From IMG/VR virus record IMGVR_UViG_3300020054_000008, positions 78,680-142,679 of that record: 64,000 bases of DNA; one strand, 5' to 3'. The position numbers were made by a program, and so were the translations under genes. This document shows, in pieces, positions 1-64,000 of the stretch; positions within the stretch are counted from its first letter, which is position 1, and every line of letters starts with the position of its first letter. The notes beneath the pieces were generated by a model. The model saw nothing but the letters and a program-made list of their open reading frames with translations. It did not search any database and was not told the DNA's origin. Source of the stretch: a virus.

Positions 1-2665
1 AGAGAATCTTTTCGTACAGATCATCGGCAAGCTGTGCGTCGACACCATTCTTGACGGCACCAGCAACAAACTGTTCCTTAATCGCTCGAGCCTTAGCAAG
101 GGACTCAGCGGCTTCAGAAGCTTTACGCTTCATAATGCTCCGGCGGACTGTGTCCGTTTCCTCCTCCGGGAAGCCAGCCACCACGGAACACAACTTCATG
201 ATCTGCTCTTGGAAGACAATCATACCGTATGTCTCTTCAAGAACTTCCTTGATAAGAGGATGGCCGTAGTCAATATCATCAGGGTTGTTCTTTGCCTGGA
301 TATACAGTTTGTCTACTTTCGCAGTGAGAGGGCCCGGGCGATAAATCGATGTCAGAGTAGCAATGTCGATGATGCTCTTGGGCTTTGCTTTCATAAAGAG
401 GTTTCTAGCACCTCGACCAGCCAGCTGGAAGACTCCTGGGAAGCGACCTTCTTCGTAGACATGCTTATAAACATGCTGGTCGTCCATATCGAGAACCTTG
501 GGGTCCATGTTATTGTTGAACCACTCATAGACTTGCGAGAATGTCGGATCCTCGATACCCTCCCGGCGCTGAAGAATCAGCTCGATAGTACGCTGAACAA
601 TACGTAGTGTTTCAAGACCGAGAAGGTCAAACTTAATCCAGCCGAAGGTTTCAAGATGCTTGTAGTTCATACCTTCAACCCACGGAGTTTGTAGTTCGCC
701 GCGGGCTTTAATCAGAGGCATACGCTCAGCGATGTTTTCCGAAACAATACATCCACCGGCGTGGCGGCCAAGTGCCTTGTTCTGCTTAAAGAGTACCTGA
801 ATCGGCTCGGCAACCTCAGGGTACTTCTCAATAAAGTCGCGAAATGTCTTCGAGTGAGCAATCGCATCTTCATAAAGCAAGACAAACAAGTTTTTATCAG
901 TGCCGGGCTTGAACACGGCACGCTTCACGTCATCCTCTACAGGAGCCAAAGCCTTGTTGACTTCATCGAACGGGATCCCGTAAAAGCGAGAGATGTCCTT
1001 GACCAGAGACTTAAGCTTAAAAGTGTTGTAGTTAGAGATTGGAACGATGTTTTCGTCGCCCCACTCCTCTTTCATCATGTTGATAAGAAGATCACGGTCA
1101 CCTACATCAGTATCAATATCTGGTGCACCTTCACGGCTTGGGTTGAGGAACCTCTCAAACATGAGATCATACTCAAATGGATCAACGTCGGTAAGACGGA
1201 GAACATACGCCACGAGACTTCCGGCAGCAGAACCGCGGCCTGGACCGACCAGCATCGCCTTCTTAGCGATATCGATGATGGCGCCCATGGTCAAGAAATA
1301 TCGAGAAAAATTCTTTTCCTTGATGATCTTTAGCTCATACTTGAGACGCTTGATGTACTTTTCATCGTGCGCAAGACCACGCTCGACCAAACCCTTCTTA
1401 CAGGCTTCAAGTAGAGCCTTATCGTCAGTAGTACCTTCAGGAACGACGTAAGAGGGCAGCTTCATCGAACGATCAGGGGTAATCTGTTGGATTTCGTTGT
1501 GGACAAGATCATACGGGCGAGTGATGGCGTTGTGCACTACCTCATCATCATAAAAATCCATACCGTCAGTTGTCTTAAGGTACGTATCCCAAACCTGTTC
1601 GTTGTTCTTAGGATATAGTTCACACTTCAAGTCTTCAATACCTTGCGGCAACTTGGAGGGATCAAACTCTCGATAGTTAAGCCACCCAAGCTTCTTATAG
1701 AGCTCACGCTCTCGCCAGTGTTCTGGACGTGCGTAGTGAGAATCGGTTGTGACTACCAGCTTATCTTGTAGCCCGTTCTTGTTAGCAAACTCAATAATCG
1801 CGCGGTTGACCAGATGCTGCGCAGGAAGCTTATTAAATTGAAGTTCGAGATTAACATCATCGATACCAACAGCGTCTACAAGACCCTGGTACGCATTTCC
1901 AACGCCAGTCAAGACGTTGTTTCGGAAAGTCGGGTCATCCATCAACTTATACGAAAGATCATCAAACTCAACTTGCTGAGCATGACGGAAAACCTCGTAA
2001 GCGATTGGACCGCCGATACAAGCTGTAGAAACCATCAGATGACCACCAGCGGCCGCTTCCTTTAGCATCTTATAGTCGATACGTGGGAAGCGATAGAAGC
2101 CCTCCTGATACCCCTTACTGACGAGGTGAAAAAGACGCTGGAGACCTTCGCTCGTCTTGGGAAGGACTACCAAATGATGGCGGCGTTTGATTGGATCATA
2201 GAACTTTGCAGACTTGGTTTCTTCTTCATTCTCAACAGTGAGACCAGCATCTTCGGTGCCAACATCTACAATTTCGTCATCACCATCAACAATTGCAGTC
2301 AGTGGTGTAGCAATAGCTTCTCGCTGAGAACGAAGAGTCATGAGCGCGGCCTTATCACCCTTCTTAGCAGCTTCTCGGATCTGCATGTCAAGGCGCCACG
2401 CATCTAGATCAGGATGGACATACATCTCGCACCCTGGTACAAACTTAAAGTTTCCGCCACGCTTCGCAATCTTTTCAGCGTGCAAAAAAGCGTGACCGAA
2501 AGAATTCATGTGACCATGGTTGGTAAGACACCACCCGTCCATCCCATTCTCAATCACAAAATCGATGTGCTCTTGAGGATAGCCTAAGCCATCGAAGGTA
2601 CTAAACCCATCATGGGAATGAAGAGAGATGAACCTGTCAGGCACAAGAAGAGATGAACGACGCAT
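1..2665 (-). CDS. dnaE: DNA polymerase III alpha subunit (DnaE-like), C-terminus beyond window
   Basis: C-family replicative DNA polymerase, the catalytic subunit that extends primed DNA. The visible 888 codons start at ATG 2665 behind an AGGAG site and stay open to the window edge, so the 3' part is missing. An N-terminal PHP domain is seen from the SLHSHDGFSTFDGLG motif (residues 14-28; metal-ligand histidines 16 and 18). Near residues 470-485 is GPGRGSAAGSLVAY, and near 509-517 PDIDTDVGD, which matches the family motif holding two catalytic aspartates. The sequence is bacterial DnaE in type, not the B-family polymerase of T4. It has its own promoter (2694-2722). Family assignment is secure; whether it is the main replicase beside the family-A enzyme at 23114-24307 is inference. 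Confidence 0.95.
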   Translation of the reverse strand, partial: MRRSSLLVPDRFISLHSHDGFSTFDGLGYPQEHIDFVIENGMDGWCLTNHGHMNSFGHAFLHAEKIAKRGGNFKFVPGCEMYVHPDLDAWRLDMQIREAAKKGDKAALMTLRSQREAIATPLTAIVDGDDEIVDVGTEDAGLTVENEEETKSAKFYDPIKRRHHLVVLPKTSEGLQRLFHLVSKGYQEGFYRFPRIDYKMLKEAAAGGHLMVSTACIGGPIAYEVFRHAQQVEFDDLSYKLMDDPTFRNNVLTGVGNAYQGLVDAVGIDDVNLELQFNKLPAQHLVNRAIIEFANKNGLQDKLVVTTDSHYARPEHWRERELYKKLGWLNYREFDPSKLPQGIEDLKCELYPKNNEQVWDTYLKTTDGMDFYDDEVVHNAITRPYDLVHNEIQQITPDRSMKLPSYVVPEGTTDDKALLEACKKGLVERGLAHDEKYIKRLKYELKIIKEKNFSRYFLTMGAIIDIAKKAMLVGPGRGSAAGSLVAYVLRLTDVDPFEYDLMFERFLNPSREGAPDIDTDVGDRDLLINMMKEEWGDENIVPISNYNTFKLKSLVKDISRFYGIPFDEVNKALAPVEDDVKRAVFKPGTDKNLFVLLYEDAIAHSKTFRDFIEKYPEVAEPIQVLFKQNKALGRHAGGCIVSENIAERMPLIKARGELQTPWVEGMNYKHLETFGWIKFDLLGLETLRIVQRTIELILQRREGIEDPTFSQVYEWFNNNMDPKVLDMDDQHVYKHVYEEGRFPGVFQLAGRGARNLFMKAKPKSIIDIATLTSIYRPGPLTAKVDKLYIQAKNNPDDIDYGHPLIKEVLEETYGMIVFQEQIMKLCSVVAGFPEEETDTVRRSIMKRKASEAAESLAKARAIKEQFVAGAVKNGVDAQLADDLYEKIL

Positions 2666-2693
2666 AATAAAAACTCCTGTCTACGTTTGGTTT

Positions 2694-2722
2694 ATTATAC
2701 CACACAGACAGGACATTTTCAC
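2694..2722 (-). promoter_or_regulatory. sigma70-like promoter with extended -10 for dnaE
   Basis: On the minus strand a perfect TATAAT (2699-2694) is preceded by TGG, giving an extended -10. GTGAAA (2722-2717), 17 nt upstream, matches the -35 consensus at 4 of 6 positions. It sits in the short gap between the 2727-2954 gene and dnaE, with a leader of about 20 nt. Confidence 0.65.
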
Positions 2723-2726
2723 GAAT

Positions 2727-2954
2727 TCAGCAGGGGTTATTTGAGTAATACTCAATGAGATCCAGAATCTTTTGAGCTTCCCAATCTTCACACTCTTTGT
2801 AACTTCTTCCCATCTTTGACTTAATTCTCTCAAAAATGTGAGCGTAGGAATTTCTACCTTTTGGGTGCATGTGGTGGGGTGGAAGTTTACCCTTAAGCTC
2901 ATCACCAGCTAATCGAGCAGCTTCAAGAATAATCTTTTGAACTTCAGGTGACAT
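2727..2954 (-). CDS. hypothetical protein, 75 aa
   Basis: I do not recognise this protein. It is a small, charged, probably helical protein with a histidine/proline-rich centre (PPHHMHPKG, residues 25-33). It starts at ATG 2954 inside the end of the preceding gene (11-nt overlap), which supports translational coupling and a real gene. The Shine-Dalgarno match is weak. It is the last gene before the dnaE promoter. Confidence 0.6.
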   Translation of the reverse strand: MSPEVQKIILEAARLAGDELKGKLPPHHMHPKGRNSYAHIFERIKSKMGRSYKECEDWEAQKILDLIEYYSNNPC

Positions 2955-3144
2955 ACTTCATACTCTCATGCTCTTGACCTATCTCTTGCCACGATGAATA
3001 TAGGATAATACCAGACGACAAACATGTTACGTCGTATTCGTTAGCATCTAACACTAAAGCAATACCCGTAACCCAGTAATTCTCGCCTAAATCGTCGAAA
3101 AAATGAACAGGTGACGTAAAATTAACTAGATCCCCGGGCTTCAT
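2944..3144 (-). CDS. hypothetical protein, 66 aa
   Basis: Unrecognised small protein, rich in beta-forming residues (MKPGDLVNF at the start, then alternating hydrophobic stretches), which suggests a small barrel or SH3-like fold. That is inference only. It starts at ATG 3144 after GGAG, overlaps the J-domain gene upstream by 23 nt and the next gene by 11 nt, so it belongs to a tightly packed operon. Confidence 0.6.
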   Translation of the reverse strand: MKPGDLVNFTSPVHFFDDLGENYWVTGIALVLDANEYDVTCLSSGIILYSSWQEIGQEHESMKYVT

Positions 3145-3892
3145 TAGCTTGCTCCATTTCTTTTATTGTAACAAGCAGGTCTTCATTTTTCAAAAGCAGG
3201 TTCTTCTTAGAGAAATACCCCATTGCTATCTTCGCTCGGATATCATGAGCCCCAAGATGCTCGCCCCACAACCACTCTAGAGAACCTTGGATTTGAGATA
3301 TTTCTTGTTTCAGAGTATCAACTCTGGCTTGAAGCAGCGGGATGCTGGTTGGATCTTCGTCTACCTCTATGTCCAGCTCTAGCGCATACCCGAGCAGGCT
3401 CTTAAATTCACCATCAGTTATGGCTTGAGCTGCGTCAGCAAACAACTTATTCAATCTTTTTCTCTTCGCCTCTTCTTCCTGTAATGTCCTGTCTGGATGG
3501 GCTGCTAATGCGATCTTTTTATATAACTTTTTCGCCCAGGCTGGAATATCTGGTTTTTCGTCTATCGAAGAATCTTCTGGAGATTCTCTGCTGTCTTCTT
3601 CATCATCTTCGAGTTTCCACCCGTCTTCCGTTTTTTTCCAGCGCTGGTTCGATTTTGAGGGATCTAATCTCAGCGTGTCTACGATGTCTTTTGAATCCTG
3701 ATTCTCATCTGGTTTCGAATCGTCTTCTGGTGTCGAAGATAACTTATCCTCTATATACAGCATATCGCGAAGGAACTCAGACTTGTAGTCATCGTTCAAC
3801 AACGCGATATCAGTTTTGTAAGATTGTAGCATCTTAAGCTCTGAACTTAAGATTTTAATCTTTCTCTTTAGGATTCTTTGAGGTGCCTTCAT
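3122..3892 (-). CDS. J-domain (DnaJ-like) protein
   Basis: 256 aa. The central LYKKIALAAHPDRT (about residues 123-136) carries the HPD tripeptide that in J-domain proteins stimulates the ATPase of Hsp70 (DnaK). Around it are an N-terminal basic coiled coil (1-50), an acidic Ser/Glu/Asp-rich linker (50-115) and a C-terminal helical segment (170-256). There is no Gly/Phe region or zinc domain, so it is not a full DnaJ. A role recruiting host DnaK to a phage client is plausible but inferred. No clear Shine-Dalgarno site precedes ATG 3892, so the start is less certain. Confidence 0.7.
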   Translation of the reverse strand: MKAPQRILKRKIKILSSELKMLQSYKTDIALLNDDYKSEFLRDMLYIEDKLSSTPEDDSKPDENQDSKDIVDTLRLDPSKSNQRWKKTEDGWKLEDDEEDSRESPEDSSIDEKPDIPAWAKKLYKKIALAAHPDRTLQEEEAKRKRLNKLFADAAQAITDGEFKSLLGYALELDIEVDEDPTSIPLLQARVDTLKQEISQIQGSLEWLWGEHLGAHDIRAKIAMGYFSKKNLLLKNEDLLVTIKEMEQANEARGSS

Positions 3893-3913
3893 ACAGTTAA
3901 GTATGAAGTTCGT

Positions 3914-4279
3914 TCATTGATTTAGCCTATCGCAAATCTTATTGTGCTTATTAACGTAGCACTCGAAAAACTCCTGGCTATCTACACCCATGAGAATCAA
4001 AATTGCAGTAAAGTATTTATAGGCATCAATCATCTCTTCAACAAACTCGTCTCGATCAAAGTCACCAGACCCAGCTCTATGGTCTTTCCAGTTCTTGAGA
4101 TGTAACAGAGCCTCAAAGAGCTCTTCCATACCTCGGAACGCAAATTCTCGAACAGCTTTCTGATCTGCCTTTGAAGAAAGATCAATGGGCCATTCAGGGT
4201 AAGCTCCCGGTATCTTTTGATTAATCTTAGACATAAACTCCTGGCGGAGTTCAAAAATCTGCTCTAGCCTATCTTGCAT
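3914..4279 (-). CDS. all-alpha NTP pyrophosphatase, dimeric dUTPase-like
   Basis: 121 aa. The pattern of acidic helices fits the all-alpha MazG/dimeric dUTPase superfamily, which hydrolyses dUTP or other NTPs to the monophosphate with Mg2+: MEELFEALLHLKNWK (51-65) and EEMIDAYKYFTAIL (81-94), with Glu52, Glu53, Glu56, Glu81, Glu82 and Asp85 as likely metal ligands. It starts at ATG 4279 after AGGAG. With ThyX and RNR in the same genome, dUTP removal and dUMP supply is a sensible role. Substrate is inferred; a MazG-type nucleotide sanitiser is the main alternative. Confidence 0.7.
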   Translation of the reverse strand: MQDRLEQIFELRQEFMSKINQKIPGAYPEWPIDLSSKADQKAVREFAFRGMEELFEALLHLKNWKDHRAGSGDFDRDEFVEEMIDAYKYFTAILILMGVDSQEFFECYVNKHNKICDRLNQ

Positions 4280-4281
4280 CT

Positions 4282-4512
4282 TTACTCCTGTGCTTCACCA
4301 TCCGCAGCGAGCTGAGTGGCTTCTGAAAGCATCTTCTGAATATTGGCGTCAAAAGTCTCTTGGTAGTCGGGTGACACTTCAATCTGGCCATTCACAGTTA
4401 CAAACTGAGCCATTCGTAAGTTGTCGACGATATCAGTACCTGTCAAAATCGCGACCTGTACGAGCTTGGCGATATGGGAAATCGCATTATCAGTTAGATT
4501 TAAGTTTTCCAT
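4282..4512 (-). CDS. hypothetical protein, 76 aa
   Basis: Unrecognised small acidic protein with two predicted helices. It has a strong AAGGAG site 5 nt before ATG 4512, and its TAA stop lies 2 nt before the dUTPase-like gene's ATG, whose ribosome site overlaps its last codons. It sits between the Fpg-like and dUTPase-like genes in the same operon. Confidence 0.65.
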   Translation of the reverse strand: MENLNLTDNAISHIAKLVQVAILTGTDIVDNLRMAQFVTVNGQIEVSPDYQETFDANIQKMLSEATQLAADGEAQE

Positions 4513-4521
4513 TTTAACTCC

Positions 4522-5334
4522 TTATTTCTGAATACTTGGAACCCAGTGTGTGGTCCTTTTATCAGCCGTCGTTTCTCTGACTACAGCGTTTCCAAGAGGA
4601 TCACTCTTTTGATTATAGACAGCGAACCTTCTAGTGTACATGCCATTTTTACCAGTCGTGCTTTTATAATTTCGGATGGTCGCACCACCAGTGCTATACG
4701 ATAACTTCATAATACTTCTTGAAGCGTAAAGCAGCGACTCGAACTCGCCATCAGAGATATCTTGACACAGCCGATGAGGAGACATCTTGCAGCTGTACAA
4801 GATCTCTGCCTTGAGGTAGTTTCCAATTCCTGACACGACAGATTGATCCATCAAGAGTTGCGAGATGGGTTTCTCAGCCCTCTTTCCTTTCGTAAGGCTT
4901 TTCTTAAATACATCTAACGAAACATCTTCAGAGAGCAAGTCTGGGCCTAAGGAGTTAAGTTTCTTCTTTAGCTCATCGTATGTGCTGACAAACTTGAAGG
5001 TCCCAAAATTCCTCATATCGTTATACACCATATGTTTATCATCATTGACATACAACGCAGCGCGAGGATGATAGCCTGCTGTCTCTGACCACCATCCTGT
5101 CATGCCTAAAGTGTTCCACATGCTGCTGCCGTCTGCAAACACAAAATAGATGAACTTTCCCTTGCATCCAACTGCTGTCACCAGCTTTGGAAGTTCTTCG
5201 CAAAAAGATGAGTAGCCGATGGGTTCTTTCTTGGCGTACCTTCCAGATCCGAAATCTAGAGCAGTTATCTCCTCATTTAAGAAGAACTCTCTCAATCCGT
5301 CTGTGGTCTTCTTTACCTCAGGACCTTCAGGCAG
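4522..5334 (-). CDS. Fpg/Nei-family DNA glycosylase with probable CTG start
   Basis: Bifunctional base-excision glycosylase/AP lyase of the Fpg/Nei family, which removes oxidised bases through an N-terminal proline nucleophile. The family's invariant PEGPEV N-terminus is encoded in frame upstream of any ATG/GTG/TTG: CTG (5334-5332) followed by Pro-Glu-Gly-Pro-Glu-Val, 6 nt after GGGAGG. A later start at TTG 5295 would lose the catalytic Pro2-Glu3, so I place the start at CTG. The beta-hairpin lysine (GK, residue about 60) and the H2TH segment (MDQSVVSGIGNYLKAEIL) are present. The C-terminus lacks the four zinc-finger cysteines, ending in a zincless hairpin-like region (TADKRTTHWV). The start overlaps the preceding MBD4-like gene. 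Confidence 0.9.
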   Translation of the reverse strand: MPEGPEVKKTTDGLREFFLNEEITALDFGSGRYAKKEPIGYSSFCEELPKLVTAVGCKGKFIYFVFADGSSMWNTLGMTGWWSETAGYHPRAALYVNDDKHMVYNDMRNFGTFKFVSTYDELKKKLNSLGPDLLSEDVSLDVFKKSLTKGKRAEKPISQLLMDQSVVSGIGNYLKAEILYSCKMSPHRLCQDISDGEFESLLYASRSIMKLSYSTGGATIRNYKSTTGKNGMYTRRFAVYNQKSDPLGNAVVRETTADKRTTHWVPSIQK

Positions 5335-5749
5335 AATACACCTCCCGTAAATATCCGTGATAATCGTTCAGAGCATGATCATTTGGCTCAACATCTCTCC
5401 ACTCACCCTTCATAAAGATTCGGTAGGTGTCATCGGCATACTTTCCACAACCATAAAGCTCGATTGCGTTATCGAAACCAGACATGAACTGTTGAGACAT
5501 CTTTTTGATGGATTTCACCCGGCGGTTGAACATGCCAAGAGGACGGACAAGATCACGCATCTCATCTTCATCAGCATTGGAAGCTGACTCTGGATCAGGC
5601 CACTTCTCGAAGAATGACTCGATCATTGGCTCAACTTGTTTACGGCTTGTTTGGTTCAATAAAAGACAGACGATCAGAATTTTCCAATCGTCTGGCCAAT
5701 ACCTTTCTTGAAGTAAATCAAAAGGAGATTTCGGTGGTATCCAGCTCAT
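5327..5749 (-). CDS. MBD4-like HhH-GPD DNA glycosylase
   Basis: 140 aa, only the catalytic domain. It resembles the glycosylase domain of vertebrate MBD4 (removes T or U from G mismatches): WIPPKSPFDLLQE at the start, NQTSRKQVEP, LVRPLGMFNRRVKSI, the helix-hairpin-helix ELYGCGKYADDTYRIF (97-112) and PNDHALNDYHGYL (122-134) with the likely catalytic Asp124. It lacks the iron-sulfur cysteines of endonuclease III. It ends inside the Fpg-like gene, so the two repair enzymes are probably co-translated. No Shine-Dalgarno site precedes ATG 5749; a TATAAT ends 5 nt upstream, suggesting a leaderless transcript. Confidence 0.85.
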   Translation of the reverse strand: MSWIPPKSPFDLLQERYWPDDWKILIVCLLLNQTSRKQVEPMIESFFEKWPDPESASNADEDEMRDLVRPLGMFNRRVKSIKKMSQQFMSGFDNAIELYGCGKYADDTYRIFMKGEWRDVEPNDHALNDYHGYLREVYSA

Positions 5750-5754
5750 GATGT

Positions 5755-5760
5755 ATTATA
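5755..5760 (-). promoter_or_regulatory. candidate -10 box directly upstream of the MBD4-like gene
   Basis: Perfect TATAAT on the minus strand ending 5 nt before ATG 5749. Normal spacing would put the transcription start at or next to the ATG. No convincing -35 box is seen at 16-18 nt. Confidence 0.4.
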
Positions 5761-5787
5761 TGGACTGGTACCGGATTTACATGTAGA

Positions 5788-6507
5788 CTAGTAGCTTCCG
5801 CCCTGGCCTTTATTGTAGAGTGCGGTTACCTCGCTAGCGCTAAGTGCACGTCCTTTCCACACAGCTACATCCGCGATTCTACCAGGCCAATCATAATAAG
5901 TACCCGTATTATAGTTTCCTATGTACCATGTCCTGGATGCGCTGATCACCCACTGATCGGTTGAGCCCCAGGCCACAGAATCGACTTCGGCACCGTCCAC
6001 GTAGACCTTCATAGTCGATGATGTCGTGTCCTTAACTAAGACGATATGGTTCTGCTGAAAAGGCGAGGTATAATCTAGCCCTGACTCAGCTCTTGTCATG
6101 GATGGACCGTAATTACCTTGTGAATTTTCGTAGTTCCTATAAAACCGGAGGTAATCTCCGCCGAGATAAATGCTTATAGCCCCTGTATCGTTGGAGTTTC
6201 CACCTTCACGATCTGTAAAAGCGTAGACGTTGTTTGTAGGGGGTACTTCATCAAAAGTGTTCCACCAAGACAGAGTACCGTCTCCAGTGTCCCAAAACAT
6301 CGCGGATGCGAATGAGCTCGGCATCTGAAGATACCCCTGACTCGACGAAAAGCCTTCAGAATTAACTCCGTCTGGCGAGCTGACTGCAGTTGCAGAATCA
6401 GAAGTGACGGAATCATCGTAGTTCGAAGTTAGAAGGTATCTCACAGACAGATCGGTAGTAAAATTAGGGGATTCCGATGAGGTTCCGCTTGCTCTAACAA
6501 TAATCAT
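5788..6507 (-). CDS. LamG-like (concanavalin-A-like) protein, copy 1
   Basis: 239 aa, the last of four tandem paralogues. Each opens with a short strand (MIIVRASGTS or similar), continues with a jelly-roll pattern (GTLSWWNTFDEV, ISIYLGGDYLRFYRN, MKVYVDGAEVD) and ends with W.GR.L...EV..LY..G...SY. This is the pattern of LamG/concanavalin-A-like lectin domains in phage tail fibres and adhesins, which bind glycans. There is no signal peptide or membrane segment. AGGAGAGAACT precedes ATG 6507. A receptor-binding or virion-surface role is inferred. This copy diverges most in its central loop. Confidence 0.7.
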   Translation of the reverse strand: MIIVRASGTSSESPNFTTDLSVRYLLTSNYDDSVTSDSATAVSSPDGVNSEGFSSSQGYLQMPSSFASAMFWDTGDGTLSWWNTFDEVPPTNNVYAFTDREGGNSNDTGAISIYLGGDYLRFYRNYENSQGNYGPSMTRAESGLDYTSPFQQNHIVLVKDTTSSTMKVYVDGAEVDSVAWGSTDQWVISASRTWYIGNYNTGTYYDWPGRIADVAVWKGRALSASEVTALYNKGQGGSY

Positions 6508-6516
6508 AGTTCTCTC

Positions 6517-7311
6517 CTATAGATCAGGTGCTTCGTTACCAGCTAAATAAAGCTGCTTGACTTGAAGAGAGCTCGCCGCGTAACCCTTGGCAACAATGAC
6601 ATCTTTTATAGCTCCCGGATACCTTTGCCCAACTGTTCCCGTCTGAGAACCGATGCCAACATTTCTAGTTGATCCCGGTACCAGCGAAGAAGCGCTGCTG
6701 ACAAACGGCCTGTTGTCATTCCATACTTTCTGCTCTACCGGCTCACCGTTTATGTACAATGTACTCACGTTATGGTTCTTTACGTAACATATGTGAGACC
6801 AGTTGTTAGCGGAAACCCGAGTGTTTGAAGCCGCTAAGACCGATCCTGCTAAGCTGTCCGATGAGGGAGAACTTATCAAGAGAAGCCGGGTGGCCGGTCC
6901 CTCTTCATCGTACTTATAACTGTAGTAGTCCATTGCTTGCCAGAACGCAAACCCATCCGGTTCAGATGAAGGTGCGTAATCTGACAACATGTAAAACGTT
7001 GAAATGTTTGCAGGTCTTACCCAAAAAGATATCGTCCCAGAACCATATTCAAAGTTAAAGTCATCTGTTGCTGCTGTTGGAAGAGATATTTTTCCATTGA
7101 CGTGCTGGTTGGCTTGTCCTCCCGCAAAGATTGCAGCAGAAGTATCCCCAGCGGTACCAAATGAAACGTCTGTACCAGCACCAGTCGCAGAAACAACAGT
7201 GCCGTCGTTGGAACCTACAGAGTCATCAGCATTTGTCTCTAGCTTCCAGCGAGAATTTATCGCAGATACCAAGTTGTCGATTATATTATCTATCTTAAAT
7301 ATGATTGGCAT
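6517..7311 (-). CDS. LamG-like protein, copy 2
   Basis: 264 aa from ATG 7311 (MPIIFKIDNI), preceded by GGGGGAAAC. The frame stays open further upstream, but that stretch overlaps the neighbouring paralogue by about 150 nt and lacks the family N-terminus, so I reject it. LamG-like features: ISFWVRPANIS, a solvent-loop region, and STLYINGEPVEQK near the C-terminal third. The ending differs from the other copies (LYLAGNEAPDL), so it has diverged in its C-terminal strand. Likely part of the same surface or fibre module. Confidence 0.7.
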   Translation of the reverse strand: MPIIFKIDNIIDNLVSAINSRWKLETNADDSVGSNDGTVVSATGAGTDVSFGTAGDTSAAIFAGGQANQHVNGKISLPTAATDDFNFEYGSGTISFWVRPANISTFYMLSDYAPSSEPDGFAFWQAMDYYSYKYDEEGPATRLLLISSPSSDSLAGSVLAASNTRVSANNWSHICYVKNHNVSTLYINGEPVEQKVWNDNRPFVSSASSLVPGSTRNVGIGSQTGTVGQRYPGAIKDVIVAKGYAASSLQVKQLYLAGNEAPDL

Positions 7312-7319
7312 GTTTCCCC

Positions 7320-8060
7320 CTAAAAGCTTCCAGCAGATCCATTGCTGTACAACGCCGCTACCTCTGCTGCTGACAACACTCTTCCATCCCACACGCACAA
7401 GTCCTTGAACCACCCATCGAACATACGCGAGGTAAGGTAGCTTCCAGCAGAGCCATTTACCTCCCACTCAAGAGAATATTCAGGCCAGTAACTTGCAGTC
7501 TCGGTACCTACCAGCGAGCCGTCTTTGTACATGCGGAAGTCACCGTTGTCTATAGTAACGACTATATGCACCTCAGAAGTACCAGAGTCACCAGTCGCGA
7601 CGATACCCTCATATCCGGCCGAGGCTGGACTGGCGCTATTGAAGAAATGCCATCCGCCTGCGCCGCTAGCGAGAACGCTGTTTTGGTCAAAGTACCCAAA
7701 ATGGACCCCACGCTGGTTGGCTGACCCGCCTCTGTAAGAACCAAAGATATAACGATTATCAGCAGTCCCACCAGCGGTGTACCCTGTGTTCATCTTAACC
7801 CAGAATGATATCGTCCCCCCAACACCGTTTAGATCATTCAATGTTGTCGATAGATTCGATAAACCATCAGCGCCAAATTTGATCTTATGGTTCGAGGTGG
7901 TCTGCATACGTGCCCCAGATGAATCAAAGGTAACACCAGAACCAGCGTATACATCTGAATAATTTCCAAGCGAATCTGATGTGTCTGACGTAAAAAGATA
8001 CCTAGCCACGAGATCTGTTGTAAAGTCTATGGAGCGACTTACCTTAAATATTATCGGCAT
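7320..8060 (-). CDS. LamG-like protein, copy 3
   Basis: 246 aa, starting at ATG 8060 after GGGAGGAATT. Closest to copy 4: both share ARYLFTSD.SDSLGNY, GTISFW, WHFF and a C-terminal WDGR.L...E...LY..G. block. Residues 130-190 include the EVHIVVTIDNGDFRMYKDG segment typical of the LamG core. It probably arose from copy 4 by tandem duplication. No catalytic motif is visible; glycan binding is inferred from the fold family. Confidence 0.7.
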   Translation of the reverse strand: MPIIFKVSRSIDFTTDLVARYLFTSDTSDSLGNYSDVYAGSGVTFDSSGARMQTTSNHKIKFGADGLSNLSTTLNDLNGVGGTISFWVKMNTGYTAGGTADNRYIFGSYRGGSANQRGVHFGYFDQNSVLASGAGGWHFFNSASPASAGYEGIVATGDSGTSEVHIVVTIDNGDFRMYKDGSLVGTETASYWPEYSLEWEVNGSAGSYLTSRMFDGWFKDLCVWDGRVLSAAEVAALYSNGSAGSF

Positions 8061-8069
8061 AATTCCTCC

Positions 8070-8855
8070 CTAGTAGCTGCCGCCGTGACCGTTGTCGTAA
8101 AGATCACTGATCTCGTCTGCTGTTAAGATGCGACCGTCCCAAATGCTGAGGTCTTTAAAGTATCCCTCCCACTGTAGTGTTGAAGCGGTTGGGCTTTGGG
8201 CTGAACCGTTCATTATCCACTCTCGGCGATCTTGAGGAAAACCGTTAGCAAACGTTTGCGTATCTGCTAGGCTTCCATCTTTGTAAAGCTTGGCTGTGTC
8301 GGTTGCACTATCGTAAGTGAATACTATATGTACCCAAGTAGTCCCGGAATCTCCTTCCCAAAGAACACCTTCAAAGGATGAACCGGTCCCAACTCGGCTA
8401 AAGAAATGCCACCCGCCCTTGTCACCATTGACGGTCGGTTGATCGTCGAAGTACCCAAACTGGGGACCTCGGGTGCCTATAGTCGAACCAGCGTAAGAGC
8501 CAAGGATGAACGAAGCATCATTGCCCGAATCATCTATCTGATTCGTGTCAGGATTTAGCCAGAATGATATTGTGCCGTCGTTGGTACCGATATCATTCAG
8601 TAACTTAGATGCCGACGTTGATGTGCTGTCAGCACCAAGACTTATCCTACTTGTGTTTCCAATTTTCTCAAAGTAAACGCCGTTACTACTATCATAAGTT
8701 ACAGCAGATTCGGCTGTCATTGTATCATAGTTCCCTAACGAGTCTGATGCGTCTGACGTGAATAGGTATCTAGCAGACAGACCGGTAGTAAAGTCTGACG
8801 TTGGTGAACTGGGGACTTCCAGTGAAGTTCCGCTTGCTCTAATTACTATTGCCAT
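8070..8855 (-). CDS. LamG-like protein, copy 4 (first of the tandem array)
   Basis: 261 aa, starting at ATG 8855 after AAAGGA. The N-terminus MAIVIRASGTSLEVP matches copy 1, and the body matches copy 3, so it looks like the founder of the array. LamG core: GTISFWLNPDTNQ, IVFTYDSATDTAKLYKDGSL, then YFKDLSIWDGRILTADEI. It is the first gene after the terminator at 8893-8924 and may have its own promoter (TACAAT just beyond the hairpin). A tail-fibre or decoration role is inferred. Confidence 0.7.
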   Translation of the reverse strand: MAIVIRASGTSLEVPSSPTSDFTTGLSARYLFTSDASDSLGNYDTMTAESAVTYDSSNGVYFEKIGNTSRISLGADSTSTSASKLLNDIGTNDGTISFWLNPDTNQIDDSGNDASFILGSYAGSTIGTRGPQFGYFDDQPTVNGDKGGWHFFSRVGTGSSFEGVLWEGDSGTTWVHIVFTYDSATDTAKLYKDGSLADTQTFANGFPQDRREWIMNGSAQSPTASTLQWEGYFKDLSIWDGRILTADEISDLYDNGHGGSY

Positions 8856-8892
8856 GATTATGTTCCTTTATATATTACGTATTGTATGCTAG

Positions 8893-8924
8893 AAAGGCAC
8901 GCACCGCATCACACGGTGCGTGCC
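8893..8924 (-). terminator. Rho-independent terminator after the fibre-like gene
   Basis: Perfect 11-bp stem (8896-8906 with 8914-8924), 7-nt loop, followed on the minus strand by TTTCT. It lies just beyond the stop of the 8934-9935 gene. The U-tract is short. Confidence 0.75.
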
Positions 8925-8933
8925 TCCAAACCC

Positions 8934-9935
8934 TTACCTGACGATAAGCGTGAGCTGATCACCGGTAACAAGTGCATACGAGAACACGGCATCTATCGCA
9001 GTGTCTACACCAGACAGCCTATAATCAGCTGTACCGGCCGTGACTTCACCGGAAGAACCTGACACTTGTAAGACACCATTAACGAACACATCTATTCGAG
9101 CATCTCTGTCTGCAGCAGGTACAGCAGAAATATCTACGCTAAGTTGTCCTGTAGCAGAATCAGCGGATACGTCAGAAGACAACGCTTGAAGCGCTTTAGT
9201 AGCTCCAGAAGCTGTAGACCCTAACGACGTAATAGCACCAATCAAGGAGTCGTAGCCGAGACTGTTAAACGACGTCCATTGAGAATCGGCAGTAGCCAAA
9301 GGTACACCGACGTCTTTGTCAGACCAGTTTGACGATGTGACGTGAGAATCCACAAAGTAAAGTCTGCCGCCGGCACCAGACAGCACGAGATTTCCTGTAG
9401 TGGTCTTTGCTAAGTCGTGACGTGTTGACGTGCCGAGGAAGAAGACTGACCCCGACGTTGCCATCGCTCCATCTAGCCTTAAATACCCGTCGACTTCGAC
9501 ATCGGGATCGTCAGCAGATCCGCCAGCTGATGCAAATCGAGTGTCTCCAGCTCCATCGATTATCAAGACTTCAGTGCCGTCTTCTGTGAATGTAGCACCA
9601 GAGTCTCCATCAATAATAACAGCGCCGTTGTTAGAAGCGACAAGCTCAAGACCACCCGAACCTGTAATTGCTGTTGTATAAGCCGTCCCTGTAACATACA
9701 GGTCAGAAGTAGCGACAAAGACACCTTCAGTTCCCATCGAACGGAACGTAGCGGGAGCATCAAAGAAAGATGATGCCGAGGTGTCATAATCTAGAACGCG
9801 ACGAATCGACGAAGCGATTTCATCTAAAATGTCTTGCCCATCTGCAAGACTTGGAGGCGACAGCGGAGCCGATCTGCTAGAAACAGGAAGCGACCCAGTG
9901 AGCTGCTTAAGCCTAATTTGGGTTGTAATAGCCAT
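8934..9935 (-). CDS. tail-fibre-like structural protein
   Basis: 333 aa, rich in Gly, Ser, Thr, Ala and Asp with repeated short beta-strands, which is typical of trimeric phage fibre shafts. The N-terminus (MAITTQIRLKQL) is of the kind that attaches fibres to a baseplate. Repeating segments (ELVASNNGAVIIDGDSG, VLIIDGAGDTRFASAGG) look like beta-helix turns. The C-terminal part (IDVFVNGVLQVSG...GDQLTLIVR) resembles a globular tip. It lies directly before four LamG-like genes, so together they probably form the adsorption apparatus. No sequence-specific family match is claimed. Confidence 0.6.
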   Translation of the reverse strand: MAITTQIRLKQLTGSLPVSSRSAPLSPPSLADGQDILDEIASSIRRVLDYDTSASSFFDAPATFRSMGTEGVFVATSDLYVTGTAYTTAITGSGGLELVASNNGAVIIDGDSGATFTEDGTEVLIIDGAGDTRFASAGGSADDPDVEVDGYLRLDGAMATSGSVFFLGTSTRHDLAKTTTGNLVLSGAGGRLYFVDSHVTSSNWSDKDVGVPLATADSQWTSFNSLGYDSLIGAITSLGSTASGATKALQALSSDVSADSATGQLSVDISAVPAADRDARIDVFVNGVLQVSGSSGEVTAGTADYRLSGVDTAIDAVFSYALVTGDQLTLIVR

Positions 9936-9993
9936 TTTTCACTCTCTATTTTGCTAAATTGTTTCAGATCCAGTAAACGTAAGCTCACTCAAT

Positions 9994-10314
9994 CTACATA
10001 AACTTTGAAGCCCAAGCCCAAAGCGCCATGCCGAATTGCACAACAGCAAACACGGTCACCGCTTTAGTCTTGAATAGTTTGAGGTCTTCGACTTCCTTAG
10101 TTAATTCTTTTAATTGCGTCGGGGACGCAACCTCATCTATCTTCTCTTTCCAAGCGCGAAGTTCATCTACTTTATCCTCTCGAGACTGAAACTTAGCTAA
10201 CTCTTGTTTCACGTCTTGGAGTTCAGTTCTTAACGCTTCGATACCAGTCGCTAAAGTCTCAAGCTCTTTCAATACTAACCTAGAGTATTCTGCCCACCCA
10301 TTATCTGACGACAT
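9994..10314 (-). CDS. coiled-coil protein with C-terminal membrane segment (XhlA/holin-like)
   Basis: 106 aa. A long heptad coiled coil (about residues 8-80, with several Leu/Ile-Glu/Lys repeats) is followed by one hydrophobic segment (about 86-103, AVTVFAVVQFGMALWAW). This layout matches XhlA-type holin accessory proteins and small phage membrane anchors. ATG 10314 follows GGAGGG. The endolysin lies 2.5 kb upstream in the same direction, so a lysis role is reasonable but inferred. A structural or superinfection-exclusion protein is an alternative. Confidence 0.55.
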   Translation of the reverse strand: MSSDNGWAEYSRLVLKELETLATGIEALRTELQDVKQELAKFQSREDKVDELRAWKEKIDEVASPTQLKELTKEVEDLKLFKTKAVTVFAVVQFGMALWAWASKFM

Positions 10315-10315
10315 C

Positions 10316-10534
10316 TTATCCCTCCTTCACGATTGGGTTACTAACCAACGTGAGTAGTTCAGTGATTTTATCTAGATAGTGCACAGACACGGACTTATCT
10401 TGCAACATTTGCTCATGAATACTGGAGAGCTCTGCGATCAAAACAACCCTACACTCAAGTAAGTGTTTTCTCTCTTGCTCTTTCGCACAAATCTCCTGCC
10501 TCAAGGACCTAAGTTTTTCAAGATTACCTGACAC
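10316..10534 (-). CDS. hypothetical coiled-coil protein, 72 aa
   Basis: Short, soluble, helical protein with heptad-like leucines, from GTG 10534 (GGAGG, 7-nt spacing). Its stop lies 1 nt before the next gene's ATG and the two coiled-coil proteins may pair. Not recognised. It is the first gene after the thyX terminator and a candidate promoter at 10565-10576. Confidence 0.6.
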   Translation of the reverse strand: MSGNLEKLRSLRQEICAKEQERKHLLECRVVLIAELSSIHEQMLQDKSVSVHYLDKITELLTLVSNPIVKEG

Positions 10535-10564
10535 TGTGAAACCTCCGGAACTAACGACCTACTT

Positions 10565-10576
10565 TTAAATATAACA
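10565..10576 (-). promoter_or_regulatory. candidate promoter: TGT-TATATT and ATATTTAA
   Basis: Directly after the thyX terminator's U-tract the minus strand reads TGTTATATTTAA. It can be read as an extended -10 (TGn plus TATATT), or as one copy of the octamer ATATTTAA also found before the tape-measure and scaffold genes. The start GTG is about 30 nt away. Confidence 0.4.
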
Positions 10577-10610
10577 AAAAAACCTGCATGACTTTTACAT
10601 CGTGCAGGTT
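10576..10610 (-). terminator. Rho-independent terminator after thyX
   Basis: A 10-bp stem with one G-U pair (10581-10590 with 10601-10610), 10-nt loop, then seven U residues on the minus strand (complement of 10576-10582). It lies 50 nt beyond the thyX stop. The opposite strand has only a broken U-run. Confidence 0.85.
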
Positions 10611-10659
10611 TCGTTTATGGAGGTAATTCTCAAGAGAGCCAGTAGCAAGTATTGTGTAT

Positions 10660-11409
10660 TTACAGGCTAATATTTTTTTTCATTTTTTTTCGGAGGTCTT
10701 TATCATCCAAGTTGTCAATCCACGCAGACACAGCGACAGGATACAATGTCGACATTATTTGTACCATGGCCTCAGCCACTCTTTGAATTTCCCACTGGGC
10801 GCCCTCGTGCAATCGGAGACGACAAAAATGAAGAGCGTTATGTAATGAACATGTCCCGTAATACTCTGTGTAGAGGTTTTGAGGAAGCACCCCTCGTGCC
10901 TGCTCTCTACAAACTCCCGCTGACAGTAAACTGTTATAAAGGTTCAAGCTCTGGACATGGTGCTCTCTCACTACTTGTGATGCTCTCGTCCCATAGCCAG
11001 CGTCACTTAAGTCAGGTATTATTACAGGATCCACCTCTTCTTGGACGTTGCTTGCCTGTCTATTACTCTTGTGCTGGGTCCTAAAACTATCCGGTTCATA
11101 AAACCTTAGATCAACGTCAGTATACCGTCTGCTAATCTCGTTATAACTCCAAGTCCTATGACGGTGATGCTGGCTCCTAATAAAGAGAGGAACCACAAAG
11201 CGAAAAGTGACAACATTATGCTCGAACGTACTCGTGTGGCCGTGGTTAACAAGGTACTTAATAAGCTTCTCGTCTTTCTCATCTAACTCTTCCTTGTGCT
11301 TTCCAAATGAAACTCTGGCGCTATTGACGATTGTCAAATCATTGCCCATGTGCTCGACGTACTCTACTGTTCCAATACCATCGCCATACAATTCAACTCT
11401 ATCTAACAT
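10660..11409 (-). CDS. thyX: flavin-dependent thymidylate synthase ThyX
   Basis: 249 aa. Makes dTMP from dUMP using FAD, NADPH and methylene-tetrahydrofolate. The diagnostic ThyX motif RHRTWSYNEISRRY is at residues 83-96, and the preceding HTSTFEH (58-64) is the usual FAD-contacting segment. The C-terminal EGAQWEIQRVAEAM also fits the family. The start is ATG 11409, in a TGATG overlap with the thioesterase stop and 5 nt after GGAG. Length is normal for ThyX. With the dUTPase-like protein and class II RNR it completes a phage-encoded dTTP route. Confidence 0.95.
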   Translation of the reverse strand: MLDRVELYGDGIGTVEYVEHMGNDLTIVNSARVSFGKHKEELDEKDEKLIKYLVNHGHTSTFEHNVVTFRFVVPLFIRSQHHRHRTWSYNEISRRYTDVDLRFYEPDSFRTQHKSNRQASNVQEEVDPVIIPDLSDAGYGTRASQVVREHHVQSLNLYNSLLSAGVCREQARGVLPQNLYTEYYGTCSLHNALHFCRLRLHEGAQWEIQRVAEAMVQIMSTLYPVAVSAWIDNLDDKDLRKKMKKNISL

Positions 11410-11846
11410 CAATACTCCATATCTTTTCTTACTTCAGATTCTATCTTCTGCTTTTTATCAGCGTACTTTTCTTTTATATTCAAGATTGGTACAGGCTCAC
11501 CGTCGCCATCAATTCTGACAAACGTCATCTCAACATCGCAGACAGGCTTTTGTGAGCCGTTCACTACGCTGTGTCGCCTTGCAAACAATCTAATCTTAAT
11601 AGACGTGTTGCCAATATTCACGACATCACCGTATATCTTTATGATTTGCCCAGGACGAACAGGCCGCACGAAGATGACTTCTGATATTGACTTTGTCACC
11701 ATTCTTGGCGAACCGCAGACTTGTGAAGCGAAGGCGACACCGGCTTCATCCAACCATGCCAGCATGGTTCCACCAAATAGGTTACCATGATATCCGACAC
11801 AAGATTCTTTGCACATATGAGTAGCTATAAGTTCTAAATTCTCCAT
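11409..11846 (-). CDS. hotdog-fold acyl-CoA thioesterase (YciA/BACH type)
   Basis: 145 aa. GYHGNLFGGTMLAWLDEAG (18-36), followed by a TKSISEVIFVRPVRPGQ strand block, is the YciA/BFIT hotdog thioesterase pattern; Asp33 is the expected catalytic acid. Such enzymes cleave acyl-CoA to fatty acid and CoA. ATG 11846 lies 2 nt after the glutamine synthetase stop, and the gene ends in the thyX start, so it is firmly inside the operon. The frame continues 9 codons upstream into glnA, but the family N-terminus fits ATG 11846. Its value to a phage is unclear: membrane lipid change at lysis or CoA supply are guesses. Confidence 0.8.
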   Translation of the reverse strand: MENLELIATHMCKESCVGYHGNLFGGTMLAWLDEAGVAFASQVCGSPRMVTKSISEVIFVRPVRPGQIIKIYGDVVNIGNTSIKIRLFARRHSVVNGSQKPVCDVEMTFVRIDGDGEPVPILNIKEKYADKKQKIESEVRKDMEY

Positions 11847-11848
11847 AA

Positions 11849-12847
11849 CTACTTTACATATTCGAGCACACACCTTACGACTCTATAAGGGTCACAATTT
11901 GAAGCGGGGCGGCGGTCTTCTACGTAACCCTTCCACTCCTCGGCTGTCGCCACAGGGACTCTGACACTTGTATTTCTGGAACCGACGCCCCACGAAAATT
12001 CACTGTAAGAAGATGTTTCATGCTCTCCTGTCATTCTCCTCCTGTTCAACTTCCCGTAGTTCTGCATATGCTCAGAATGTTTGGCTGACGCAGTTTCCAT
12101 AATCGCTCTGAACAACTCTTCGCCACCTGATTCTCTCATGGAGTTAGTCGAAAAATTCGTATGACATCCAGATCCGTTCCAGCCCTCGTGCGGTTTCGGG
12201 TGCCAATCTATACCAATGTCGTATGTCTCACAACACAATTGCAGAATGTATCTACTAACCCACAGGTCGTCAGCAGCCTTTAGCGGATCTTCTGCAAATA
12301 CTTGATATTCCCACTGCCCGGGGGAAACCTCAGTATTATAGCCAACGACGCTAATTCCAGCCTTGTTACAGATCGTAGCGTGTTCTCTCACAAGTTTTCT
12401 ATGTCTGATGGGTCCACCAGAGGAACAGTAGTACCTAGTGTCCTGTGGTGGCAGACCATGCTTAGGCCACAAAACGTTCTTGTCGTTCTTGGTGATAAAA
12501 AACTCCTGTTCAAAACCTACCCACAGTCCCTTGTCACCAGACTCTGCTATCTTATCCCTTAAGACGGCTCGGTAATTTGTGTCGTGTGGTTCTCCAGAAG
12601 CTGGATCACAGACTTCGCAAAGAGCAATGTAGTGTTGATCTGATAACTGATAGACTCTGTGTGGCTTAAGCAAAAGCTCAGAGTTGCTTGTGACTGCCTG
12701 GTTCGTCGAGGAGCCGTCAAACGTCCATTCAGCAATTTGGATCTCCATTTCACCTTTCTGGCTTACAGATGGAGTTACGATCTTTGTCTTTGAACGCACA
12801 AGGGGTGATTCCAGTCCGTCAACCCAAACATAATCAACATGTACCAT
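11849..12847 (-). CDS. glutamine synthetase, eukaryotic-like GSII type
   Basis: 332 aa. ATP-dependent synthesis of glutamine from glutamate and ammonia. Signatures in order: WTFDGSST (41-48, beta-grasp), FEQEFF (112-117, metal-binding glutamates), EVSPGQWEYQ (173-182), NGSGCHTNFST (224-234), TGEHETSS (273-280, flap region) and EDRRPASNCDPY (310-321). The size and motifs are those of the short GSII class, not the 470-residue GSI usual in bacteria. ATG 12847 overlaps the endolysin stop (TAATG) and follows GGAGAGAAG by 4 nt; a GTG 18 nt upstream is a poorer start. All listed active-site motifs look intact. Its location between lysis and thymidylate genes shows it is phage cargo. Confidence 0.93.
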   Translation of the reverse strand: MVHVDYVWVDGLESPLVRSKTKIVTPSVSQKGEMEIQIAEWTFDGSSTNQAVTSNSELLLKPHRVYQLSDQHYIALCEVCDPASGEPHDTNYRAVLRDKIAESGDKGLWVGFEQEFFITKNDKNVLWPKHGLPPQDTRYYCSSGGPIRHRKLVREHATICNKAGISVVGYNTEVSPGQWEYQVFAEDPLKAADDLWVSRYILQLCCETYDIGIDWHPKPHEGWNGSGCHTNFSTNSMRESGGEELFRAIMETASAKHSEHMQNYGKLNRRRMTGEHETSSYSEFSWGVGSRNTSVRVPVATAEEWKGYVEDRRPASNCDPYRVVRCVLEYVK

Positions 12848-13767
12848 TATACTTCTCTCCGACACTCATCTAAAAGAGCGGCTAAATCTAGACCAGCGCA
12901 ATCGATCTTTCTCTTAGTAAGATTGTAGTGGTTTATGAACCCGGAAAACCTAGATCTTTCGCACTCTTTATCAACAGTTGTAATTAGCTCACCTGAAGAA
13001 TCAGTCGGACATTGTAAGGGTATATCTAACCCTTTGTGAAGCGCCTTCCAGAGAGCTTTTAAAGCGTCAATTTGAACGTCATAGAACCCAAGGTGCTCTT
13101 CCAATCCTCTACCGTGACACTTTACGGAACCAGCAGGGTTGATAGGTCTGGAGCCGAAGCCCTTACGTTCATACCAGCTCTGGTATTTCGGGTAGAAGGC
13201 ATTTGCAATCTCGACGCCAATACTCTCATGATTCCATTTCCTACCGCCAGCCTGCCAAGCGGCATGCTGCGTATCTAATAGCTGGTAAATCGTGCCATCA
13301 TTGTCGATACCAAAATGGATTGATATTCCTCTTTTCGCAATCACGTTTGCCATTGACTCAGTAGACAAGCAGACGTCCCAGTGGTTAACAAAATAGTGCG
13401 GTCGTCTATCAGGTTTCCCGGCATAGCTGGTGTAAGTACCGTCTTTGCATCCTAGACCATCAGGTTCGTCCCACAGAACAACTTTGTCCCACTCTATAGG
13501 TAGGAAATTACCGTTATGAACAATAAACTTATCGCCTGATCGACATGAGCTTTGGGAAGGAGAAAAGTCTGATATCTCATCTTCTCTCTCTGTCCAAATT
13601 CTTCTATACGTCGCAGGACCGCATAACCCATCAGCAGTTAATCCGTGAGACTTTTGCCACTTCTTAATTGCTTTTACTAAATCATCATCATGTTCATCTG
13701 CTCCGAACCACGAGGGATCCCATCCCAATGAATCGGCGGAGCTTTTGTTGTAGAATACTTTGTCCAT
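12847..13767 (-). CDS. endolysin: peptidoglycan-binding domain plus amidase_2/PGRP domain
   Basis: 306 aa. An N-terminal peptidoglycan-binding type 1 repeat (AIKKWQKSHGLTADGLCG, about 33-50) is joined to an N-acetylmuramoyl-L-alanine amidase of the amidase_2/PGRP family (about 80-300). Zinc-ligand candidates are His129 in VNHWD and the C-terminal His and Cys in FINHYNLTKRKIDCAG; HFGIDNDGTIYQLLD and SIGVEIANA are family strands. It cuts the amide between MurNAc and the stem peptide for host lysis. No signal peptide, so export needs a holin. ATG 13767 follows AGAGGG. Confidence 0.9.
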   Translation of the reverse strand: MDKVFYNKSSADSLGWDPSWFGADEHDDDLVKAIKKWQKSHGLTADGLCGPATYRRIWTEREDEISDFSPSQSSCRSGDKFIVHNGNFLPIEWDKVVLWDEPDGLGCKDGTYTSYAGKPDRRPHYFVNHWDVCLSTESMANVIAKRGISIHFGIDNDGTIYQLLDTQHAAWQAGGRKWNHESIGVEIANAFYPKYQSWYERKGFGSRPINPAGSVKCHGRGLEEHLGFYDVQIDALKALWKALHKGLDIPLQCPTDSSGELITTVDKECERSRFSGFINHYNLTKRKIDCAGLDLAALLDECRREV

Positions 13768-13775
13768 GTTGCCCT

Positions 13776-14378
13776 CTACTCAAAATCTATATCAACAGAT
13801 ACCTTGATATGAATCTTTGGAACTCGCAGCTGATTTGCCATCCCATGTTTCTTTGCTTCTTCAGCGTCGAGGAACCAATCAGCATGCTTCTTTTTGTCTA
13901 CAATCTTCATGAAGTAGTCATCTTTTTTCCCGCAGTTACGAGCCATCATAGTGTAGATAGTTGTGTTAAGTCTATCGGCTTCTGTCGCTCCCGCTTTTAG
14001 TTCTTCAACTTTGCCGAAATCCATGGAGCTGACGTCGTGAATCATTACTGTTGCGTTTGGATCCATAAAGCGCATGCCTTCTTCACCAAAAGAAAACAAT
14101 ACAGCTCCACAGCTCATCGCTTTACCTTCTACGATGGTAGCAACAGGAATTTCTGAATGCTTTATCGCACTGATCATTGACATTAAACTGTAGACTTGGC
14201 CACCGTATGAATCAATGACAATAGGAATTACTTTCTGGCCTGTGTTATGGGCTTGTGCCATCTCTTGAGCGAACTTCTTTGCAGAATCTTCATCAAATTT
14301 ATTGACCCTGATTATTACAGGCTGCTTTCTTAGTTCTATTTCTTTAACTTTGGGATCAATTTCTGTTGTCCAGTGCAT
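13776..14378 (-). CDS. ClpP-like serine protease
   Basis: 200 aa, full ClpP length. Catalytic triad by alignment to bacterial ClpP: Ser89 in GKAMSCGAVLF, His114 in MIHDVSS, Asp167 in ADWFLDAEEA. The oxyanion strand IDSYGGQVYS (56-65) matches the family's NSPGG region. ATG 14378 follows AAGGAG by 5 nt. A separate gp21-type prohead protease exists at 53664-54281, so this enzyme is unlikely to be the head-maturation protease. It may act on host proteins or with a Clp ATPase; partner and target are not visible. Confidence 0.85.
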   Translation of the reverse strand: MHWTTEIDPKVKEIELRKQPVIIRVNKFDEDSAKKFAQEMAQAHNTGQKVIPIVIDSYGGQVYSLMSMISAIKHSEIPVATIVEGKAMSCGAVLFSFGEEGMRFMDPNATVMIHDVSSMDFGKVEELKAGATEADRLNTTIYTMMARNCGKKDDYFMKIVDKKKHADWFLDAEEAKKHGMANQLRVPKIHIKVSVDIDFE

Positions 14379-14390
14379 TATAACTCCTTA

Positions 14391-16913
14391 TTATCCACAC
14401 TTCGCCATACCACAGTTAATACATGTGGCACATCCTTCTTGGTATACTACATTCGGACTGTCGCAGCAAGAGCTTAGTACTCCATTACTCGCCCTGGTAC
14501 CGTCCGCGATGTATTTCTTTAGACATCTAGCAATTACTTTAGAGAAGCTAAACAGATCTGCATCTTTATCTTTCTGTAACTGTTCGACAAGATATTGAAC
14601 TGGTACACCGTGACGAAGCGCTAGCGATAATGTACGTGTGAACGCAGAGTGGTTTGGGTTATCAAACACTTTCACGACATCCTTGATTATAAATTCATCG
14701 CCATTTGATCCTACAACGAGATCATACTTGGAGGGAACAGACTTCCTAACTCTTTTCTTAATCACACCTGTTGTGTGTCTCCTGGGAATCTCTACGTACT
14801 CCGACAGTCCCCCAATGACCTCATATGGCTGGCCATTCAAAAGGCCTATCAGAATGGTCCATGCTTCCCCCTTAATATTTGCTTGGTGTATATCACACTC
14901 TAAATCTTCGGGTCGGCGAGGCGCTGTATTAACAAGTATCTCAGAAGACTCTCGAGGGTCATCATGACTTTCTTCAGCAGCGACAAGAACCCCTGAACGG
15001 CTACCATCTCTGTAGACAGTTACTCCCTTACATCCAAGCTCCCACCCCTTCATATACACTTGCTTGACTGTCTCCACGTCAATATCGTTAGGGAGGTTTG
15101 TGGTGTTCGATATCGCATGACAAACCCACTTCTGGGCGGCCGCTTGCATCTTGACCTTAGCAACCCAATCAATCTCATTGGCTGTTGCGCCGGCATAAGG
15201 GCTCATCTCAACAAGCTTTTCGTTGCTCATTGTTTCGCCTTCACCAATCTCTATTGTGTCCATCCACTGCCTGAAGCCATGGTGATAGACGGTATATTCC
15301 TGCCACCTATCGCCGGAATCATCCACGAAATCTACTCGAGCATCGGCATCTTGACCAGTCAACTTTTTGCGGCGAGTGTAATGAAGCATGAAAGCTGGCT
15401 CGATTCCAGATGTTGTTTGCGTCAGCACAGAGACAGATCCGGCTGGAGCTGTTGTGGTTAACGCAATGTTTCTACGTCCGTAGGCTCTCGACAATTTTTC
15501 TAATTCAGGGTCTGCTTCATAGAGGCGCTGGATAAACTTATGGTTTGATTCTCTCTCAAAGTCGTAAACTTCGAAGGCGCCACGTTCTTTCGCAAGTGTG
15601 CACGAACTTCTATAAGCGTTCAAGGCAAGAGTCTTATAAATGTCTTCTACGACATCAACAGACTCTTCAGAGCCGTAAGTGACACCTATCATGGCAAGAG
15701 CGTCACCAAGACCAGTAATCCCAAGCCCTGTCCTACGACCCTTCAGAGCAGCTGTTCGAATATTATTCCACAGGGACCTCTCATGATACTTAACATGATC
15801 AGACTCTGGGTCACGATCGATCTTGTCAAGAATCTTATCGACTTGCTCAACTTCAAGATCAACCATGTCGTCCATCAAGCGCTGCGCTTTAATCACAACG
15901 CTAGAGTACTCGTCAAAGTCAAATTCAGCACGAGAAGAGAATGGATTCTTCACGAACGCTGTCAGGTTCACAAGCATCAACCGGCAACTATCGTATGGTG
16001 ATAGAATAATTTCACCGCATGGGTTTGTCGACACAGAACCGAAGCCTTCTTTAGTATATACATCAGAAGGTGTCATGGACTTTGCAGTGTCCCAAAAGAG
16101 GACACCAGGTTCTGCGGCAGCGTGAGCGCCTTCAATAATCTCGTGCCAGATTTCAGCGGCGTCATCAACAACACTGATCTTCGGGTTAGAAGAGTCTACG
16201 GGCCATCGAAGCTCGACTTCTTCGTTATTTCGTACGGCCTCCATAAATTCATCTGTAACACGAACAGAGATGTTGGCACCCGTCACCCTCGTCAAATCTT
16301 GCTTTATCTTTATGAAGTCACGGATTTGTGGATGGTGAACAGATATCGTTAGCATCAGAGCCCCTCTACGGCCTCCCTGAGCGACTTCTCGACACGAATT
16401 GCTAAATCTATCCATGAAGACTTCAATGCCGTCTGTAGTCCTAGCTGCGTTGGCTGTGGTAAGGCCCTTCGGTCTAATTGTGCTAAGGTCAAAGCCGACA
16501 CCCCCACGACGCTTCGCAATCTGTACTAACTCCTGATCAGTCTTCAAGATTCCACCATAACTGTCCTCTGGTGACTCTATAACAAAACAGTTGGATAGTG
16601 ACTGGATTCTTTGGTCATTTCCGATACCAGACATTGGAGAGCCTTGAGGAACTACCTGACTAAAGTCTTTTAACAGAGAGTATATTTCACCCTCTGTCAG
16701 GGGATTCGGATATTTTTGCTCAATCCTAGCTAGTTCGCCAGCAATACGTCGGTGCATATCATCCGGACTCAACTCCAGAAATTCTTCATCTTGATTGGTA
16801 AGCAAGTATTTAGTCGCGACGACATTAGCTGCTAACTCGTCTCCTGAAAAATACTCAAGACACCGAGCGTATACTTCTTGGTACGTATATGTTTTCGACA
16901 CTTCTGTCTCCAT
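14391..16913 (-). CDS. nrdJ: class II (adenosylcobalamin-dependent) ribonucleotide reductase
   Basis: 840 aa. Reduces ribonucleotides to deoxyribonucleotides using coenzyme B12, without oxygen. Key residues: Cys109 (SNCFV) and Cys310 (DSCRL) as the redox pair, and NPCGE (297-301) with thiyl-radical Cys299. APAGSVSVLTQTTSGIEP is the conserved substrate-side segment. The C-terminus has a cysteine-rich tail, CATCINCGMAKCG (828-840), as in other NrdJ proteins, that passes electrons from thioredoxin. No class I beta subunit gene is seen, consistent with class II. ATG 16913 lies 4 nt after the helicase stop; the ribosome site is weak. Confidence 0.93.
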   Translation of the reverse strand: METEVSKTYTYQEVYARCLEYFSGDELAANVVATKYLLTNQDEEFLELSPDDMHRRIAGELARIEQKYPNPLTEGEIYSLLKDFSQVVPQGSPMSGIGNDQRIQSLSNCFVIESPEDSYGGILKTDQELVQIAKRRGGVGFDLSTIRPKGLTTANAARTTDGIEVFMDRFSNSCREVAQGGRRGALMLTISVHHPQIRDFIKIKQDLTRVTGANISVRVTDEFMEAVRNNEEVELRWPVDSSNPKISVVDDAAEIWHEIIEGAHAAAEPGVLFWDTAKSMTPSDVYTKEGFGSVSTNPCGEIILSPYDSCRLMLVNLTAFVKNPFSSRAEFDFDEYSSVVIKAQRLMDDMVDLEVEQVDKILDKIDRDPESDHVKYHERSLWNNIRTAALKGRRTGLGITGLGDALAMIGVTYGSEESVDVVEDIYKTLALNAYRSSCTLAKERGAFEVYDFERESNHKFIQRLYEADPELEKLSRAYGRRNIALTTTAPAGSVSVLTQTTSGIEPAFMLHYTRRKKLTGQDADARVDFVDDSGDRWQEYTVYHHGFRQWMDTIEIGEGETMSNEKLVEMSPYAGATANEIDWVAKVKMQAAAQKWVCHAISNTTNLPNDIDVETVKQVYMKGWELGCKGVTVYRDGSRSGVLVAAEESHDDPRESSEILVNTAPRRPEDLECDIHQANIKGEAWTILIGLLNGQPYEVIGGLSEYVEIPRRHTTGVIKKRVRKSVPSKYDLVVGSNGDEFIIKDVVKVFDNPNHSAFTRTLSLALRHGVPVQYLVEQLQKDKDADLFSFSKVIARCLKKYIADGTRASNGVLSSCCDSPNVVYQEGCATCINCGMAKCG

Positions 16914-16917
16914 CTTA

Positions 16918-18327
16918 TTAAACTCTATTAATCTCTTTCCACTTCTTTCTAATCAGGTCTTTTGTCTCGCGTTGTTCGTCCTGGCGGGCTTCAGCGAGAG
17001 TCGCCGACTCACTATCGATTACTTTAATACTAGAGCGCGCGGTGTCAATGTGTATAGGAAAAAGAATCCCGTCCTTACCAGCGCGGTTTTTAGCGATAAA
17101 GATACGACCGGTCCCAGTAGCTTTCTCAGTTGCCTTTCTTGAAAGCGAAACAACTAAGTCAGCAACCATTGCCTTCCCATATGCTTCCGACATATTCTCA
17201 AGACCAACGATGTCAGAATTTGCCGAGTCTCTATTCGCTTGGCTCGCTGTCCACACTGGTACCCTTAGTTCCATTGCAAGATTTCTGAGCTCTTCATAAA
17301 TAAGCTTAAGCTCATGACGTAAAGAGTCATACTGGCGTGTTGATCTCATAATGTCTGCATAATCGATAAGTATCAGAGAAGGTTTGAAGTTTCGTAAAGC
17401 AAGTTTCTCAATGTGGTTTCTAATGGTCGTTACTGACGCGGTACCAGTTGGATACTCCTTAATCATCAAGCGTCCTAAGTCTTCATTCTTTTCGTAAAAC
17501 TCTTTGACTTGCTTTTTGTGATCGTGAACATCTGAAGACGGTATATTACAGAGGTTCGAATCGTATCGAATACCCACAGCCTGTTCAGTCAGCTCGAATG
17601 TGTAATGCAGAACATTCTTTCCGTTTCTCATTGCATTAGCACCCATCTGCACAAGAAAGTGAGACTTACCAACACCTGTGTTCGCGGTAACGACCCCAAT
17701 CTCACCTCGACCCAACCCACCTGCTAGAACGTCCTTAGCATCTAGTTCTGGAATACCCGTGGGACATACACATCGGTCAATCTTCTGAAAGCGAGCTTCA
17801 ATATCTTCAAAGAAGTCGTGCCCAACCGTATTCGGCATGCCGATTGATACAGCGTTTTTCATCAACGAGATTACAGACTCGAAGTTGTCAGTACTAATCA
17901 ATTCTACCGACTGCTCAAGGGCTTCCTTGAATGCCTGCCTCTTGCAGAAGTCCAACGACTTTTCCTTAACATAGGCAATATCACCAGGGTTAGGATTCTC
18001 GCGCATCCGAATCAAGTAAGATACAATCTGATCCCTTAGGATGATATCGCCGTCTTCGCTAAGCGCATCTTTGATGATCGAAATCAAAAGTGATTGAGTT
18101 GGAAAGCACCGATATTCTCTAAAGTAGTTGAAGTACTTATCACAAAGATATTCTAGATAACGCAGCTCGAAAAAATCAGGCCTCATAACTTCAACCATCT
18201 GAGCGGCCCAGTTTAAGTCCGTCAACAAGCCTTGAAAGATCTTCTCTTGAAAAGGCTTGTTATAGTGTGCGAACTGGCCGGCGGGCAGATCATCTAAAAT
18301 TGCTGTCTTGCTTGTTGCGGGCTGCAT
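16918..18327 (-). CDS. DnaB-like replicative helicase
   Basis: 469 aa. RecA-fold hexameric helicase of the DnaB/gp41 family that unwinds DNA 5'-3' at the fork. Walker A is ANTGVGKS (215-222), Walker B LILIDYAD (318-325), and WTASQANRDS is the sensor/Q-loop segment. The helical N-terminal domain (about 20-150) is DnaB-like but diverged. ATG 18327 follows AGAGGA. It lies in the recA, exonuclease, helicase, RNR gene run; the primase is far away at 62452-63420. Confidence 0.9.
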   Translation of the reverse strand: MQPATSKTAILDDLPAGQFAHYNKPFQEKIFQGLLTDLNWAAQMVEVMRPDFFELRYLEYLCDKYFNYFREYRCFPTQSLLISIIKDALSEDGDIILRDQIVSYLIRMRENPNPGDIAYVKEKSLDFCKRQAFKEALEQSVELISTDNFESVISLMKNAVSIGMPNTVGHDFFEDIEARFQKIDRCVCPTGIPELDAKDVLAGGLGRGEIGVVTANTGVGKSHFLVQMGANAMRNGKNVLHYTFELTEQAVGIRYDSNLCNIPSSDVHDHKKQVKEFYEKNEDLGRLMIKEYPTGTASVTTIRNHIEKLALRNFKPSLILIDYADIMRSTRQYDSLRHELKLIYEELRNLAMELRVPVWTASQANRDSANSDIVGLENMSEAYGKAMVADLVVSLSRKATEKATGTGRIFIAKNRAGKDGILFPIHIDTARSSIKVIDSESATLAEARQDEQRETKDLIRKKWKEINRV

Positions 18328-18344
18328 AAAAATCCTCTGTTAGT

Positions 18345-19292
18345 CTACTTTAATACCTTCAAGGTCATAAAAAGCTTGTCATAATCAACGTTAGTGATCT
18401 GTATCTTCATCAGTTCTCTGATGAACCCAAGTTTATCACGGGTGGTATCGTTCTGGAGAGCTGACTCTATTTTCTGTGCCTGGCTTGCAGACAACTTACC
18501 TAAGCCGAGATACATAAGCTTCCAGTTCTTTCGTATGTTCTCTTCGTGTTCAATGATATTATCATAGAGCTTAAGACTCTTTTGTACTCGAAGCTTTTCA
18601 CATTCAGTAACTATGTCATCCACAGTAAGACTGTCAGAATTTCCAAACTGCGGAAATCTCTTCGAGAGGTTTTTAAACCCAACTCCAGGGGCACCTTTTA
18701 GACCGTCAGAGGCGTCACCAATGAAGCATCTTGCGAGACAAAAATTTTCTGGGTGAACGCCAAAGTTATCGATAACGCTCTCTATACTCCACTCTTTTTT
18801 GCTTCCGGGCGACCACACTCTTACCCTGTCGTTTATCAATTGAAAAAAATCTTTATCAGTTGATACGACAATACACTCTTTATCTTTAAAGACGGCGTTT
18901 ACGATGTAAGCAACGATATCATCACCTTCGCAGTCAGATACATACACTTGCTTGATTCCAGCTTTTCGTAATAATGAAACAAGTCTTGCTACTTGTGAAT
19001 TTCTATTCTCGACAGTGTCGGGTATATCTTCGTAAAAGCGGTTTAACTTTGCAGGGCGACGGCCAGACTTGTATGTAGAGCTTACCCCTCGCCGGCGTAC
19101 AGAGCCCCCACCCTCCCAAGTGACCACTATATCACTTGGTTGATACCTTTCGCACAACAGTTGTATGCCCTTCAGAAACCCCACTATCCCACCGACATGT
19201 TCACCGTTGGTATCCATAGTGGGATTCGCTGCCCAGTGCCTGTAGAAGACATTCAGTCCATCTAACACTAGAACAGGACGATCATTAGACAT
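18345..19292 (-). CDS. 5'-3' exonuclease / flap endonuclease (FEN family)
   Basis: 315 aa. Matches the PIN-like 5' nuclease family (T5 D15, T4 RNase H, Pol I N-domain) that removes RNA primers and 5' flaps. Acidic metal ligands: Asp11 (LDGLN), Glu122 and Asp124/125 (CEGDD), Asp146 and Asp148 (STDKDF), Asp193 and Asp196 (GDASD). GAPGVGFK (200-207) is the helix-three-turn-helix DNA-binding loop. ATG 19292 lies inside the end of recA (8-nt overlap) behind GAGG. The family-A polymerase at 23114-24307 has no 5' nuclease domain, so this gene may supply that activity. Confidence 0.92.
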   Translation of the reverse strand: MSNDRPVLVLDGLNVFYRHWAANPTMDTNGEHVGGIVGFLKGIQLLCERYQPSDIVVTWEGGGSVRRRGVSSTYKSGRRPAKLNRFYEDIPDTVENRNSQVARLVSLLRKAGIKQVYVSDCEGDDIVAYIVNAVFKDKECIVVSTDKDFFQLINDRVRVWSPGSKKEWSIESVIDNFGVHPENFCLARCFIGDASDGLKGAPGVGFKNLSKRFPQFGNSDSLTVDDIVTECEKLRVQKSLKLYDNIIEHEENIRKNWKLMYLGLGKLSASQAQKIESALQNDTTRDKLGFIRELMKIQITNVDYDKLFMTLKVLK

Positions 19293-20478
19293 CTAAGTCC
19301 TCAATACCATCCAAGTCTAGATCGAGAGCAGCGGCTCTCACTTCTTCGTATGACTCCGTGTCAAGATGAGCGTCAGCAGGGTTTTCTAGCTTTCTTGTCA
19401 TGCAAGCTTCTAACAGCGCTTCTACATACCCATGATATTCAGGATCATTCCAGACATCACCAAAATCAGCTTTATAGAACTTCTTTTCAACAATCACTTC
19501 TCCTGTAGAAGCGCTGGCAACAACAAGGGACTTCCAGCTTCCGGTTCCGCTAATGCTGATTGTCTTGTCATCTATTGTGGCAGCGCCGAACTTCCTCAGC
19601 TCATCGAACACCTGCTCATGCTCGAATATTCCTTTTCCGAAATGAATCTCAAAATTACATTCTCTAAAAGGTGGGGCGACCTTGTTCTTGATAGTCTTTG
19701 CACGAACGTGAATTCCAATTACTTCCTTATTCTTGTTCGTGATCTGCTGCCCTGCCCCCAGTTTAATTCGTACAGATGAGTGAAAAGGGATTGCCTTACC
19801 ACCGGGTGTAGTAGTAGGATCTCCATACATAACTCCAATCTTTGTCCTAATCTGGTTCAAACAGATCATCAACACGTTCTGATTTGCGATTACGCCTGTA
19901 ATCTTTCTCATTCCTTTCGAGATAGCTCGAGCCTGTAAGCCGATTGTCTCTTTGTCATAGTCGCCGACAAGCTCAGCTTTAGGAGATGTAGCAGCGACGG
20001 AATCCCAGATGATCGTGACAGGTACATCCTTATCCATCGCCTTCGCCTTGAGAATAGTCGACTCAGCGATAGACATAACCTCCTCTGTGCAGTGCGTGTC
20101 AACATATACAAATCGCTTGCTGATATCGACACCAAGCATCGAAAGGTTCTCTACACTAGTTGCGTTTTCAGTGTCAATATAGACGACAATTCCGCCCATT
20201 GCCTGTGTAGACCGAGCAATTTGAATCGCAATATGAGATTTTCCGATAGATGGCGGCCCGAAGATCTCTACAATACGCCCCTCTGGCAAACCACCATTCG
20301 GACGATTCGCGATGATATAATCCAACTGCTTAGATCCTGTACTAATCCACCGATTCACGTGGGTTGGTGACTCATCAGTTGACAGATTGTAGGCAATTCG
20401 AGAACCATGTTCTTTATTCAGTGACTTAATCAGGTCAGAGGTAAACTCATCGCTGTTGTCTTGCTTCTTTTTTGACAT
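19285..20478 (-). CDS. recA: RecA recombinase
   Basis: 397 aa. Bacterial-type RecA rather than T4 UvsX. Walker A is GPPSIGKS (74-81), the catalytic Glu is Glu104 in IDTENATS, Walker B region TIIWDSVAA, and LNQIRTKIGVMYG is the conserved L1/L2-side segment. ATG 20478 follows AGGAG with 7-nt spacing; the frame runs 9 codons further up with no ribosome site. It directs strand exchange and recombination-dependent replication together with the SSB just upstream. The leader holds ATAGTTGT (20509-20502), one of the shared octamers. Confidence 0.93.
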   Translation of the reverse strand: MSKKKQDNSDEFTSDLIKSLNKEHGSRIAYNLSTDESPTHVNRWISTGSKQLDYIIANRPNGGLPEGRIVEIFGPPSIGKSHIAIQIARSTQAMGGIVVYIDTENATSVENLSMLGVDISKRFVYVDTHCTEEVMSIAESTILKAKAMDKDVPVTIIWDSVAATSPKAELVGDYDKETIGLQARAISKGMRKITGVIANQNVLMICLNQIRTKIGVMYGDPTTTPGGKAIPFHSSVRIKLGAGQQITNKNKEVIGIHVRAKTIKNKVAPPFRECNFEIHFGKGIFEHEQVFDELRKFGAATIDDKTISISGTGSWKSLVVASASTGEVIVEKKFYKADFGDVWNDPEYHGYVEALLEACMTRKLENPADAHLDTESYEEVRAAALDLDLDGIEDLDV

Positions 20479-20501
20479 TAAAACACTCCTATGTTCATAG
20501 A

Positions 20502-20509
20502 ACAACTAT
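20502..20509 (-). promoter_or_regulatory. ATAGTTGT octamer upstream of recA
   Basis: Six-base match (ATAGTT) to the octamer found before structural genes, in context TTATAGTTGTTC, 24 nt from the recA ATG. TTATAG could also act as a weak -10. Confidence 0.3.
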
Positions 20510-20533
20510 AAGATTATGTAACTAGATGTTCAT

Positions 20534-20566
20534 AAAAAACAAGGGAGGGAATTTCTTCCCTCCCTT
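20534..20566 (-). terminator. Rho-independent terminator after ssb
   Basis: Perfect 10-bp stem (20541-20550 with 20557-20566), 6-nt loop, then GTTTTTT on the minus strand. It lies between ssb and recA and should limit read-through from the strong ssb promoter. Confidence 0.85.
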
Positions 20567-20589
20567 GAAGTCACGAGGACAGCTTTTGT

Positions 20590-21402
20590 CTAAAAGTCAT
20601 CTTCGAGATCGGCAAAAGCATCATCAAGACTCTTGAACTTATCACTAACCGCAGCTTCGCTGTTGTTTGTTGTAGAGCTGGTAGTTGAGTTGCTTGTAGA
20701 GCCACGAGACGTGCCAAAGTTGTCGTCGGTAGAAGAGTTATCTTCGTCACCGTTCAACCAATCATTTACGATCTTTGTCAGAGTGTCATAAGACTTCTCT
20801 TCATACATCTCTTCCAGGGAAGGAATTCCGTCAGTCCACTCAGTGATCTGCTTCTTGCTGTCAGCAAGCTTGCTCTGCTTCCCTCGGGGACGGACTTCGG
20901 TCGTTGCCCACTGGCGACCGGGCGCTTTAGTACAAACAACCTTAATGTCACGACCTTCCATCACATCAGTGATGTCGCCATAATCTTCATCAAGCATGAT
21001 GTTAAGAAGAGACTGGTATACGGTCTTTCCGAAAGACCAGATACGTACGCCCTTGTCTTCTTCACCTCGAACTACAACTGGAGCGTAGTAGCGAGCCTTA
21101 GGGTAGAGCTTCTTCGCAAGCTCATAAGACTCCTTGGTGCCCTCATCACGGAGCTTTGTGATAAGCTCCTGGATGGGATCAGGATTACCGAACTGATATG
21201 GCGCCAAAAGACCAGGGTTGTTTCCAATGTTGTAGTAAAACCAACGCTCAGCAAACGGTAGACCGTCATCATTACCTGAGAACGCGAGGAGACGTACTAC
21301 GGACTCTTCTCCCTCTTGTGGTCGCCACATAACGTTGCGGCGAGAGTTTGTGCCAGATAGCTGGCCGAGCTTCTTACGAAGTGCATCAAAATCAATTGCC
21401 AT
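20590..21402 (-). CDS. single-stranded DNA-binding protein, T4 gp32-like
   Basis: 270 aa. Layout of gp32-type SSBs: a basic N-terminal segment (FDALRKKLGQL), a core with WRPQEGEESVVRLL and aromatic-rich RWFYYNIG, a Ser/Thr/Asn linker (about 215-250) and a very acidic C-terminal tail (DDAFADLEDDF) that recruits partners. It coats ssDNA for replication and recombination. ATG 21402 follows GGAGG by 5 nt; the frame runs 9 codons further up without support. It is flanked by its own promoter (21469-21497) and terminator (20534-20566), so it is a single-gene unit for high expression. Confidence 0.85.
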   Translation of the reverse strand: MAIDFDALRKKLGQLSGTNSRRNVMWRPQEGEESVVRLLAFSGNDDGLPFAERWFYYNIGNNPGLLAPYQFGNPDPIQELITKLRDEGTKESYELAKKLYPKARYYAPVVVRGEEDKGVRIWSFGKTVYQSLLNIMLDEDYGDITDVMEGRDIKVVCTKAPGRQWATTEVRPRGKQSKLADSKKQITEWTDGIPSLEEMYEEKSYDTLTKIVNDWLNGDEDNSSTDDNFGTSRGSTSNSTTSSTTNNSEAAVSDKFKSLDDAFADLEDDF

Positions 21403-21449
21403 GATAACCTCCAAATGTTTAATGTGCAATAGGCAATTTGCAGTTAATT

Positions 21450-21463
21450 TGTCCGTGAGGACA
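21450..21463 (-). promoter_or_regulatory. small hairpin in the ssb leader
   Basis: Five-base inverted repeat TGTCC/GGACA with a 4-nt loop, in the 5' leader about 50 nt before the ssb ATG. T4 gp32 represses its own translation through its leader; a similar role here is only a suggestion. Confidence 0.3.
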
Positions 21464-21468
21464 TTAGT

Positions 21469-21497
21469 AGTATAAGTCTAAATTCTTAATTTTTCAA
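21469..21497 (-). promoter_or_regulatory. strong sigma70-type promoter for ssb
   Basis: TTGAAA (21497-21492), exactly 17 nt, then TATACT (21474-21469): 5/6 matches in each box with optimal spacing. It overlaps the 3' end of the small upstream gene and leaves a leader of about 60 nt. Confidence 0.75.
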
Positions 21498-21682
21498 GTC
21501 TTTTTTTTCTTTTTCTTATTTGGGTATGTTGAGCCCGTTCCGATAGGAGTTGTCGCACCCGCAACTGCAGTGGTAACTGCTTGCTCGTCAGCCTCTCGCT
21601 CATCCTCGGCGCTCTCGTCTGGCTCACCTAAAACTTCTTCTTCGGCCAACATTTCCCGTATAAGCATTCTAAGATATTTCAT
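21494..21682 (-). CDS. small protein with amphipathic N-terminus and lysine tail
   Basis: 62 aa, not recognised. The N-terminus MKYLRMLIREMLAEEE is an amphipathic helix also seen, in diverged form, in the proteins at 22585-23121 and 52881-53297. The middle is acidic and alanine-rich and the end is a run of lysines. The opening resembles the short capsid-targeting leaders of T4 internal proteins, with LAE/E as a possible prohead-protease site; this is inference. No strong Shine-Dalgarno site precedes ATG 21682. Confidence 0.55.
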   Translation of the reverse strand: MKYLRMLIREMLAEEEVLGEPDESAEDEREADEQAVTTAVAGATTPIGTGSTYPNKKKKKKT

Positions 21683-21690
21683 ATCTTTAA

Positions 21691-22530
21691 TTATGTAGTA
21701 AAGCGGTGTTGTGGCTCAACTTCGAAATATTGCGGCTCACATTTTTGAAGGTTTTGAGAAAGCCAAAGTGACTCTTCCTCTGCTTTCGCGAGGTTACTTA
21801 CTTCTTTCCACCAACACCCAAGTTCTGGATTCCAACGATAACGGCGCTGCTTAAGAAGATGATTCTCTTCTCTCAAGGAGCCAGCAGCGAAGACGTGATA
21901 ATCAGGTTGCATAGCATTGCTTAGCATCTCAGTCATGTACTTTTCATGCCTTAAAAGATGAAGAGTCGCATCAACGTCAGCAACGGCATTGTGCGAATCA
22001 TAAAAGAAACCATGCCAAGCGCAGAGCACCTCTAGAGCCTTCGAAGCGCGACAGATGACTGTCCAATCAACTTGGGTCATTGAGCAGCACCAGACGACGT
22101 CTGAAGGTACAATCTGTCCATTCTTTTGGAGCGCCTTCTCAATCCACTGTCTATCGAATGAAGCGTTATGAGCAATCGCAAACTGACATTTCGATAAGAT
22201 CTTTGCAACTTTATCCCATGGGATGGAATGACCCTTTAGATCCTCATCAACAAATCCAGTTATGTCAGTAATAATCTGGCTTAGAGGATTAGCCGGTTCT
22301 TGAAGATACTCAATGCTCTTCTTGACGCCTGAAACTTCGCCGGTTGCCGGCGATACAAAGAAGGGTCGCATTGCAATCTGGATAATCTCGTCATTATCCT
22401 TATTTAGACCAGTTGTCTCGACATCAATGATCACAGCCGGTACATCACCTGGCGCTGGATCTCTGTCTGGAGCTGCTAGTGCAAGTAGCTTCTCTAGTGT
22501 TACTACTCCGTCTTTTTCCAAATGCTTCAT
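21691..22530 (-). CDS. DnaQ-like DEDDh 3'-5' exonuclease
   Basis: 279 aa. RNase-H-fold exonuclease of the DEDDh class: Exo I IIDVETTGL (34-42; Asp36, Glu38), Exo II AIAHNASFD (118-126; Asp126), Exo III HNAVADVDAT (180-189; His180, Asp185). It removes 3' mismatches from ssDNA. ATG 22530 follows GAGAGG by 6 nt. It lies one gene downstream of a family-A polymerase that has no exonuclease domain, so it may be that enzyme's proofreader in trans, or the epsilon-like partner of the DnaE at 1-2665. The C-terminal 80 residues (Trp/Glu-rich) have no recognised domain. Confidence 0.9.
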   Translation of the reverse strand: MKHLEKDGVVTLEKLLALAAPDRDPAPGDVPAVIIDVETTGLNKDNDEIIQIAMRPFFVSPATGEVSGVKKSIEYLQEPANPLSQIITDITGFVDEDLKGHSIPWDKVAKILSKCQFAIAHNASFDRQWIEKALQKNGQIVPSDVVWCCSMTQVDWTVICRASKALEVLCAWHGFFYDSHNAVADVDATLHLLRHEKYMTEMLSNAMQPDYHVFAAGSLREENHLLKQRRYRWNPELGCWWKEVSNLAKAEEESLWLSQNLQKCEPQYFEVEPQHRFTT

Positions 22531-22584
22531 ATTACACCTCTCATTCAAGATAATGTAAAAGAAAACATGGGGGTTTACATGCTA

Positions 22585-23121
22585 CTACGCATTTTCAGGC
22601 CAAGAATTTTTCTTTGAAGATTTGTATACGACAACAGAGCCATCGCCTAGCCTGTCGACTTGGACCGGAATACTAAGACTCAACTTACCGGCGTTCTTAG
22701 CACCGATGAGGGTATGATGAATGTACTTCGCTCCATTACGACTATCGAGATCACCCATTTTAATAATGATTCCAGTCATGTCTCCCTGCCTCTTTTGAGA
22801 CAGTCCCGGAGCATATGCTCGCTTCATAACGTCAGCACCAGAAAGAGCTTGCTTCAAAATATCGGCAATCCCCTGAAGTTCTGAACCTGACTTCTCTATC
22901 TTAAGATTCTTCATAAGCTGCTTCGGGTTTTCTTTCGCGAGGGCCCCGGCTTCTTGAACGTCTTTGTTCCAGCGACCCCGACCGACGGAGGATCCTATTT
23001 CTCCGGGTTTGGTTTCTCCAGAGCGTTTCGATTCCTTCTCTTTCTCTTCTGGCTTGGCAGCCTCTTCATTTTCTTCTAGAATCATCTTCTTGATGTAACT
23101 TCTGAGCATTTCTTCATTCAT
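22585..23121 (-). CDS. hypothetical protein with capsid-leader-like N-terminus
   Basis: 178 aa, not recognised. N-terminal helix MLRSYIKKMILEENEE (5-20) resembles the openings of the proteins at 21494-21682 and 52881-53297. A Lys/Glu-rich linker (21-55) follows, then a compact mixed domain (60-178) ending in strand-rich SIPVQVDRLGDGSVVVYKSS. It overlaps the polymerase gene upstream by 8 nt, with GGAG 10 nt before ATG 23121. Position suggests replication; the N-terminus suggests packaging into heads. Confidence 0.55.
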   Translation of the reverse strand: MNEEMLRSYIKKMILEENEEAAKPEEKEKESKRSGETKPGEIGSSVGRGRWNKDVQEAGALAKENPKQLMKNLKIEKSGSELQGIADILKQALSGADVMKRAYAPGLSQKRQGDMTGIIIKMGDLDSRNGAKYIHHTLIGAKNAGKLSLSIPVQVDRLGDGSVVVYKSSKKNSWPENA

Positions 23122-24307
23122 TAGAGTTTAACTCCGTAATCTTCAGTGGGAACTTGCCTACACCCTGCATATCGTATCCATTAGATACATATTCAGATAC
23201 CGCCGTAAGTTTCTTAGGATCTGCCTCAAATAGCAGAGCGTCATGGATAATAAATAAGGGTTTTACGACACCCGCGAACTGTCTGCAAAAATCCAGAAAG
23301 CCGGCAAGAGATACATCAACGGCAGTAGATTGCAGGAAGTTATTAACCAAGATAGAGGGGCGCTGGTCATCAACCTCGATAGGTCGACCAAAAAGGTTAG
23401 TGATGGATCCAGTCTTTGCTTGATCTGATAGGCTTTTACTCAGGCTGTCTACCTTAAAGTAATTTGCAACCTCTTTCATTAGCTTCTCTACTGGTATATC
23501 AGAACCTTCATCTCTGAGCATACTTTCCAGCCTATACTTCCCGGCGCCGTATAAAGTACATAATACTGCTAACTTCGCTGCATCTCTGCTGATTCCAAGC
23601 CCCAAGTTCTCAGAGAATGAAGTGTATACATCACCCCGTAGGTCCGCACCAGCGATGTTCAAAGCAACTCGCGGCTCAAGAGAAACAAAGTCTATTTCGT
23701 ATAACTTTTTGTTTCGTGATGATGCTCTTAGAACAGCCCTGTGGTCTTTCTTCATCGTTAATATTTGAGGGCCTGATTTCACCACTAGACGTCCAGTCTT
23801 TGTCGAAGACCTAGAATACTGTGGTACGGGTAAAGAGCCGCCTACAGATGAACTTACAAAAGAATTAAGGACATGGTTATCTTCGTTTTCAAGAATCGAA
23901 CGAGCAGACTTCTCATTTAGGGTACAGGGCTCGAGCATCGAAAAGAGTGCATTCGTGTCTTGAAAGAATGAAGAATACTCTGACTTGCTTACCTCTGCTG
24001 TCATTTCTTGTATGTCTTTTAGGAATGGCATCAGTATTTGCTTAAACCGCGGGGTGGGAATTACATATGACCATGGAACATCACCTGTATAACCACACTC
24101 TTTGAAGCTGTTCTTATACTCACGAGGGATCAAGTCTGGTACCTCGTAGCCATAGAGTCTTAAAAGGTCTTCGATAGCAGCAGGTGCTGTTAAGTCACCG
24201 ACGCAGAAGTCATGCTCCTCCAACTCCTGTGCTGGTTTCAGCATACCATCCTGCAGTATTACATCATACGGAAAGCCCGTGACCTGCTTATAGATTAGTA
24301 AACGCAT
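23114..24307 (-). CDS. short family-A DNA polymerase, no exonuclease domain
   Basis: 397 aa. Pol I-type palm and fingers are recognisable: STKTGRL (168-174), motif A IDFVSLEPR (205-213; Asp206), motif B RDAAKLAVLCTLYG (241-254; Arg241, Lys245, Tyr253) and motif C FIIHDALLF (352-360). The usual HDE of motif C is HDA here (His355, Asp356, Ala357). The first 165 residues show no 3'-5' or 5'-3' exonuclease motifs, and the protein is much shorter than T7 or E. coli Pol I. The DEDDh exonuclease and 5' nuclease are encoded nearby as separate proteins. It has no ribosome site at ATG 24307. Polymerase family is clear; activity with HDA is not proven. Confidence 0.82.
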   Translation of the reverse strand: MRLLIYKQVTGFPYDVILQDGMLKPAQELEEHDFCVGDLTAPAAIEDLLRLYGYEVPDLIPREYKNSFKECGYTGDVPWSYVIPTPRFKQILMPFLKDIQEMTAEVSKSEYSSFFQDTNALFSMLEPCTLNEKSARSILENEDNHVLNSFVSSSVGGSLPVPQYSRSSTKTGRLVVKSGPQILTMKKDHRAVLRASSRNKKLYEIDFVSLEPRVALNIAGADLRGDVYTSFSENLGLGISRDAAKLAVLCTLYGAGKYRLESMLRDEGSDIPVEKLMKEVANYFKVDSLSKSLSDQAKTGSITNLFGRPIEVDDQRPSILVNNFLQSTAVDVSLAGFLDFCRQFAGVVKPLFIIHDALLFEADPKKLTAVSEYVSNGYDMQGVGKFPLKITELNSNE

Positions 24308-24312
24308 ATGGA

Positions 24313-24341
24313 ATATTACACAGCGCAGCTACAATTTTCAC
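24313..24341 (-). promoter_or_regulatory. weak candidate promoter upstream of the family-A polymerase
   Basis: GTGAAA (24341-24336), 17 nt, TAATAT (24318-24313), each 4/6 to consensus. GTGAAA is also the -35 hexamer of the dnaE promoter. The -10 ends 5 nt before the ATG, so a transcript from it would be almost leaderless, as at 5755-5760. Confidence 0.3.
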
Positions 24342-24344
24342 ATG

Positions 24345-27300
24345 CTACGAATCTTTTAATGCTGTTAGTGTCTTAGTGATATTCGTTATCATGCTGGTAT
24401 AGCTACCAAACGCGTCGACCTGTGTCATCTTGATTTTCGTCTCGAACTTTCCCTTTGAAAGAGAGTGGTCGATCCCCGAGACAACAAACACATTATCTAT
24501 TGTGGTCCCGGTGCCGAAGTCAACAAAAAAGTTCTGTCCATAACTTATTACTGGACATCCAAATGTATTCATTGAAAGAGTGACCGGGGCTGTCTGTAAT
24601 GGTAAGCCAGCGTCTCTAACGCCCTGTGCGGTTGTACCTCCGCCCATTCCCCCACGCATCATGTTAATCGAGGCAAGCTTCGGGTCATTCATAGATGATA
24701 AGTCAGCAGATAACACAGCGGAGTTTGTAGAACCATATATTATCGACGGCATTGTGCTTTGGATGAACCCCTTTAGCGCGGGAAACCCGCCTTTAACCCT
24801 AAAGTACGTATCAGGTTGAGTGGCTGGATCATAAGATTTCATATCATCTTCAGACATCGAGGGTACAGCTTCCAGTAAACCGTAGTCTAGCGCTTCCTGT
24901 AGCTGCTCTAAAAATGCTGTTTTGTGATCGACTGAAATATCGGCGTCAAGACCGAATTCCGCCTCTGTGTTCATCGCTCGAGTTGTGTTCGTAGCAGCAG
25001 TTGTTAAAAGACCCATCGAGTTTGAACGTGTGGCTTGAGACAACCTATTAAGCGCAGTGTAGGGAGTACATACTGAATCGTATATATGGATCCTGAGTAT
25101 CGTTGCACGGCGGCCTTCGGGATGACCTGTATCTTTTGCAGGTACAGCTTCAATATGAAACCTAACTCTTGGCATCTTGAATTCAAGCTCCGAAGTGTCC
25201 CCGTAGGCATCTTCAAGGCGCTTCTTTTTCTCGTCGTTAAGCTTTGTTGGATCTTCCTTGAATTTCTCTTTCACTGTCTTTTTACCTTCTTTGTCAGTGT
25301 CGTACAAAGAAGCAAGACCGAACGCTTCTGCAGTCTGATTATGGATAAACTCTTTACCCATCATACCCATAAACCTACCAAGAGGAAGATTAACTGTATT
25401 CTTCGTGTTTTCTTTAAAGACTAAGTCAAACTGCTTTAAGTTGATTGGGATTTCAGCAGTCGTTAAATCCTTTAGATAAGAAGACTTATCATTCATAGGA
25501 TAGAACAAAAACTGGATCTCGTCAAATCTCTTAGTGGCAGCAAGAGGTTTTCCCACCATATACATGAGTAACGCGCCGTACGAAATATGATTATTCGACC
25601 ACTGTGGGATATTGACAAAGCTTTTACTGCCATTATGACCTGTCACTTCTTTGGCAAATGGATCTTTTTTCGACTGGCGCATCTTTTTCAAGTGGCTTAT
25701 CTTCTCGCCAACTGCATCCGCGATTGTCTTCTTTAGTTGCGCGGCGGCGCCACCTTTCCCATCTTTACCGAACATGTCTTCCAAAGTATCTGCCAGCTGA
25801 CCTGACGTACCTTCGGCACCCCTGTTCGCAGATATATACTTCTTTAACGCTTTCTGTGTTTCTTCATCCATCGTCAAAGCGCGGCTTGTATCAGATGCAG
25901 CACTAAAAAACGACTTTCCAAAGACGTCCTTCGCTTCCTTCGTTCCGCCCGTCGCAGCGGCATCTTTAAGGGCAGTAGCTTTAAGTTTTTTGATCACATC
26001 GACCATATCTTTAAGCGCCTGCATCGCATCTTCTACGTCTTCACCTTGGCTGATATTATTTGTATCGACATTCGAGGCGCCTTTCATCGATAGCTTAAGT
26101 TTAATCTTGACTTGCCCTACGTCGTCAAAAGAAAACGAGCTGTTGACGATCATATATTTTTCGGTCACCTTAAGCGCGTCCAAGAATGCACCGTAATAAT
26201 TTCCGCTTGCTAAGTCGTTATCAGGGTGAGACCATCCGTAGGTTATCAAAAGCTCAGTCCGACCGTATAGATCTGGTTTCACGAACTCGGATATTTCCGT
26301 CAGACGAGATCTGTCATGTAAGACAAGGGAAAGATCAGCAGTCTTGTGTGACATCATCCCCTTCGAGGGTGTAACAGAAATACCGAAATCTTCTATACTC
26401 ATCAAAGGACGGAAAGGGTCAATGATAGGAGCTCCCCTGCGGCCGCCTGCAGAGACTGGTTTACCATCGTCTCCCTTAACGTTAGAGAACGCTTCGAAAT
26501 CAGTATATCCCTCTAGTTGACCGTTTAGTGTTGGGACTAGAGTTTGGGGAGCGGTGAAGATCTCCATCCCAACAGTCGCTACATCTAAGTCTTCGGCGGA
26601 AGCGATGGTATCAGAACCTCCCGATGTTTTCTTACCGTCGCCGTCAAGGCCGGCTGCAGCACGGGCTTCTTCACTCTCCAGCTTACCCTGCACAGCTTCT
26701 TCGTTTAATGCTGTCGCCAAAGCTTTGTCTACGTCTGTTGCAGGCTGGCTCTGCCCTGCTACATGTTGCATCAAGCTAAGTGTTTGTATACGACCGTCTT
26801 CGCTGAGGCCTTTCATAGGCGAGACAAGTGTTATATCGAGATACGGTTGGCATCTCGAGAACTCTAGAGTCGGGATAGCATTCATAAATAAGGCAGCAGC
26901 CCCGGAGTCGCGGGTAGCAGGGACCAGCTTTGGATTTTTAATTTGGAGAGCGCAAAGGTTAGGGGTAAACTTCGTTGGAGAAGCAAATGCACCGTTGATT
27001 GTACCGTCTTCGCTACCGTCAGACCCTGGAGTTATACGGCACATGTCCCTAACACTTATGGGAGAACATATCTTCTTGTAATCATCGCTCGAGAATATAG
27101 ACGAAAACGTGTCTGGCTCTCCAACGTATTGATACGTTTTCATCGCGAGCTTCAAAGAATCAGAGTCACCAGTTACTATATCTTTAAGAGCCTCTACGTT
27201 CTTCGACATGATAACTCCGCCCTCGGTGGCGTCGTTAAACGTCCTAGCTAATTTCTCGATCTCAGGTGTAGAGTCAAAATCAACGTTCCCAAACTTGTCT

Positions 27301-27416
27301 ATCGTATTTTCATCACCGAACGCAAGGATCGAGGTGAATTTTTCTTTTGACACGATGCTATAGTACCGACCAAGAGCGGCTATTATGTCACCAAGTTTGG
27401 AGTCGTATATTGCCAT
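24345..27416 (-). CDS. large baseplate/tail structural protein, 1023 aa
   Basis: Part of the block of tail genes after the tape measure, so a baseplate role is likely. The central region (about 345-450) has LSLVLHDRSRLTEI and TELLITYGWSHPD, a pattern I associate with baseplate hub or gp27-like proteins of large myophages. A 150-residue Ala/Lys-rich coiled region (about 465-590) follows. The C-terminal part (about 900-1010: GCPVISYGQNFFVDFGTGTT) is a strand-rich domain of the sort found at tail hubs. No lysozyme motif is seen. ATG 27416 comes directly after the TAA of the LysM-like gene. Exact homologue uncertain. Confidence 0.55.
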   Translation of the reverse strand: MAIYDSKLGDIIAALGRYYSIVSKEKFTSILAFGDENTIDKFGNVDFDSTPEIEKLARTFNDATEGGVIMSKNVEALKDIVTGDSDSLKLAMKTYQYVGEPDTFSSIFSSDDYKKICSPISVRDMCRITPGSDGSEDGTINGAFASPTKFTPNLCALQIKNPKLVPATRDSGAAALFMNAIPTLEFSRCQPYLDITLVSPMKGLSEDGRIQTLSLMQHVAGQSQPATDVDKALATALNEEAVQGKLESEEARAAAGLDGDGKKTSGGSDTIASAEDLDVATVGMEIFTAPQTLVPTLNGQLEGYTDFEAFSNVKGDDGKPVSAGGRRGAPIIDPFRPLMSIEDFGISVTPSKGMMSHKTADLSLVLHDRSRLTEISEFVKPDLYGRTELLITYGWSHPDNDLASGNYYGAFLDALKVTEKYMIVNSSFSFDDVGQVKIKLKLSMKGASNVDTNNISQGEDVEDAMQALKDMVDVIKKLKATALKDAAATGGTKEAKDVFGKSFFSAASDTSRALTMDEETQKALKKYISANRGAEGTSGQLADTLEDMFGKDGKGGAAAQLKKTIADAVGEKISHLKKMRQSKKDPFAKEVTGHNGSKSFVNIPQWSNNHISYGALLMYMVGKPLAATKRFDEIQFLFYPMNDKSSYLKDLTTAEIPINLKQFDLVFKENTKNTVNLPLGRFMGMMGKEFIHNQTAEAFGLASLYDTDKEGKKTVKEKFKEDPTKLNDEKKKRLEDAYGDTSELEFKMPRVRFHIEAVPAKDTGHPEGRRATILRIHIYDSVCTPYTALNRLSQATRSNSMGLLTTAATNTTRAMNTEAEFGLDADISVDHKTAFLEQLQEALDYGLLEAVPSMSEDDMKSYDPATQPDTYFRVKGGFPALKGFIQSTMPSIIYGSTNSAVLSADLSSMNDPKLASINMMRGGMGGGTTAQGVRDAGLPLQTAPVTLSMNTFGCPVISYGQNFFVDFGTGTTIDNVFVVSGIDHSLSKGKFETKIKMTQVDAFGSYTSMITNITKTLTALKDS

Positions 27417-27710
27417 TTACCCCACCAGGGCTTCTATCTGTCCAATGTTGACAGGAATAATTAATTCAATCCCAGCTGGAACTTGAAGACCCCACCCAAT
27501 CCCACTAGCAGCAGCAATCACCCACCACAGGGTTCCGTCTCCGTAGTATTCACCAGCGATAATATCAAGACGATCATTTTCTACTGTGACCCTCTTGACA
27601 AAATCTAGTGCGCCTGAATTAACAGCTCTGTTTATAGCATAACCTGCGGAATACGTGCCATAAGACTTGCCGCCTTTTATGCGTGGAGATCTTTTGTATC
27701 TTGTTGGCAT
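27417..27710 (-). CDS. LysM-like baseplate protein (gp53-like)
   Basis: 97 aa. DRLDIIAGEYYGDGTLWWVIAAAS (47-70) followed by LQVPAGIELIIPV is the LysM pattern (D.l..IA..yyGd..lWw.Ia.aN...p..i..G..l.iP). Small LysM proteins such as T4 gp53 form the wedge/inner baseplate ring of myophages and bind other baseplate proteins, not necessarily peptidoglycan. GGAGG precedes ATG 27710 by 6 nt. It sits between two very large baseplate genes, with 2 nt separating each. Confidence 0.75.
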   Translation of the reverse strand: MPTRYKRSPRIKGGKSYGTYSAGYAINRAVNSGALDFVKRVTVENDRLDIIAGEYYGDGTLWWVIAAASGIGWGLQVPAGIELIIPVNIGQIEALVG

Positions 27711-27712
27711 TA

Positions 27713-30700
27713 TTATCCTCCACCTTCGCCGTCTTTGTCTATTGATTTAGCAAAGTTGTCGTAGTTCGCTGAACGATCATCGGTGACTTTCGAACTAACC
27801 TCTGGTGTTTTTGCACTGTTAAACGGACTTCTAATTCCACCCTTGTCATGATAATCTGTCGCCATCGGTCCCGCGAGACCTCCGACAGGATAGTTCATGG
27901 ACCTCATCATACCATTACTATCCAGGCCTGGAATAATATCATGAATCGGGCTAAACGAAATCGAAATCGTCAACATCGTTGGAGCGCGACGTCCCAGCCC
28001 ACTCATATCCCATTGTGCTTCATTCCAGTCGAAGTCCATGCTTGTTATAACACCCGCTAGTCCTCGGCCGCCGGCGGCTTCAAAAGATCGAACAATTGCG
28101 TTATTCTTGGGATCAAAGAATTTATCAACATCCTCTATTTGAGTGTCTAATGTGATTGCAGGATCAGCTGGTGTAAGCTTCTTGATTGTAGCTGGAATAG
28201 GCGCAAGATCATTCGACGTAACGACATAAGTGTGAAAATGTCCCTTGGCGCTTGCTGGTCCGTACGGGTCTGCTGCATCATCTTGATCTTCATACTGCAC
28301 AAAATATTCCGCATAAGATGCCTCTAGTTCACCTTCGGCATCGTAACTTGAGTACACTTGCCTCTCTAGAATCTTAACCTTACCGGACGTCGTCGGACGA
28401 GATCTAAAAGCCTTTGAAGTTACATGATCACCGCCATCGGGCGGGTTCGTGTTATGAGTGTTTTGGCTTTTATCACCAGTTGAAGCAGCGGGAATTATCT
28501 TCCCAGCTTTAGTGTCATATGTCGTATAACCTGCTGAACTTGGCGAAAGTATCGCGTAGCCCCACGTCTCATCACCCGGTAGGTATCCATGGGCAACATC
28601 AGCAGCGGAGGCAGGTTCTGTTGAGAAGCGTGCCGTTCGTTCTTTGGTTGCGGCATCGAATGCTTCTTTATATTCTTTGTCAGAATCTGCTTTCGCAGAA
28701 CTTACTGCGGACGCGGCAGATATATCAAAGCCAGCAGCGGCCAGTTCTTTATTGACTTCAGTACTCTTACCCTTCTCTGCGTCTGCCGGCGCAAGCTTTA
28801 TCTCTGACAAACCGAATATCCTTGCGAGATTAAACCTGCTATAGTTACTCCTTACGACATCACCCACCCTTAGTCTTATGACTGGCGACGCCGTCGGGAT
28901 CTGAGAGAACGGCATTACAAACTTCTTATCACCGGCTTTGACAGATTTCCCTGGTGAGAATGAAGGGTAAAGCATAGAGACGAGCTTGTTTACACTCCAC
29001 CACATGGAATCAAAATCGTCAGGTGAAGTAGACACAAGCGTCCATGATAAACTTATACTTCTTGTTGTGTCTTGGTAGATCTTGACCTTGTCTATCCTCC
29101 CATATCCCGCGCTCTCAGAGTATGACACGCTATATGAGTCTTTTAGATCATTCAAGAAGGCATGGAAGCTTATCACCTCGTTAGTACGAAGGTCATGAAA
29201 GTAGAAGGGACAATACTCTGCATCAAGTTCGTTTTCAATCAACTCTACGTCTTCTCTGCTATACCGGATCGAAGACTGTGCAGCATTCCCTTTAACACCC
29301 CTGTTGTTTCCACCCGGTCTCAGGTTATCGCCGTACGGAACTGGTGTTCTTGATTCGTCATCTCCAATTCTGGAGTGCAACTCTTGCATAAATGTCGGGT
29401 GGTACCCAAAAGCGGTAGCAGCATTAGTGTACTTCTCGTTTAGAAGCACAAGAGCTGGCGCCGATCGGTGTCTCCAAGCCTGTTTGTCACTCCCAGGCTG
29501 TCGGCTCATTTGGGTTCTCGTCTGGCCAGTCGTGCTTAGCGCGTTAAACTTCACATATTTGTTGTATGAATTCAGCCAAGCGTCGCCCATCGTCAAAATT
29601 GAAACGAAGAAATTCCAGGCAGGATATCTGTTCAAGTTCATTATCATATCGAAAATGGCTCGAGCGCCGTCTGGTCCGGATGTTGTGCCACTGTCCAGAG
29701 TCACAGTCTCCAACATTCTGTCTAAATCTCTTCTAACTACTCTCATCACGTTTGCGTAGTACCCAGATCCATAAAGCGCGTTGAACAGCACATCATCGCC
29801 AGATGCTGCAACTTCTGAAAACCATGCCGCGACGGAAGACATACCTGTTACAGCACTGACCTCAGGCAAGGGTGGAAAAGACGGGATCGGGGAAGGTGCC
29901 TCATCTGACGCATCGGGAAGAGCGGATGGCGGAATCTTCAACCAAGCAGCTAAACCGTATATCGCACATTTCCAAGCTGGACGATCTAGTCGAGGAAATC
30001 CTGCCTGCCGTAGAATACGGAGGATAGTACCTTCCTTATACCATCTTCCCTTCGCAAGGCTACGCGGAGACTTAGGATTGTGGGGTTTTTCTGTCGACTC
30101 TAAGAGTTCCACAAGGGTAATAAGTGCAGTAAACACTGCAGCACCTAAAAGATACTCACCAAGCGCCTGCACAGCTGTATTAAGGTTCGCAAAAACAGCA
30201 TGCTCAAAAGGTTCCCTATAAGATGAAAGATTACCAAAAGTCTTTTGTGCTGGTAAGGCGGCCCCTGTAATATCGTCATAACGAAGTTCGGCATTTTGAA
30301 GCTGTATCTTCTCTGGAGACGCATAGACGTTGGTAGGACGAAGCTTCTCTACGTCAACCTTTGCAGAGCCCATCTGAACATCAGTTGTCGACACCGCGCT
30401 TCCGCCGTCTGGATCTGAGGAATTACTCATCCTGTGACCAGTGGAGCGCACCATCAACGAGTGAGCGATCTTGTGAAGATCATTCAAACTTGTCCTTACA
30501 GCATCGTCGTCGTATACACCAAAACCGCTTTGAGTTATAGGAATTCCGGGCTCTGTGAATCGGCCATCTTCGATATAGGGACTTGATCCAGGCGTCGGGT
30601 CGAACCTGTTACCAGTCCGGAGCATACTAGATATCTTCTTTTGTACTGGTGTCTCGCCGGAGGGAGACTTGACAGCAGACGCCCCCGTAGGATCACCGAC

Positions 30701-31123
30701 ACCGGGTTCGCCGGGTTCCCTGTTTGAGACCACATCTCTTAATAGATTATGGCCATCAGTTTGAGCGTTCTTATTTAGAACGTCGGATAAAGTTGATATC
30801 TTTCCAGAGTTGCTTAATGTCTCAAAATTATTAACTGCTGACTCGGACGACTTCCCACCCGTCGGGAACGTTCTTGTAAATCCTTGAGTCTCATCGGCTC
30901 CACCCGTCTTAAATTCTGCTGGTAGTCCAGATGTACCCCTAAGAGACGTTTCAGCGATAGGATTATCATCTATTGGAAAAGCATTCTTAGTGTCAGGAGA
31001 CTTGGTCAGAGAACTCAGATACGACCCCAGCGTGGCCTTTGCAGAGGTGCTCAGGTCATCGCCCTCTTTAACGGCGCCGTTTGGGCTTGAACCTTCTGGA
31101 ATGTAGTCTTTTTCATTGGCCAT
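27713..31123 (-). CDS. very large baseplate/tail structural protein, 1136 aa
   Basis: No single family is recognised with certainty. The N-terminal 300 residues are polar and low in hydrophobic content (Ser/Gly/Pro/Asp). Residues about 320-345 form a hydrophobic helical segment. The middle (about 630-780: CPFYFHDLRTNEVISFHAFL, SISLSWTLVSTSPDDFDSMW) looks like a tail-tube-like fold of the type found in baseplate tube-initiator proteins. The end (about 1030-1090) repeats this feel (LTISISFSPIHDIIPG). Position between tape measure and LysM protein supports a tail-tip/baseplate role (T4 gp48/gp54 or hub equivalents). Confidence 0.55.
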   Translation of the reverse strand: MANEKDYIPEGSSPNGAVKEGDDLSTSAKATLGSYLSSLTKSPDTKNAFPIDDNPIAETSLRGTSGLPAEFKTGGADETQGFTRTFPTGGKSSESAVNNFETLSNSGKISTLSDVLNKNAQTDGHNLLRDVVSNREPGEPGVGDPTGASAVKSPSGETPVQKKISSMLRTGNRFDPTPGSSPYIEDGRFTEPGIPITQSGFGVYDDDAVRTSLNDLHKIAHSLMVRSTGHRMSNSSDPDGGSAVSTTDVQMGSAKVDVEKLRPTNVYASPEKIQLQNAELRYDDITGAALPAQKTFGNLSSYREPFEHAVFANLNTAVQALGEYLLGAAVFTALITLVELLESTEKPHNPKSPRSLAKGRWYKEGTILRILRQAGFPRLDRPAWKCAIYGLAAWLKIPPSALPDASDEAPSPIPSFPPLPEVSAVTGMSSVAAWFSEVAASGDDVLFNALYGSGYYANVMRVVRRDLDRMLETVTLDSGTTSGPDGARAIFDMIMNLNRYPAWNFFVSILTMGDAWLNSYNKYVKFNALSTTGQTRTQMSRQPGSDKQAWRHRSAPALVLLNEKYTNAATAFGYHPTFMQELHSRIGDDESRTPVPYGDNLRPGGNNRGVKGNAAQSSIRYSREDVELIENELDAEYCPFYFHDLRTNEVISFHAFLNDLKDSYSVSYSESAGYGRIDKVKIYQDTTRSISLSWTLVSTSPDDFDSMWWSVNKLVSMLYPSFSPGKSVKAGDKKFVMPFSQIPTASPVIRLRVGDVVRSNYSRFNLARIFGLSEIKLAPADAEKGKSTEVNKELAAAGFDISAASAVSSAKADSDKEYKEAFDAATKERTARFSTEPASAADVAHGYLPGDETWGYAILSPSSAGYTTYDTKAGKIIPAASTGDKSQNTHNTNPPDGGDHVTSKAFRSRPTTSGKVKILERQVYSSYDAEGELEASYAEYFVQYEDQDDAADPYGPASAKGHFHTYVVTSNDLAPIPATIKKLTPADPAITLDTQIEDVDKFFDPKNNAIVRSFEAAGGRGLAGVITSMDFDWNEAQWDMSGLGRRAPTMLTISISFSPIHDIIPGLDSNGMMRSMNYPVGGLAGPMATDYHDKGGIRSPFNSAKTPEVSSKVTDDRSANYDNFAKSIDKDGEGGG

Positions 31124-31310
31124 GATTTTTAAGTATCTCTTCTCTTAAAACTTCTAGAGCTTCCTCGTCTTTCTTAACCAATTCAATGATCTCTAACAGA
31201 TTACGCATCGGAAGCGGTACTTCAAGTTTCTCAAGTTTTCTTAGGTCTTCTAAAAACTTCTCTCTAAGAGCTGCTCTATCTTGATCTTCACCGTTTATAC
31301 CTTTAGTCAC
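31113..31310 (-). CDS. small charged helical protein, 65 aa
   Basis: Unrecognised. Highly charged helices (RAALREKFLEDLRKLEKLE, VKKDEEALEVLREEI). GTG 31310 follows AGGA by 7 nt, 4 nt after the tape-measure stop, and the gene overlaps the next by 11 nt. Tight coupling to tape measure and baseplate genes suggests a tail assembly or chaperone-like helper. Confidence 0.6.
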   Translation of the reverse strand: MTKGINGEDQDRAALREKFLEDLRKLEKLEVPLPMRNLLEIIELVKKDEEALEVLREEILKNHGQ

Positions 31311-31314
31311 TTTA

Positions 31315-34300
31315 CTATCCTTCTGCTGATGCTAGCGCGGTGGTCATAACAGATTTATCTACCAAGACCTTGCCGACCTTGTCAGCATCCATGGTAACCT
31401 GTACATTAAGAGTAATATTTACCGGTTCGTTGGTAACGTTAAATTGGCCATCGCCTGTCCCGATCGCTTTCGCGAAATTATCAAGAGCTACTTTGGCGTT
31501 GAGTTCTCCAACGCTGTTTAGAGCAGTTATCGCAGCCTTTGCGTTATCCACCATCGCTGTGACGGCAGCGCCCATAGTTTCAGCTGGTCCCATTCCTTCC
31601 GAAGCAGTCGTCAACTCAGTGAGTGCTTGAGAGAAGTCGATAAGACCCTTGGTCATCTTACCCGCTGTGTCAAGTGTGGTCAAAGCCGCTTCATTAAGCG
31701 TCATCGATTCGAGTGTGGTGAACAGGGTCGCAATGCTATTCTCTCCAGTGAGAGAGCTGACCATACCCTGGACGACATTCTTAACAAGGCCACCGACAGA
31801 AGATCCTTCAGGAACCTGCATGCCCGACAACTTCGATACTGTATCGGCAAAAGAACCAACAGCGGCCATGGCTTTGGAGACAACATCAACTTTCTTCAAC
31901 GCCAGTTCCACAGCGGCATCATCACCTAGACCCGCCGCGGCGTCAAGTACAGCATTGATGAGCTTCGGCATCTCGTTCTTGACAGAATTAACGATGGTTG
32001 TTATCATCTTTGCCATTTGTCCTATTCTCGTAGCCAAATCATCACCACCGAACCAGCTATCATCTTTAGGTATGAGCTTGGAGACGTCTCCAATAGCTTT
32101 GGCGAAATTCCCAACCGCTGCCATAGCATCGACAACAACCTTCATCCTTGGGCCGGCCTTCTCTGGATCTCCGACTAAGTTAGCCATCACAATAAGAGTT
32201 AAAAGCATATCGGGTAGAGTATCTTTAATCGCGTCTAAAAGCTTGATTATACCGTCAACGATTGCTCCCATTGTTTTCGCGACGTCCTTGCCGAACATGC
32301 CACTCGATATTTCCGAGAGCGCCTGGAGCGGTGTCATCAATGCAGACGCGAGTTCAGCGACGGCACCAAGAGCACCAGCGATGACTTCCACTTTCTTTTC
32401 AGAGCCGTCAGGAAGTACCCCTGCGAGAAATACGAGGGTAACCATGATCGTCACGAGCGAATCAGTAATCTTCCCAAGAAGATCGCCGATTGAAGTGAAT
32501 ATTTCCGACATAGATGGTCCACCCATCAACTGCGATACAACACCCAGCTTCGCTGCATCGAGCCCGATACCCGCAAGAGACTGCATCACTTCGGCGACTT
32601 TGGCAATAACGTTTATTCTCTTGGCGACGTCATCAACGTTCGGTATCTCCAGAGACATGAGAGCGCTTATCATACGCTTGATATCACCCATCGCACCAAC
32701 GAAGAAGTCGGCGGCAACCTTAAATCCGCCCGCCAGAATTGGAGCAAAAATTCCAATTGCCGCGAAGGCCACACCGAGACCGGCCATACCTGCTATTATT
32801 CCGACCATGACTATAATCGCCCCAATAGCTGGCCCGATTATCGGTAGGCTGTCAGATATCTTCTTGAACGTAGGCAGAAGCTCTTGCAGGGCTTTCCCAA
32901 ATATCAGTACACCTGCTGTGAACAGTAGCGCTGCGGCGACCATACCGACTATCATTATTGGTACTGCTGTCACGAATGATCCAAAGAGCATACCGACAGC
33001 GCCAAGAGCAATAGTAGCCATTAGAGTCAGCGCCAGCATCCCAAGTATTTTAACAAAGTCTACAAACGGAATAGCCTTCAATACTTCGTATGCTATTCTG
33101 ATCCCTGCCGCAAAAGCGACTACAGACACAGTAAAGAACAACGCACCGACAAGCATCATGAGACCGGCGGTTGTAATCGTTGTCGGTTCCATCATGAGTG
33201 CGGCAAACACAAAGGGGACCATAGCTGCTATCGCTATTGCTAGGGCTAAAAATACCTTGAGCAAGCCTGTGAAGGGCACATCTTTTAATATAGCATAGGC
33301 TAATGCGATGGCTCCTGCAAACAAGACTAGAGAAATCCCTGCGAAGGCGGCGAGTATTGTAAGGTTAAATCCGGCTTTGACGACGTCTTTAGGGCTTATC
33401 TCTCCGATCTTTTCAATCATGCTTTTTAAGCCCTCAAAGAAACCGCCACCCTCTTTCTTCATGGCGTCGCCGCCTTCTTTCTCTAGGCCTGCTCCTACCT
33501 TACCACCCAAGTCGCCAGTGAAAAAGCCAACAATCTTCGCGACAATGGCTGCGCCGGCAGCTTCTATCAAACCAGCGACAACAGCTTTCGCAACATTGAA
33601 TGCAACAATACCAGCCATGACCTTGAAGATCAATGGCCCGAATCTATCCATCACTGCCCAGAACATGTTTTGTAGGCCTTCCCAAATCGGCGGCCATGCA
33701 TCTTGAAGCGCTGGTCCAATCTTGGCGAATGCGTCAGCAAACGCACCGCCGATGCCGGTAGATAGGCCGTCAGATGCGCCATCAAGTCCTCCGGGGTCGG
33801 ATAAGAAGCTGGCAACACTATTCATAAGATCACCGAGCTTCGTGGCGAGGAATGGGATCAAGTCTGCTAGCGCATCACCAATAACACGAATGATATTCTC
33901 AAAAAACTTGCTGAAGGCACTGGCACCTTCTGCACCGGCTCCGCCTGTTATATAGTCATAGACATCCCCGAATACATCTTTTATAAGATCAACTATGCTA
34001 TAATCGCCGCCACCAGAAATAGAATCAGAGAACTTTTGGAAATATCCTGTCAGCTTATCGAAAAGTCCTTTTAAGGCTTCTGCATTAAAGATCTTCTTGA
34101 CAGCATCAAAGAGGCCGAGTTTACCCATCAAATCAGCAAACATCCCGCCGAGCTTCTTGCCGAAGTCCATAACAACCTTGAAAGCTTTCTTGATCTCCAT
34201 TATGGATTCTTTATACTCTTTATTCTGAGCGAACCCCCGGCTGAAACCTTTTGCGAATGCATCAAAGAAGCCGTCGACACCCTGACCACTATGAACTAGT

Positions 34301-35733
34301 TTCTGGATTGATTTCGAGAGCTCAAGCATGACTTCTTTTTCAGACATCTTGTTGGCTTCGGATTCTTCAGCTGCCGCCTCCATGTCTTCATAAGCAACGC
34401 CCATGTTTTCTGTGGCTAGCGCATTCTCCATAGCAGAAACGGACAGACCCATCTGTTCAGCCATTAGCTTCTTTTCTGCTCTTGACATGTCGTCGACGGA
34501 TTTACCGGCAGCATGGAATGCTTCACGCATCTTGTCAATACGCTCAGCTGGGTTTTGCGCGTTCATCATTTCCATAGTGTCAAGCTGGAGACCGAACGCT
34601 TGGTTCAGCTGTGCTACGGAGCCGGCGGCAGATTCAAAATCATCGAACTTATCAATAACTCCCTGTAGGTCTTTTGCTTCCATACCAAGCTTAGCCATGT
34701 AGGTAGCAGTAGCAGCAAGTTCTTTCTTGCTCATGTTACCGAAGTTTGCAACATCTTCAGTAAGAGCAGACATGTTTTTACCGATCGTCTTGGCAGAAAC
34801 GCCAAACTTGTTACCCATCTGGATAGCCATTGAACCCATCTCAACGAGCTCAGTCCCTACATCCTTACCGGTATTGTGGGCCTTTCTTGCCATTTCAGCA
34901 AGGGCTTCATTGGTCATGCCAAGACCCTTGTTCATCATGACCATCTTGTCAGCCGCGCCGGCGATCTGATCTTTCAGCATTGAGAATTGAGGGCCTGCGG
35001 CTTTTGCTATCTCACCAACCGCCTTTAGCATGGCAGCGGCACCACCTGAGCCATATCCAAAAACTTGGCTTACGCTTAGACCAGATTGCGCTAAAGCCGA
35101 TGACGAAGAGCGTAAGTTGTCAAACCCTTCCATAACGGCGGCGCCTTCGCCTTTCGACAAGTCGCCCATCTCGCCTTTAAGCTCTTCCATGGCTTGGCGA
35201 AGCTCATTGACTCCGCCGGTTGTAGATGCAGCAGCTTTCGTGAACTCGCCCAAGACCTGAAACGGAATACCGACTATAGACTTACCGACGTTGAATAGGC
35301 CACCAACAACGCTACCGATCCCGCCAGAGATCATACTGAACATCCCTGGCAGACGGCTGAATGTCTTCATCATTCCAGATGCAGCACCAACAGCTGCGGC
35401 TTTCATCGGTGTAAACTTACTTAGTATATTACCGAGAGTGTCCCCGAGACCGCCGGTAGACTTCTGGCCGTCTTGGCCCATCTTGTCTAGGGCACCACCA
35501 GCCTTTGAAGCTTCCTCAGCAGCAGAGCTAAGTGTTGAAGATAGACCAGCTATTCTGTCTTCTAGACCGTCGAGATCTTGACACTCCATCGCTTTGCACA
35601 GCTCTTTAGCAAGCTGCGCCTGGCCGCCTATCTGCTTAGATAGAGCGTCCATCTGCTTAGCACGGTCAGCCAGAACTTTGTTGATCTGCTGATTAATCTG
35701 TAGTTGAGTTTGTAATTCTTTTGAATCAGCCAT
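31315..35733 (-). CDS. tail tape measure protein
   Basis: 1472 aa, the longest gene of the window, as expected for the ruler that sets tail length. The N-terminus is a coiled coil (QLQINQQINKVLADRAKQMDALSKQ...), followed by Gly/Ala/Met-rich helices and a dense series of hydrophobic, membrane-like segments (about residues 650-1010, e.g. ILAAFAGISLVLFAGAIALAYAIL). Further coiled Ala/Lys/Val helices fill the C-terminus. By the common rule of about 1.5 angstrom per residue the tail would be near 220 nm if the whole protein were extended; this is an estimate. It follows tube and chaperone genes, the canonical order. Confidence 0.9.
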   Translation of the reverse strand: MADSKELQTQLQINQQINKVLADRAKQMDALSKQIGGQAQLAKELCKAMECQDLDGLEDRIAGLSSTLSSAAEEASKAGGALDKMGQDGQKSTGGLGDTLGNILSKFTPMKAAAVGAASGMMKTFSRLPGMFSMISGGIGSVVGGLFNVGKSIVGIPFQVLGEFTKAAASTTGGVNELRQAMEELKGEMGDLSKGEGAAVMEGFDNLRSSSSALAQSGLSVSQVFGYGSGGAAAMLKAVGEIAKAAGPQFSMLKDQIAGAADKMVMMNKGLGMTNEALAEMARKAHNTGKDVGTELVEMGSMAIQMGNKFGVSAKTIGKNMSALTEDVANFGNMSKKELAATATYMAKLGMEAKDLQGVIDKFDDFESAAGSVAQLNQAFGLQLDTMEMMNAQNPAERIDKMREAFHAAGKSVDDMSRAEKKLMAEQMGLSVSAMENALATENMGVAYEDMEAAAEESEANKMSEKEVMLELSKSIQKLVHSGQGVDGFFDAFAKGFSRGFAQNKEYKESIMEIKKAFKVVMDFGKKLGGMFADLMGKLGLFDAVKKIFNAEALKGLFDKLTGYFQKFSDSISGGGDYSIVDLIKDVFGDVYDYITGGAGAEGASAFSKFFENIIRVIGDALADLIPFLATKLGDLMNSVASFLSDPGGLDGASDGLSTGIGGAFADAFAKIGPALQDAWPPIWEGLQNMFWAVMDRFGPLIFKVMAGIVAFNVAKAVVAGLIEAAGAAIVAKIVGFFTGDLGGKVGAGLEKEGGDAMKKEGGGFFEGLKSMIEKIGEISPKDVVKAGFNLTILAAFAGISLVLFAGAIALAYAILKDVPFTGLLKVFLALAIAIAAMVPFVFAALMMEPTTITTAGLMMLVGALFFTVSVVAFAAGIRIAYEVLKAIPFVDFVKILGMLALTLMATIALGAVGMLFGSFVTAVPIMIVGMVAAALLFTAGVLIFGKALQELLPTFKKISDSLPIIGPAIGAIIVMVGIIAGMAGLGVAFAAIGIFAPILAGGFKVAADFFVGAMGDIKRMISALMSLEIPNVDDVAKRINVIAKVAEVMQSLAGIGLDAAKLGVVSQLMGGPSMSEIFTSIGDLLGKITDSLVTIMVTLVFLAGVLPDGSEKKVEVIAGALGAVAELASALMTPLQALSEISSGMFGKDVAKTMGAIVDGIIKLLDAIKDTLPDMLLTLIVMANLVGDPEKAGPRMKVVVDAMAAVGNFAKAIGDVSKLIPKDDSWFGGDDLATRIGQMAKMITTIVNSVKNEMPKLINAVLDAAAGLGDDAAVELALKKVDVVSKAMAAVGSFADTVSKLSGMQVPEGSSVGGLVKNVVQGMVSSLTGENSIATLFTTLESMTLNEAALTTLDTAGKMTKGLIDFSQALTELTTASEGMGPAETMGAAVTAMVDNAKAAITALNSVGELNAKVALDNFAKAIGTGDGQFNVTNEPVNITLNVQVTMDADKVGKVLVDKSVMTTALASAEG

Positions 35734-35771
35734 GCTATGCTCTTACACTTCTCGTTAACGCTACCTTACCA

Positions 35772-35779
35772 TTAAATAT
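35772..35779 (-). promoter_or_regulatory. ATATTTAA octamer upstream of the tape measure gene
   Basis: Minus strand GTTATATTTAA, the same 11 bases as upstream of the 10534 gene, 38 nt before ATG 35733. Candidate phage late-promoter element; see the separate finding. Confidence 0.35.
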
Positions 35780-35809
35780 AACGAACGAGAATCTGCGCCC
35801 TTTATTTGA

Positions 35810-36055
35810 TCATAGGGGCCAAACATAACCTGTCTTTTTACGTAGGGCCCTAGAGGCGGCCCTCTTCCTCTCTAGAAGTGGTATGACATCCTTCATCTCA
35901 CCAGACTGTAGGGCTACATAAAAGCGCCGGGACTCTGATAGAACTTTCGCAAAAAGGTTCACAGCATCTTTGTTACCCTTTAGCTTGATTTCTGATATCT
36001 CACCCTTGACGTAAAGAGCACAATCTCTGAGAAATGTATCGTTAACACTTTGCAT
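35810..36055 (-). CDS. small protein between chaperone and tape measure, 81 aa
   Basis: Unrecognised basic helical protein ending in RKRAASRALRKKTGYVWPL. The frame is open from GTG 36064, but ATG 36055 has GAGG at 8 nt and is the better start. Lying between the tail-assembly gene pair and the tape measure, it is probably another tail assembly factor; this is inference from position. Confidence 0.6.
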   Translation of the reverse strand: MQSVNDTFLRDCALYVKGEISEIKLKGNKDAVNLFAKVLSESRRFYVALQSGEMKDVIPLLERKRAASRALRKKTGYVWPL

Positions 36056-36072
36056 ATCATTCACCTCATTCT

Positions 36073-36080
36073 ATAACTAT
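36073..36080 (-). promoter_or_regulatory. ATAGTTAT octamer
   Basis: Seven of eight match to ATAGTTAA, overlapping the TAG stop of the preceding gene, 17 nt before ATG 36055. May be chance because the stop codon contributes three of the bases. Confidence 0.25.
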
Positions 36081-36280
36081 GTAAATCTACGCAATTTTGA
36101 CGGTACTTGTGACCTGTGACGACTCATTAGAGCGCGAGTCTCAGGATCATTCTGGTGAGCGGCTCGAGAACCAGCATCACCCGCTCGCTTAAGTTCTTTG
36201 TTCAGCCTCGTTATCATCCATATTCGAACCCAAATAGGAATGTTATAGGCTTCAACATACGTGAAGCCCATATAATACAT
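36077..36280 (-). CDS. C-terminal extension of the tail-assembly protein, probably made by frameshift
   Basis: From ATG 36280 this would be a 67-aa protein (MYYMGFTYVEAYNIPIWVRIW...), but no ribosome site precedes that ATG. The frame is open upstream for 17 more codons (GLTSENKEVYLEQIFNL) into the end of the gp26-like gene, up to a run of seven T (36338-36332). Reading with the extension gives one continuous helical domain, which fits better than an internal start. So I interpret it as the downstream part of a frameshift fusion (275+17+67 residues, about 359), the usual arrangement of tail-assembly chaperone genes between tube and tape measure. Confidence 0.65.
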   Translation of the reverse strand: MYYMGFTYVEAYNIPIWVRIWMITRLNKELKRAGDAGSRAAHQNDPETRALMSRHRSQVPSKLRRFT

Positions 36281-36317
36281 AAGATTAAAGATCTGCTCTA
36301 GATAGACTTCTTTATTC

Positions 36318-37157
36318 TCACTCGTCAGGCCAAAAAAACGCGGCGCCTAAAGGCAGCCTCACCTCCGAATGTTCAAGGCATGAAGGACAATCCATCCAGG
36401 ACTTCATCTCAATGCCAGGCTCGTTGTTGTCGATAAACTTCCGCAAGAATAACGAATCACGAGCTGGGAGGTTATTAACCATCATATCGAGCTTTGTCTT
36501 ATCATTAATACCGTTTGCTGAAACAATGGCGTACTTTAAACGTTGTGTAACAAGATTCTCTGCTCTTTGACCTTGTTTCTTACGACGTTCGGAGATCGTC
36601 ATAATCTCCTGCTCATCGTGACCTGTTAGAAGCTTGAACCTAATCTTAGCCTTAGTAACTGGTAGCGTAGTCTCGAAAACATTTTGACCTTCAGCAATAG
36701 GATCTAGATCAAGAGTCTTAATAGGCAGCTCACCTAAATTGAAGGAATGTTTTGATCTCTCGCTGCACGCAGGGCAATCAACTTCCACCTTATACTCTGC
36801 GCCGTAGCCCGTCACTCTAAGCGCAACCATCAAAGCGTTTCTGTCACCTGCCAAAAGTGTGTCAGGATCAACTCTTTTGTCGATCATACATGACTTAATC
36901 AGATGGCTAATCACAGTACCTTTCTTAATCAGCGCCTTTGAGGTGAGAATATCCTCTTCTCTAGCAGTCATTGCTCTAATCTCAACCGTCTCTTTTCCGT
37001 GAAGCGGATGATCTTGGTCATAGCACTTACCGCCAGACGGGAGCGGAACGGTCTCAACGGGGACTTCAAACCCAAAATCGTCTCTCATGACGTTATGGGT
37101 AGGCATATGTTCCTTCATGGAACCAAAGATTTCGCTTCTTTCATTTTCGTTTGACAT
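36318..37157 (-). CDS. T4 gp26-like baseplate/tail assembly protein with two zinc knuckles
   Basis: 279 aa. VPLPSGGKCY (37-46) and the two CxxC pairs, CPACSERSKH (about 131-140) and CPSCLEHSEV (about 257-266), match the T4 gp26-type baseplate hub assembly family found in large myophages. The middle has HDEQEIMTISERRKKQG. ATG 37157 follows CCGGAG. The gene ends with TTTTTTTGG before its last codons; a +1 or -2 slip there would replace the last four residues by a longer tail (see 36077-36280). Position between tube and tape measure suggests the tail-assembly chaperone role. Confidence 0.7.
   Translation of the reverse strand: MSNENERSEIFGSMKEHMPTHNVMRDDFGFEVPVETVPLPSGGKCYDQDHPLHGKETVEIRAMTAREEDILTSKALIKKGTVISHLIKSCMIDKRVDPDTLLAGDRNALMVALRVTGYGAEYKVEVDCPACSERSKHSFNLGELPIKTLDLDPIAEGQNVFETTLPVTKAKIRFKLLTGHDEQEIMTISERRKKQGQRAENLVTQRLKYAIVSANGINDKTKLDMMVNNLPARDSLFLRKFIDNNEPGIEMKSWMDCPSCLEHSEVRLPLGAAFFWPDE
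36332..36338 (-). promoter_or_regulatory. candidate programmed frameshift site (seven T)
   Basis: In the gp26-like frame this is GCG TTT TTT TGG. A +1 or -2 slip gives GGC CTG ACG and continues into the 36077-36280 frame. A -1 slip stops after two codons. The downstream frame has a TAG a few codons before the run, so any shift must occur within about 30 nt. Confidence 0.6.
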
Positions 37158-37253
37158 TTAATGCTCCGGTTATTCGTATTCGTACATACTACGTATTAAC
37201 ATCTTAAAGAAGTACGAAGTGTGTGTAAACGTTCACCTATAAAAATAAAACAA

Positions 37254-37280
37254 AAAAGCCCACCGTAAAGGAGGGCTTTT
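37254..37280 (-). terminator. Rho-independent terminator after the tail tube gene
   Basis: Stem AAAAGCCC/GGGCTTTT (37254-37261 with 37273-37280), 11-nt loop, then TTG on the minus strand, within a T-run. It lies 40 nt beyond the tube stop. The 166-nt gap 37158-37322 otherwise holds only the gp26-like leader. Confidence 0.75.
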
Positions 37281-37322
37281 CGTAAGCCGAAGCTTAGCAA
37301 ACAATCTGAGACTAGATGTTTA

Positions 37323-37811
37323 TTAGTACTGAAGGACGCAGTTATCGAAACGGATCGTAAGAGCGATTTCTGCAGGATCTTCTGAGCCGTAATCCAAGTC
37401 ACCAAAACCGGCAGACGTTAGGAAACAACCCTTCATGTCCCAAAGCTCTACGACTGTCCCGACAGGGTCAAGAAGCTTAAGCTGACAATCTCTCTTGTAG
37501 AAATCCGCGTAACCACCACGTCCAGAAACAGATTCGTAATGAGTACGGACCCATTCCATAACTTGTTGCGCACCTGACGGAGCGATTGGATCGTGAAGGG
37601 TCACTGAAACTGCGTCAAACTTCGTCTTACCAGCGATATACCTTTGACCGTTCATATATGGAATTTCGATCTCGGCAGTGTTCATGGTAGGACGGGCAGC
37701 CGTCTTAATAAGAAATGCGTCAATACCCTCAATAGCGAACACCCACCGAAACTTTCTTTTCGGCTCAAACTTGTTCGGCAGCATGTCGGTAACTGATAGT
37801 GTCTCTGGCAT
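37323..37811 (-). CDS. tail tube protein (gp19-like)
   Basis: 162 aa, the length of T4 gp19 (163 aa). The order of strands (KFRWVFAIEGID, EIEIPYMNGQRYIAG, FDAVSVTLHDPI, CQLKLLDPVGTVVELWDMKGCF, AEIALTIRFDNC) is that of the myophage tube fold whose hexamer rings stack into the inner tube. AAGGAG precedes ATG 37811 with a 9-nt gap. It is followed by a terminator and preceded by an ATAGTTAG octamer, so it can be expressed as a separate abundant message. Confidence 0.9.
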   Translation of the reverse strand: MPETLSVTDMLPNKFEPKRKFRWVFAIEGIDAFLIKTAARPTMNTAEIEIPYMNGQRYIAGKTKFDAVSVTLHDPIAPSGAQQVMEWVRTHYESVSGRGGYADFYKRDCQLKLLDPVGTVVELWDMKGCFLTSAGFGDLDYGSEDPAEIALTIRFDNCVLQY

Positions 37812-37832
37812 CTTTGTTACTCCTTGTTATTA

Positions 37833-37840
37833 CTAACTAT
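37833..37840 (-). promoter_or_regulatory. ATAGTTAG octamer upstream of the tube gene
   Basis: In context CGATATAGTTAGTAATAAC, 21 nt before ATG 37811; 7/8 match to the exact copies at sheath 1 and portal. Confidence 0.4.
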
Positions 37841-37852
37841 ATCGTTCTCAGA

Positions 37853-40800
37853 TTATATGTCCAAACCAGCGTTCGTTACAACAAAGTCGAGTGAGATAAA
37901 CTCGACAGAACGTACTGGCTGCAAGAAGATCTTACCTCTTACAGTGTTGTTTTCGATATCAGCTTGAGTAGTCGTTGTGGTATCGATCTGAACCTTGAAC
38001 CGCTCAAGGCCTTGTTGCTGTTGAATTCTAGTTAAGACCGGAGTAACCGCTGCTGAGAACCTTGCCAGCGTGGACTCCCTGTTTGGCTCGAACAAGAATG
38101 TATCGCCAATCTTTCTAACTTGCCGACGGATATCAATCAAGAGTCGTCGTACGTTAACTCTGTCTAGAGCACTTTGGGCGGCTAGAAGAGTCTTTTGTCC
38201 GAACACGACAACCTCTGGTGATTGTGGGAACGACGTAATCGGGTTGATGTCTACTTCGTAGAGAGTATCAAGATTTGTTCTGTTCAACTTGACCTGTGTC
38301 TCTACTACGTTCTTCAGAGCGCCGCGGGTGAAGCCGGCGGGGGCGTACCATGGGAAGGCAACTTGGTCATTTAGACCGAAAGCCCCAAGAACCGCTACAC
38401 TTGGTGGAGCAGAAGAAGCAGCACCTGATGTTTGATCTGTCATTACAACATCGGGGAAGTATGCAGCCGCGAAGCTTGAATCTAGATTTCTTGCCGCGAA
38501 AGTTGCTGCAGTGTTTGTAACACTGACATCTTGATCGGACCCGGAGACGATATTACCAAGAACGTCTTCAACCTCGATATCCATGATGTACATTGCATCA
38601 AATCTATTCTCGACGGTTGTGATCGCGTAATCAGTAACTCCGCTGTGACGAATGCCTGGAATCGCCAACAACTGGATGTCTACGTCTGATCTCTCAGCCA
38701 TAACATCTAGAGCCTTCCTGTAAGCCGCCACAGTAGGTCCAGCAATGAGACCTTGGTTCTCATATGTCATTTCTCTTCTGACGGCTGGAGAGGTCATCTT
38801 GACCCTTTCTTCATTGAAGACGTCTAGACCGTCGAAGCCACCTTGAGCGATCATGGTGAACTTAAGGAACGGACGAGCAGTCGAGAGACCAAAGTCTTTC
38901 TCTACGCTAAGCAGTCGTGTAGATGACGACGAACTACCATCAATGTCATTCATTGTCGCCTCAGCGAGACCCTTCCTTCTGTAGGTAGCAGCGGCCCACT
39001 GTTGAGCATCGGCTTCGTCACTAGAATTGGTGATGACCTGAATTTTCTCAAGTGAGAACTTGTTGTTATTGAATCTATCACAATCGTAGATTGTTCCATC
39101 ATTATCAGCAACGCCAGGATTAGCTCCAACCATTGCTGCTTGGTTCACAACGTCCCAAGTCGGGAAGTACAATCCGTATGAATCGATTGAGGCGTCCAGT
39201 GTGGTCGAAGAGTTGGGCTGTGCCACACTCTGCAGCTTCTCGTGCTGGATACCCCAGTATAGGGATGAGTTAACTCTCTTTCTTGGCGCAAGACCTTGAG
39301 CGACAGTTCTTCTCATCGGAACCGGGGGCTGGACCAGCTGCGCGGCGACTTCAGCATCATCAAGAACGCTTGTGACATCATAAGCAGTTGGATCTGCGAA
39401 TATAGATGATCCAGACGTCACCAAGTGAGGTACTCCTCGGAAACCTACCGGTAAAGCAGTTGCAGGAAGTGTGCCACGCTCCATGTCTACTGACGGAGAT
39501 ACTCTGACGTAATTCGAAGCATTCGGATAACTTCCTTCTACAACAAGCTTCTGGCCACCAGCACGCTTGTCAAAATCGTAGAAGATATTGTAGTCACCAA
39601 TCACTCTAGCAATGTACCGTTCGTTATTAGGATCAAGGCTTAACTTAACAAACCGCTCCAAAACTTTCGGCTCAGCATCGGTATCGTAGAAATCTCTAAC
39701 GAGCAGATCGAACGTGCCGTACTTATTGTTTACGTTCGTTGACTTGACAATGTTCTCAACAGAGATCTTAACTCGGTGGTTACCAATCGCTCCATCATCA
39801 AGACAGTGAACGGTAAATAAGTCTTTGTTTTGACCACCGAATTCCTGTGAAATTATAGTCGGGAACTTTGCAGTCCGGAACCTGTCTGTAAAGGCTTCAA
39901 AGTTCGGCTTCGTTGTAGTCCCTGTGTTTCTGCCTGCTGAACCGGTCAGGAGGAATGCAATCTCTTCGTTCTTTATTGTGACACCCTCTTTAACACCGTC
40001 GAAAGACGCACTGTAGGTCGAGACCATCCGCAATGAGCCTGAGCATACCGCAAACGCGGGAGGAACGTTGAATTGAGCATACAGACAGTGACCTGCTAGC
40101 TCTGTCTTCGTAGGATCAGTGTTTAGAATGTTACCAAAGTAATTTGGAGCATCAACATCAAAAGACGCTGTAATGACAGTTGGATAGCTGTCAGTGTGAG
40201 TGTGACCATTCTGTAAAATCACGAACTCTTGGCGACCACCTCCGATGTTAACAGCACCAAGCGTTGAACCAGCATCTTGGGCCGCGCCGGTGCCGAACGC
40301 GAAATTTGCAGCGTAGTTGTTCGCAGTGGGTGCACCCAGCGGAAGGTTATTGGTGGTCTCGTATCTTGAAGAGCTCAACGCAAGGTTGACACCAGAGGGT
40401 GCCAGGAGAACACCTCTGAGAATCGGTTGTACAGCTTGAAGTCCAGCATCTGTGAACACATCGGAGCCATTTGATTGAGACATAATGACACCCAGGAAGT
40501 GCGCCCTACCAAGAGCTCCGGGGTTTATTGTAGTCGATCCAGCATAACCGTTCTTTCCGATAGCACCGTTTGTTTGGATAGTTTGCGACCCAACAACGAA
40601 CCCAGCGTTTGTTACTGCGCCGGTTGCGGTTCTCTTCTTTCCGTCACCAGCACCAAGGGTTCGAACGAAAGTTCCAGCATTTGCATAACTTAACCACTGT
40701 CTCATTGCCATCGGAGCGAAGAGCGTTGTCTCTACATCTCCGAACTCCGCGATGAAGTCGGCAAATGTTGCGACAGTGATCGGAACAAATGCTCTACCTT

Positions 40801-40915
40801 GCTTGGCGGTTCCGATTACACCAGCAGGAATTCCACTCGGTCCCGTTTGGGTTGGGCCAGAAAGATCAATCTCTCTAGTGGACACTCCCGGACTTTTAAA
40901 GGTAAGTTCAGCCAT
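37853..40915 (-). CDS. tail sheath protein, paralogue 1
   Basis: 1020 aa. Contractile sheath subunit. The N-terminus FKSPGVSTREIDLS with VIGTAKQGRAFVPI is the linker strand of myophage sheaths, and the C-terminal domain (about 850-1020: AFPWYAPAGFTRG, QSALDRVNVRRLLIDIRRQV, LEPVRS-like ending IFLQPVRSVEFISLDFVV) is the inner tube-facing core. Between them are large insertions, making it far longer than T4 gp18 (659 aa). Paired with a second sheath gene just upstream. ATG 40915 follows CAGGAG. Confidence 0.92.
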   Translation of the reverse strand: MAELTFKSPGVSTREIDLSGPTQTGPSGIPAGVIGTAKQGRAFVPITVATFADFIAEFGDVETTLFAPMAMRQWLSYANAGTFVRTLGAGDGKKRTATGAVTNAGFVVGSQTIQTNGAIGKNGYAGSTTINPGALGRAHFLGVIMSQSNGSDVFTDAGLQAVQPILRGVLLAPSGVNLALSSSRYETTNNLPLGAPTANNYAANFAFGTGAAQDAGSTLGAVNIGGGRQEFVILQNGHTHTDSYPTVITASFDVDAPNYFGNILNTDPTKTELAGHCLYAQFNVPPAFAVCSGSLRMVSTYSASFDGVKEGVTIKNEEIAFLLTGSAGRNTGTTTKPNFEAFTDRFRTAKFPTIISQEFGGQNKDLFTVHCLDDGAIGNHRVKISVENIVKSTNVNNKYGTFDLLVRDFYDTDAEPKVLERFVKLSLDPNNERYIARVIGDYNIFYDFDKRAGGQKLVVEGSYPNASNYVRVSPSVDMERGTLPATALPVGFRGVPHLVTSGSSIFADPTAYDVTSVLDDAEVAAQLVQPPVPMRRTVAQGLAPRKRVNSSLYWGIQHEKLQSVAQPNSSTTLDASIDSYGLYFPTWDVVNQAAMVGANPGVADNDGTIYDCDRFNNNKFSLEKIQVITNSSDEADAQQWAAATYRRKGLAEATMNDIDGSSSSSTRLLSVEKDFGLSTARPFLKFTMIAQGGFDGLDVFNEERVKMTSPAVRREMTYENQGLIAGPTVAAYRKALDVMAERSDVDIQLLAIPGIRHSGVTDYAITTVENRFDAMYIMDIEVEDVLGNIVSGSDQDVSVTNTAATFAARNLDSSFAAAYFPDVVMTDQTSGAASSAPPSVAVLGAFGLNDQVAFPWYAPAGFTRGALKNVVETQVKLNRTNLDTLYEVDINPITSFPQSPEVVVFGQKTLLAAQSALDRVNVRRLLIDIRRQVRKIGDTFLFEPNRESTLARFSAAVTPVLTRIQQQQGLERFKVQIDTTTTTQADIENNTVRGKIFLQPVRSVEFISLDFVVTNAGLDI

Positions 40916-40940
40916 TTCTGATAATCTCCTGTTTCATTTC

Positions 40941-40948
40941 TTAACTAT
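40941..40948 (-). promoter_or_regulatory. ATAGTTAA octamer upstream of sheath 1
   Basis: Exact ATAGTTAA, in context GTATAGTTAAG, in the 34-nt gap between the two sheath genes, 25 nt before ATG 40915. Confidence 0.4.
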
Positions 40949-40949
40949 A

Positions 40950-43900
40950 CTACTGGAAGTCTACGCCACTGTTTGTAATGACAAAATCTATAGCAATAAA
41001 TTCGATAGCCCTTGTTGGCACCACAACAATGCGACCGTTCAGTCTGTTGTTCTCAACGTCTTCCTGAGTATTGTTGGTATCATCCATCACGACTCTAAAA
41101 GACTCAATACCCTGCTGAGACTGTATGGTAGCCAGGAGCGGTGTAACAGAATTAACGAAACGAGCTCTGGTCGCAGGAGTGTTAGGCTCAAATAGAATCT
41201 TATCGGCAACGGATACAACTTGTCGCTTCAACTCTAGCATCATTCGACGGACGTTAACTCTATCAAGCGCGCTTTGAGCGAGCTGGCAAGTCTTTTGACC
41301 GAAGATTACGAAGCTACCATCAGCAAAGTTTGCAATCGGGTTGATCCTTGCGTCGTATAGCGTGTCTCTATCACCAGCCGTCAACCTAATGTCTGTGTTC
41401 TTGACTTGGTCAAGGCCACCTCTGTTGAAACCTGCCGGAGCGAACCACGGGTATGCGACTGAATCGTTGTAAGCCAAAGCTCCAATAGCAGCCACAGAAG
41501 CGGGAACTCTTACTCTGCTTCCAGTGGTCTTGTCGGTGATGTACACATCTGGGAAGTACGTCGCAGAGTAGTTATTATCAAACACTCTGGACTCAAACTG
41601 CTCAGCTGTTTCTCTAACATCAGGCCACGCAATCGATGCAGACGCGATAGCTTCGCGGTCCTCAGTGAGGAATAGACGTGCTTGGGCTTCAGACCACGCA
41701 GGAATATCCATGAGGTATATAGCCATAGAGTAGTCCTTCGTTCTCTCTGCGGCCCAATCCGTGACATATGAGTCCCTGATTCCAGGAATTGCTAGGATGT
41801 TAATCCTTGTAGACATGGGATCAGTAATAATCGTCGCGGCTTCTCTGTAAGAAGCAATGCTGTTGTTCTTTCGTCCAGTACCGCCTGGGTTCGACCTCAG
41901 ACCGATTGTACCAGCGCTGAAACCAGACGCGGCCTTTCCGATCTGACCATCAACGCTCGAGGTATCATCTGTCGATGCCGCTCTATCGTTCATGTATCTC
42001 ATATCTTTGTCTAAGATATTAACACCGTCAAACCCACCGAATACTGGAATGTTGAAAGCAGTGTACGGTGTGAAGCGGTTAAACTTCACTGATGAACTCT
42101 GGATTAGAGTCGCTAGAGTAATTCTGCCGTAATCAGAAAGATCCGGATCCATGATCGTGTAGTCTTTGGAGTCCGGTACACCGTTTCTGATGTACGCAGC
42201 TTCAAGCATATGTTCTGGAGCGGATCCGGTTAGGTTGTCTAGCAGCGTCGAGGCGGTAGAGCCAGTACCTGCAAGAACCACTCTAGCAAGAGTAAACTTG
42301 TTAGCGTTAAAGGCATCAGCGCCAGAGCCAGTAAGAATAGTGCCAATCTCTGCTAGCCCTTGGAACTTAGAGTACGCACGGACTAGAGGGTTGAGAACGC
42401 TAGAAGCGTTAACGTTCTGATTCGCGTTTGCAATACTTCCGGTTTCTGGACAACGCTCGTACTTAACACCCCAGTTGAGACGCTTATCAACAAGCTCTTT
42501 CTCTCCAGGGAAACCTGAGAACCAGCCATCCTTTGCATCACCACGCGTTACCTTGTAACGAAGAGGTAGCGGAGGAACGATTGAACCGGTTAGTGCGTAT
42601 CTAGTGGTTAACTTATCAGCACCCCACAACCTTTGAAGAGACGCTCCTGCCTGACCATAAGTTATACCGTCGAGCTCGAGACCTGTATGGAGGCGATCTG
42701 TCATCGCGTCAGAAGTCTTGATTACCGGAACGCCGCGGAACCCGAAAGGACATGCGTCTCTTGGAAGGGTCTTGTTATAGACTGCATCGTTAAGAACAAC
42801 TCTCACGAAATTTGAGACGTTTGGATAACGACCGGTAACGATGATTCTCTTTTCAGCCGCGTTCGTGGCGTCGAAGTTGTAACGTGCCTTGTAGTCACCG
42901 ACTTTCTTACCGATAAAGTTATCTGAGTCTGGATCAAGGACACATCCTGGGAATGCCTCTAAGACTTGCTGATCAAGATCGGAATCATCAAAGCGACGTA
43001 CTTGAACCTCGAAGCTTGGGTAAGGGTAGTTGTCGTTTGTCGACGCCTTAATATTAGCTATGGTGATCTTGACTTTGTCATTACCCCACTCACCATCTGA
43101 AAGCGTCTCGAAGTGGAACAAATCGTGCTCTTTCTTTCCATAGGGCTGTGAAATAATCGCAGGTGATTTCGGTGTTCTAAACCTTGTGTCGAATCGACCA
43201 AACGCATTCAAAGCTTTGGCAGCATTGCCAGTTAGAGCAGTTGTAACCACGTTGTTAGATCCTGACAGGACACTTACAGCTGGTGCTGCGTTAACATCTA
43301 CAGAAGCCAACTCATCTTCAACCGCGAAGTCGAGATATAGCAAGTGCTTCTCTTCAGCGAACTTCAGAGGGTCAGTATTCAGAACATTGGTAATGTATGA
43401 TTGATGTGTCGGATTCAACGAAGCAGTAACAATCTTAACACCCGCACCAGCCTGATCAAGGTATTCGTTAGTAAAAGCAGCACCAGCCGAAGACGAAATT
43501 GCCAGAGCAAAACAAAGGTTCGCAGCGTGGCTTGAATCGTTCTTTAGATCAGCGTTTTGATCGAGCTCATTGCCCCAAGTCTCTCCGATGTCGAGAACCT
43601 GTAAGCGTGAGCCTGATGCCGTTAAAACAACAGCACGAACAAGGTCAACCTTGTCGCCAGTGTTCCCTGGATCAAATGAAGGGTTGTCTGTAAACTGCGG
43701 GAACGAATAATCTGCTGACGCGGATACATCGTGACGCGCAACGATGAACTGGACTGAACTGTCCGATGCACTCATTGGTGAATCAGAAATAATAGGTTCA
43801 ATTTTAAACCCGGCGTTTAAGACGGTCCCTGTGTTCTGTGTATTTGTTATATCAGCGGCGGTCTCATTCGCGCCAGCACCCAGTACTCTAACGTATGTCA

Positions 43901-44138
43901 AAGCAGTTCTGTTCGAAAGAAATGCATCTACAGCGTACGGTCCAAATCTTTCTGGATCTACTGTTCCAAACTTGTTAACAAAATCTGCTGTGCTTCCTAC
44001 TGTAACAGGAACGAAAGCGGGACCCTTCTCGGCGGTACCTACTACTCCTGCGGGAACACCCACAATTTCTGTCTGTCTTTGAGATGCATCAATCTCTCTC
44101 TCGAAAAAACCGGGTGATCTAAATGTTTGTTCGGCCAT
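40950..44138 (-). CDS. tail sheath protein, paralogue 2
   Basis: 1062 aa. Same architecture as paralogue 1: N-terminus FRSPGFFEREIDAS then VVGTAEKGPAFVPV, and C-terminal AYPWFAPAGFNRG, QSALDRVNVRRMMLELKRQV, IVVVPTRAIEFIAIDFVIT. Ends and core align well along their length, while the middle (surface-exposed domains) differs, so the copies are old or under different selection. Both keep complete N- and C-terminal linkers needed for the sheath mesh, so neither looks degenerate. Each has its own leader and ribosome site (here CCAGGAG). Confidence 0.92.
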   Translation of the reverse strand: MAEQTFRSPGFFEREIDASQRQTEIVGVPAGVVGTAEKGPAFVPVTVGSTADFVNKFGTVDPERFGPYAVDAFLSNRTALTYVRVLGAGANETAADITNTQNTGTVLNAGFKIEPIISDSPMSASDSSVQFIVARHDVSASADYSFPQFTDNPSFDPGNTGDKVDLVRAVVLTASGSRLQVLDIGETWGNELDQNADLKNDSSHAANLCFALAISSSAGAAFTNEYLDQAGAGVKIVTASLNPTHQSYITNVLNTDPLKFAEEKHLLYLDFAVEDELASVDVNAAPAVSVLSGSNNVVTTALTGNAAKALNAFGRFDTRFRTPKSPAIISQPYGKKEHDLFHFETLSDGEWGNDKVKITIANIKASTNDNYPYPSFEVQVRRFDDSDLDQQVLEAFPGCVLDPDSDNFIGKKVGDYKARYNFDATNAAEKRIIVTGRYPNVSNFVRVVLNDAVYNKTLPRDACPFGFRGVPVIKTSDAMTDRLHTGLELDGITYGQAGASLQRLWGADKLTTRYALTGSIVPPLPLRYKVTRGDAKDGWFSGFPGEKELVDKRLNWGVKYERCPETGSIANANQNVNASSVLNPLVRAYSKFQGLAEIGTILTGSGADAFNANKFTLARVVLAGTGSTASTLLDNLTGSAPEHMLEAAYIRNGVPDSKDYTIMDPDLSDYGRITLATLIQSSSVKFNRFTPYTAFNIPVFGGFDGVNILDKDMRYMNDRAASTDDTSSVDGQIGKAASGFSAGTIGLRSNPGGTGRKNNSIASYREAATIITDPMSTRINILAIPGIRDSYVTDWAAERTKDYSMAIYLMDIPAWSEAQARLFLTEDREAIASASIAWPDVRETAEQFESRVFDNNYSATYFPDVYITDKTTGSRVRVPASVAAIGALAYNDSVAYPWFAPAGFNRGGLDQVKNTDIRLTAGDRDTLYDARINPIANFADGSFVIFGQKTCQLAQSALDRVNVRRMMLELKRQVVSVADKILFEPNTPATRARFVNSVTPLLATIQSQQGIESFRVVMDDTNNTQEDVENNRLNGRIVVVPTRAIEFIAIDFVITNSGVDFQ

Positions 44139-44161
44139 TAGTCAGGTCTCCTGGATCTTAA

Positions 44162-44192
44162 GCTATCACAAATAACTATTCTGTGAGATAGC
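44162..44192 (-). promoter_or_regulatory. bulged hairpin with ATAGTTAT in its loop, upstream of sheath 2
   Basis: Nine-base inverted repeat gctatcaca/tgtg(ag)atagc with a 2-nt bulge and 11-nt loop. The loop carries ATAGTTAT on the minus strand (44179-44172). No U-tract follows, so it is unlikely to be a simple terminator. Confidence 0.35.
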
Positions 44193-44213
44193 GAAATGTC
44201 TTTTATTACGAAA

Positions 44214-45524
44214 TCAATCTTTAAGTAATTTTCCCAAGTCAATAGCAATACCCTCGGGTGCTTTAAGTCCGAACCTAAAAACAGTCTCTCCCTTATTAGG
44301 AGTAGATGCGGACATCAATATAATCCTTTTCTCCCTTTTACCTGTAAAGGGGTCTATATCTGTAAATATGGCGGTTGGACCTGAATTACCTAAATCAGAT
44401 TGCTTGCCACCAATTGAAGCAGCGGGATTACCGGGAAAACCTGATATCAACTTCGTAGGGTCGGCTCCCATCGCGGCTGCTGGATACCCATCTTCTTCGG
44501 TCGCGATATCATCAAGCACATAACTTTTAGGGTCTCCAGAAGCAACTGCTGCCACTGGGGCTGTTTGAGGACCGCCTCTCGCAGCAGTAGAAGTATCAAA
44601 CGATATTTCTGGTGCAGATACCGTTTTGCGAAAAGGAACAGGCATCCCTGGCTCTTGAGCCGCTACTAAGTAAGCGCTTACGGACATCGCGAAACTATAC
44701 TTCACAAGGCGCTCTGAATCGGTAAAATCATCGAAGTTGTTTTGTGGACTTAGTGCCGCGTCAACGTAAGCCGTGAATTGATAACCTTCTTTTGTCGTCA
44801 CGACGTAAGTGCGACGGCGATTCTCTATGTATCCGTTCATCATGACTGTCAACATAGAATTCATCTCTTGTGTATACTGCGCCCAAAATGTAACTTCATA
44901 ATTTGCAGTGTACTGTTTTATCGGCGGAATCTCTATAAATTCAAAAATATTCTTGTTAACGCTGTTGCTTAGAATAGTACCGTTTCTTGCTGATACTGAT
45001 ATTGCAGGAGCAACTCTCCTGGTTGCAAGCTGGTCGGGCGTAGTTCCGCCCCCCAAACCAGCGGGAGTGTTGTCATCAGCCGATATAGCAATATCACTAG
45101 CATTCTTGAACCCATTCTTATTTTGCAATCTTTGGTATATTGGGTCCTCATCAGAGAGCTGTACTTTTACAAGAACAGGTGCGCCCTGGAATAATCCAGT
45201 GCCCTTGGCGCTATCTTGGTCTATACCGGTTCTGACAACTGATATCAGCGGTAAAATTAAGGCGTCACTCTTGTCCCTAAGTGGTTTGTTTCTTGCAAGT
45301 AGTGCGAAGCGTTCACCGGTGGCAAAGATAACAGGGATTTTTTTCTTCGCATCTTTTCTAGAGAAATAAAAGGGTAGCTCTTTATCAAACAGCTCAAAGA
45401 CAGCTCTATCGACATCCTCTATGGTACATGACGGCATAGAAAAATCATCAGCGACATCATTTGTATACCCAGAATTGACTTTCTCTGAAAAGCCTTTCTT
45501 ATTATTTGTGTATCGAGTAGTCAT
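44214..45524 (-). CDS. neck/tail-completion-like protein, 436 aa
   Basis: Lies between the neck genes and the sheath genes, where T4 gp15/gp3-type tail terminators are found. Residues about 1-110 look like a compact domain (DVDRAVFELFDKELPFYF). The middle region has YTANYEVTFWAQYTQEMNSML and RRRTYVVTTKEGYQFTAYVDAALS (about 205-265), a strand pattern fitting tail-terminator rings. The C-terminal third is Pro/Gly/Ala-rich and probably flexible. I do not make a firm family call. ATG 45524 follows directly on the previous gene's stop. Confidence 0.55.
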   Translation of the reverse strand: MTTRYTNNKKGFSEKVNSGYTNDVADDFSMPSCTIEDVDRAVFELFDKELPFYFSRKDAKKKIPVIFATGERFALLARNKPLRDKSDALILPLISVVRTGIDQDSAKGTGLFQGAPVLVKVQLSDEDPIYQRLQNKNGFKNASDIAISADDNTPAGLGGGTTPDQLATRRVAPAISVSARNGTILSNSVNKNIFEFIEIPPIKQYTANYEVTFWAQYTQEMNSMLTVMMNGYIENRRRTYVVTTKEGYQFTAYVDAALSPQNNFDDFTDSERLVKYSFAMSVSAYLVAAQEPGMPVPFRKTVSAPEISFDTSTAARGGPQTAPVAAVASGDPKSYVLDDIATEEDGYPAAAMGADPTKLISGFPGNPAASIGGKQSDLGNSGPTAIFTDIDPFTGKREKRIILMSASTPNKGETVFRFGLKAPEGIAIDLGKLLKD

Positions 45525-45526
45525 CT

Positions 45527-46189
45527 CTAATCACCGTAAAATGAGGAGCTAATGTCATCGTCATCACCGCGGGGTGAAACCTCTCTCGGGCCATCCTCGG
45601 GGGCATCAAGCTTACCCTGTTCTTGTAGCGTGCGGACGTCACCAGTTTCGCCAAGCTTGTTTTCGGCCTGACCTCTTTGCTGAACAAACGTCTCTTGTAC
45701 TGCATCGTTGTCGCCAATACCTTCGTCAGTAGGCCCGATTGGATCTTTGTCAATGAGACCCTTTCTAGCCTGCTTACCTACGAGCTGTATTCCTGTCTTA
45801 TACTCTACCTCGCCATATATTTCTGAAGTGAACGACGTCGTTACTATCTCAAAGAATGTGTCTCCATAAGAAAAGAAGTCGCCTTCTTTCACTTGTATGT
45901 CTTTATCAATCAAATCGCGGTAGTGAATGTACACATTCATCGTAGCTACCTTCTCACTACCAAATCTGTTGGTTGCCGTCTCTGACGGGTTCCACTCTAC
46001 TGTCGCGTCGAGCTCTACCGGGGTATCGAAGTGTTTATCTATCGCTTCTTCATATACATCATGGACAGAGGTAACTTCGGTCATTACTCTGTAGTAGTAT
46101 ATTTTTTGACCTATGACATCTTTAACAATCTCTTTCGTCAAGTCTGATATCAGAGCTTGTTCTCTCGGCGTTATGAATAAACGTGCCAT
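45527..46189 (-). CDS. neck protein (gp14-like)
   Basis: 220 aa. Strand-rich body (EKVATMNVYIHYRDLI, FFSYGDTFFEIVTTSF, GEVEYKTGIQLVGK) with a polar acidic tail (180-220). Its position directly after the gp13-like gene, as gp14 follows gp13 in T4-type genomes, and its size (T4 gp14 is 256 aa) support a head-tail connector. GAGGAGCC precedes ATG 46189. Assignment rests mainly on gene order. Confidence 0.6.
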   Translation of the reverse strand: MARLFITPREQALISDLTKEIVKDVIGQKIYYYRVMTEVTSVHDVYEEAIDKHFDTPVELDATVEWNPSETATNRFGSEKVATMNVYIHYRDLIDKDIQVKEGDFFSYGDTFFEIVTTSFTSEIYGEVEYKTGIQLVGKQARKGLIDKDPIGPTDEGIGDNDAVQETFVQQRGQAENKLGETGDVRTLQEQGKLDAPEDGPREVSPRGDDDDISSSFYGD

Positions 46190-46198
46190 GGCTCCTCG

Positions 46199-47365
46199 CT
46201 ACTTGATTAGTATTGCTTTGCCTAACGGCATTGGCATAGTCTTTAGCGCTCTTAGAATATTTTCTGCGTCTGTTGCTTGTCCTTCTAGCAGTTTAGAGTA
46301 GGTTAAACTATCTAAGAGCTCTACCATCTGGTCTCGTAAACGTGCTTGATCCTCACGTCCCTGGCTTAACAGATCACTTCCGTTTAGCGTTAAATCAGAG
46401 TTCGGGATTGGAATAGATGAAAACTTTGATCGAACTTGCCCTAACAACTCTGTACAGAGCGCTAAGCAGTATTGTCGGACCCATTGGCGGCCCATCGAGT
46501 TAACCTTACTATATTCGTACAAGCCGAATGGGATATTCGAGAGGTTCGACGTGCCATAGATTGTTTCATCAGTGACGTCAGGATTATATGGATCGGGATT
46601 AAAAGCAACTCTAATCCAGAGCTTCTTGTTAGTCATATCCCCTGTTGGTTGTGGGAATATCCTGATCTTACTTCCGACGACCCTATAAGAGTAGTTTGAT
46701 TTTCTTACTCTATTTGATATGTCCATCTGACCGGCGCGCAAGACGTCTTCGAACACAGGAAGTACATAAAACACCGTTTCAGGTGTGAATGACTCAAAGC
46801 TAAACTCGTTATTTAGATAATTGACAGCAGACGTGGTATCAAAAAAACGATAAGCAGCTTGAGGATCAAAGTGGAATACCTCTCTGATTCTCATCTTATT
46901 CCTTGGAGTATTCGCGCTGCTGGAAACAATCAGGTTACCTGCATCATCCACCAAGCTCTCGTATATATCGTAGTCTTGCTGGTTTTCCACCAGTTGGATT
47001 GAGCCACTGACATCGTTATAAGAACCACCGATTCCCGACTCCATAGAGTAGGGTTCGGCCATCCTTAAGAGATATTCAAGGTTCTGCTTAGGGAATAACC
47101 CTTGGACGTCGCTCCCAGTGGGATAGCCCAAGTGATTATTTAGTTGAGACTTAGCATCGGCTTCGTTAATGATTCTAGAGTATTCTAGAAAACTTTCTTC
47201 TAGACACGCCCAAATCTGCTTTTTTGTCAGCTCGACACTAAGAATATCATCGCCTAGTTTTCTTTTTACAAAGGTGACAACAGAGTCTGCTTCAGACTGA
47301 AAGTCTGCATCTGTATCAAAAAAACCAAACGGCGTAGGATTTCTAGTAAACGTAAATGAAGACAT
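46199..47365 (-). CDS. neck protein (gp13-like)
   Basis: 388 aa. Helical N-terminus with FVKRKLGDDILSVELTKKQIWACLEESFLEYS (29-60 region), the segment typical of T4 gp13 family neck proteins, and a C-terminal YCLALCTELLGQVRSKF...GSDLLSQGREDQARLRDQM region. Gp13 binds the portal vertex after packaging and, with gp14, forms the platform for the tail. AAGAGGTGG precedes ATG 47365. Longer than T4 gp13 (309 aa), with an insertion around residues 110-190. Confidence 0.75.
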   Translation of the reverse strand: MSSFTFTRNPTPFGFFDTDADFQSEADSVVTFVKRKLGDDILSVELTKKQIWACLEESFLEYSRIINEADAKSQLNNHLGYPTGSDVQGLFPKQNLEYLLRMAEPYSMESGIGGSYNDVSGSIQLVENQQDYDIYESLVDDAGNLIVSSSANTPRNKMRIREVFHFDPQAAYRFFDTTSAVNYLNNEFSFESFTPETVFYVLPVFEDVLRAGQMDISNRVRKSNYSYRVVGSKIRIFPQPTGDMTNKKLWIRVAFNPDPYNPDVTDETIYGTSNLSNIPFGLYEYSKVNSMGRQWVRQYCLALCTELLGQVRSKFSSIPIPNSDLTLNGSDLLSQGREDQARLRDQMVELLDSLTYSKLLEGQATDAENILRALKTMPMPLGKAILIK

Positions 47366-47379
47366 AACACCACCTCTTT

Positions 47380-47403
47380 TTAAGTATTCACCGAGGCGGT
47401 GAA
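47380..47403 (-). promoter_or_regulatory. hairpin plus ATACTTAA octamer upstream of the gp13-like gene
   Basis: Perfect 7-bp inverted repeat TTCACCG/CGGTGAA with a 3-nt loop (47387-47403), adjoining GAATACTTAA (octamer at 47387-47380), 14 nt before ATG 47365. The hairpin lacks a U-tract; it could end or regulate the 47445 transcript. Confidence 0.35.
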
Positions 47404-47444
47404 ATGTCTTTATGAAAGTTATGAATCGAAACGGCGGGGTGCTC

Positions 47445-47765
47445 TTATATACCCAGCCCTGAAATTACGTGCTGTCTAATGCCCATTCTTTCCAACGCCC
47501 TTCTAAGAAGAGCTTTATCGACAACATTTTTGTCAGTTACTGTGGCATTATTTACAGAGCTGGCGAGAGCCGTAGCTGTGGCAACTTTCGACTCAAGGTT
47601 TTCAATTTGAGCTTCAAGTTGCGAAATTCTTGCTTTCAGTTCATTAACAGCTGCGTCACTTGTAGAAGCTGTTGAAGCAGCAGTTGTAGAGGTCACAGTA
47701 GAATCCGCAGTAGTTTTAGAAGAACTTGTCGTTTTTCTAGTTGAAGAGGTTTTTGCAGTAGCCAT
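47445..47765 (-). CDS. Ser/Thr-rich protein with coiled coil, 106 aa
   Basis: Residues 1-38 are almost only Ser, Thr, Ala and Lys; 40-65 form a clear heptad coiled coil (LKARISQLEAQIENLESKV); 78-106 form a basic C-terminus. The layout (disordered arm, oligomerising helix) is common for small virion or tail-attached proteins. AAAGGAG precedes ATG 47765. It lies between the capsid gene terminator and neck genes and has its own candidate promoter. Confidence 0.6.
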   Translation of the reverse strand: MATAKTSSTRKTTSSSKTTADSTVTSTTAASTASTSDAAVNELKARISQLEAQIENLESKVATATALASSVNNATVTDKNVVDKALLRRALERMGIRQHVISGLGI

Positions 47766-47787
47766 AAGTTTCTCCTTTGCAAAGCAA

Positions 47788-47796
47788 ATTTTATCA
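47788..47796 (-). promoter_or_regulatory. candidate extended -10 promoter after the capsid terminator
   Basis: Minus strand TGATAAAAT: TGn plus TAAAAT (5/6), just after the capsid gene terminator and 22 nt before ATG 47765. The -35 region is AT-rich without a good hexamer. Confidence 0.4.
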
Positions 47797-47821
47797 ATAA
47801 TAATCGAATCAAAAATAGGTT

Positions 47822-47853
47822 AAAACAAAAACGGGGCCCCCGAAGGGACCCCG
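47822..47853 (-). terminator. strong terminator with UUCG loop after the capsid gene
   Basis: Minus-strand RNA: nine-pair GC-rich stem (one G-U) closed by a UUCG tetraloop, followed by UUUUUGUUUU. It lies 27 nt beyond the capsid stop and is the best terminator in the window. Confidence 0.92.
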
Positions 47854-47880
47854 CTAAAGTTAATCCGAAGATTAAAGGAC

Positions 47881-49794
47881 TTAGATAACGTCCATGCCGA
47901 GGCAGGTAACGGTACCGTAGAAGTCGTTACGGACCATCTTCTTACCGTAGCGAGTCATGACACCCTTACGCGGGGTGAAGTCCTCAGGTGCGAAGATCGT
48001 CGGAGTAACGATGAGAGGTACGTAAGGAGCGTATACGTAACCAGTCTCAAGGTAGCTACCACCCTTGTAACCAACAAGAATCTTGTTGCGTGGGAAGTAG
48101 GGGTCCTTGTAGACCGTGAAACGGTTGCTCAAGCTACCAACTGCTTCAGCGCCAAGTGACATGGCACCGACCTGTCCGTCACCGTCAATGCTAAGGCTTG
48201 GACGGTAAAGAACGCTTGCCTCAAGAACCGTGGCAACATCAGGGCTAACAACGATGAAGTTCGCCGAGCCACGAAGGGTCTTACGGTGAATCTCGTTAGC
48301 AACGTCGATGATGGTCTCAACAAGAGTCTCGTACCACTCACGGACCGTACCAGTGAAGGCAGGTGAAGTGAGCGAGCCAGCGCTTGTCTGATCGGCACCA
48401 GTCTTCTTGTTGACGAAACGACCAGGACGACGGTCCCAGTAGTAGTTGGTATCAGCCTGCATGAGAAGATCGTTGAGGATCTCACGGTCAATCTCAAGGG
48501 CAATCTGCTCGGAGAGGATCTGAGTAAGCTCAACCTCAGCGTCAAGGCTGTGGTAAGCGTTCAAGTCCTGAGCGAGCTCTGGTGACCAGCGGGCGCGGAG
48601 CTTACGAGTCTGAGCAACAACCGAAACACTCTCGATCTTGATATCGATCTCGGGAATCTCTGGAACAGGTGAACCAGGAGTACCGGAACCGAAATCAGAC
48701 TCGAATGTTGGAACAACGAGAGTTGAACCGTCATCAGCGTTGAGAGTCGCTGTCTTCGGGTACGTTAACATGAATGAAGCGGTGTCATTCATGACAGAGC
48801 CTGAACAGACCAGCAATAGAGCAGCGCCAGCTTGTTGAGCTGATGCCATCGGTGCAGGTGAGATCTCGCCCTTGAATGAGCTTGAACTAACAAGCTGGTT
48901 CAGACGACGAATGTTGTAGACACCAGCACCACCCTGGACTGTCTCCGGAATTGGCTGCATGTCATTAAGAGCGGCAGTAAGACCAGTTGTACCAGAAAGA
49001 ACAAGCGCTGCTTCCTTGACTGCTGTTACATCGAAGTCAGCACCAAGCGCGCCCAAGTCGACGGTCATGAAGAAGAACTCGCCGCTCTCTTCATCAATCA
49101 ACTGGCTGATCTGGGGATCAAACTGCAGGAAGCGACCGTCAGAACCGGAAGAGGCAAGACCACCGCCTGTAATAACAGCACGGGTTTGAGAAGCACTACC
49201 ACCAAGACAGAAAACGCTTGTAGTGACCCCGTCAGCGAGGGTAGTAACGTTCGAGCCGGTGTGAACGCGGCTGTAGCCGCTACCAGCAAGGTCGTACTGA
49301 CCACCTACGCCGAGTGATCCAGAACGGATACCCTTACCAGCCGGGTTGTTGTAAATCGACTGGTTGTTACTGTAGGTGTTCTTTGTCGAACTACCAATGC
49401 CGTCACCCTCACCACCGACGTTTGTGCCGTAAGTGTAGTCAAGGTAGAAGAGCAGACCAGAAGGAAGGCTCATTGGCTGGATTGAAACCAACTCGTTAGC
49501 AACCAAACCACCGAATACACGACGGACGATTGGGAAAGCGATGTTGGTAAAGCCGCGGATGTCTCCGCTGCCAGCAGCAGGGTTGAGACCACCGCCGCCA
49601 AGTGTTGAGGACTCACGAAGGACCTGTCCTGCTTGGTTCTCGAGTAGCGTTGCCATGTTTTCACGATGGACGCCGTCTAGACCACGCAGAAGACCCGTCC
49701 GAGACCACTTCTCAGTAAGACGAGCATTTGCCTCGCCCTGATGACGCTGGCGAATTCCTTCGGTAAGCGTCTCTAAAGTGAATTTCTTAGACAT
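47881..49794 (-). CDS. major capsid protein (gp23-like)
   Basis: 637 aa. HK97-fold capsid subunit. After a polar N-terminal region (1-61) comes NIAFPIVRRVFGGLVANELVSIQPMSLPSG-like sequence (about 84-113), the conserved start of the mature T4 gp23 core. The inner core follows, including EIDIKIESVSVVAQTRKLRARWS and EQIALEIDREILNDLL. QVLRE/SST at 58-64 is a good candidate for the prohead-protease cut, close to T4's Glu65 site. AGGAG precedes ATG 49794. It is larger than T4 gp23 (521 aa), with an insertion around 140-300. Confidence 0.92.
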   Translation of the reverse strand: MSKKFTLETLTEGIRQRHQGEANARLTEKWSRTGLLRGLDGVHRENMATLLENQAGQVLRESSTLGGGGLNPAAGSGDIRGFTNIAFPIVRRVFGGLVANELVSIQPMSLPSGLLFYLDYTYGTNVGGEGDGIGSSTKNTYSNNQSIYNNPAGKGIRSGSLGVGGQYDLAGSGYSRVHTGSNVTTLADGVTTSVFCLGGSASQTRAVITGGGLASSGSDGRFLQFDPQISQLIDEESGEFFFMTVDLGALGADFDVTAVKEAALVLSGTTGLTAALNDMQPIPETVQGGAGVYNIRRLNQLVSSSSFKGEISPAPMASAQQAGAALLLVCSGSVMNDTASFMLTYPKTATLNADDGSTLVVPTFESDFGSGTPGSPVPEIPEIDIKIESVSVVAQTRKLRARWSPELAQDLNAYHSLDAEVELTQILSEQIALEIDREILNDLLMQADTNYYWDRRPGRFVNKKTGADQTSAGSLTSPAFTGTVREWYETLVETIIDVANEIHRKTLRGSANFIVVSPDVATVLEASVLYRPSLSIDGDGQVGAMSLGAEAVGSLSNRFTVYKDPYFPRNKILVGYKGGSYLETGYVYAPYVPLIVTPTIFAPEDFTPRKGVMTRYGKKMVRNDFYGTVTCLGMDVI

Positions 49795-49824
49795 TTCATT
49801 ATCTCCTTTGAATGTTAGCGTCTA

Positions 49825-51342
49825 TTACTTGCTTTTAATACCAGCGAGTCTAGCCCATCGATCAGTCTGTGCCGACTCATTCAACGTAGCACCACCGCTA
49901 CGAGTTGGCTTGCTAGAAGATCCAAGAACTCTTCTCGTGCCCTCACTAAGGGACTTCTTGTTAAGTGACTTGGTCAGTCCTTCATAGACCAACTTAGCCT
50001 CTCTCACCGTCTTGGCATTATCAAGAGCCTCGACTATGGCACGCTGCTGCTTAGAACTCACATTACGATTCTGGATCAGCTTATTCACATAAAGCAGTTT
50101 TGCGTTAAAAAGATTCATTTCATCGAGTTGCTTCTTCAACTCACGGTTTTCGCGGACTACAGCGTTATTTGCACCGGTGCGGCGACGTGCCGTTCTACGG
50201 CGGCGCTCTGCAACTGGACCAGCTGTTGCCTCTGGAGCGGACTCTACATCAGCGACGGAACCAAGCTCATCTGCAAGAGCATTAATAAGGTCTTCCTCAT
50301 CAACCTCCATTACCTCGAGCTCTACCTCACCGCCTCCGAATTGATCTGCTTCCTCTTCGGCTTGCTCTCTAATTGAGCGAAGTCGACGGATTTCGTTACG
50401 AAGCATCGCGGGGTCGATTTCGAAGACTTCATCAAGTTCGTCCTTGTGATCAGCTTCTCCAAGGTCAAGCTCAACTTCTTCTTCGCCTCCTTCTTCTGCT
50501 TCTTCTTCGCCTTCTTCTTCACCTTCGGCTTCTTCTTCGGCTTCTTCTCCACCCTCCATCGCGATATCAATATCAAGGGCGTCGATATCGGCTTCCTCAG
50601 CGTCTTCAACACCAAGTGCCTCTAGATCCTCATCACTGAGAACTAGTTCCATTTCGTCTAATTCGCCGTAACCAGCTTCAAATAGTTGGTTGAAGATGGC
50701 GCGGCTGCGGGATTTAGTCATGTTATTCATCTCCTTTAATGTTTCGAACAGCTGAAGTCGGACGCCTTGCCCCTCACTCTCAGAAATAACTATTGCCTCT
50801 GAGCGTAAAGTTACGGCTTCCCCCAACAATTTTTCGTATGACTTTTTGATTACAGCGCGTTGCTGGTTAGTAAGAGCACTTGCATCTATACTCTCCAACA
50901 ATGCATCCATTCTCCTAACCTTCCCTTGAAGCTTAGCAATTCTGTTAGCCAGCTTATTACTATTGGAAGACGCAGAGTTAGAATTATTGATTGCTTCTTT
51001 AATGTCTTTGAGATTCTTTTTGACGGTCTCGGTCACGGCGACATTAACATCACCCTGAGCGTTAATAACCACGCTAGCCTCAACCTCTGCCTCAATTTCC
51101 GCGTCGTCATCCTCGTCAGGTACAACGAGCATTTCAGGGGTGGGCATAGGCATTAGACCGTCATCGTCATCATCTGAATCTATAATATCTATATCATCTT
51201 GTTCAGACAGTAGTTGCGATTCTACCATTGCTTGGATCCGAGGAGTCAGAGCCTCTATGATTTTATTCTTTGCATTTTGCTCAGCTAACTCTTTTAGCTG
51301 TTGAGCTTCTGCAATCGCTTCTTTATACAACGTTGTTGACAT
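49825..51342 (-). CDS. scaffold / prohead core protein
   Basis: 505 aa, very acidic: helical N-terminus, Asp-rich segment (about 47-80), a coiled middle, then a long Glu/Ala/Gly run (about 250-300) and a basic C-terminus (470-505, RWARLAGIKSK). This composition and the position directly before the capsid gene are typical of scaffolding proteins that fill the prohead and are then degraded. Possible prohead-protease sites include LLE/S near 140 and TLNE/S near the end. The basic tail may bind capsid protein. GAGG precedes ATG 51342. Confidence 0.8.
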   Translation of the reverse strand: MSTTLYKEAIAEAQQLKELAEQNAKNKIIEALTPRIQAMVESQLLSEQDDIDIIDSDDDDDGLMPMPTPEMLVVPDEDDDAEIEAEVEASVVINAQGDVNVAVTETVKKNLKDIKEAINNSNSASSNSNKLANRIAKLQGKVRRMDALLESIDASALTNQQRAVIKKSYEKLLGEAVTLRSEAIVISESEGQGVRLQLFETLKEMNNMTKSRSRAIFNQLFEAGYGELDEMELVLSDEDLEALGVEDAEEADIDALDIDIAMEGGEEAEEEAEGEEEGEEEAEEGGEEEVELDLGEADHKDELDEVFEIDPAMLRNEIRRLRSIREQAEEEADQFGGGEVELEVMEVDEEDLINALADELGSVADVESAPEATAGPVAERRRRTARRRTGANNAVVRENRELKKQLDEMNLFNAKLLYVNKLIQNRNVSSKQQRAIVEALDNAKTVREAKLVYEGLTKSLNKKSLSEGTRRVLGSSSKPTRSGGATLNESAQTDRWARLAGIKSK

Positions 51343-51376
51343 TCCAAAACCTCACAGACAGTGTGTACACATATCC

Positions 51377-51384
51377 TTAAATAT
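51377..51384 (-). promoter_or_regulatory. ATATTTAA octamer upstream of the scaffold gene
   Basis: In context TTGATATTTAAGGATATG, 34 nt before ATG 51342; same octamer as at 35772 and 10565. Upstream TTATATTG may add promoter character. Confidence 0.35.
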
Positions 51385-51419
51385 CAATATAAATTGAAGT
51401 TAACCTAAAACATTGATAA

Positions 51420-52004
51420 CTATGCTTCTCTCGCGTTGTTTTTAAGTATTGATCTAACAATGCTTCTTACCCTCTCAACATTGTCTTCATCTGTACTTTC
51501 AGCATAGCCATCTTCACTTTTATGAATTATCTCATCAGCAGGAATTGGAGAGTGGCTCCAACCTCTGTACGTTCCAGTACGATTATATTGACCCGGGGCG
51601 ACTAATTTAGGGGAATTTACACCTCCGCCGACCTGCAGTCTTTTTTTATACATTCCAGGAAACGGTACCATTCCTTTTGCGACAGCTTCCCCGATGGCAA
51701 CTCGTGAATTTCCGCCAATTAGATAAAAAGAGTCAGCAGCGCGACCTATTAAGCTATCATGGGAATTGTAAGGAGTAGAGATTTTGTTATCTATTTTTTT
51801 CGATGTCTCGTAATCTAAGACCGGCTCTTCAAGGTCGTCGAGAGACTCTGGCTCTTCTTCATAAGGGAATGATGAACCCTTTTGTCGTGGCGCATGAAAT
51901 TTTTGTTTTGTCGTCGCATAGCCTAAGTCTGTTCGACCATCATGAGAAAGCCCGGGCCGATAACCCAGGCTTCCCGGTGAGTCTGCTGTAGGCTTCTTTG
52001 ACAT
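51420..52004 (-). CDS. hypothetical head-region protein, 194 aa
   Basis: Not recognised. Starts at ATG 52004 in a TAATG overlap with the preceding gene (the frame runs 6 codons further up). Polar N-terminal half with SLGYRPGLSHDGRTDLGY, acidic centre, C-terminus RVRSIVRSILKNNAREA resembling the amphipathic helices of other head-cluster proteins here. Its place between protease and scaffold suggests a minor capsid or core protein. Confidence 0.6.
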   Translation of the reverse strand: MSKKPTADSPGSLGYRPGLSHDGRTDLGYATTKQKFHAPRQKGSSFPYEEEPESLDDLEEPVLDYETSKKIDNKISTPYNSHDSLIGRAADSFYLIGGNSRVAIGEAVAKGMVPFPGMYKKRLQVGGGVNSPKLVAPGQYNRTGTYRGWSHSPIPADEIIHKSEDGYAESTDEDNVERVRSIVRSILKNNAREA

Positions 52005-52486
52005 TAAGAGGTACTGCCCCAAGCCTTGCCCATAATGAAGTCACCCAACTTACCTCTTGATTGAGACTCTGATGATGTCTTTGGCTGTAACTGTGAACCA
52101 ACACCAGAGCCGGGAACGTTGGACGGTGATTCACCAAAACCATCAGGAGCCTCTGCCTGGTCGGCAGCATTAACACTACCAGGACCGGGAGATGTTGGGT
52201 TGGGAACATAGGGAGACGCGGGAAGTCCGCCACCGCCAGTCTTGACCTCTGCCATATCAGGAGCGCCAGAGTAATCTCTGCTAAAAGTACCGAAGGTGTG
52301 GCCGCCGTCATTGACAGTCCCGTCAATTACTTCATCTTGGAACTGCTGTCGAATGCTTTCAGCTGTCATCTCTCCTTGATGAATTGGAGAAGCCGGAAAT
52401 GCAGACTTGAGACTCGCTGAGTCGGAGGAGCCTTTATCTCTTACAGTCGTTAGCGGGGCTACAGTTTGTTGCTTATGGGTTGGCAT
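52004..52486 (-). CDS. hypothetical head-region protein, Gly/Pro/Ser-rich, 160 aa
   Basis: Not recognised. Low-complexity, probably disordered, with many Gly, Pro, Ser and Asp residues and one short helix (ESIRQQFQDEVIDG, 44-57). GAGGAG precedes ATG 52486. Its stop overlaps the start of the next gene (TAATG). Likely a small virion or prohead component by position. Confidence 0.6.
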   Translation of the reverse strand: MPTHKQQTVAPLTTVRDKGSSDSASLKSAFPASPIHQGEMTAESIRQQFQDEVIDGTVNDGGHTFGTFSRDYSGAPDMAEVKTGGGGLPASPYVPNPTSPGPGSVNAADQAEAPDGFGESPSNVPGSGVGSQLQPKTSSESQSRGKLGDFIMGKAWGSTS

Positions 52487-52517
52487 TTGGATTCTCCTCA
52501 GTTTTTTGGGTTAAAGT

Positions 52518-52525
52518 AGAACTAT
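52518..52525 (-). promoter_or_regulatory. ATAGTTCT octamer
   Basis: Six-base ATAGTT core in context CTAATAGTTCTAC, 31 nt before ATG 52486. Overlaps the previous stop codon by one base. Confidence 0.25.
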
Positions 52526-52800
52526 TAGTTCTTACGCTCATTGATTTTTTTCATGAGCCTCTTCTTAGCTGCTTGAACCTTGGCGTATTTCTTCTTGAGA
52601 ACGCTTTCTTGAATCTTAAGTGCAGCCATAAAATCGATGTCTTGTTCTAAAGCGTCAGCTAGCTCATCAGCCTCTACTTCATCAGCTTTTACCTTCTCAG
52701 AGTCTTCTTTGCCCTGCTCAAGGGTTTCCATCAGTTTTGCTTTCTCTTCCATAACCAGCTTCTTTAGTAGAGCCGGGGTCAACTTTAAGTTTTTAGCCAT
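52525..52800 (-). CDS. small highly charged helical protein, 91 aa
   Basis: Lys/Glu-rich and almost wholly helical (LTPALLKKLVMEEKAKLMETLEQ... and KKKYAKVQAAKKRLMKKINERKN). No recognised domain. AGGAGG precedes ATG 52800 by 9 nt. Such proteins in T4-type head clusters are often core/internal proteins (compare gp67/gp68), which is the likeliest role here by position and composition. Confidence 0.65.
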   Translation of the reverse strand: MAKNLKLTPALLKKLVMEEKAKLMETLEQGKEDSEKVKADEVEADELADALEQDIDFMAALKIQESVLKKKYAKVQAAKKRLMKKINERKN

Positions 52801-52839
52801 CTTGGTATTCCTCCTGATCGAATGACTGTCGTCTATCTT

Positions 52840-52847
52840 GTAAGTAT
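52840..52847 (-). promoter_or_regulatory. ATACTTAC octamer
   Basis: In context GAATACTTACAAG within the 80-nt gap 52801-52880; shares GAATACTTA with the copy upstream of the gp13-like gene. 39 nt before ATG 52800. Confidence 0.25.
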
Positions 52848-52880
52848 TCAGCAGACTTGTTTTTTTCTTGCTGCCGAGAT

Positions 52881-53297
52881 TTAATCGTTAAACGCGAGGG
52901 CTGCCCAATTCCTCGATGCTTCACCAAAAACTTCTTGTGGGTCAGCTTGAGCCATAGCTGCTGTTGCAGCATCACCACCAGACTGTGGGCCTAACCTTTC
53001 TGCTCTGGATTGCTCAAGCAGAGTCGTCTTTGCAGTGTCTTGAAATATCGCGGCCATCACTGGATCTGACGTTATCTGTGATACATCAAATTGAGGTTGC
53101 TCTCGAGCGGGTTGGCTCTTTCCTATCGAGATGTTGTCTAGAGCGGGACGCCGAGAAGTGACAGGGCGAGTTTTCTTTTTAGGAAGTCTTACTTCTTGTA
53201 GCTGCTGACCACTTTCAGCATCTGTTGCTTCTAACAAAATCTCGAACAAGCATTCTTTAACTAGAGATTTTAAATCATTTCTTGTCATCTTTGCCAT
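52881..53297 (-). CDS. hypothetical head-region protein with leader-like N-terminus, 138 aa
   Basis: Not recognised. The N-terminus DLKSLVKECLFEILLEATDAES is an amphipathic helix ending in LLE/A, a plausible prohead-protease site, like the openings of the proteins at 21494-21682 and 22585-23121. The remainder is basic then Ala/Gln/Asp-rich and probably disordered. GGAGA precedes ATG 53297. Possible internal head protein. Confidence 0.6.
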   Translation of the reverse strand: MAKMTRNDLKSLVKECLFEILLEATDAESGQQLQEVRLPKKKTRPVTSRRPALDNISIGKSQPAREQPQFDVSQITSDPVMAAIFQDTAKTTLLEQSRAERLGPQSGGDAATAAMAQADPQEVFGEASRNWAALAFND

Positions 53298-53307
53298 TCT
53301 AAATCTC

Positions 53308-53667
53308 CTATGCCACAGTCCCTAATGTTCGTAATGGTAAAGGCATCTGTTGCGGTTCGATTCCTGTAAGTTCTACGACTGCTCCGACTGTTGCACCGGC
53401 GGTGATATAAAACTTGCTACATCTAACTTCAAACCTGACGGCACCGGCAGGTAAAGCAACCTCAGTATTGACGGCGACACCGCTTGCATCAACATCGAAA
53501 AAGTGAACACTCGCTCCGGCTGCATCAGATATAAAAGTAATCGCTCGTGATACTCTCTGTAGAGTAACTGTGCGGGCGGAGGAGGCGTCTTCTACAACGA
53601 ACGGGACACCAGCTAATTGATACTCACCGACACTATTTAATCCCGGTTTTGGCCAACTTGAACTCAT
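53308..53667 (-). CDS. small beta-rich structural protein, 119 aa
   Basis: Strand-rich with little charge: VGEYQLAGVPFVVEDASS, ASVHFFDVDASGVAVNTEV, VRFEVRCSKFYITAGATVGAVVEL. It looks like a small beta-sandwich, as in capsid decoration or fibrous head proteins; family not identified. ATG 53667 overlaps the protease stop (ATGA), with GGAGG 8 nt upstream. Lies in the head operon. Confidence 0.6.
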   Translation of the reverse strand: MSSSWPKPGLNSVGEYQLAGVPFVVEDASSARTVTLQRVSRAITFISDAAGASVHFFDVDASGVAVNTEVALPAGAVRFEVRCSKFYITAGATVGAVVELTGIEPQQMPLPLRTLGTVA

Positions 53668-54281
53668 TTGTCATCCCTCCATGCTATCACATCATTAAAA
53701 GCACGGTGTACTCTATCAGATTTGTTGAATACTTTATTGAGATCGTTACGTCGAACTTCAATACCTTCTTTCATCATAAATGCCCCCGGAGTTGAAGGCT
53801 CTGAAACAAAGTCCCAACAGATCAGTTGAAAATCATCTTGGACAACGTCTACATCTCCATTACGGCGAGTTGAGCCGACGCCGCGGCTGGAAATACCAAG
53901 CGTCACCCCAGACTCCACCAAACTTTGTAGGATCTTCCCAGAAGGAGTGTTTAGAAGTTCTACAACACCATAACAAACGTCACCGTCCATGTATGCTTCT
54001 CTTACAATGTGAGATGCGTTCTTAAGTTCGACGACTGAGCTATCAGGGTGGTCACATTCACCGAGGGCCCTGTTTTCAGCAATGAACTTCTGATAGTTCC
54101 TTACTTCTCTCTCAAGAATAACCTTGGGATAAATTCGGCCGTTTTGATTGAGGGTGTCAGACTTCTGGAGAACACCCTTCATCACAATCTTGCCGTCGTT
54201 GTTTTGCTTGGACTCCTCGATCATCTCTTTAGAGTATTGCCAAGGGCTCCATTCTGTCAAAAGCTTAAGGTTGTCACTCAT
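53664..54281 (-). CDS. prohead protease (T4 gp21-like)
   Basis: 205 aa. Serine protease that matures the head by cutting scaffold, core and capsid proteins after a hydrophobic-x-Glu site. Conserved segments: GRIYPKVILEREV (48-60), GECDHPDSS with catalytic His78 (74-82) and LGISSRGVGS (128-137) with the catalytic Ser at 131 or 132. Length is the same as T4 gp21 (212 aa). ATG 54281 overlaps the previous stop (TGATG) with AGGAGG at 6 nt; a GTG one codon upstream is less well placed. Confidence 0.9.
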   Translation of the reverse strand: MSDNLKLLTEWSPWQYSKEMIEESKQNNDGKIVMKGVLQKSDTLNQNGRIYPKVILEREVRNYQKFIAENRALGECDHPDSSVVELKNASHIVREAYMDGDVCYGVVELLNTPSGKILQSLVESGVTLGISSRGVGSTRRNGDVDVVQDDFQLICWDFVSEPSTPGAFMMKEGIEVRRNDLNKVFNKSDRVHRAFNDVIAWRDDK

Positions 54282-55123
54282 CACTCACCTCCTGATAGTA
54301 ACTCTTCAGTTATATTCATAAGCGTCAAATATCTTGAGAGAGTCTCATCATCCGCAGTGGATTCAGAAAGGCTTAAGATGGCGTCTCTTACATCAGGAAC
54401 CTGCTTTAAAATTATCTTGTTTTGGCACGTGCTCTCGAAAGCATCGATAGCCTCAAGTGCTTCAGACTTAATCGAGCTTAATTTAGTCAAGAAAGATGTC
54501 TTGTCATCATCAAAAAAGACATATTCTCTCAAGAGAGACATCTGCTTATCGTTTAGATGAGACCCAAACTTTTCCTCAAGCTTCTTACGCATAATATCAA
54601 CGACCAAGCTGTTCGCGTCAGGGGATTTCATCTCTTCAATATCGGCCAGCTTTTTCTCTTTTAGAAGATGTGAATGTAGTTCTGACTCGAACTTTGCGAC
54701 AACAGACACATCTGGATCTGACGCTCTCCATTCTGCTAAAAGAGTCTGGACTGTCGCATATGTCTTGTAATCAGGAACTCTTCTGGAATAAAAGTTTGAC
54801 TCACTCAAGTTATAATTTATATCTTTGATGAGTGCTGATTTTTGCTGTGTCAACAATCTGGTGTTGATATTCTTTGAAGCTGTTTTTGCCTCTCCGATTA
54901 TAGACGTCGCAAGAGAATCGGAAGGAACAGACGTTACCATGATCGCTCTAAAAAGTCTAAACTCTTTGAATAATTCTGTACCAGGAGCGAAATGTCGCTT
55001 TATTAGAGAAAGAACCCTGTTCGCCCTCTTGACATCTCCTTCTACCATGGACTCAGAAACAGCTTGAGAAAGCTGTGCAAACAGCAACCCAACATTTCTT
55101 TTTTTATTATGCTTAACTTTCAT
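54281..55123 (-). CDS. hypothetical protein between portal and protease, 280 aa
   Basis: Not recognised. Mostly helical, with a basic N-terminus (MKVKHNKKRN), Leu/Ser/Lys/Glu-rich helices and no membrane segment. It overlaps portal by 11 nt and the protease by 3 nt, so its expression is locked to head assembly. A prohead core or portal-initiator role is plausible. GGAG precedes ATG 55123 by 6 nt. Confidence 0.65.
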   Translation of the reverse strand: MKVKHNKKRNVGLLFAQLSQAVSESMVEGDVKRANRVLSLIKRHFAPGTELFKEFRLFRAIMVTSVPSDSLATSIIGEAKTASKNINTRLLTQQKSALIKDINYNLSESNFYSRRVPDYKTYATVQTLLAEWRASDPDVSVVAKFESELHSHLLKEKKLADIEEMKSPDANSLVVDIMRKKLEEKFGSHLNDKQMSLLREYVFFDDDKTSFLTKLSSIKSEALEAIDAFESTCQNKIILKQVPDVRDAILSLSESTADDETLSRYLTLMNITEELLSGGE

Positions 55124-57062
55124 CTATTTCTCCGGCATCGTATTCTTCAAGAGGATTTCTTTCCCCTTCATTGTTGTTTGCTTCCGATAAAAGCACTCCG
55201 CCTTGTGGACTCAAAATATTAACTAAAGAACTATAAACACTCTTCATTTCCGGAGTCATCGGAGAACGAAGTTTTGGCTTATGTGAATAACTATCATCAT
55301 CGTAGGGTTCCGTTCCCTCAAAAGCAGGCCGAAGATAATCATCACCGAAAGGACGACGCATCGAATCTTGTGATCTCTTGTTTGTCACCATCCCTTTGAA
55401 GTCTGGCATGTGTGTAGTACCTGGACCCCGAGTGCTCTTAGAATTAGGTTGCTTTCTATACGCTGCTTGCGCTTTGATTGGAGACGATTCATCGTCAATT
55501 GACAAAGACGCGATATCAATGTAGTCATCATCTTCTTCTTCGTCGTCTACAATCTTTGAACCCGTCGAGGGCTCAGCAGTTAGAAGTTGACCGTTCGACG
55601 GAACGTCGGCAGAGAATAGGCCGCCACCCTCATCGCCTCCACCTTCTGCACCTCCACCTTCACCTTCAGCGCCGGCGCCTTCAACTCCAGCGTCATCAAC
55701 CTTGTCTTGTATCCGACCTTCTTGAACTTCTTGTATCTGCTTATCAGTTAACCCAAGAACATTCTTCTGTACCCACCGGCGGTCGAGCATACCTTCAGGA
55801 ACCTTACCAGCTATATCAAACCTTTGAGAGATTAGCTCAAGCTTTTGTAATTGTGCAACTGAGGACGGGTTAGAAAGCTTCAGCTCAAAATCAAGAAGGT
55901 CTTCGCCGTCAAAGCCGTGCACATAAAGATGGATCATAGCAAGTTTGTTCAGCTCGGAAATAACAGTTTTTTGAATTCTCTGGATAGTACGACTGAACCT
56001 TATGTCTTCTTGAGCTAAGGTTGCTTTAGCACCGATATCTTCATCATACCCAAGATACGCTTTAGGAATCTTAAGGGCGGCAAACAGTTTCTTTTGAATG
56101 TATTCAACATCTTCGATCGCAGCTGTGTTTTGGCCACCAGCTAAAGAGTCAATTCGTGTGCCACTATCGCCGCCACGAACAGGAATGAAATAATCTTCAT
56201 CAACACTAAGTGGGTTGTATCTTAGATCGACCTTACCAGAGGATTTGTCTATCACTGGTGCTTTTTTAAGAACTGACGTTGCTTGCTCCATGTAGTTAGG
56301 AACATCTTCAGGAGCAACGTTACCTACGTCTACGTAGAAAACCCTTCTCTCAGGAGCTCTGATCACCCTGTAGACCAACATCGCATCTTCGATAAGTATC
56401 AACTGGCGCCAAATTCGGCGGGCTGACTCGAGGACGCTAGACCCATATGGGAGGAAGGCGTCATTTCCGAGCAGACGAAAGTGAGATATTTGCCAGTTCT
56501 CTAAAGATTGATTTCCTTGAGTAAGCCAACGAAATCTTACTGCTGATGGGTTCTCGGGGTCAAACCCTTCTTCTCTTTCCATTTCAGATATCGGAATCGG
56601 GTAGGCATTGACAACACCATAATTCGGATCGATATCATTAAAAAGGAAAAAATCTCCGTACTTACAAAGATTTCTTACCCACATGACGAGATTAAATTCT
56701 ACGTTGAGAGTGTCATAGAAGAGAGACTCAAGTATCTCTTTCTTTAGATCATCCTCACAGTAAATGTGTAAAACTCGGCCATGCTCGTCAGGAGACACTG
56801 TCTCTTCAGAGTAGATATCTAGAGCAGAAGCAATCTCAGGAGTCGCCTCCATCTCGCTAAAGTCACTGTACCTTGACATTCTATCGAAGGAACCATAGGC
56901 ACTCAGTGTGTTAGAATAAACGTCATTATGAGCGCGACGGAAAGTCTCAACAGCAGATGACTTCATATTCGAAGTAACGGATGATCTTACCCTCCGCTTT
57001 ACAGTGGGACCGCTTCGAAAGAGGCTTGTCAGTCTCTGAAATATATTTCCCTTTTCAGCCAT
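55113..57062 (-). CDS. portal protein (gp20-like)
   Basis: 649 aa. Dodecameric portal of the capsid vertex. The T4 gp20 pattern is clear: YSDFSEMEATPEIASALDIYSEE (64-86 region), FNLVMWVRNLCKYGDFFLFND, FLPYGSSVLESARRIWRQLILIEDAMLVYRVIRAPERRVFYVDVG (the crown-to-stem region) and ATLAQEDIRFSRTIQRIQK. The C-terminal 180 residues are Gly/Glu/Asp-rich and likely flexible, ending LLSEANNNEGERN, with LSE/A as a possible protease site. AAGGA precedes ATG 57062. Confidence 0.92.
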   Translation of the reverse strand: MAEKGNIFQRLTSLFRSGPTVKRRVRSSVTSNMKSSAVETFRRAHNDVYSNTLSAYGSFDRMSRYSDFSEMEATPEIASALDIYSEETVSPDEHGRVLHIYCEDDLKKEILESLFYDTLNVEFNLVMWVRNLCKYGDFFLFNDIDPNYGVVNAYPIPISEMEREEGFDPENPSAVRFRWLTQGNQSLENWQISHFRLLGNDAFLPYGSSVLESARRIWRQLILIEDAMLVYRVIRAPERRVFYVDVGNVAPEDVPNYMEQATSVLKKAPVIDKSSGKVDLRYNPLSVDEDYFIPVRGGDSGTRIDSLAGGQNTAAIEDVEYIQKKLFAALKIPKAYLGYDEDIGAKATLAQEDIRFSRTIQRIQKTVISELNKLAMIHLYVHGFDGEDLLDFELKLSNPSSVAQLQKLELISQRFDIAGKVPEGMLDRRWVQKNVLGLTDKQIQEVQEGRIQDKVDDAGVEGAGAEGEGGGAEGGGDEGGGLFSADVPSNGQLLTAEPSTGSKIVDDEEEDDDYIDIASLSIDDESSPIKAQAAYRKQPNSKSTRGPGTTHMPDFKGMVTNKRSQDSMRRPFGDDYLRPAFEGTEPYDDDSYSHKPKLRSPMTPEMKSVYSSLVNILSPQGGVLLSEANNNEGERNPLEEYDAGEIDES

Positions 57063-57081
57063 ATCAATCCTTACTTACAAC

Positions 57082-57089
57082 TTAACTAT
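57082..57089 (-). promoter_or_regulatory. ATAGTTAA octamer upstream of portal
   Basis: Exact ATAGTTAA, in context CTATAATAGTTAAG, directly after the terminase stop and 19 nt before ATG 57062. The adjoining CTATAATAG also contains a TATAAT, so a host sigma70 -10 is an alternative reading. Confidence 0.45.
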
Positions 57090-57094
57090 TATAG

Positions 57095-58693
57095 TCACGA
57101 TAGCAGCCACTTAAAATCTACAGACCCAGAAACAGCAGGATGACTTTCATCCATTTCTACTGGCATCCCTTTTCTCGCAAGATAAGCCATCTCGTACGAA
57201 TAGGGGCTTCTAGGCTTCGAGTCACGTGACTGTTGTTTATTGACTCCAAATGCGGCTAACATAGCAGAATTTATATCAACTGACTTGGACGATTTCTTTG
57301 ACGAGTACTCATACAACCACAGACCAATTGCTAACGACATGACTAGATCATCATTTTTACCGCGCTGGGCTTGAGCTTTCGATCCGCTCCACACAAAGGT
57401 CTTAAACTCTGACACGAGTCGAGATGAATATATGTCAACGCGGTTATTTCTTATCATCTCCTCAAGCTTTGTCAGTATCTGAGCACGACTAGCTCCCTGG
57501 GTAGAGAAACCAGCTTTGCCAATAGCTCCATCACCATATATGGCATTAAACTTGTCTTTTTCTTTCGCAAAATAGATGTTTTTGTAATTCATTTCGCGGA
57601 GTTTCATCAACACAGCATAACCGTATGTGTTGCTTTCTGGACAAACTACAGCATCCCCATATCGACGTCCTGCTTCTGATAACAGTACAGCAAGTTGGTC
57701 TGGCGGAACTTTGCCTCTAAACTCCGCCACTACCTCTGATTCTGTGGTATCTATCACATGGAAAGTAGAGTAATCACTCCCATCACCTCTAGCAACATCA
57801 GAAGATATTACGTAGTTATGACCTTGTATAAAGTACTTCCATACCCAGACAGCATTCTCTGGTCCCCATTTCTCTATCGGAGACCGAATATTCATTTGCA
57901 GCCGCTCTATGTCTTCTGTTGACAGAAATGTGTCACCAGACGCTTGGAAATCGCAAAGCAACTCTTGTGCAATCTGTTGCTTGTTAAGATTTCGAGCCTC
58001 TTTTTGAAACCATGCATCATCTCTCTCGGGGTGGACATCCCAAGGAAGCTTTATAGCGTTAAACTCGTTAGATTTCTGCTCGGCGCCATGGTAGATGTCG
58101 TAGTATTGGCCGCCAGTCCCATTCGGGGTTGAAACTAATATAGCTCGACCACCAGTTGAAAGAGTGGGATACAGACCCTTCCAGAGCTCATCAAAGTTTC
58201 TAATAAAAGCAGCCTCATCCACAATTAGCAGTGACAAGGCTTCAGAACGACCAGCATCATCGGACGTTGGTACGGCTTTTATTTGAGAACCATTACTAAA
58301 CTCTATCGCTTGTGTATTCTTTGCAGTAATTTCAGTTATCCACATCCATTGTGGTATTCCAGACAGTGCCACCTTGACTTTCTTAATAAAGTTTTGAGCA
58401 ACCGCTAACTTCGTGGCGATTACCAGAATGCTTTTATCTTTTCTGAACATAGCCAGCCAGACAGCATAGGCTGCAGTTAGGGTTGAAAGACCCAACTGTC
58501 GTGACTTTACTACTACGTTAAATCTATGATCGTTAAACTGCTGTAAGCAATCATCCTGGAATGGAAAGGTGTGAAATGAAATTCTTCCCTTCATAGGATG
58601 CTGAATCTGCACGTAACGATTTATAAAGTAAGCTGGATCTTTTCCACACTTTACAATCTCGCTTATTTGCTTTTGCTTACTTAGCGGCGGCAT
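57095..58693 (-). CDS. terminase large subunit (gp17-like)
   Basis: 532 aa. DNA-packaging motor: ATPase with a Walker A-like SRQLGLST (64-71) and Walker B LLIVDE (155-160), motif III VSTPNGTGG, then an RNase-H-like nuclease with Asp299 (ISSDVARGDGSDYS), Glu353 (CPESNTYG) and Asp in KNDDLVMSLAIGL. It cuts concatemers and pumps DNA through the portal. Shorter than T4 gp17 (610 aa). ATG 58693 lies 5 nt after the upstream stop. No small terminase subunit is clearly seen next to it, though the 122-aa gene upstream is a candidate by position. Confidence 0.95.
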   Translation of the reverse strand: MPPLSKQKQISEIVKCGKDPAYFINRYVQIQHPMKGRISFHTFPFQDDCLQQFNDHRFNVVVKSRQLGLSTLTAAYAVWLAMFRKDKSILVIATKLAVAQNFIKKVKVALSGIPQWMWITEITAKNTQAIEFSNGSQIKAVPTSDDAGRSEALSLLIVDEAAFIRNFDELWKGLYPTLSTGGRAILVSTPNGTGGQYYDIYHGAEQKSNEFNAIKLPWDVHPERDDAWFQKEARNLNKQQIAQELLCDFQASGDTFLSTEDIERLQMNIRSPIEKWGPENAVWVWKYFIQGHNYVISSDVARGDGSDYSTFHVIDTTESEVVAEFRGKVPPDQLAVLLSEAGRRYGDAVVCPESNTYGYAVLMKLREMNYKNIYFAKEKDKFNAIYGDGAIGKAGFSTQGASRAQILTKLEEMIRNNRVDIYSSRLVSEFKTFVWSGSKAQAQRGKNDDLVMSLAIGLWLYEYSSKKSSKSVDINSAMLAAFGVNKQQSRDSKPRSPYSYEMAYLARKGMPVEMDESHPAVSGSVDFKWLLS

Positions 58694-58698
58694 ATCTT

Positions 58699-59067
58699 CT
58701 AACTAACTTGAAGCTTTATGTTTGCACGAAAATACGCGATCTTTCGTGGAGAATTTGAAGTCGCAGACACAAGCTCTACATCATCATCTCTTTCGATCTC
58801 TTTAGTCACCAGTGCTCGATCGGTGGCTTCTTTAAATTCTTGCTTAATTCTCTTAAGCTGCTCTGTAAAAACGTCATTTGCATATTCACGTTGAGCCTGC
58901 AGCTGCTGACTAAGCGCTTTCTCGCTTGCAAACTGAACAATGGACATCATCTGAAGCTCTAGAACTTCTCCATCTAGTCTGCTGGTGACCTTCCTGTCTT
59001 TTGATGAATATCCCCATGAAGTCTCTGTTGCTTGAGCCAGAGCTCTAATTTCTTTTAGGTTTAACAC
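58699..59067 (-). CDS. hypothetical protein upstream of TerL, 122 aa
   Basis: Not recognised. Mostly helical (ELQMMSIVQFASEKALSQQLQAQREYANDVFTEQLK spans a long coiled coil, about 35-72). It starts at GTG 59067 after GGAGAAGGA and overlaps the zinc-ribbon gene upstream by 7 nt. Small terminase subunits are often short helical proteins just before TerL, so that role is possible, but no DNA-binding motif is visible. Confidence 0.6.
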   Translation of the reverse strand: MLNLKEIRALAQATETSWGYSSKDRKVTSRLDGEVLELQMMSIVQFASEKALSQQLQAQREYANDVFTEQLKRIKQEFKEATDRALVTKEIERDDDVELVSATSNSPRKIAYFRANIKLQVS

Positions 59068-59306
59068 GTTCCTTCTCCAAGTTTTGTAAGAGCGGCTACT
59101 CTATTTCGGTAAGATTCAATCTCACTGCCTGTAGGTAAATATCCTTCGTCGCGGTTTAGTTTTCGTAACGGTTCTAAAAATCCTATCCAGCAATCAACGC
59201 AACACTTAGAGCTATGATATCTTGTTACGTCATTCGTATCCCTGATCATTAAATTACAAATTGGGCAATCTATAGGAACGTATGAAACATCATGTGCATC
59301 TGACAT
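59061..59306 (-). CDS. small zinc-ribbon protein, 81 aa
   Basis: Two cysteine pairs, CPICNLM (about 13-19) and CCVDC (about 34-38), form a zinc-ribbon or treble-clef-like site; a helical C-terminus follows. Start placed at ATG 59306, which has GGAAAGGA 5 nt upstream; the open frame extends 14 codons further into the preceding gene. Function unknown; short zinc-ribbon proteins can bind nucleic acid or RNA polymerase. Confidence 0.65.
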   Translation of the reverse strand: MSDAHDVSYVPIDCPICNLMIRDTNDVTRYHSSKCCVDCWIGFLEPLRKLNRDEGYLPTGSEIESYRNRVAALTKLGEGTC

Positions 59307-62300
59307 ATGAGTCCTTTCCGTTCTTTTGGATGTCCAAGACGTTATCAACCACGTCTTTCATAGCATCAACGTGAGATATGATAAGTATGTTTGCAAAATA
59401 CTTCTTAAGAGATTCAAGCAGTCTGGAGCATGCCTCAATGTTCTTATCATCTAAAGCTCCAAACCCTTCATCTATTATGAGTACGTCGCTCCTTGGCGCA
59501 TTACATACGTTGATTAGTGCGACTCGAAGGGCTAGCGAAGAAATCATTTTTTCCATTCCGGAACCACACTCAATTATTCTCCTTGAATCTCCGTAATCTA
59601 TAAAGATCTCCATATTGTTAGACTCTAAATCGGCTTCAAGGGAAAGGTCAAAGTTTACAACTCCTTGTAGGATCTTTGTTAGCTCATTGTTGATTTGTGG
59701 TAGCTGTAAAGACAAGATTGTGAGTGGGATACCCTTCTTGTCAACAGCTTGCATAAACACGTTATATGTCTCCCACCTTGACTTAACAGCGCCGAACCTC
59801 CGATTCTCTTCGATCAAAGTAATCTTCTTCTGCTTTGCCACACTTATCTGTTCAGTGAGGTATAATCTCTCTGCATCAAGATTGCTTATTCTATCCTCAA
59901 CTTTCTTTAGCTGATCTCTCATTGCGATTACAGCCGTATCTTTTTCTTCGTCGATGGAGCGAAGGCGCATCTCTCGAAGTTGAGTCTTTCCTTCCTTTAT
60001 GAAGTTGATAGCATCCTGATGATCACTTTCAATCTCTTTCATTTCTAAACGAAAGTCTGAATGGCTAATTCTCAAAGAGCTCTCTTTCTTCAAGAGGTCC
60101 TCGTATTTAAGCAGTCTTTCAGACAAGCCCTTTTCCATCAGCGCTTGTATATTCGACTTGAGGGCTCTTAACTCTTTTCTCACACCAGTTATAACAAGTT
60201 TTTGATCATCTAACTCAGAAGCGCTCTTGTGGGCATCTTTGATGTACGGACATTTTGGGAATTGGTCACCACAAGGCACTCTCTCAAGTTTTTTAGCGGA
60301 CTTTTTCTTGCTGTCAAGGCGTTGTAGTTCTAACTCTAACTTTGACTCTATTAGTTCTTGCTGCGACTGTAGAGCTTTTTGAGTATCAAATTCTTTCCTC
60401 AGTTCTTCAATGGGGAACTGCTCTTTTATAAGGCCAATCTTTTCTATCTTTTTTGAAGCTGTGTCAATGCTGTTAGACAGCTCAATTATCTTTTTTGAAA
60501 GAGTTTCGCGCTTGGTGTTCATATCAGAAAGCTTTTGTACCTGCTCCTGTATTTGCTCTTTCGTATAAAGCTCTGAATCTGGTAGAGCAGCTAACTTTAT
60601 CTTTAGGTCATCCCTATCTTTCTTAAGAGATACTAGCTCTTCCTCTACTTCAGATATCTCCAAATTTAGCTTCTCTCCAAGGGATGACTGTTCATCAATC
60701 AATTCTTGCCAATTACGATCAGGAGCAGATCTCATCTCCCCTCGAAGCTCAGACATCTCTCCCTTAGCTATCTTTAACATGTCATCAAAGATCTGTAAGT
60801 CCAAAAAGCGGGTCAGTATATTCTTACGTTGTGTTGAGCCCTCTTTGATGAAGGCATCCATTCCACCTTGAGAAGCGAATGACGTCATCATAAAGTCGTC
60901 TACAGTACCGACTAATTCGCGCAGAGTCTTTTCTGTTTCTCTGCGCTGTTCACCGGTTGCGTCTTCTATTGGGTTACCCGATTCATCTATTCTGAATAGA
61001 TTCAAATTCGTTGGAGCAGATACGACACCGTTTCTGTTGGTTCTCTTTACTGTCTGTCTTTCTGCTCTCCACATCTCTCCAGCTACTGAAAAGTCGGCGG
61101 CGGCTTTGCAATAATTCTTTCGATTGTTTACGATATGGATGTTCTTAAGAGTGCCACGATCAGAGGCATTAAATAGAGAATAAGATATCGTGCCAGGAAT
61201 TGAAGATTTGCCGACCCTGTTCTTACCGAATATTCCCGTTATACCGTTCAAGGTATCGAAATCTATTATGTTGCCTTCTCCATACCCAAACGTGTTATCA
61301 AAATTTAGGCGCCGAAGTCTCCACTGGTGTGACTTGGCGGAGGCCTCTTGAACACACCTTCCGAATACGTCTTTATGCAGTTCTCGTAGTGACTGTCTGT
61401 CTTCATCAGAAAGCTCCATACGCTTGACGTATTCAGACATCAAGGCGTCTTGTTGTTTGAAGCTTCTAAGGTCATTCCTTGATATTTTCCCGATGCTTGT
61501 CGCGATCTCAGTATCAGCCCCCTTGAAGCTTTCCTGCTCATTCTTGGAGACGACCTCATACGCATCGTACTTTTCCCTTAAGGAATTCTGAAGCTGCTTA
61601 AATTCAGTTTGAGTCATCCCTTTATGGATCACTCTAAACCTTGAACCTGTCCAGTCATCTTGGACTTCATCCAGTGTCGAAGAAACATCTCCTTGCCACT
61701 TTATTGAACGAAAAGCATGGTCATTCTTCAGTTCTATAAATTTAACATCAAAGTCGTCTTTATCTCGAATTTCCCAAAACAAGAAACCTTTCTCAACGTC
61801 CTCGCCATAGTTCTGTTGTATCGTAGAACCAGGGTATGCTACTTTTTCAGTCAGAAACTGTCTCTTGTGGATATCTCCCAGCATAGTGTAGTCGAAGCCT
61901 TTAAAAAAGTCAACTTTAACGCTATCGCCATTAATTTCCCAGTCTTGGTCAGTTAGTGAACCATTCACAGGACCGTGATATAACGCAATGTTGATTCCAT
62001 CTTCCGGAGGCTTTAAGTCAGGCCAGCCCTTAGGGTCAAAACAACAAAATACACACCAGTTGTACCCGGGAATTCCCGTCGGATACACTCCTGTACCCTT
62101 CATGAGTTTGATTCTAGGGTCACCAATCGCTCTTACAATCGGCGTAACTGCATCTAAACGATCTTCGTTTGTCATTAGACCGTCATGATTGCCAAGTATT
62201 ATATGCACTGGAGCAATGTCAGCAAGGCTGGTGAACCACCAGCGTAGGATATCGATTAGCTCTGGTGAGATTCCTTGGGTTTTAGAATGTACAATGTCCC

Positions 62301-62433
62301 CACCCAAGAAGATGATATCAGGTTGCAATTCTTTTAGTTTCTCGAATGATTGAGAAAACACTTTTCTATATTCGTCGTGGCGGGAAAGGCCTCGAAAGTG
62401 AATATCTGCAAAATGCGCGCACTTTAAAGTCAT
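59290..62433 (-). CDS. fused Mre11-Rad50 (SbcD-SbcC / gp47-gp46) nuclease-ATPase
   Basis: 1047 aa, one open frame. Residues 1-235 are a calcineurin-like Mre11 nuclease: DIH (10-12), GGDIV (44-48; Asp46), GNHD (81-84), YHG (152-154; His153), GDIH (186-189). Residues about 240-365 are the Mre11 capping and Rad50-binding region. From 370 a Rad50 ATPase begins: Walker A GKNRVGKSS (403-411), two coiled-coil arms (about 570-900) around a hook-like CGDQFPKC (721-728, C-x6-C), signature SGMEKM (958-963), Walker B VLIIDEG (984-990) and switch His1021. In T4 and bacteria these are two proteins; both halves look complete here. Processes DNA ends for recombination. Confidence 0.93.
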   Translation of the reverse strand: MTLKCAHFADIHFRGLSRHDEYRKVFSQSFEKLKELQPDIIFLGGDIVHSKTQGISPELIDILRWWFTSLADIAPVHIILGNHDGLMTNEDRLDAVTPIVRAIGDPRIKLMKGTGVYPTGIPGYNWCVFCCFDPKGWPDLKPPEDGINIALYHGPVNGSLTDQDWEINGDSVKVDFFKGFDYTMLGDIHKRQFLTEKVAYPGSTIQQNYGEDVEKGFLFWEIRDKDDFDVKFIELKNDHAFRSIKWQGDVSSTLDEVQDDWTGSRFRVIHKGMTQTEFKQLQNSLREKYDAYEVVSKNEQESFKGADTEIATSIGKISRNDLRSFKQQDALMSEYVKRMELSDEDRQSLRELHKDVFGRCVQEASAKSHQWRLRRLNFDNTFGYGEGNIIDFDTLNGITGIFGKNRVGKSSIPGTISYSLFNASDRGTLKNIHIVNNRKNYCKAAADFSVAGEMWRAERQTVKRTNRNGVVSAPTNLNLFRIDESGNPIEDATGEQRRETEKTLRELVGTVDDFMMTSFASQGGMDAFIKEGSTQRKNILTRFLDLQIFDDMLKIAKGEMSELRGEMRSAPDRNWQELIDEQSSLGEKLNLEISEVEEELVSLKKDRDDLKIKLAALPDSELYTKEQIQEQVQKLSDMNTKRETLSKKIIELSNSIDTASKKIEKIGLIKEQFPIEELRKEFDTQKALQSQQELIESKLELELQRLDSKKKSAKKLERVPCGDQFPKCPYIKDAHKSASELDDQKLVITGVRKELRALKSNIQALMEKGLSERLLKYEDLLKKESSLRISHSDFRLEMKEIESDHQDAINFIKEGKTQLREMRLRSIDEEKDTAVIAMRDQLKKVEDRISNLDAERLYLTEQISVAKQKKITLIEENRRFGAVKSRWETYNVFMQAVDKKGIPLTILSLQLPQINNELTKILQGVVNFDLSLEADLESNNMEIFIDYGDSRRIIECGSGMEKMISSLALRVALINVCNAPRSDVLIIDEGFGALDDKNIEACSRLLESLKKYFANILIISHVDAMKDVVDNVLDIQKNGKDSYVRCT

Positions 62434-62451
62434 TAATTAATACTCCAATAT

Positions 62452-63420
62452 CTATATTAAGGAGCCGGAGCGAATTGTACTTATTAGAGATCTCAATCTA
62501 TCGTTCGAGGACCACGGTACTGCTCGCTCAAGCATTTTAGACAGTTTACCGAGAGGCATTTCTCCGACATCTGTATGGGGCTCTATGTCTAAAGTTTTTA
62601 CATCAACGTCATATGAGTGCAGTAATGACGCAATTTTCTGTGATTTTAGTTTAGCGTCCGGATCAAGTACTAGAGTCACGGGTGTATTATTCTTAACAAT
62701 TTCTTGGAATAACAGGTGGTTCTCGCTTAAAGAAGACCCGAGCAGGCAAGTAGAGTTTTGAACACTCTTTATTAAGTCAAATGGTCCTTCTACCAAAATC
62801 AGTCGCTTAGACCAGTCTATATTAATCTGGTTAAAGATAATTTCAGACCTCTTTACTTTTGGGTTTACATACTTCCTGTTATCTTCATCGATTGAGCGAG
62901 CAGTGTAGTAATTTAAGAAGCCCTCTGAATCGAAAGACGGAATTATAACTCTTCTGCGTAGACGACCGGAGGGAACGGCTCCCATTTTAAAATACCACAT
63001 TTGCTTCTCGGTAACCCCACGCTGAAGAACATACTTTTTTACAGCCTTAAGATCCGGATCGGCATTTCTACCGATGGCTGCTAGTAGCCTAAAGTTTTCA
63101 GGAAGCGTAATTCTCTCTTGTTGGGCTTCTTTTTCTTTTACCTGTTTGTGAAAGATGTCTTCAGCGATGTTGTAATATCGAGGAGCGTGAATCTTGAAGA
63201 AACGAGCGAGGCCCTTACCTCTTGTACCACACACCCAGCAGTGATAAAACTCATTATCAACCCTAAGACACAGCTTCTTCTTATGCTTTTTTCCGTATGT
63301 CGAACACTTCGGATTAATACAGCAGATCGCAGCATTAACTCCGTCTCTATCTAGAAGAACGTCACCAAAAGCATCTCGAATCAGCTTTATTCTTTTTCTT
63401 ATGAGAAGATCTTCACTCAT
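62452..63420 (-). CDS. DnaG-like DNA primase
   Basis: 322 aa. An N-terminal zinc site (Cys33/34, Cys39, Cys61, Cys64 in CCINPKC...CWVC) and a TOPRIM domain with LILVEGPFDL (about 207-216) and TLVLDPDA, the two acidic metal-binding motifs. It makes RNA primers for the lagging strand, presumably with the DnaB-like helicase at 16918-18327. ATG 63420 overlaps the RuvC-like gene's stop (TAATG); the frame extends 3 codons upstream. Shorter than bacterial DnaG (about 580 aa), lacking its C-terminal helicase-binding domain, as in many phages. Confidence 0.88.
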   Translation of the reverse strand: MSEDLLIRKRIKLIRDAFGDVLLDRDGVNAAICCINPKCSTYGKKHKKKLCLRVDNEFYHCWVCGTRGKGLARFFKIHAPRYYNIAEDIFHKQVKEKEAQQERITLPENFRLLAAIGRNADPDLKAVKKYVLQRGVTEKQMWYFKMGAVPSGRLRRRVIIPSFDSEGFLNYYTARSIDEDNRKYVNPKVKRSEIIFNQINIDWSKRLILVEGPFDLIKSVQNSTCLLGSSLSENHLLFQEIVKNNTPVTLVLDPDAKLKSQKIASLLHSYDVDVKTLDIEPHTDVGEMPLGKLSKMLERAVPWSSNDRLRSLISTIRSGSLI

Positions 63421-63953
63421 TAAACACAACCGGCTGCTGCTACAATATATGCATCTGCTATATCATAACAGCAATCGGCTGGTATTACATGACCTTTTCT
63501 TGCGCCTGACTTGAGGGTTCGAGTCGGCCACTCGAAAGTTGGTTCCTTCTCTTTCACAAAATTTAAGACTTGGTCTTTCGTGGTTACATCAGACTTCTTG
63601 ATTATTTTCAAGCCAGCGAGTTTTCTAGCAGAATTGACGTTCACAAACTCTGGCTGGACATTTAGCTCTTCGAATGCGATAAGAGTGACAATACCGTTGA
63701 ATCTTGCCAGCGTAACGATTGTCTTTGCGCTAGAGAATCCAGGACGGAACGCTTGTAGATTCTCTTCTATCGCGACATCTGTTACTTCATGATCTCTGCT
63801 TATATCACGTAGTGCTTCGCGGACGGCTAGTGCTTTGTCGAAGATGTCTTTCTTTTTTGAAAGCTCAACAGCCCCGGCAGTGACTATGCTACCTGCTTCA
63901 TTTAGCAAACACCACCCGACATTTGATGTAGATACGTCTAGTCCAAGCCTCAT
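63420..63953 (-). CDS. RuvC-like Holliday junction nuclease
   Basis: 177 aa, the size of RuvC. RNase-H-fold with acidic residues Asp6 (GLDVSTSNVGW), Glu63/Glu64 (AIEEN), and Asp164/Asp167 (YDIADAY) in the order of RuvC and poxvirus A22-type resolvases. It would cut four-way or branched DNA before packaging, the job of T4 gp49. A C-terminal helix carries the last Asp pair. ATG 63953 overlaps the stop of the gene upstream in a TAATG. No clear Shine-Dalgarno, so coupling is likely. Confidence 0.85.
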   Translation of the reverse strand: MRLGLDVSTSNVGWCLLNEAGSIVTAGAVELSKKKDIFDKALAVREALRDISRDHEVTDVAIEENLQAFRPGFSSAKTIVTLARFNGIVTLIAFEELNVQPEFVNVNSARKLAGLKIIKKSDVTTKDQVLNFVKEKEPTFEWPTRTLKSGARKGHVIPADCCYDIADAYIVAAAGCV

Positions 63954-64000
63954 TAAAAGTCCAGCTTTATCCTAATCACAAACTTATCATTCTCTCTCTT
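63953..64000 (-). CDS. 3' end of an upstream gene
   Basis: Fifteen codons and a TAA stop whose final A is the first base of the RuvC-like ATG (TAATG). The tail reads KRENDKFVIRIKLDF. The open frame, the operon direction and the overlap support a gene running in from beyond the window. Nothing can be said about its function. Confidence 0.5.
   Translation of the reverse strand, partial: KRENDKFVIRIKLDF

Follow-up and report, generated by a model that had tools for sequence, protein, structure and literature searches.

The gp26-like gene on the minus strand of this viral DNA very probably encodes two tail assembly chaperones of a T4-type phage with a contractile tail, the longer of which would be made by a programmed +1 frameshift into a C-terminal 'T' domain. 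The window analyzed here is a 64-kb stretch that spans positions 78680-142679 in a virus record 142,679 bases long; we found no tRNA genes in this window. Its gp26-like ORF (36318..37157, minus strand, as for all features below) encodes a protein of 279 aa, the putative short chaperone (TAC-N or 'G'). The protein matches PF12322 with 63.3 bits (E 3.3e-17), above the curated Pfam cut-off of 24.5, as well as PHROG 150 (baseplate hub, E 7.8e-21), and its CxxC pairs C128/C131 and C257/C260 are invariant in 24 aligned relatives.

The order on the minus strand is tail sheath, tail tube, the gp26-like/+1 pair, a small ORF and tape measure, which is also the order in named relatives. The tail tube ORF (37323-37811) matches PHROG 4542 (E 4.2e-30), while the ORF in the place of the tape measure (31315-35733, 1472 aa) was assigned by length and gene order. 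Two tail-sheath-like ORFs (37853-40915, 1020 aa, and 40950-44138, 1062 aa) were named by neighborhood and by the order in relatives; these adjoining ORFs resemble each other and possibly represent a duplicated sheath gene. With the major tail protein on one side and the tape measure gene on the other, the pair (36077-37157) has the position of G/GT-type chaperone genes. A sequence-only reading had set it exactly between tail tube and tape measure, which holds for the region but is one gene off, as the T domain and the tape measure ORF are separated by an 84-aa ORF (35810-36064). Of 75 relatives checked, 69 likewise have an ORF of at least 50 aa after the T domain, and several of these ORFs end similarly (K[KR]..AS..L...TG..W).

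The gp26-like frame ends GCG TTT TTT TGG CCT GAC GAG TGA and contains the seven-T run (36332-36338) at which the sequence-only reading had placed a frameshift. The slippery site is TTT TTT TGG (36330..36338) with the core YTT TGG C, in which TTT (36335-36333) is the predicted P-site codon and TGG (36332-36330) the predicted A-site codon; the assignment is based on the family-wide occurrence of YTT TGG at this junction. The +1 frame opens with GGC at 36331 and continues for 84 codons to a stop at 36079-36077, forming the T domain (36077..36331), which is reached only by a shift. Reading the gene with one T of the run skipped gives a predicted fusion of 359 aa (36080..37157), the size claimed earlier and the putative long chaperone (TAC-NC or 'GT'). 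As had also been pointed out, a -1 slip is a dead end, reading TTG GCC TGA and stopping after two codons, and a TAG in the +1 frame about six codons upstream confines the shift to about 30 nt. The window displays no canonical -1 heptamer (X XXY YYZ) with an open -1 frame, its T domain being in +1.

Comparison with relatives strongly supports programmed frameshifting at the T-run as the event that would fuse the gp26-type protein to the downstream frame, as first proposed from the window's letters. From the viral_contigs relatives of the window gp26 we analyzed the best 80 of at least 599, and 80/80 share an open +1 frame beginning at the motif seen in the window. In two of them (L009 and L016) this frame runs off the contig; two others (L001 and L002) have a gp26 identical to that of the window. 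With the window added to these best 80, the motif reads TTTTTTTGGCC in 65/81, TTTCTTTGGCC in 12/81 and TTCTTTTGGCC in 4/81. We then scored the frame of the T domain by HMM in 312 gp26-like ORFs, a set reached with further relative scans and named phages, and obtained 183 in +1, 86 in -1, 7 in the same frame and 36 without a match, the latter being truncated contigs or divergent T domains. Within this set, the same-frame match of LR756511 (L084) is probably spurious, L195, although scored as -1, represents a disrupted gp51 of T4 type, and L187-L190, four close copies of T4 gp51, stayed below the T-domain threshold, with T4 itself and five others above it. Dropping identical junction stretches reduced the +1 loci from 183 to 104 and the -1 loci from 86 to 83, and the constraint tests, performed at 85% identity, used 77 of 101 +1 loci and 65 of 81 -1 loci.

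An in-frame YTT TGG is present at the junction in 101 of the 104 distinct +1 loci; the slippery core is conserved, and the alignment check proposed earlier thus comes out in favor of frameshifting. Among these 101, TGG is preceded by TTT TTT in 70, by TTT CTT in 16 and by TTC TTT in 15 loci. In the 77 non-redundant +1 genes, YTT precedes none of the 46 Trp codons outside the junction. The three exceptions (L083, L085 and L312) have TTT followed by C, so that a +1 slip gives UUC; SP-15 and BRock likewise have TTT then C, and LIS04 has TTT TTT AGT. Ten named records comprise seven of +1 type (Microcystis phage Mel-JY01, Flavobacterium phage immuto, LR756508, GXN1, SP-15, BRock and LIS04), two of -1 type (Atu_ph07 and XacN1) and the ambiguous LR756511. 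In LR756511 the gp26-like frame extends past its usual end, and a T-like frame can be reached by a -1 shift at GGT TTT TTC or via an ATG overlapping the stop. A search of viral_contigs with SP-15 gp26 returned no match besides SP-15 itself, and among plasmids neither the window gp26 nor that of BRock found a match. A sequencing error or broken gene was considered as well and is ruled out by the 104 distinct loci. Across these loci, comparison predicts a short and a C-terminally extended form from overlapping frames, as in G/GT-type genes.

The T frame carries a coding signal ahead of its usual first ATG. Codons 6-16 of this frame lie, in the 77 non-redundant loci, beyond most gp26 stops and 5' of where the first ATG is usually found; averaged over them, the share of the commonest base is 0.63/0.74/0.47 at codon positions 1/2/3. 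The complete T frames (75/77) span 65-95 codons with no stop, whereas the other two frames contain at least 3 and 2 stops over the same region, on average 8.1 and 4.7. In the window, a gene-finder type ORF of 67 aa (36077..36280) begins at codon 18 of the +1 frame, 17 codons in, and probably lacks an independent start: as had been noticed before, its ATG has no ribosome site, with no Shine-Dalgarno sequence in GCAGATCTTTAATCTT. An alternative is a conventional gene in the downstream frame, with translation beginning at an ATG of its own or through translational coupling. The first T-frame ATG is at codon 18 in 43/77 non-redundant loci, the window among them, some ATG, GTG or TTG occurs in the +1 frame upstream of the slip site in 37/77, and Mel-JY01 is annotated with the downstream frame as its own gene. 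On the other hand, the first ATG is otherwise scattered between codons 17 and 45, with 2/77 loci having none among their first 45 codons, and an SD-like site precedes it in only 3/75 loci compared with 41/70 for the first ATG of gp26. Moreover, the +1-frame coding signal extends 5' of the first ATG, 40/77 loci including the window lack any start upstream of the slip site, and a separate gene leaves the YTT TGG core unexplained. We consider such a gene highly improbable. At the level of sequence, comparison demonstrates coding in two frames, a conserved slip core, the lack of an independent start, and homology to T4 gp26 and gp51.

As for the direction of the shift, the sequence-only reading had left +1 and -2 open, and both indeed fit the seven T's of the window. 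A slip of two bases back in the run leads to the same final frame, and its fusion product would differ from the +1 product by an additional Phe (FFFGL rather than FFGL); phage Mu sets a precedent with a -2 shift in its tail chaperone gene. However, 15 of the 101 distinct sites read TTC TTT TGG, where the UUU tRNA would meet UCU after a -2 slip, while a +1 slip gives UUU in all three site forms; in addition, TTT is followed by C in 6/7 distant +1 relatives (including L083, L085, L086, L087 and L312), with +1 giving UUC. The choice is thereby narrowed to +1, leaving -2 a small chance. Slippage of RNA polymerase on the T-run, by which a fraction of the mRNAs would carry an altered number of U's and be read in frame, would likewise suit the seven T's and deliver the same end product. 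It is highly improbable: in 31/101 distinct loci the longest uninterrupted stretch is three or four T's at most (TTT CTT TGG in 16, TTC TTT TGG in 15), and the T domain is still in +1. Since all three site forms re-pair on UUU one base further on, we infer a +1 shift by slippage of the P-site tRNA.

In the proposed +1 mechanism, most ribosomes would terminate at the TGA (36320-36318) and produce the 279-aa short form. At the moment of slipping, the P site would hold a Phe tRNA paired to the run's last UUU, with UGG in the A site. A minority of ribosomes would move one base forward, from UUU to UUU or, in relatives, from CUU to UUU; with GGC as their next codon, they would complete the long form of 359 aa, which has a helical C-terminal domain of 84 residues. 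By analogy to lambda G/GT, coating of the tape measure protein would fall to the short form, and recruitment of the tail tube subunits to the less abundant long form. Presumably the short form predominates and both act as chaperones.

Two candidate stimulators are located 5' of the slippery site. One is the Shine-Dalgarno-like element GGAGGT (36361..36366), 25 nt 5' of the P-site codon. In the 77 non-redundant +1 loci, synonymous constraint climbs from position -36 up to the slip site, and at -33 GAG is used for 62/64 Glu codons compared with 522/1105 elsewhere, creating GGAGGU at -34 to -29. The anti-SD energy of GGAGGU in these loci is -10.5 kcal/mol against -5.2 kcal/mol expected from codon usage, and 41/77 fall into the lowest 5%. 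The other candidate is a hairpin-favoring stretch of variable register directly 5' of the slippery site (36339..36360), identified by family-level tests. Folding between GGAGGU and the site exceeds that of codon-usage samples with a mean z of -1.37, compared with -0.09 to -0.39 in upstream control windows, and 32/77 +1 loci fold at or below the third lowest of 40 such samples. Against column shuffles, the same stretch folds with -6.81 vs -5.48 kcal/mol (mean z -0.53, controls 0.01 to -0.22), and the longest stem averages 5.00 bp vs 4.47 bp, a value reached by 0/500 shuffles. The register of this 5' hairpin varies, the commonest one being found in 23/77 loci. In the window itself, folding of the 73-nt upstream stretch does not exceed that of shuffles (z +0.78), and the same holds downstream of the site, where a 3' structure was sought (z -1.04, 0.60). 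At -1 sites, GAG GGN and GAA GGN are common, not beyond what codon usage provides, and an SD-like stimulator was rejected there; the anti-SD energy is -6.19 vs -5.56 kcal/mol, with 5/65 in the lowest 5%. These data suggest that GGAGGU and the hairpin may act as a 5' stimulator in the +1 loci. As a guess in keeping with these data, the hairpin may reduce the distance from GGAGGU to the P site.

Relatives of the gp26 of cyanophage S-RIM8, whose own site reads AGT TTT TTC, carry the T domain in the opposite frame: in 80/80 (the best 80 of at least 598) we found T TTT TTC together with a -1 T domain. NNT TTT TTY is present at the junction in 81 of 83 distinct -1 loci, and in 65 non-redundant -1 genes none of 74 other Phe-Phe pairs forms the heptamer. 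The codon before Phe-Phe encodes Ser, Ala, Asn or Asp and ends in T in 81/81 of these loci, although they were selected by the heptamer, which itself demands that T. All of thirteen further named phages have the T domain in -1, and 12/13 have the heptamer. In the exception, Serratia phage 3M (L102), CAG GTT TTC ATC TGA takes its place upstream of a -1 T domain, so Ackermannviridae may use another -1 signal. A small CDS annotated as 'baseplate hub assembly catalyst' in S-RIM8, C48C1, Melnitz-1 and phi-ST2 (L100, L099, L101 and L104) lies inside the -1-frame T domain. In these four phages, this annotated product is probably the tail of the frameshift product.

T4 displays a third arrangement. 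Both gp26 (8.8e-64) and gp51 (3.9e-52) match PF12322, and gp51 consists of the short domain and the T domain in one frame, an arrangement scored by HMM in six T4-type ORFs; the in-frame fusion homologue that had been sought is therefore T4 gp51. The C-terminus of T4 gp51 aligns to the -1 T domains with an hhalign probability of 91.8 and a pairwise E of 7.5e-7. The match between +1-type and -1-type T domains is moderate (probability 58.9, E 9.3e-5), and a direct comparison of the +1-type T domain with T4 gp51 gave no match (probability 0.35). In T4 gene 26, Phe-Phe occurs near the end as GAG TTC TTT GAG, without the heptamer. A quick unrooted tree of 69 rows places the +1 rows in one group (support only 77) and the T4 genes in one group (86) and splits the -1 rows; two changes of arrangement suffice on this tree, though long branches make the deep order uncertain. 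We infer that the -1 arrangement is ancestral.

The AlphaFold model of the 279-aa frame (pLDDT 86.5, pTM 0.81) resembles viral 'baseplate hub' models such as that of SP-15 (TMq 0.74). The solved fold with the best probability is the HK97 tail assembly chaperone gp13 (2ob9), a weak match at Foldseek rank 3 (E 1.1, prob 0.33). The HK97 chaperone was similarly weak by VIA, with a Z of 4.6 and an rmsd of 5.0 over 92 aligned residues, tied for the top with unrelated rows, and a sequence search against solved structures returned none at E 1. The T domain of the window does not match DUF6760 (PF20546). That of one relative (L012:4809-5069) covers most of the profile with 24.4 bits (E 3.2e-5), below the cut-off of 27, and pursuing this lead in 295 and 290 further genomes returned only phage contigs of two centre genomes.

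The arrangement can be compared with several known systems. The window is like lambda G/GT in the general scheme of a short and a long chaperone, as outlined in the available part of a 2016 article (PMC5009743). Lambda shifts -1 and the window would shift +1; the window protein is of gp26 type with two CxxC pairs whereas that of lambda is of G type, and no sequence match links the two. T4 gp26 and gp51 belong to the same family as the window protein (PF12322) but represent two paralogues without a frameshift. The gp26/gp51 genes of cyanophages, vibriophages and giant T4-like phages encode a homologous protein and reach the T domain via a shift at the same Phe-Phe place as in the window. The cyanophage type, however, shifts -1 at U UUU UUY with the gp26 frame stopping one to few codons on, while the window would shift +1. 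For +1 shifts the model case is the RF2 gene (prfB), whose site CUU UGA C has a stop codon in the A site and a Shine-Dalgarno sequence about 3 nt from the P-site codon. The window family resembles it in the predicted one-base move onto UUU from CUU or UUU in the P site (CTT TGG C in 16/101 loci) and in having an SD-like element upstream. What sets the window apart from RF2-type sites is the sense codon UGG in its A site and the distance of 25 nt between GGAGGT and the P-site codon; the pause is less evident than in RF2 because UGG is not a stop codon. Further +1 shifts in structural or tail assembly genes are listed, in the part of PMC5009743 available, for Listeria phages PSA, A118 and A500 and haloarchaeal HSTV-2. 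By description, PSA shifts +1 on a proline codon in its capsid and major tail protein genes, and HSTV-2, an archaeal virus, has a +1 shift inferred in a tail gene.

Parts of this picture are in print. The available passages of the 2016 article describe G-T frameshifting as conserved in long-tailed phages 'except T4' (PMC5009743). Excerpts of later papers, both citing Vladimirov et al. 2022, mention T4-like phages that possess a short gene alongside a fused, long one (PMC10885494) and poly-T -1 signals in T4-like chaperone genes (PMC12846349). Other sources, likewise in the sections at hand, report a two-gene chaperonin in Bacillus phage 0305phi8-36 (PMC2147016), state that the authors did not find a tape measure chaperone in the T4-superfamily phage May (PMC6509524), and describe gp51 as essential and of unknown function (PMC3004832). 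The suggestion that a switch in a gp26-type gene may be new thus stands in part: T4 short and long genes and poly-T -1 signals have been published, but literature searches, with subscription papers mostly outside their reach, returned no report of a +1 shift in a gp26-type gene. Nor did they return a conserved 5' GGAGGU element or a change of direction in such genes. The kind of system is therefore known, while its direction and signals appear new in the T4-type chaperone family; Vladimirov 2022 may already mention +1 cases.

Natural +1 frameshifts on sense codons in bacteria and phages are, to our knowledge, few. Here, such a shift would be kept across at least 104 distinct loci, in a family whose relatives use -1 or two genes, and the gp26-type family thus offers homologous sequences on which to compare direction, signal and stimulator. 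The findings also provide an annotation rule for gp26-type genes, which is to seek YTT TGG C (+1) or T TTT TTY (-1) at Phe-Phe and join the next frame, currently unannotated or filed as a separate small protein. We tentatively propose, at somewhat less than even chance, that the Phe-Phe U-tract is a two-way switch, in which an ancestral -1 signal (U UUU UUC) changed once to +1 on sense codons (YUU UGG C) in a large clade of mostly uncultured phages, aided by a new kind of 5' stimulator in which a local hairpin, following a strong GGAGGU, draws the latter towards the P site. If true, a natural +1 frameshift at a site lacking a stop codon would be widespread, and the direction of frameshifting would have changed with the protein, its place and its purpose staying constant.
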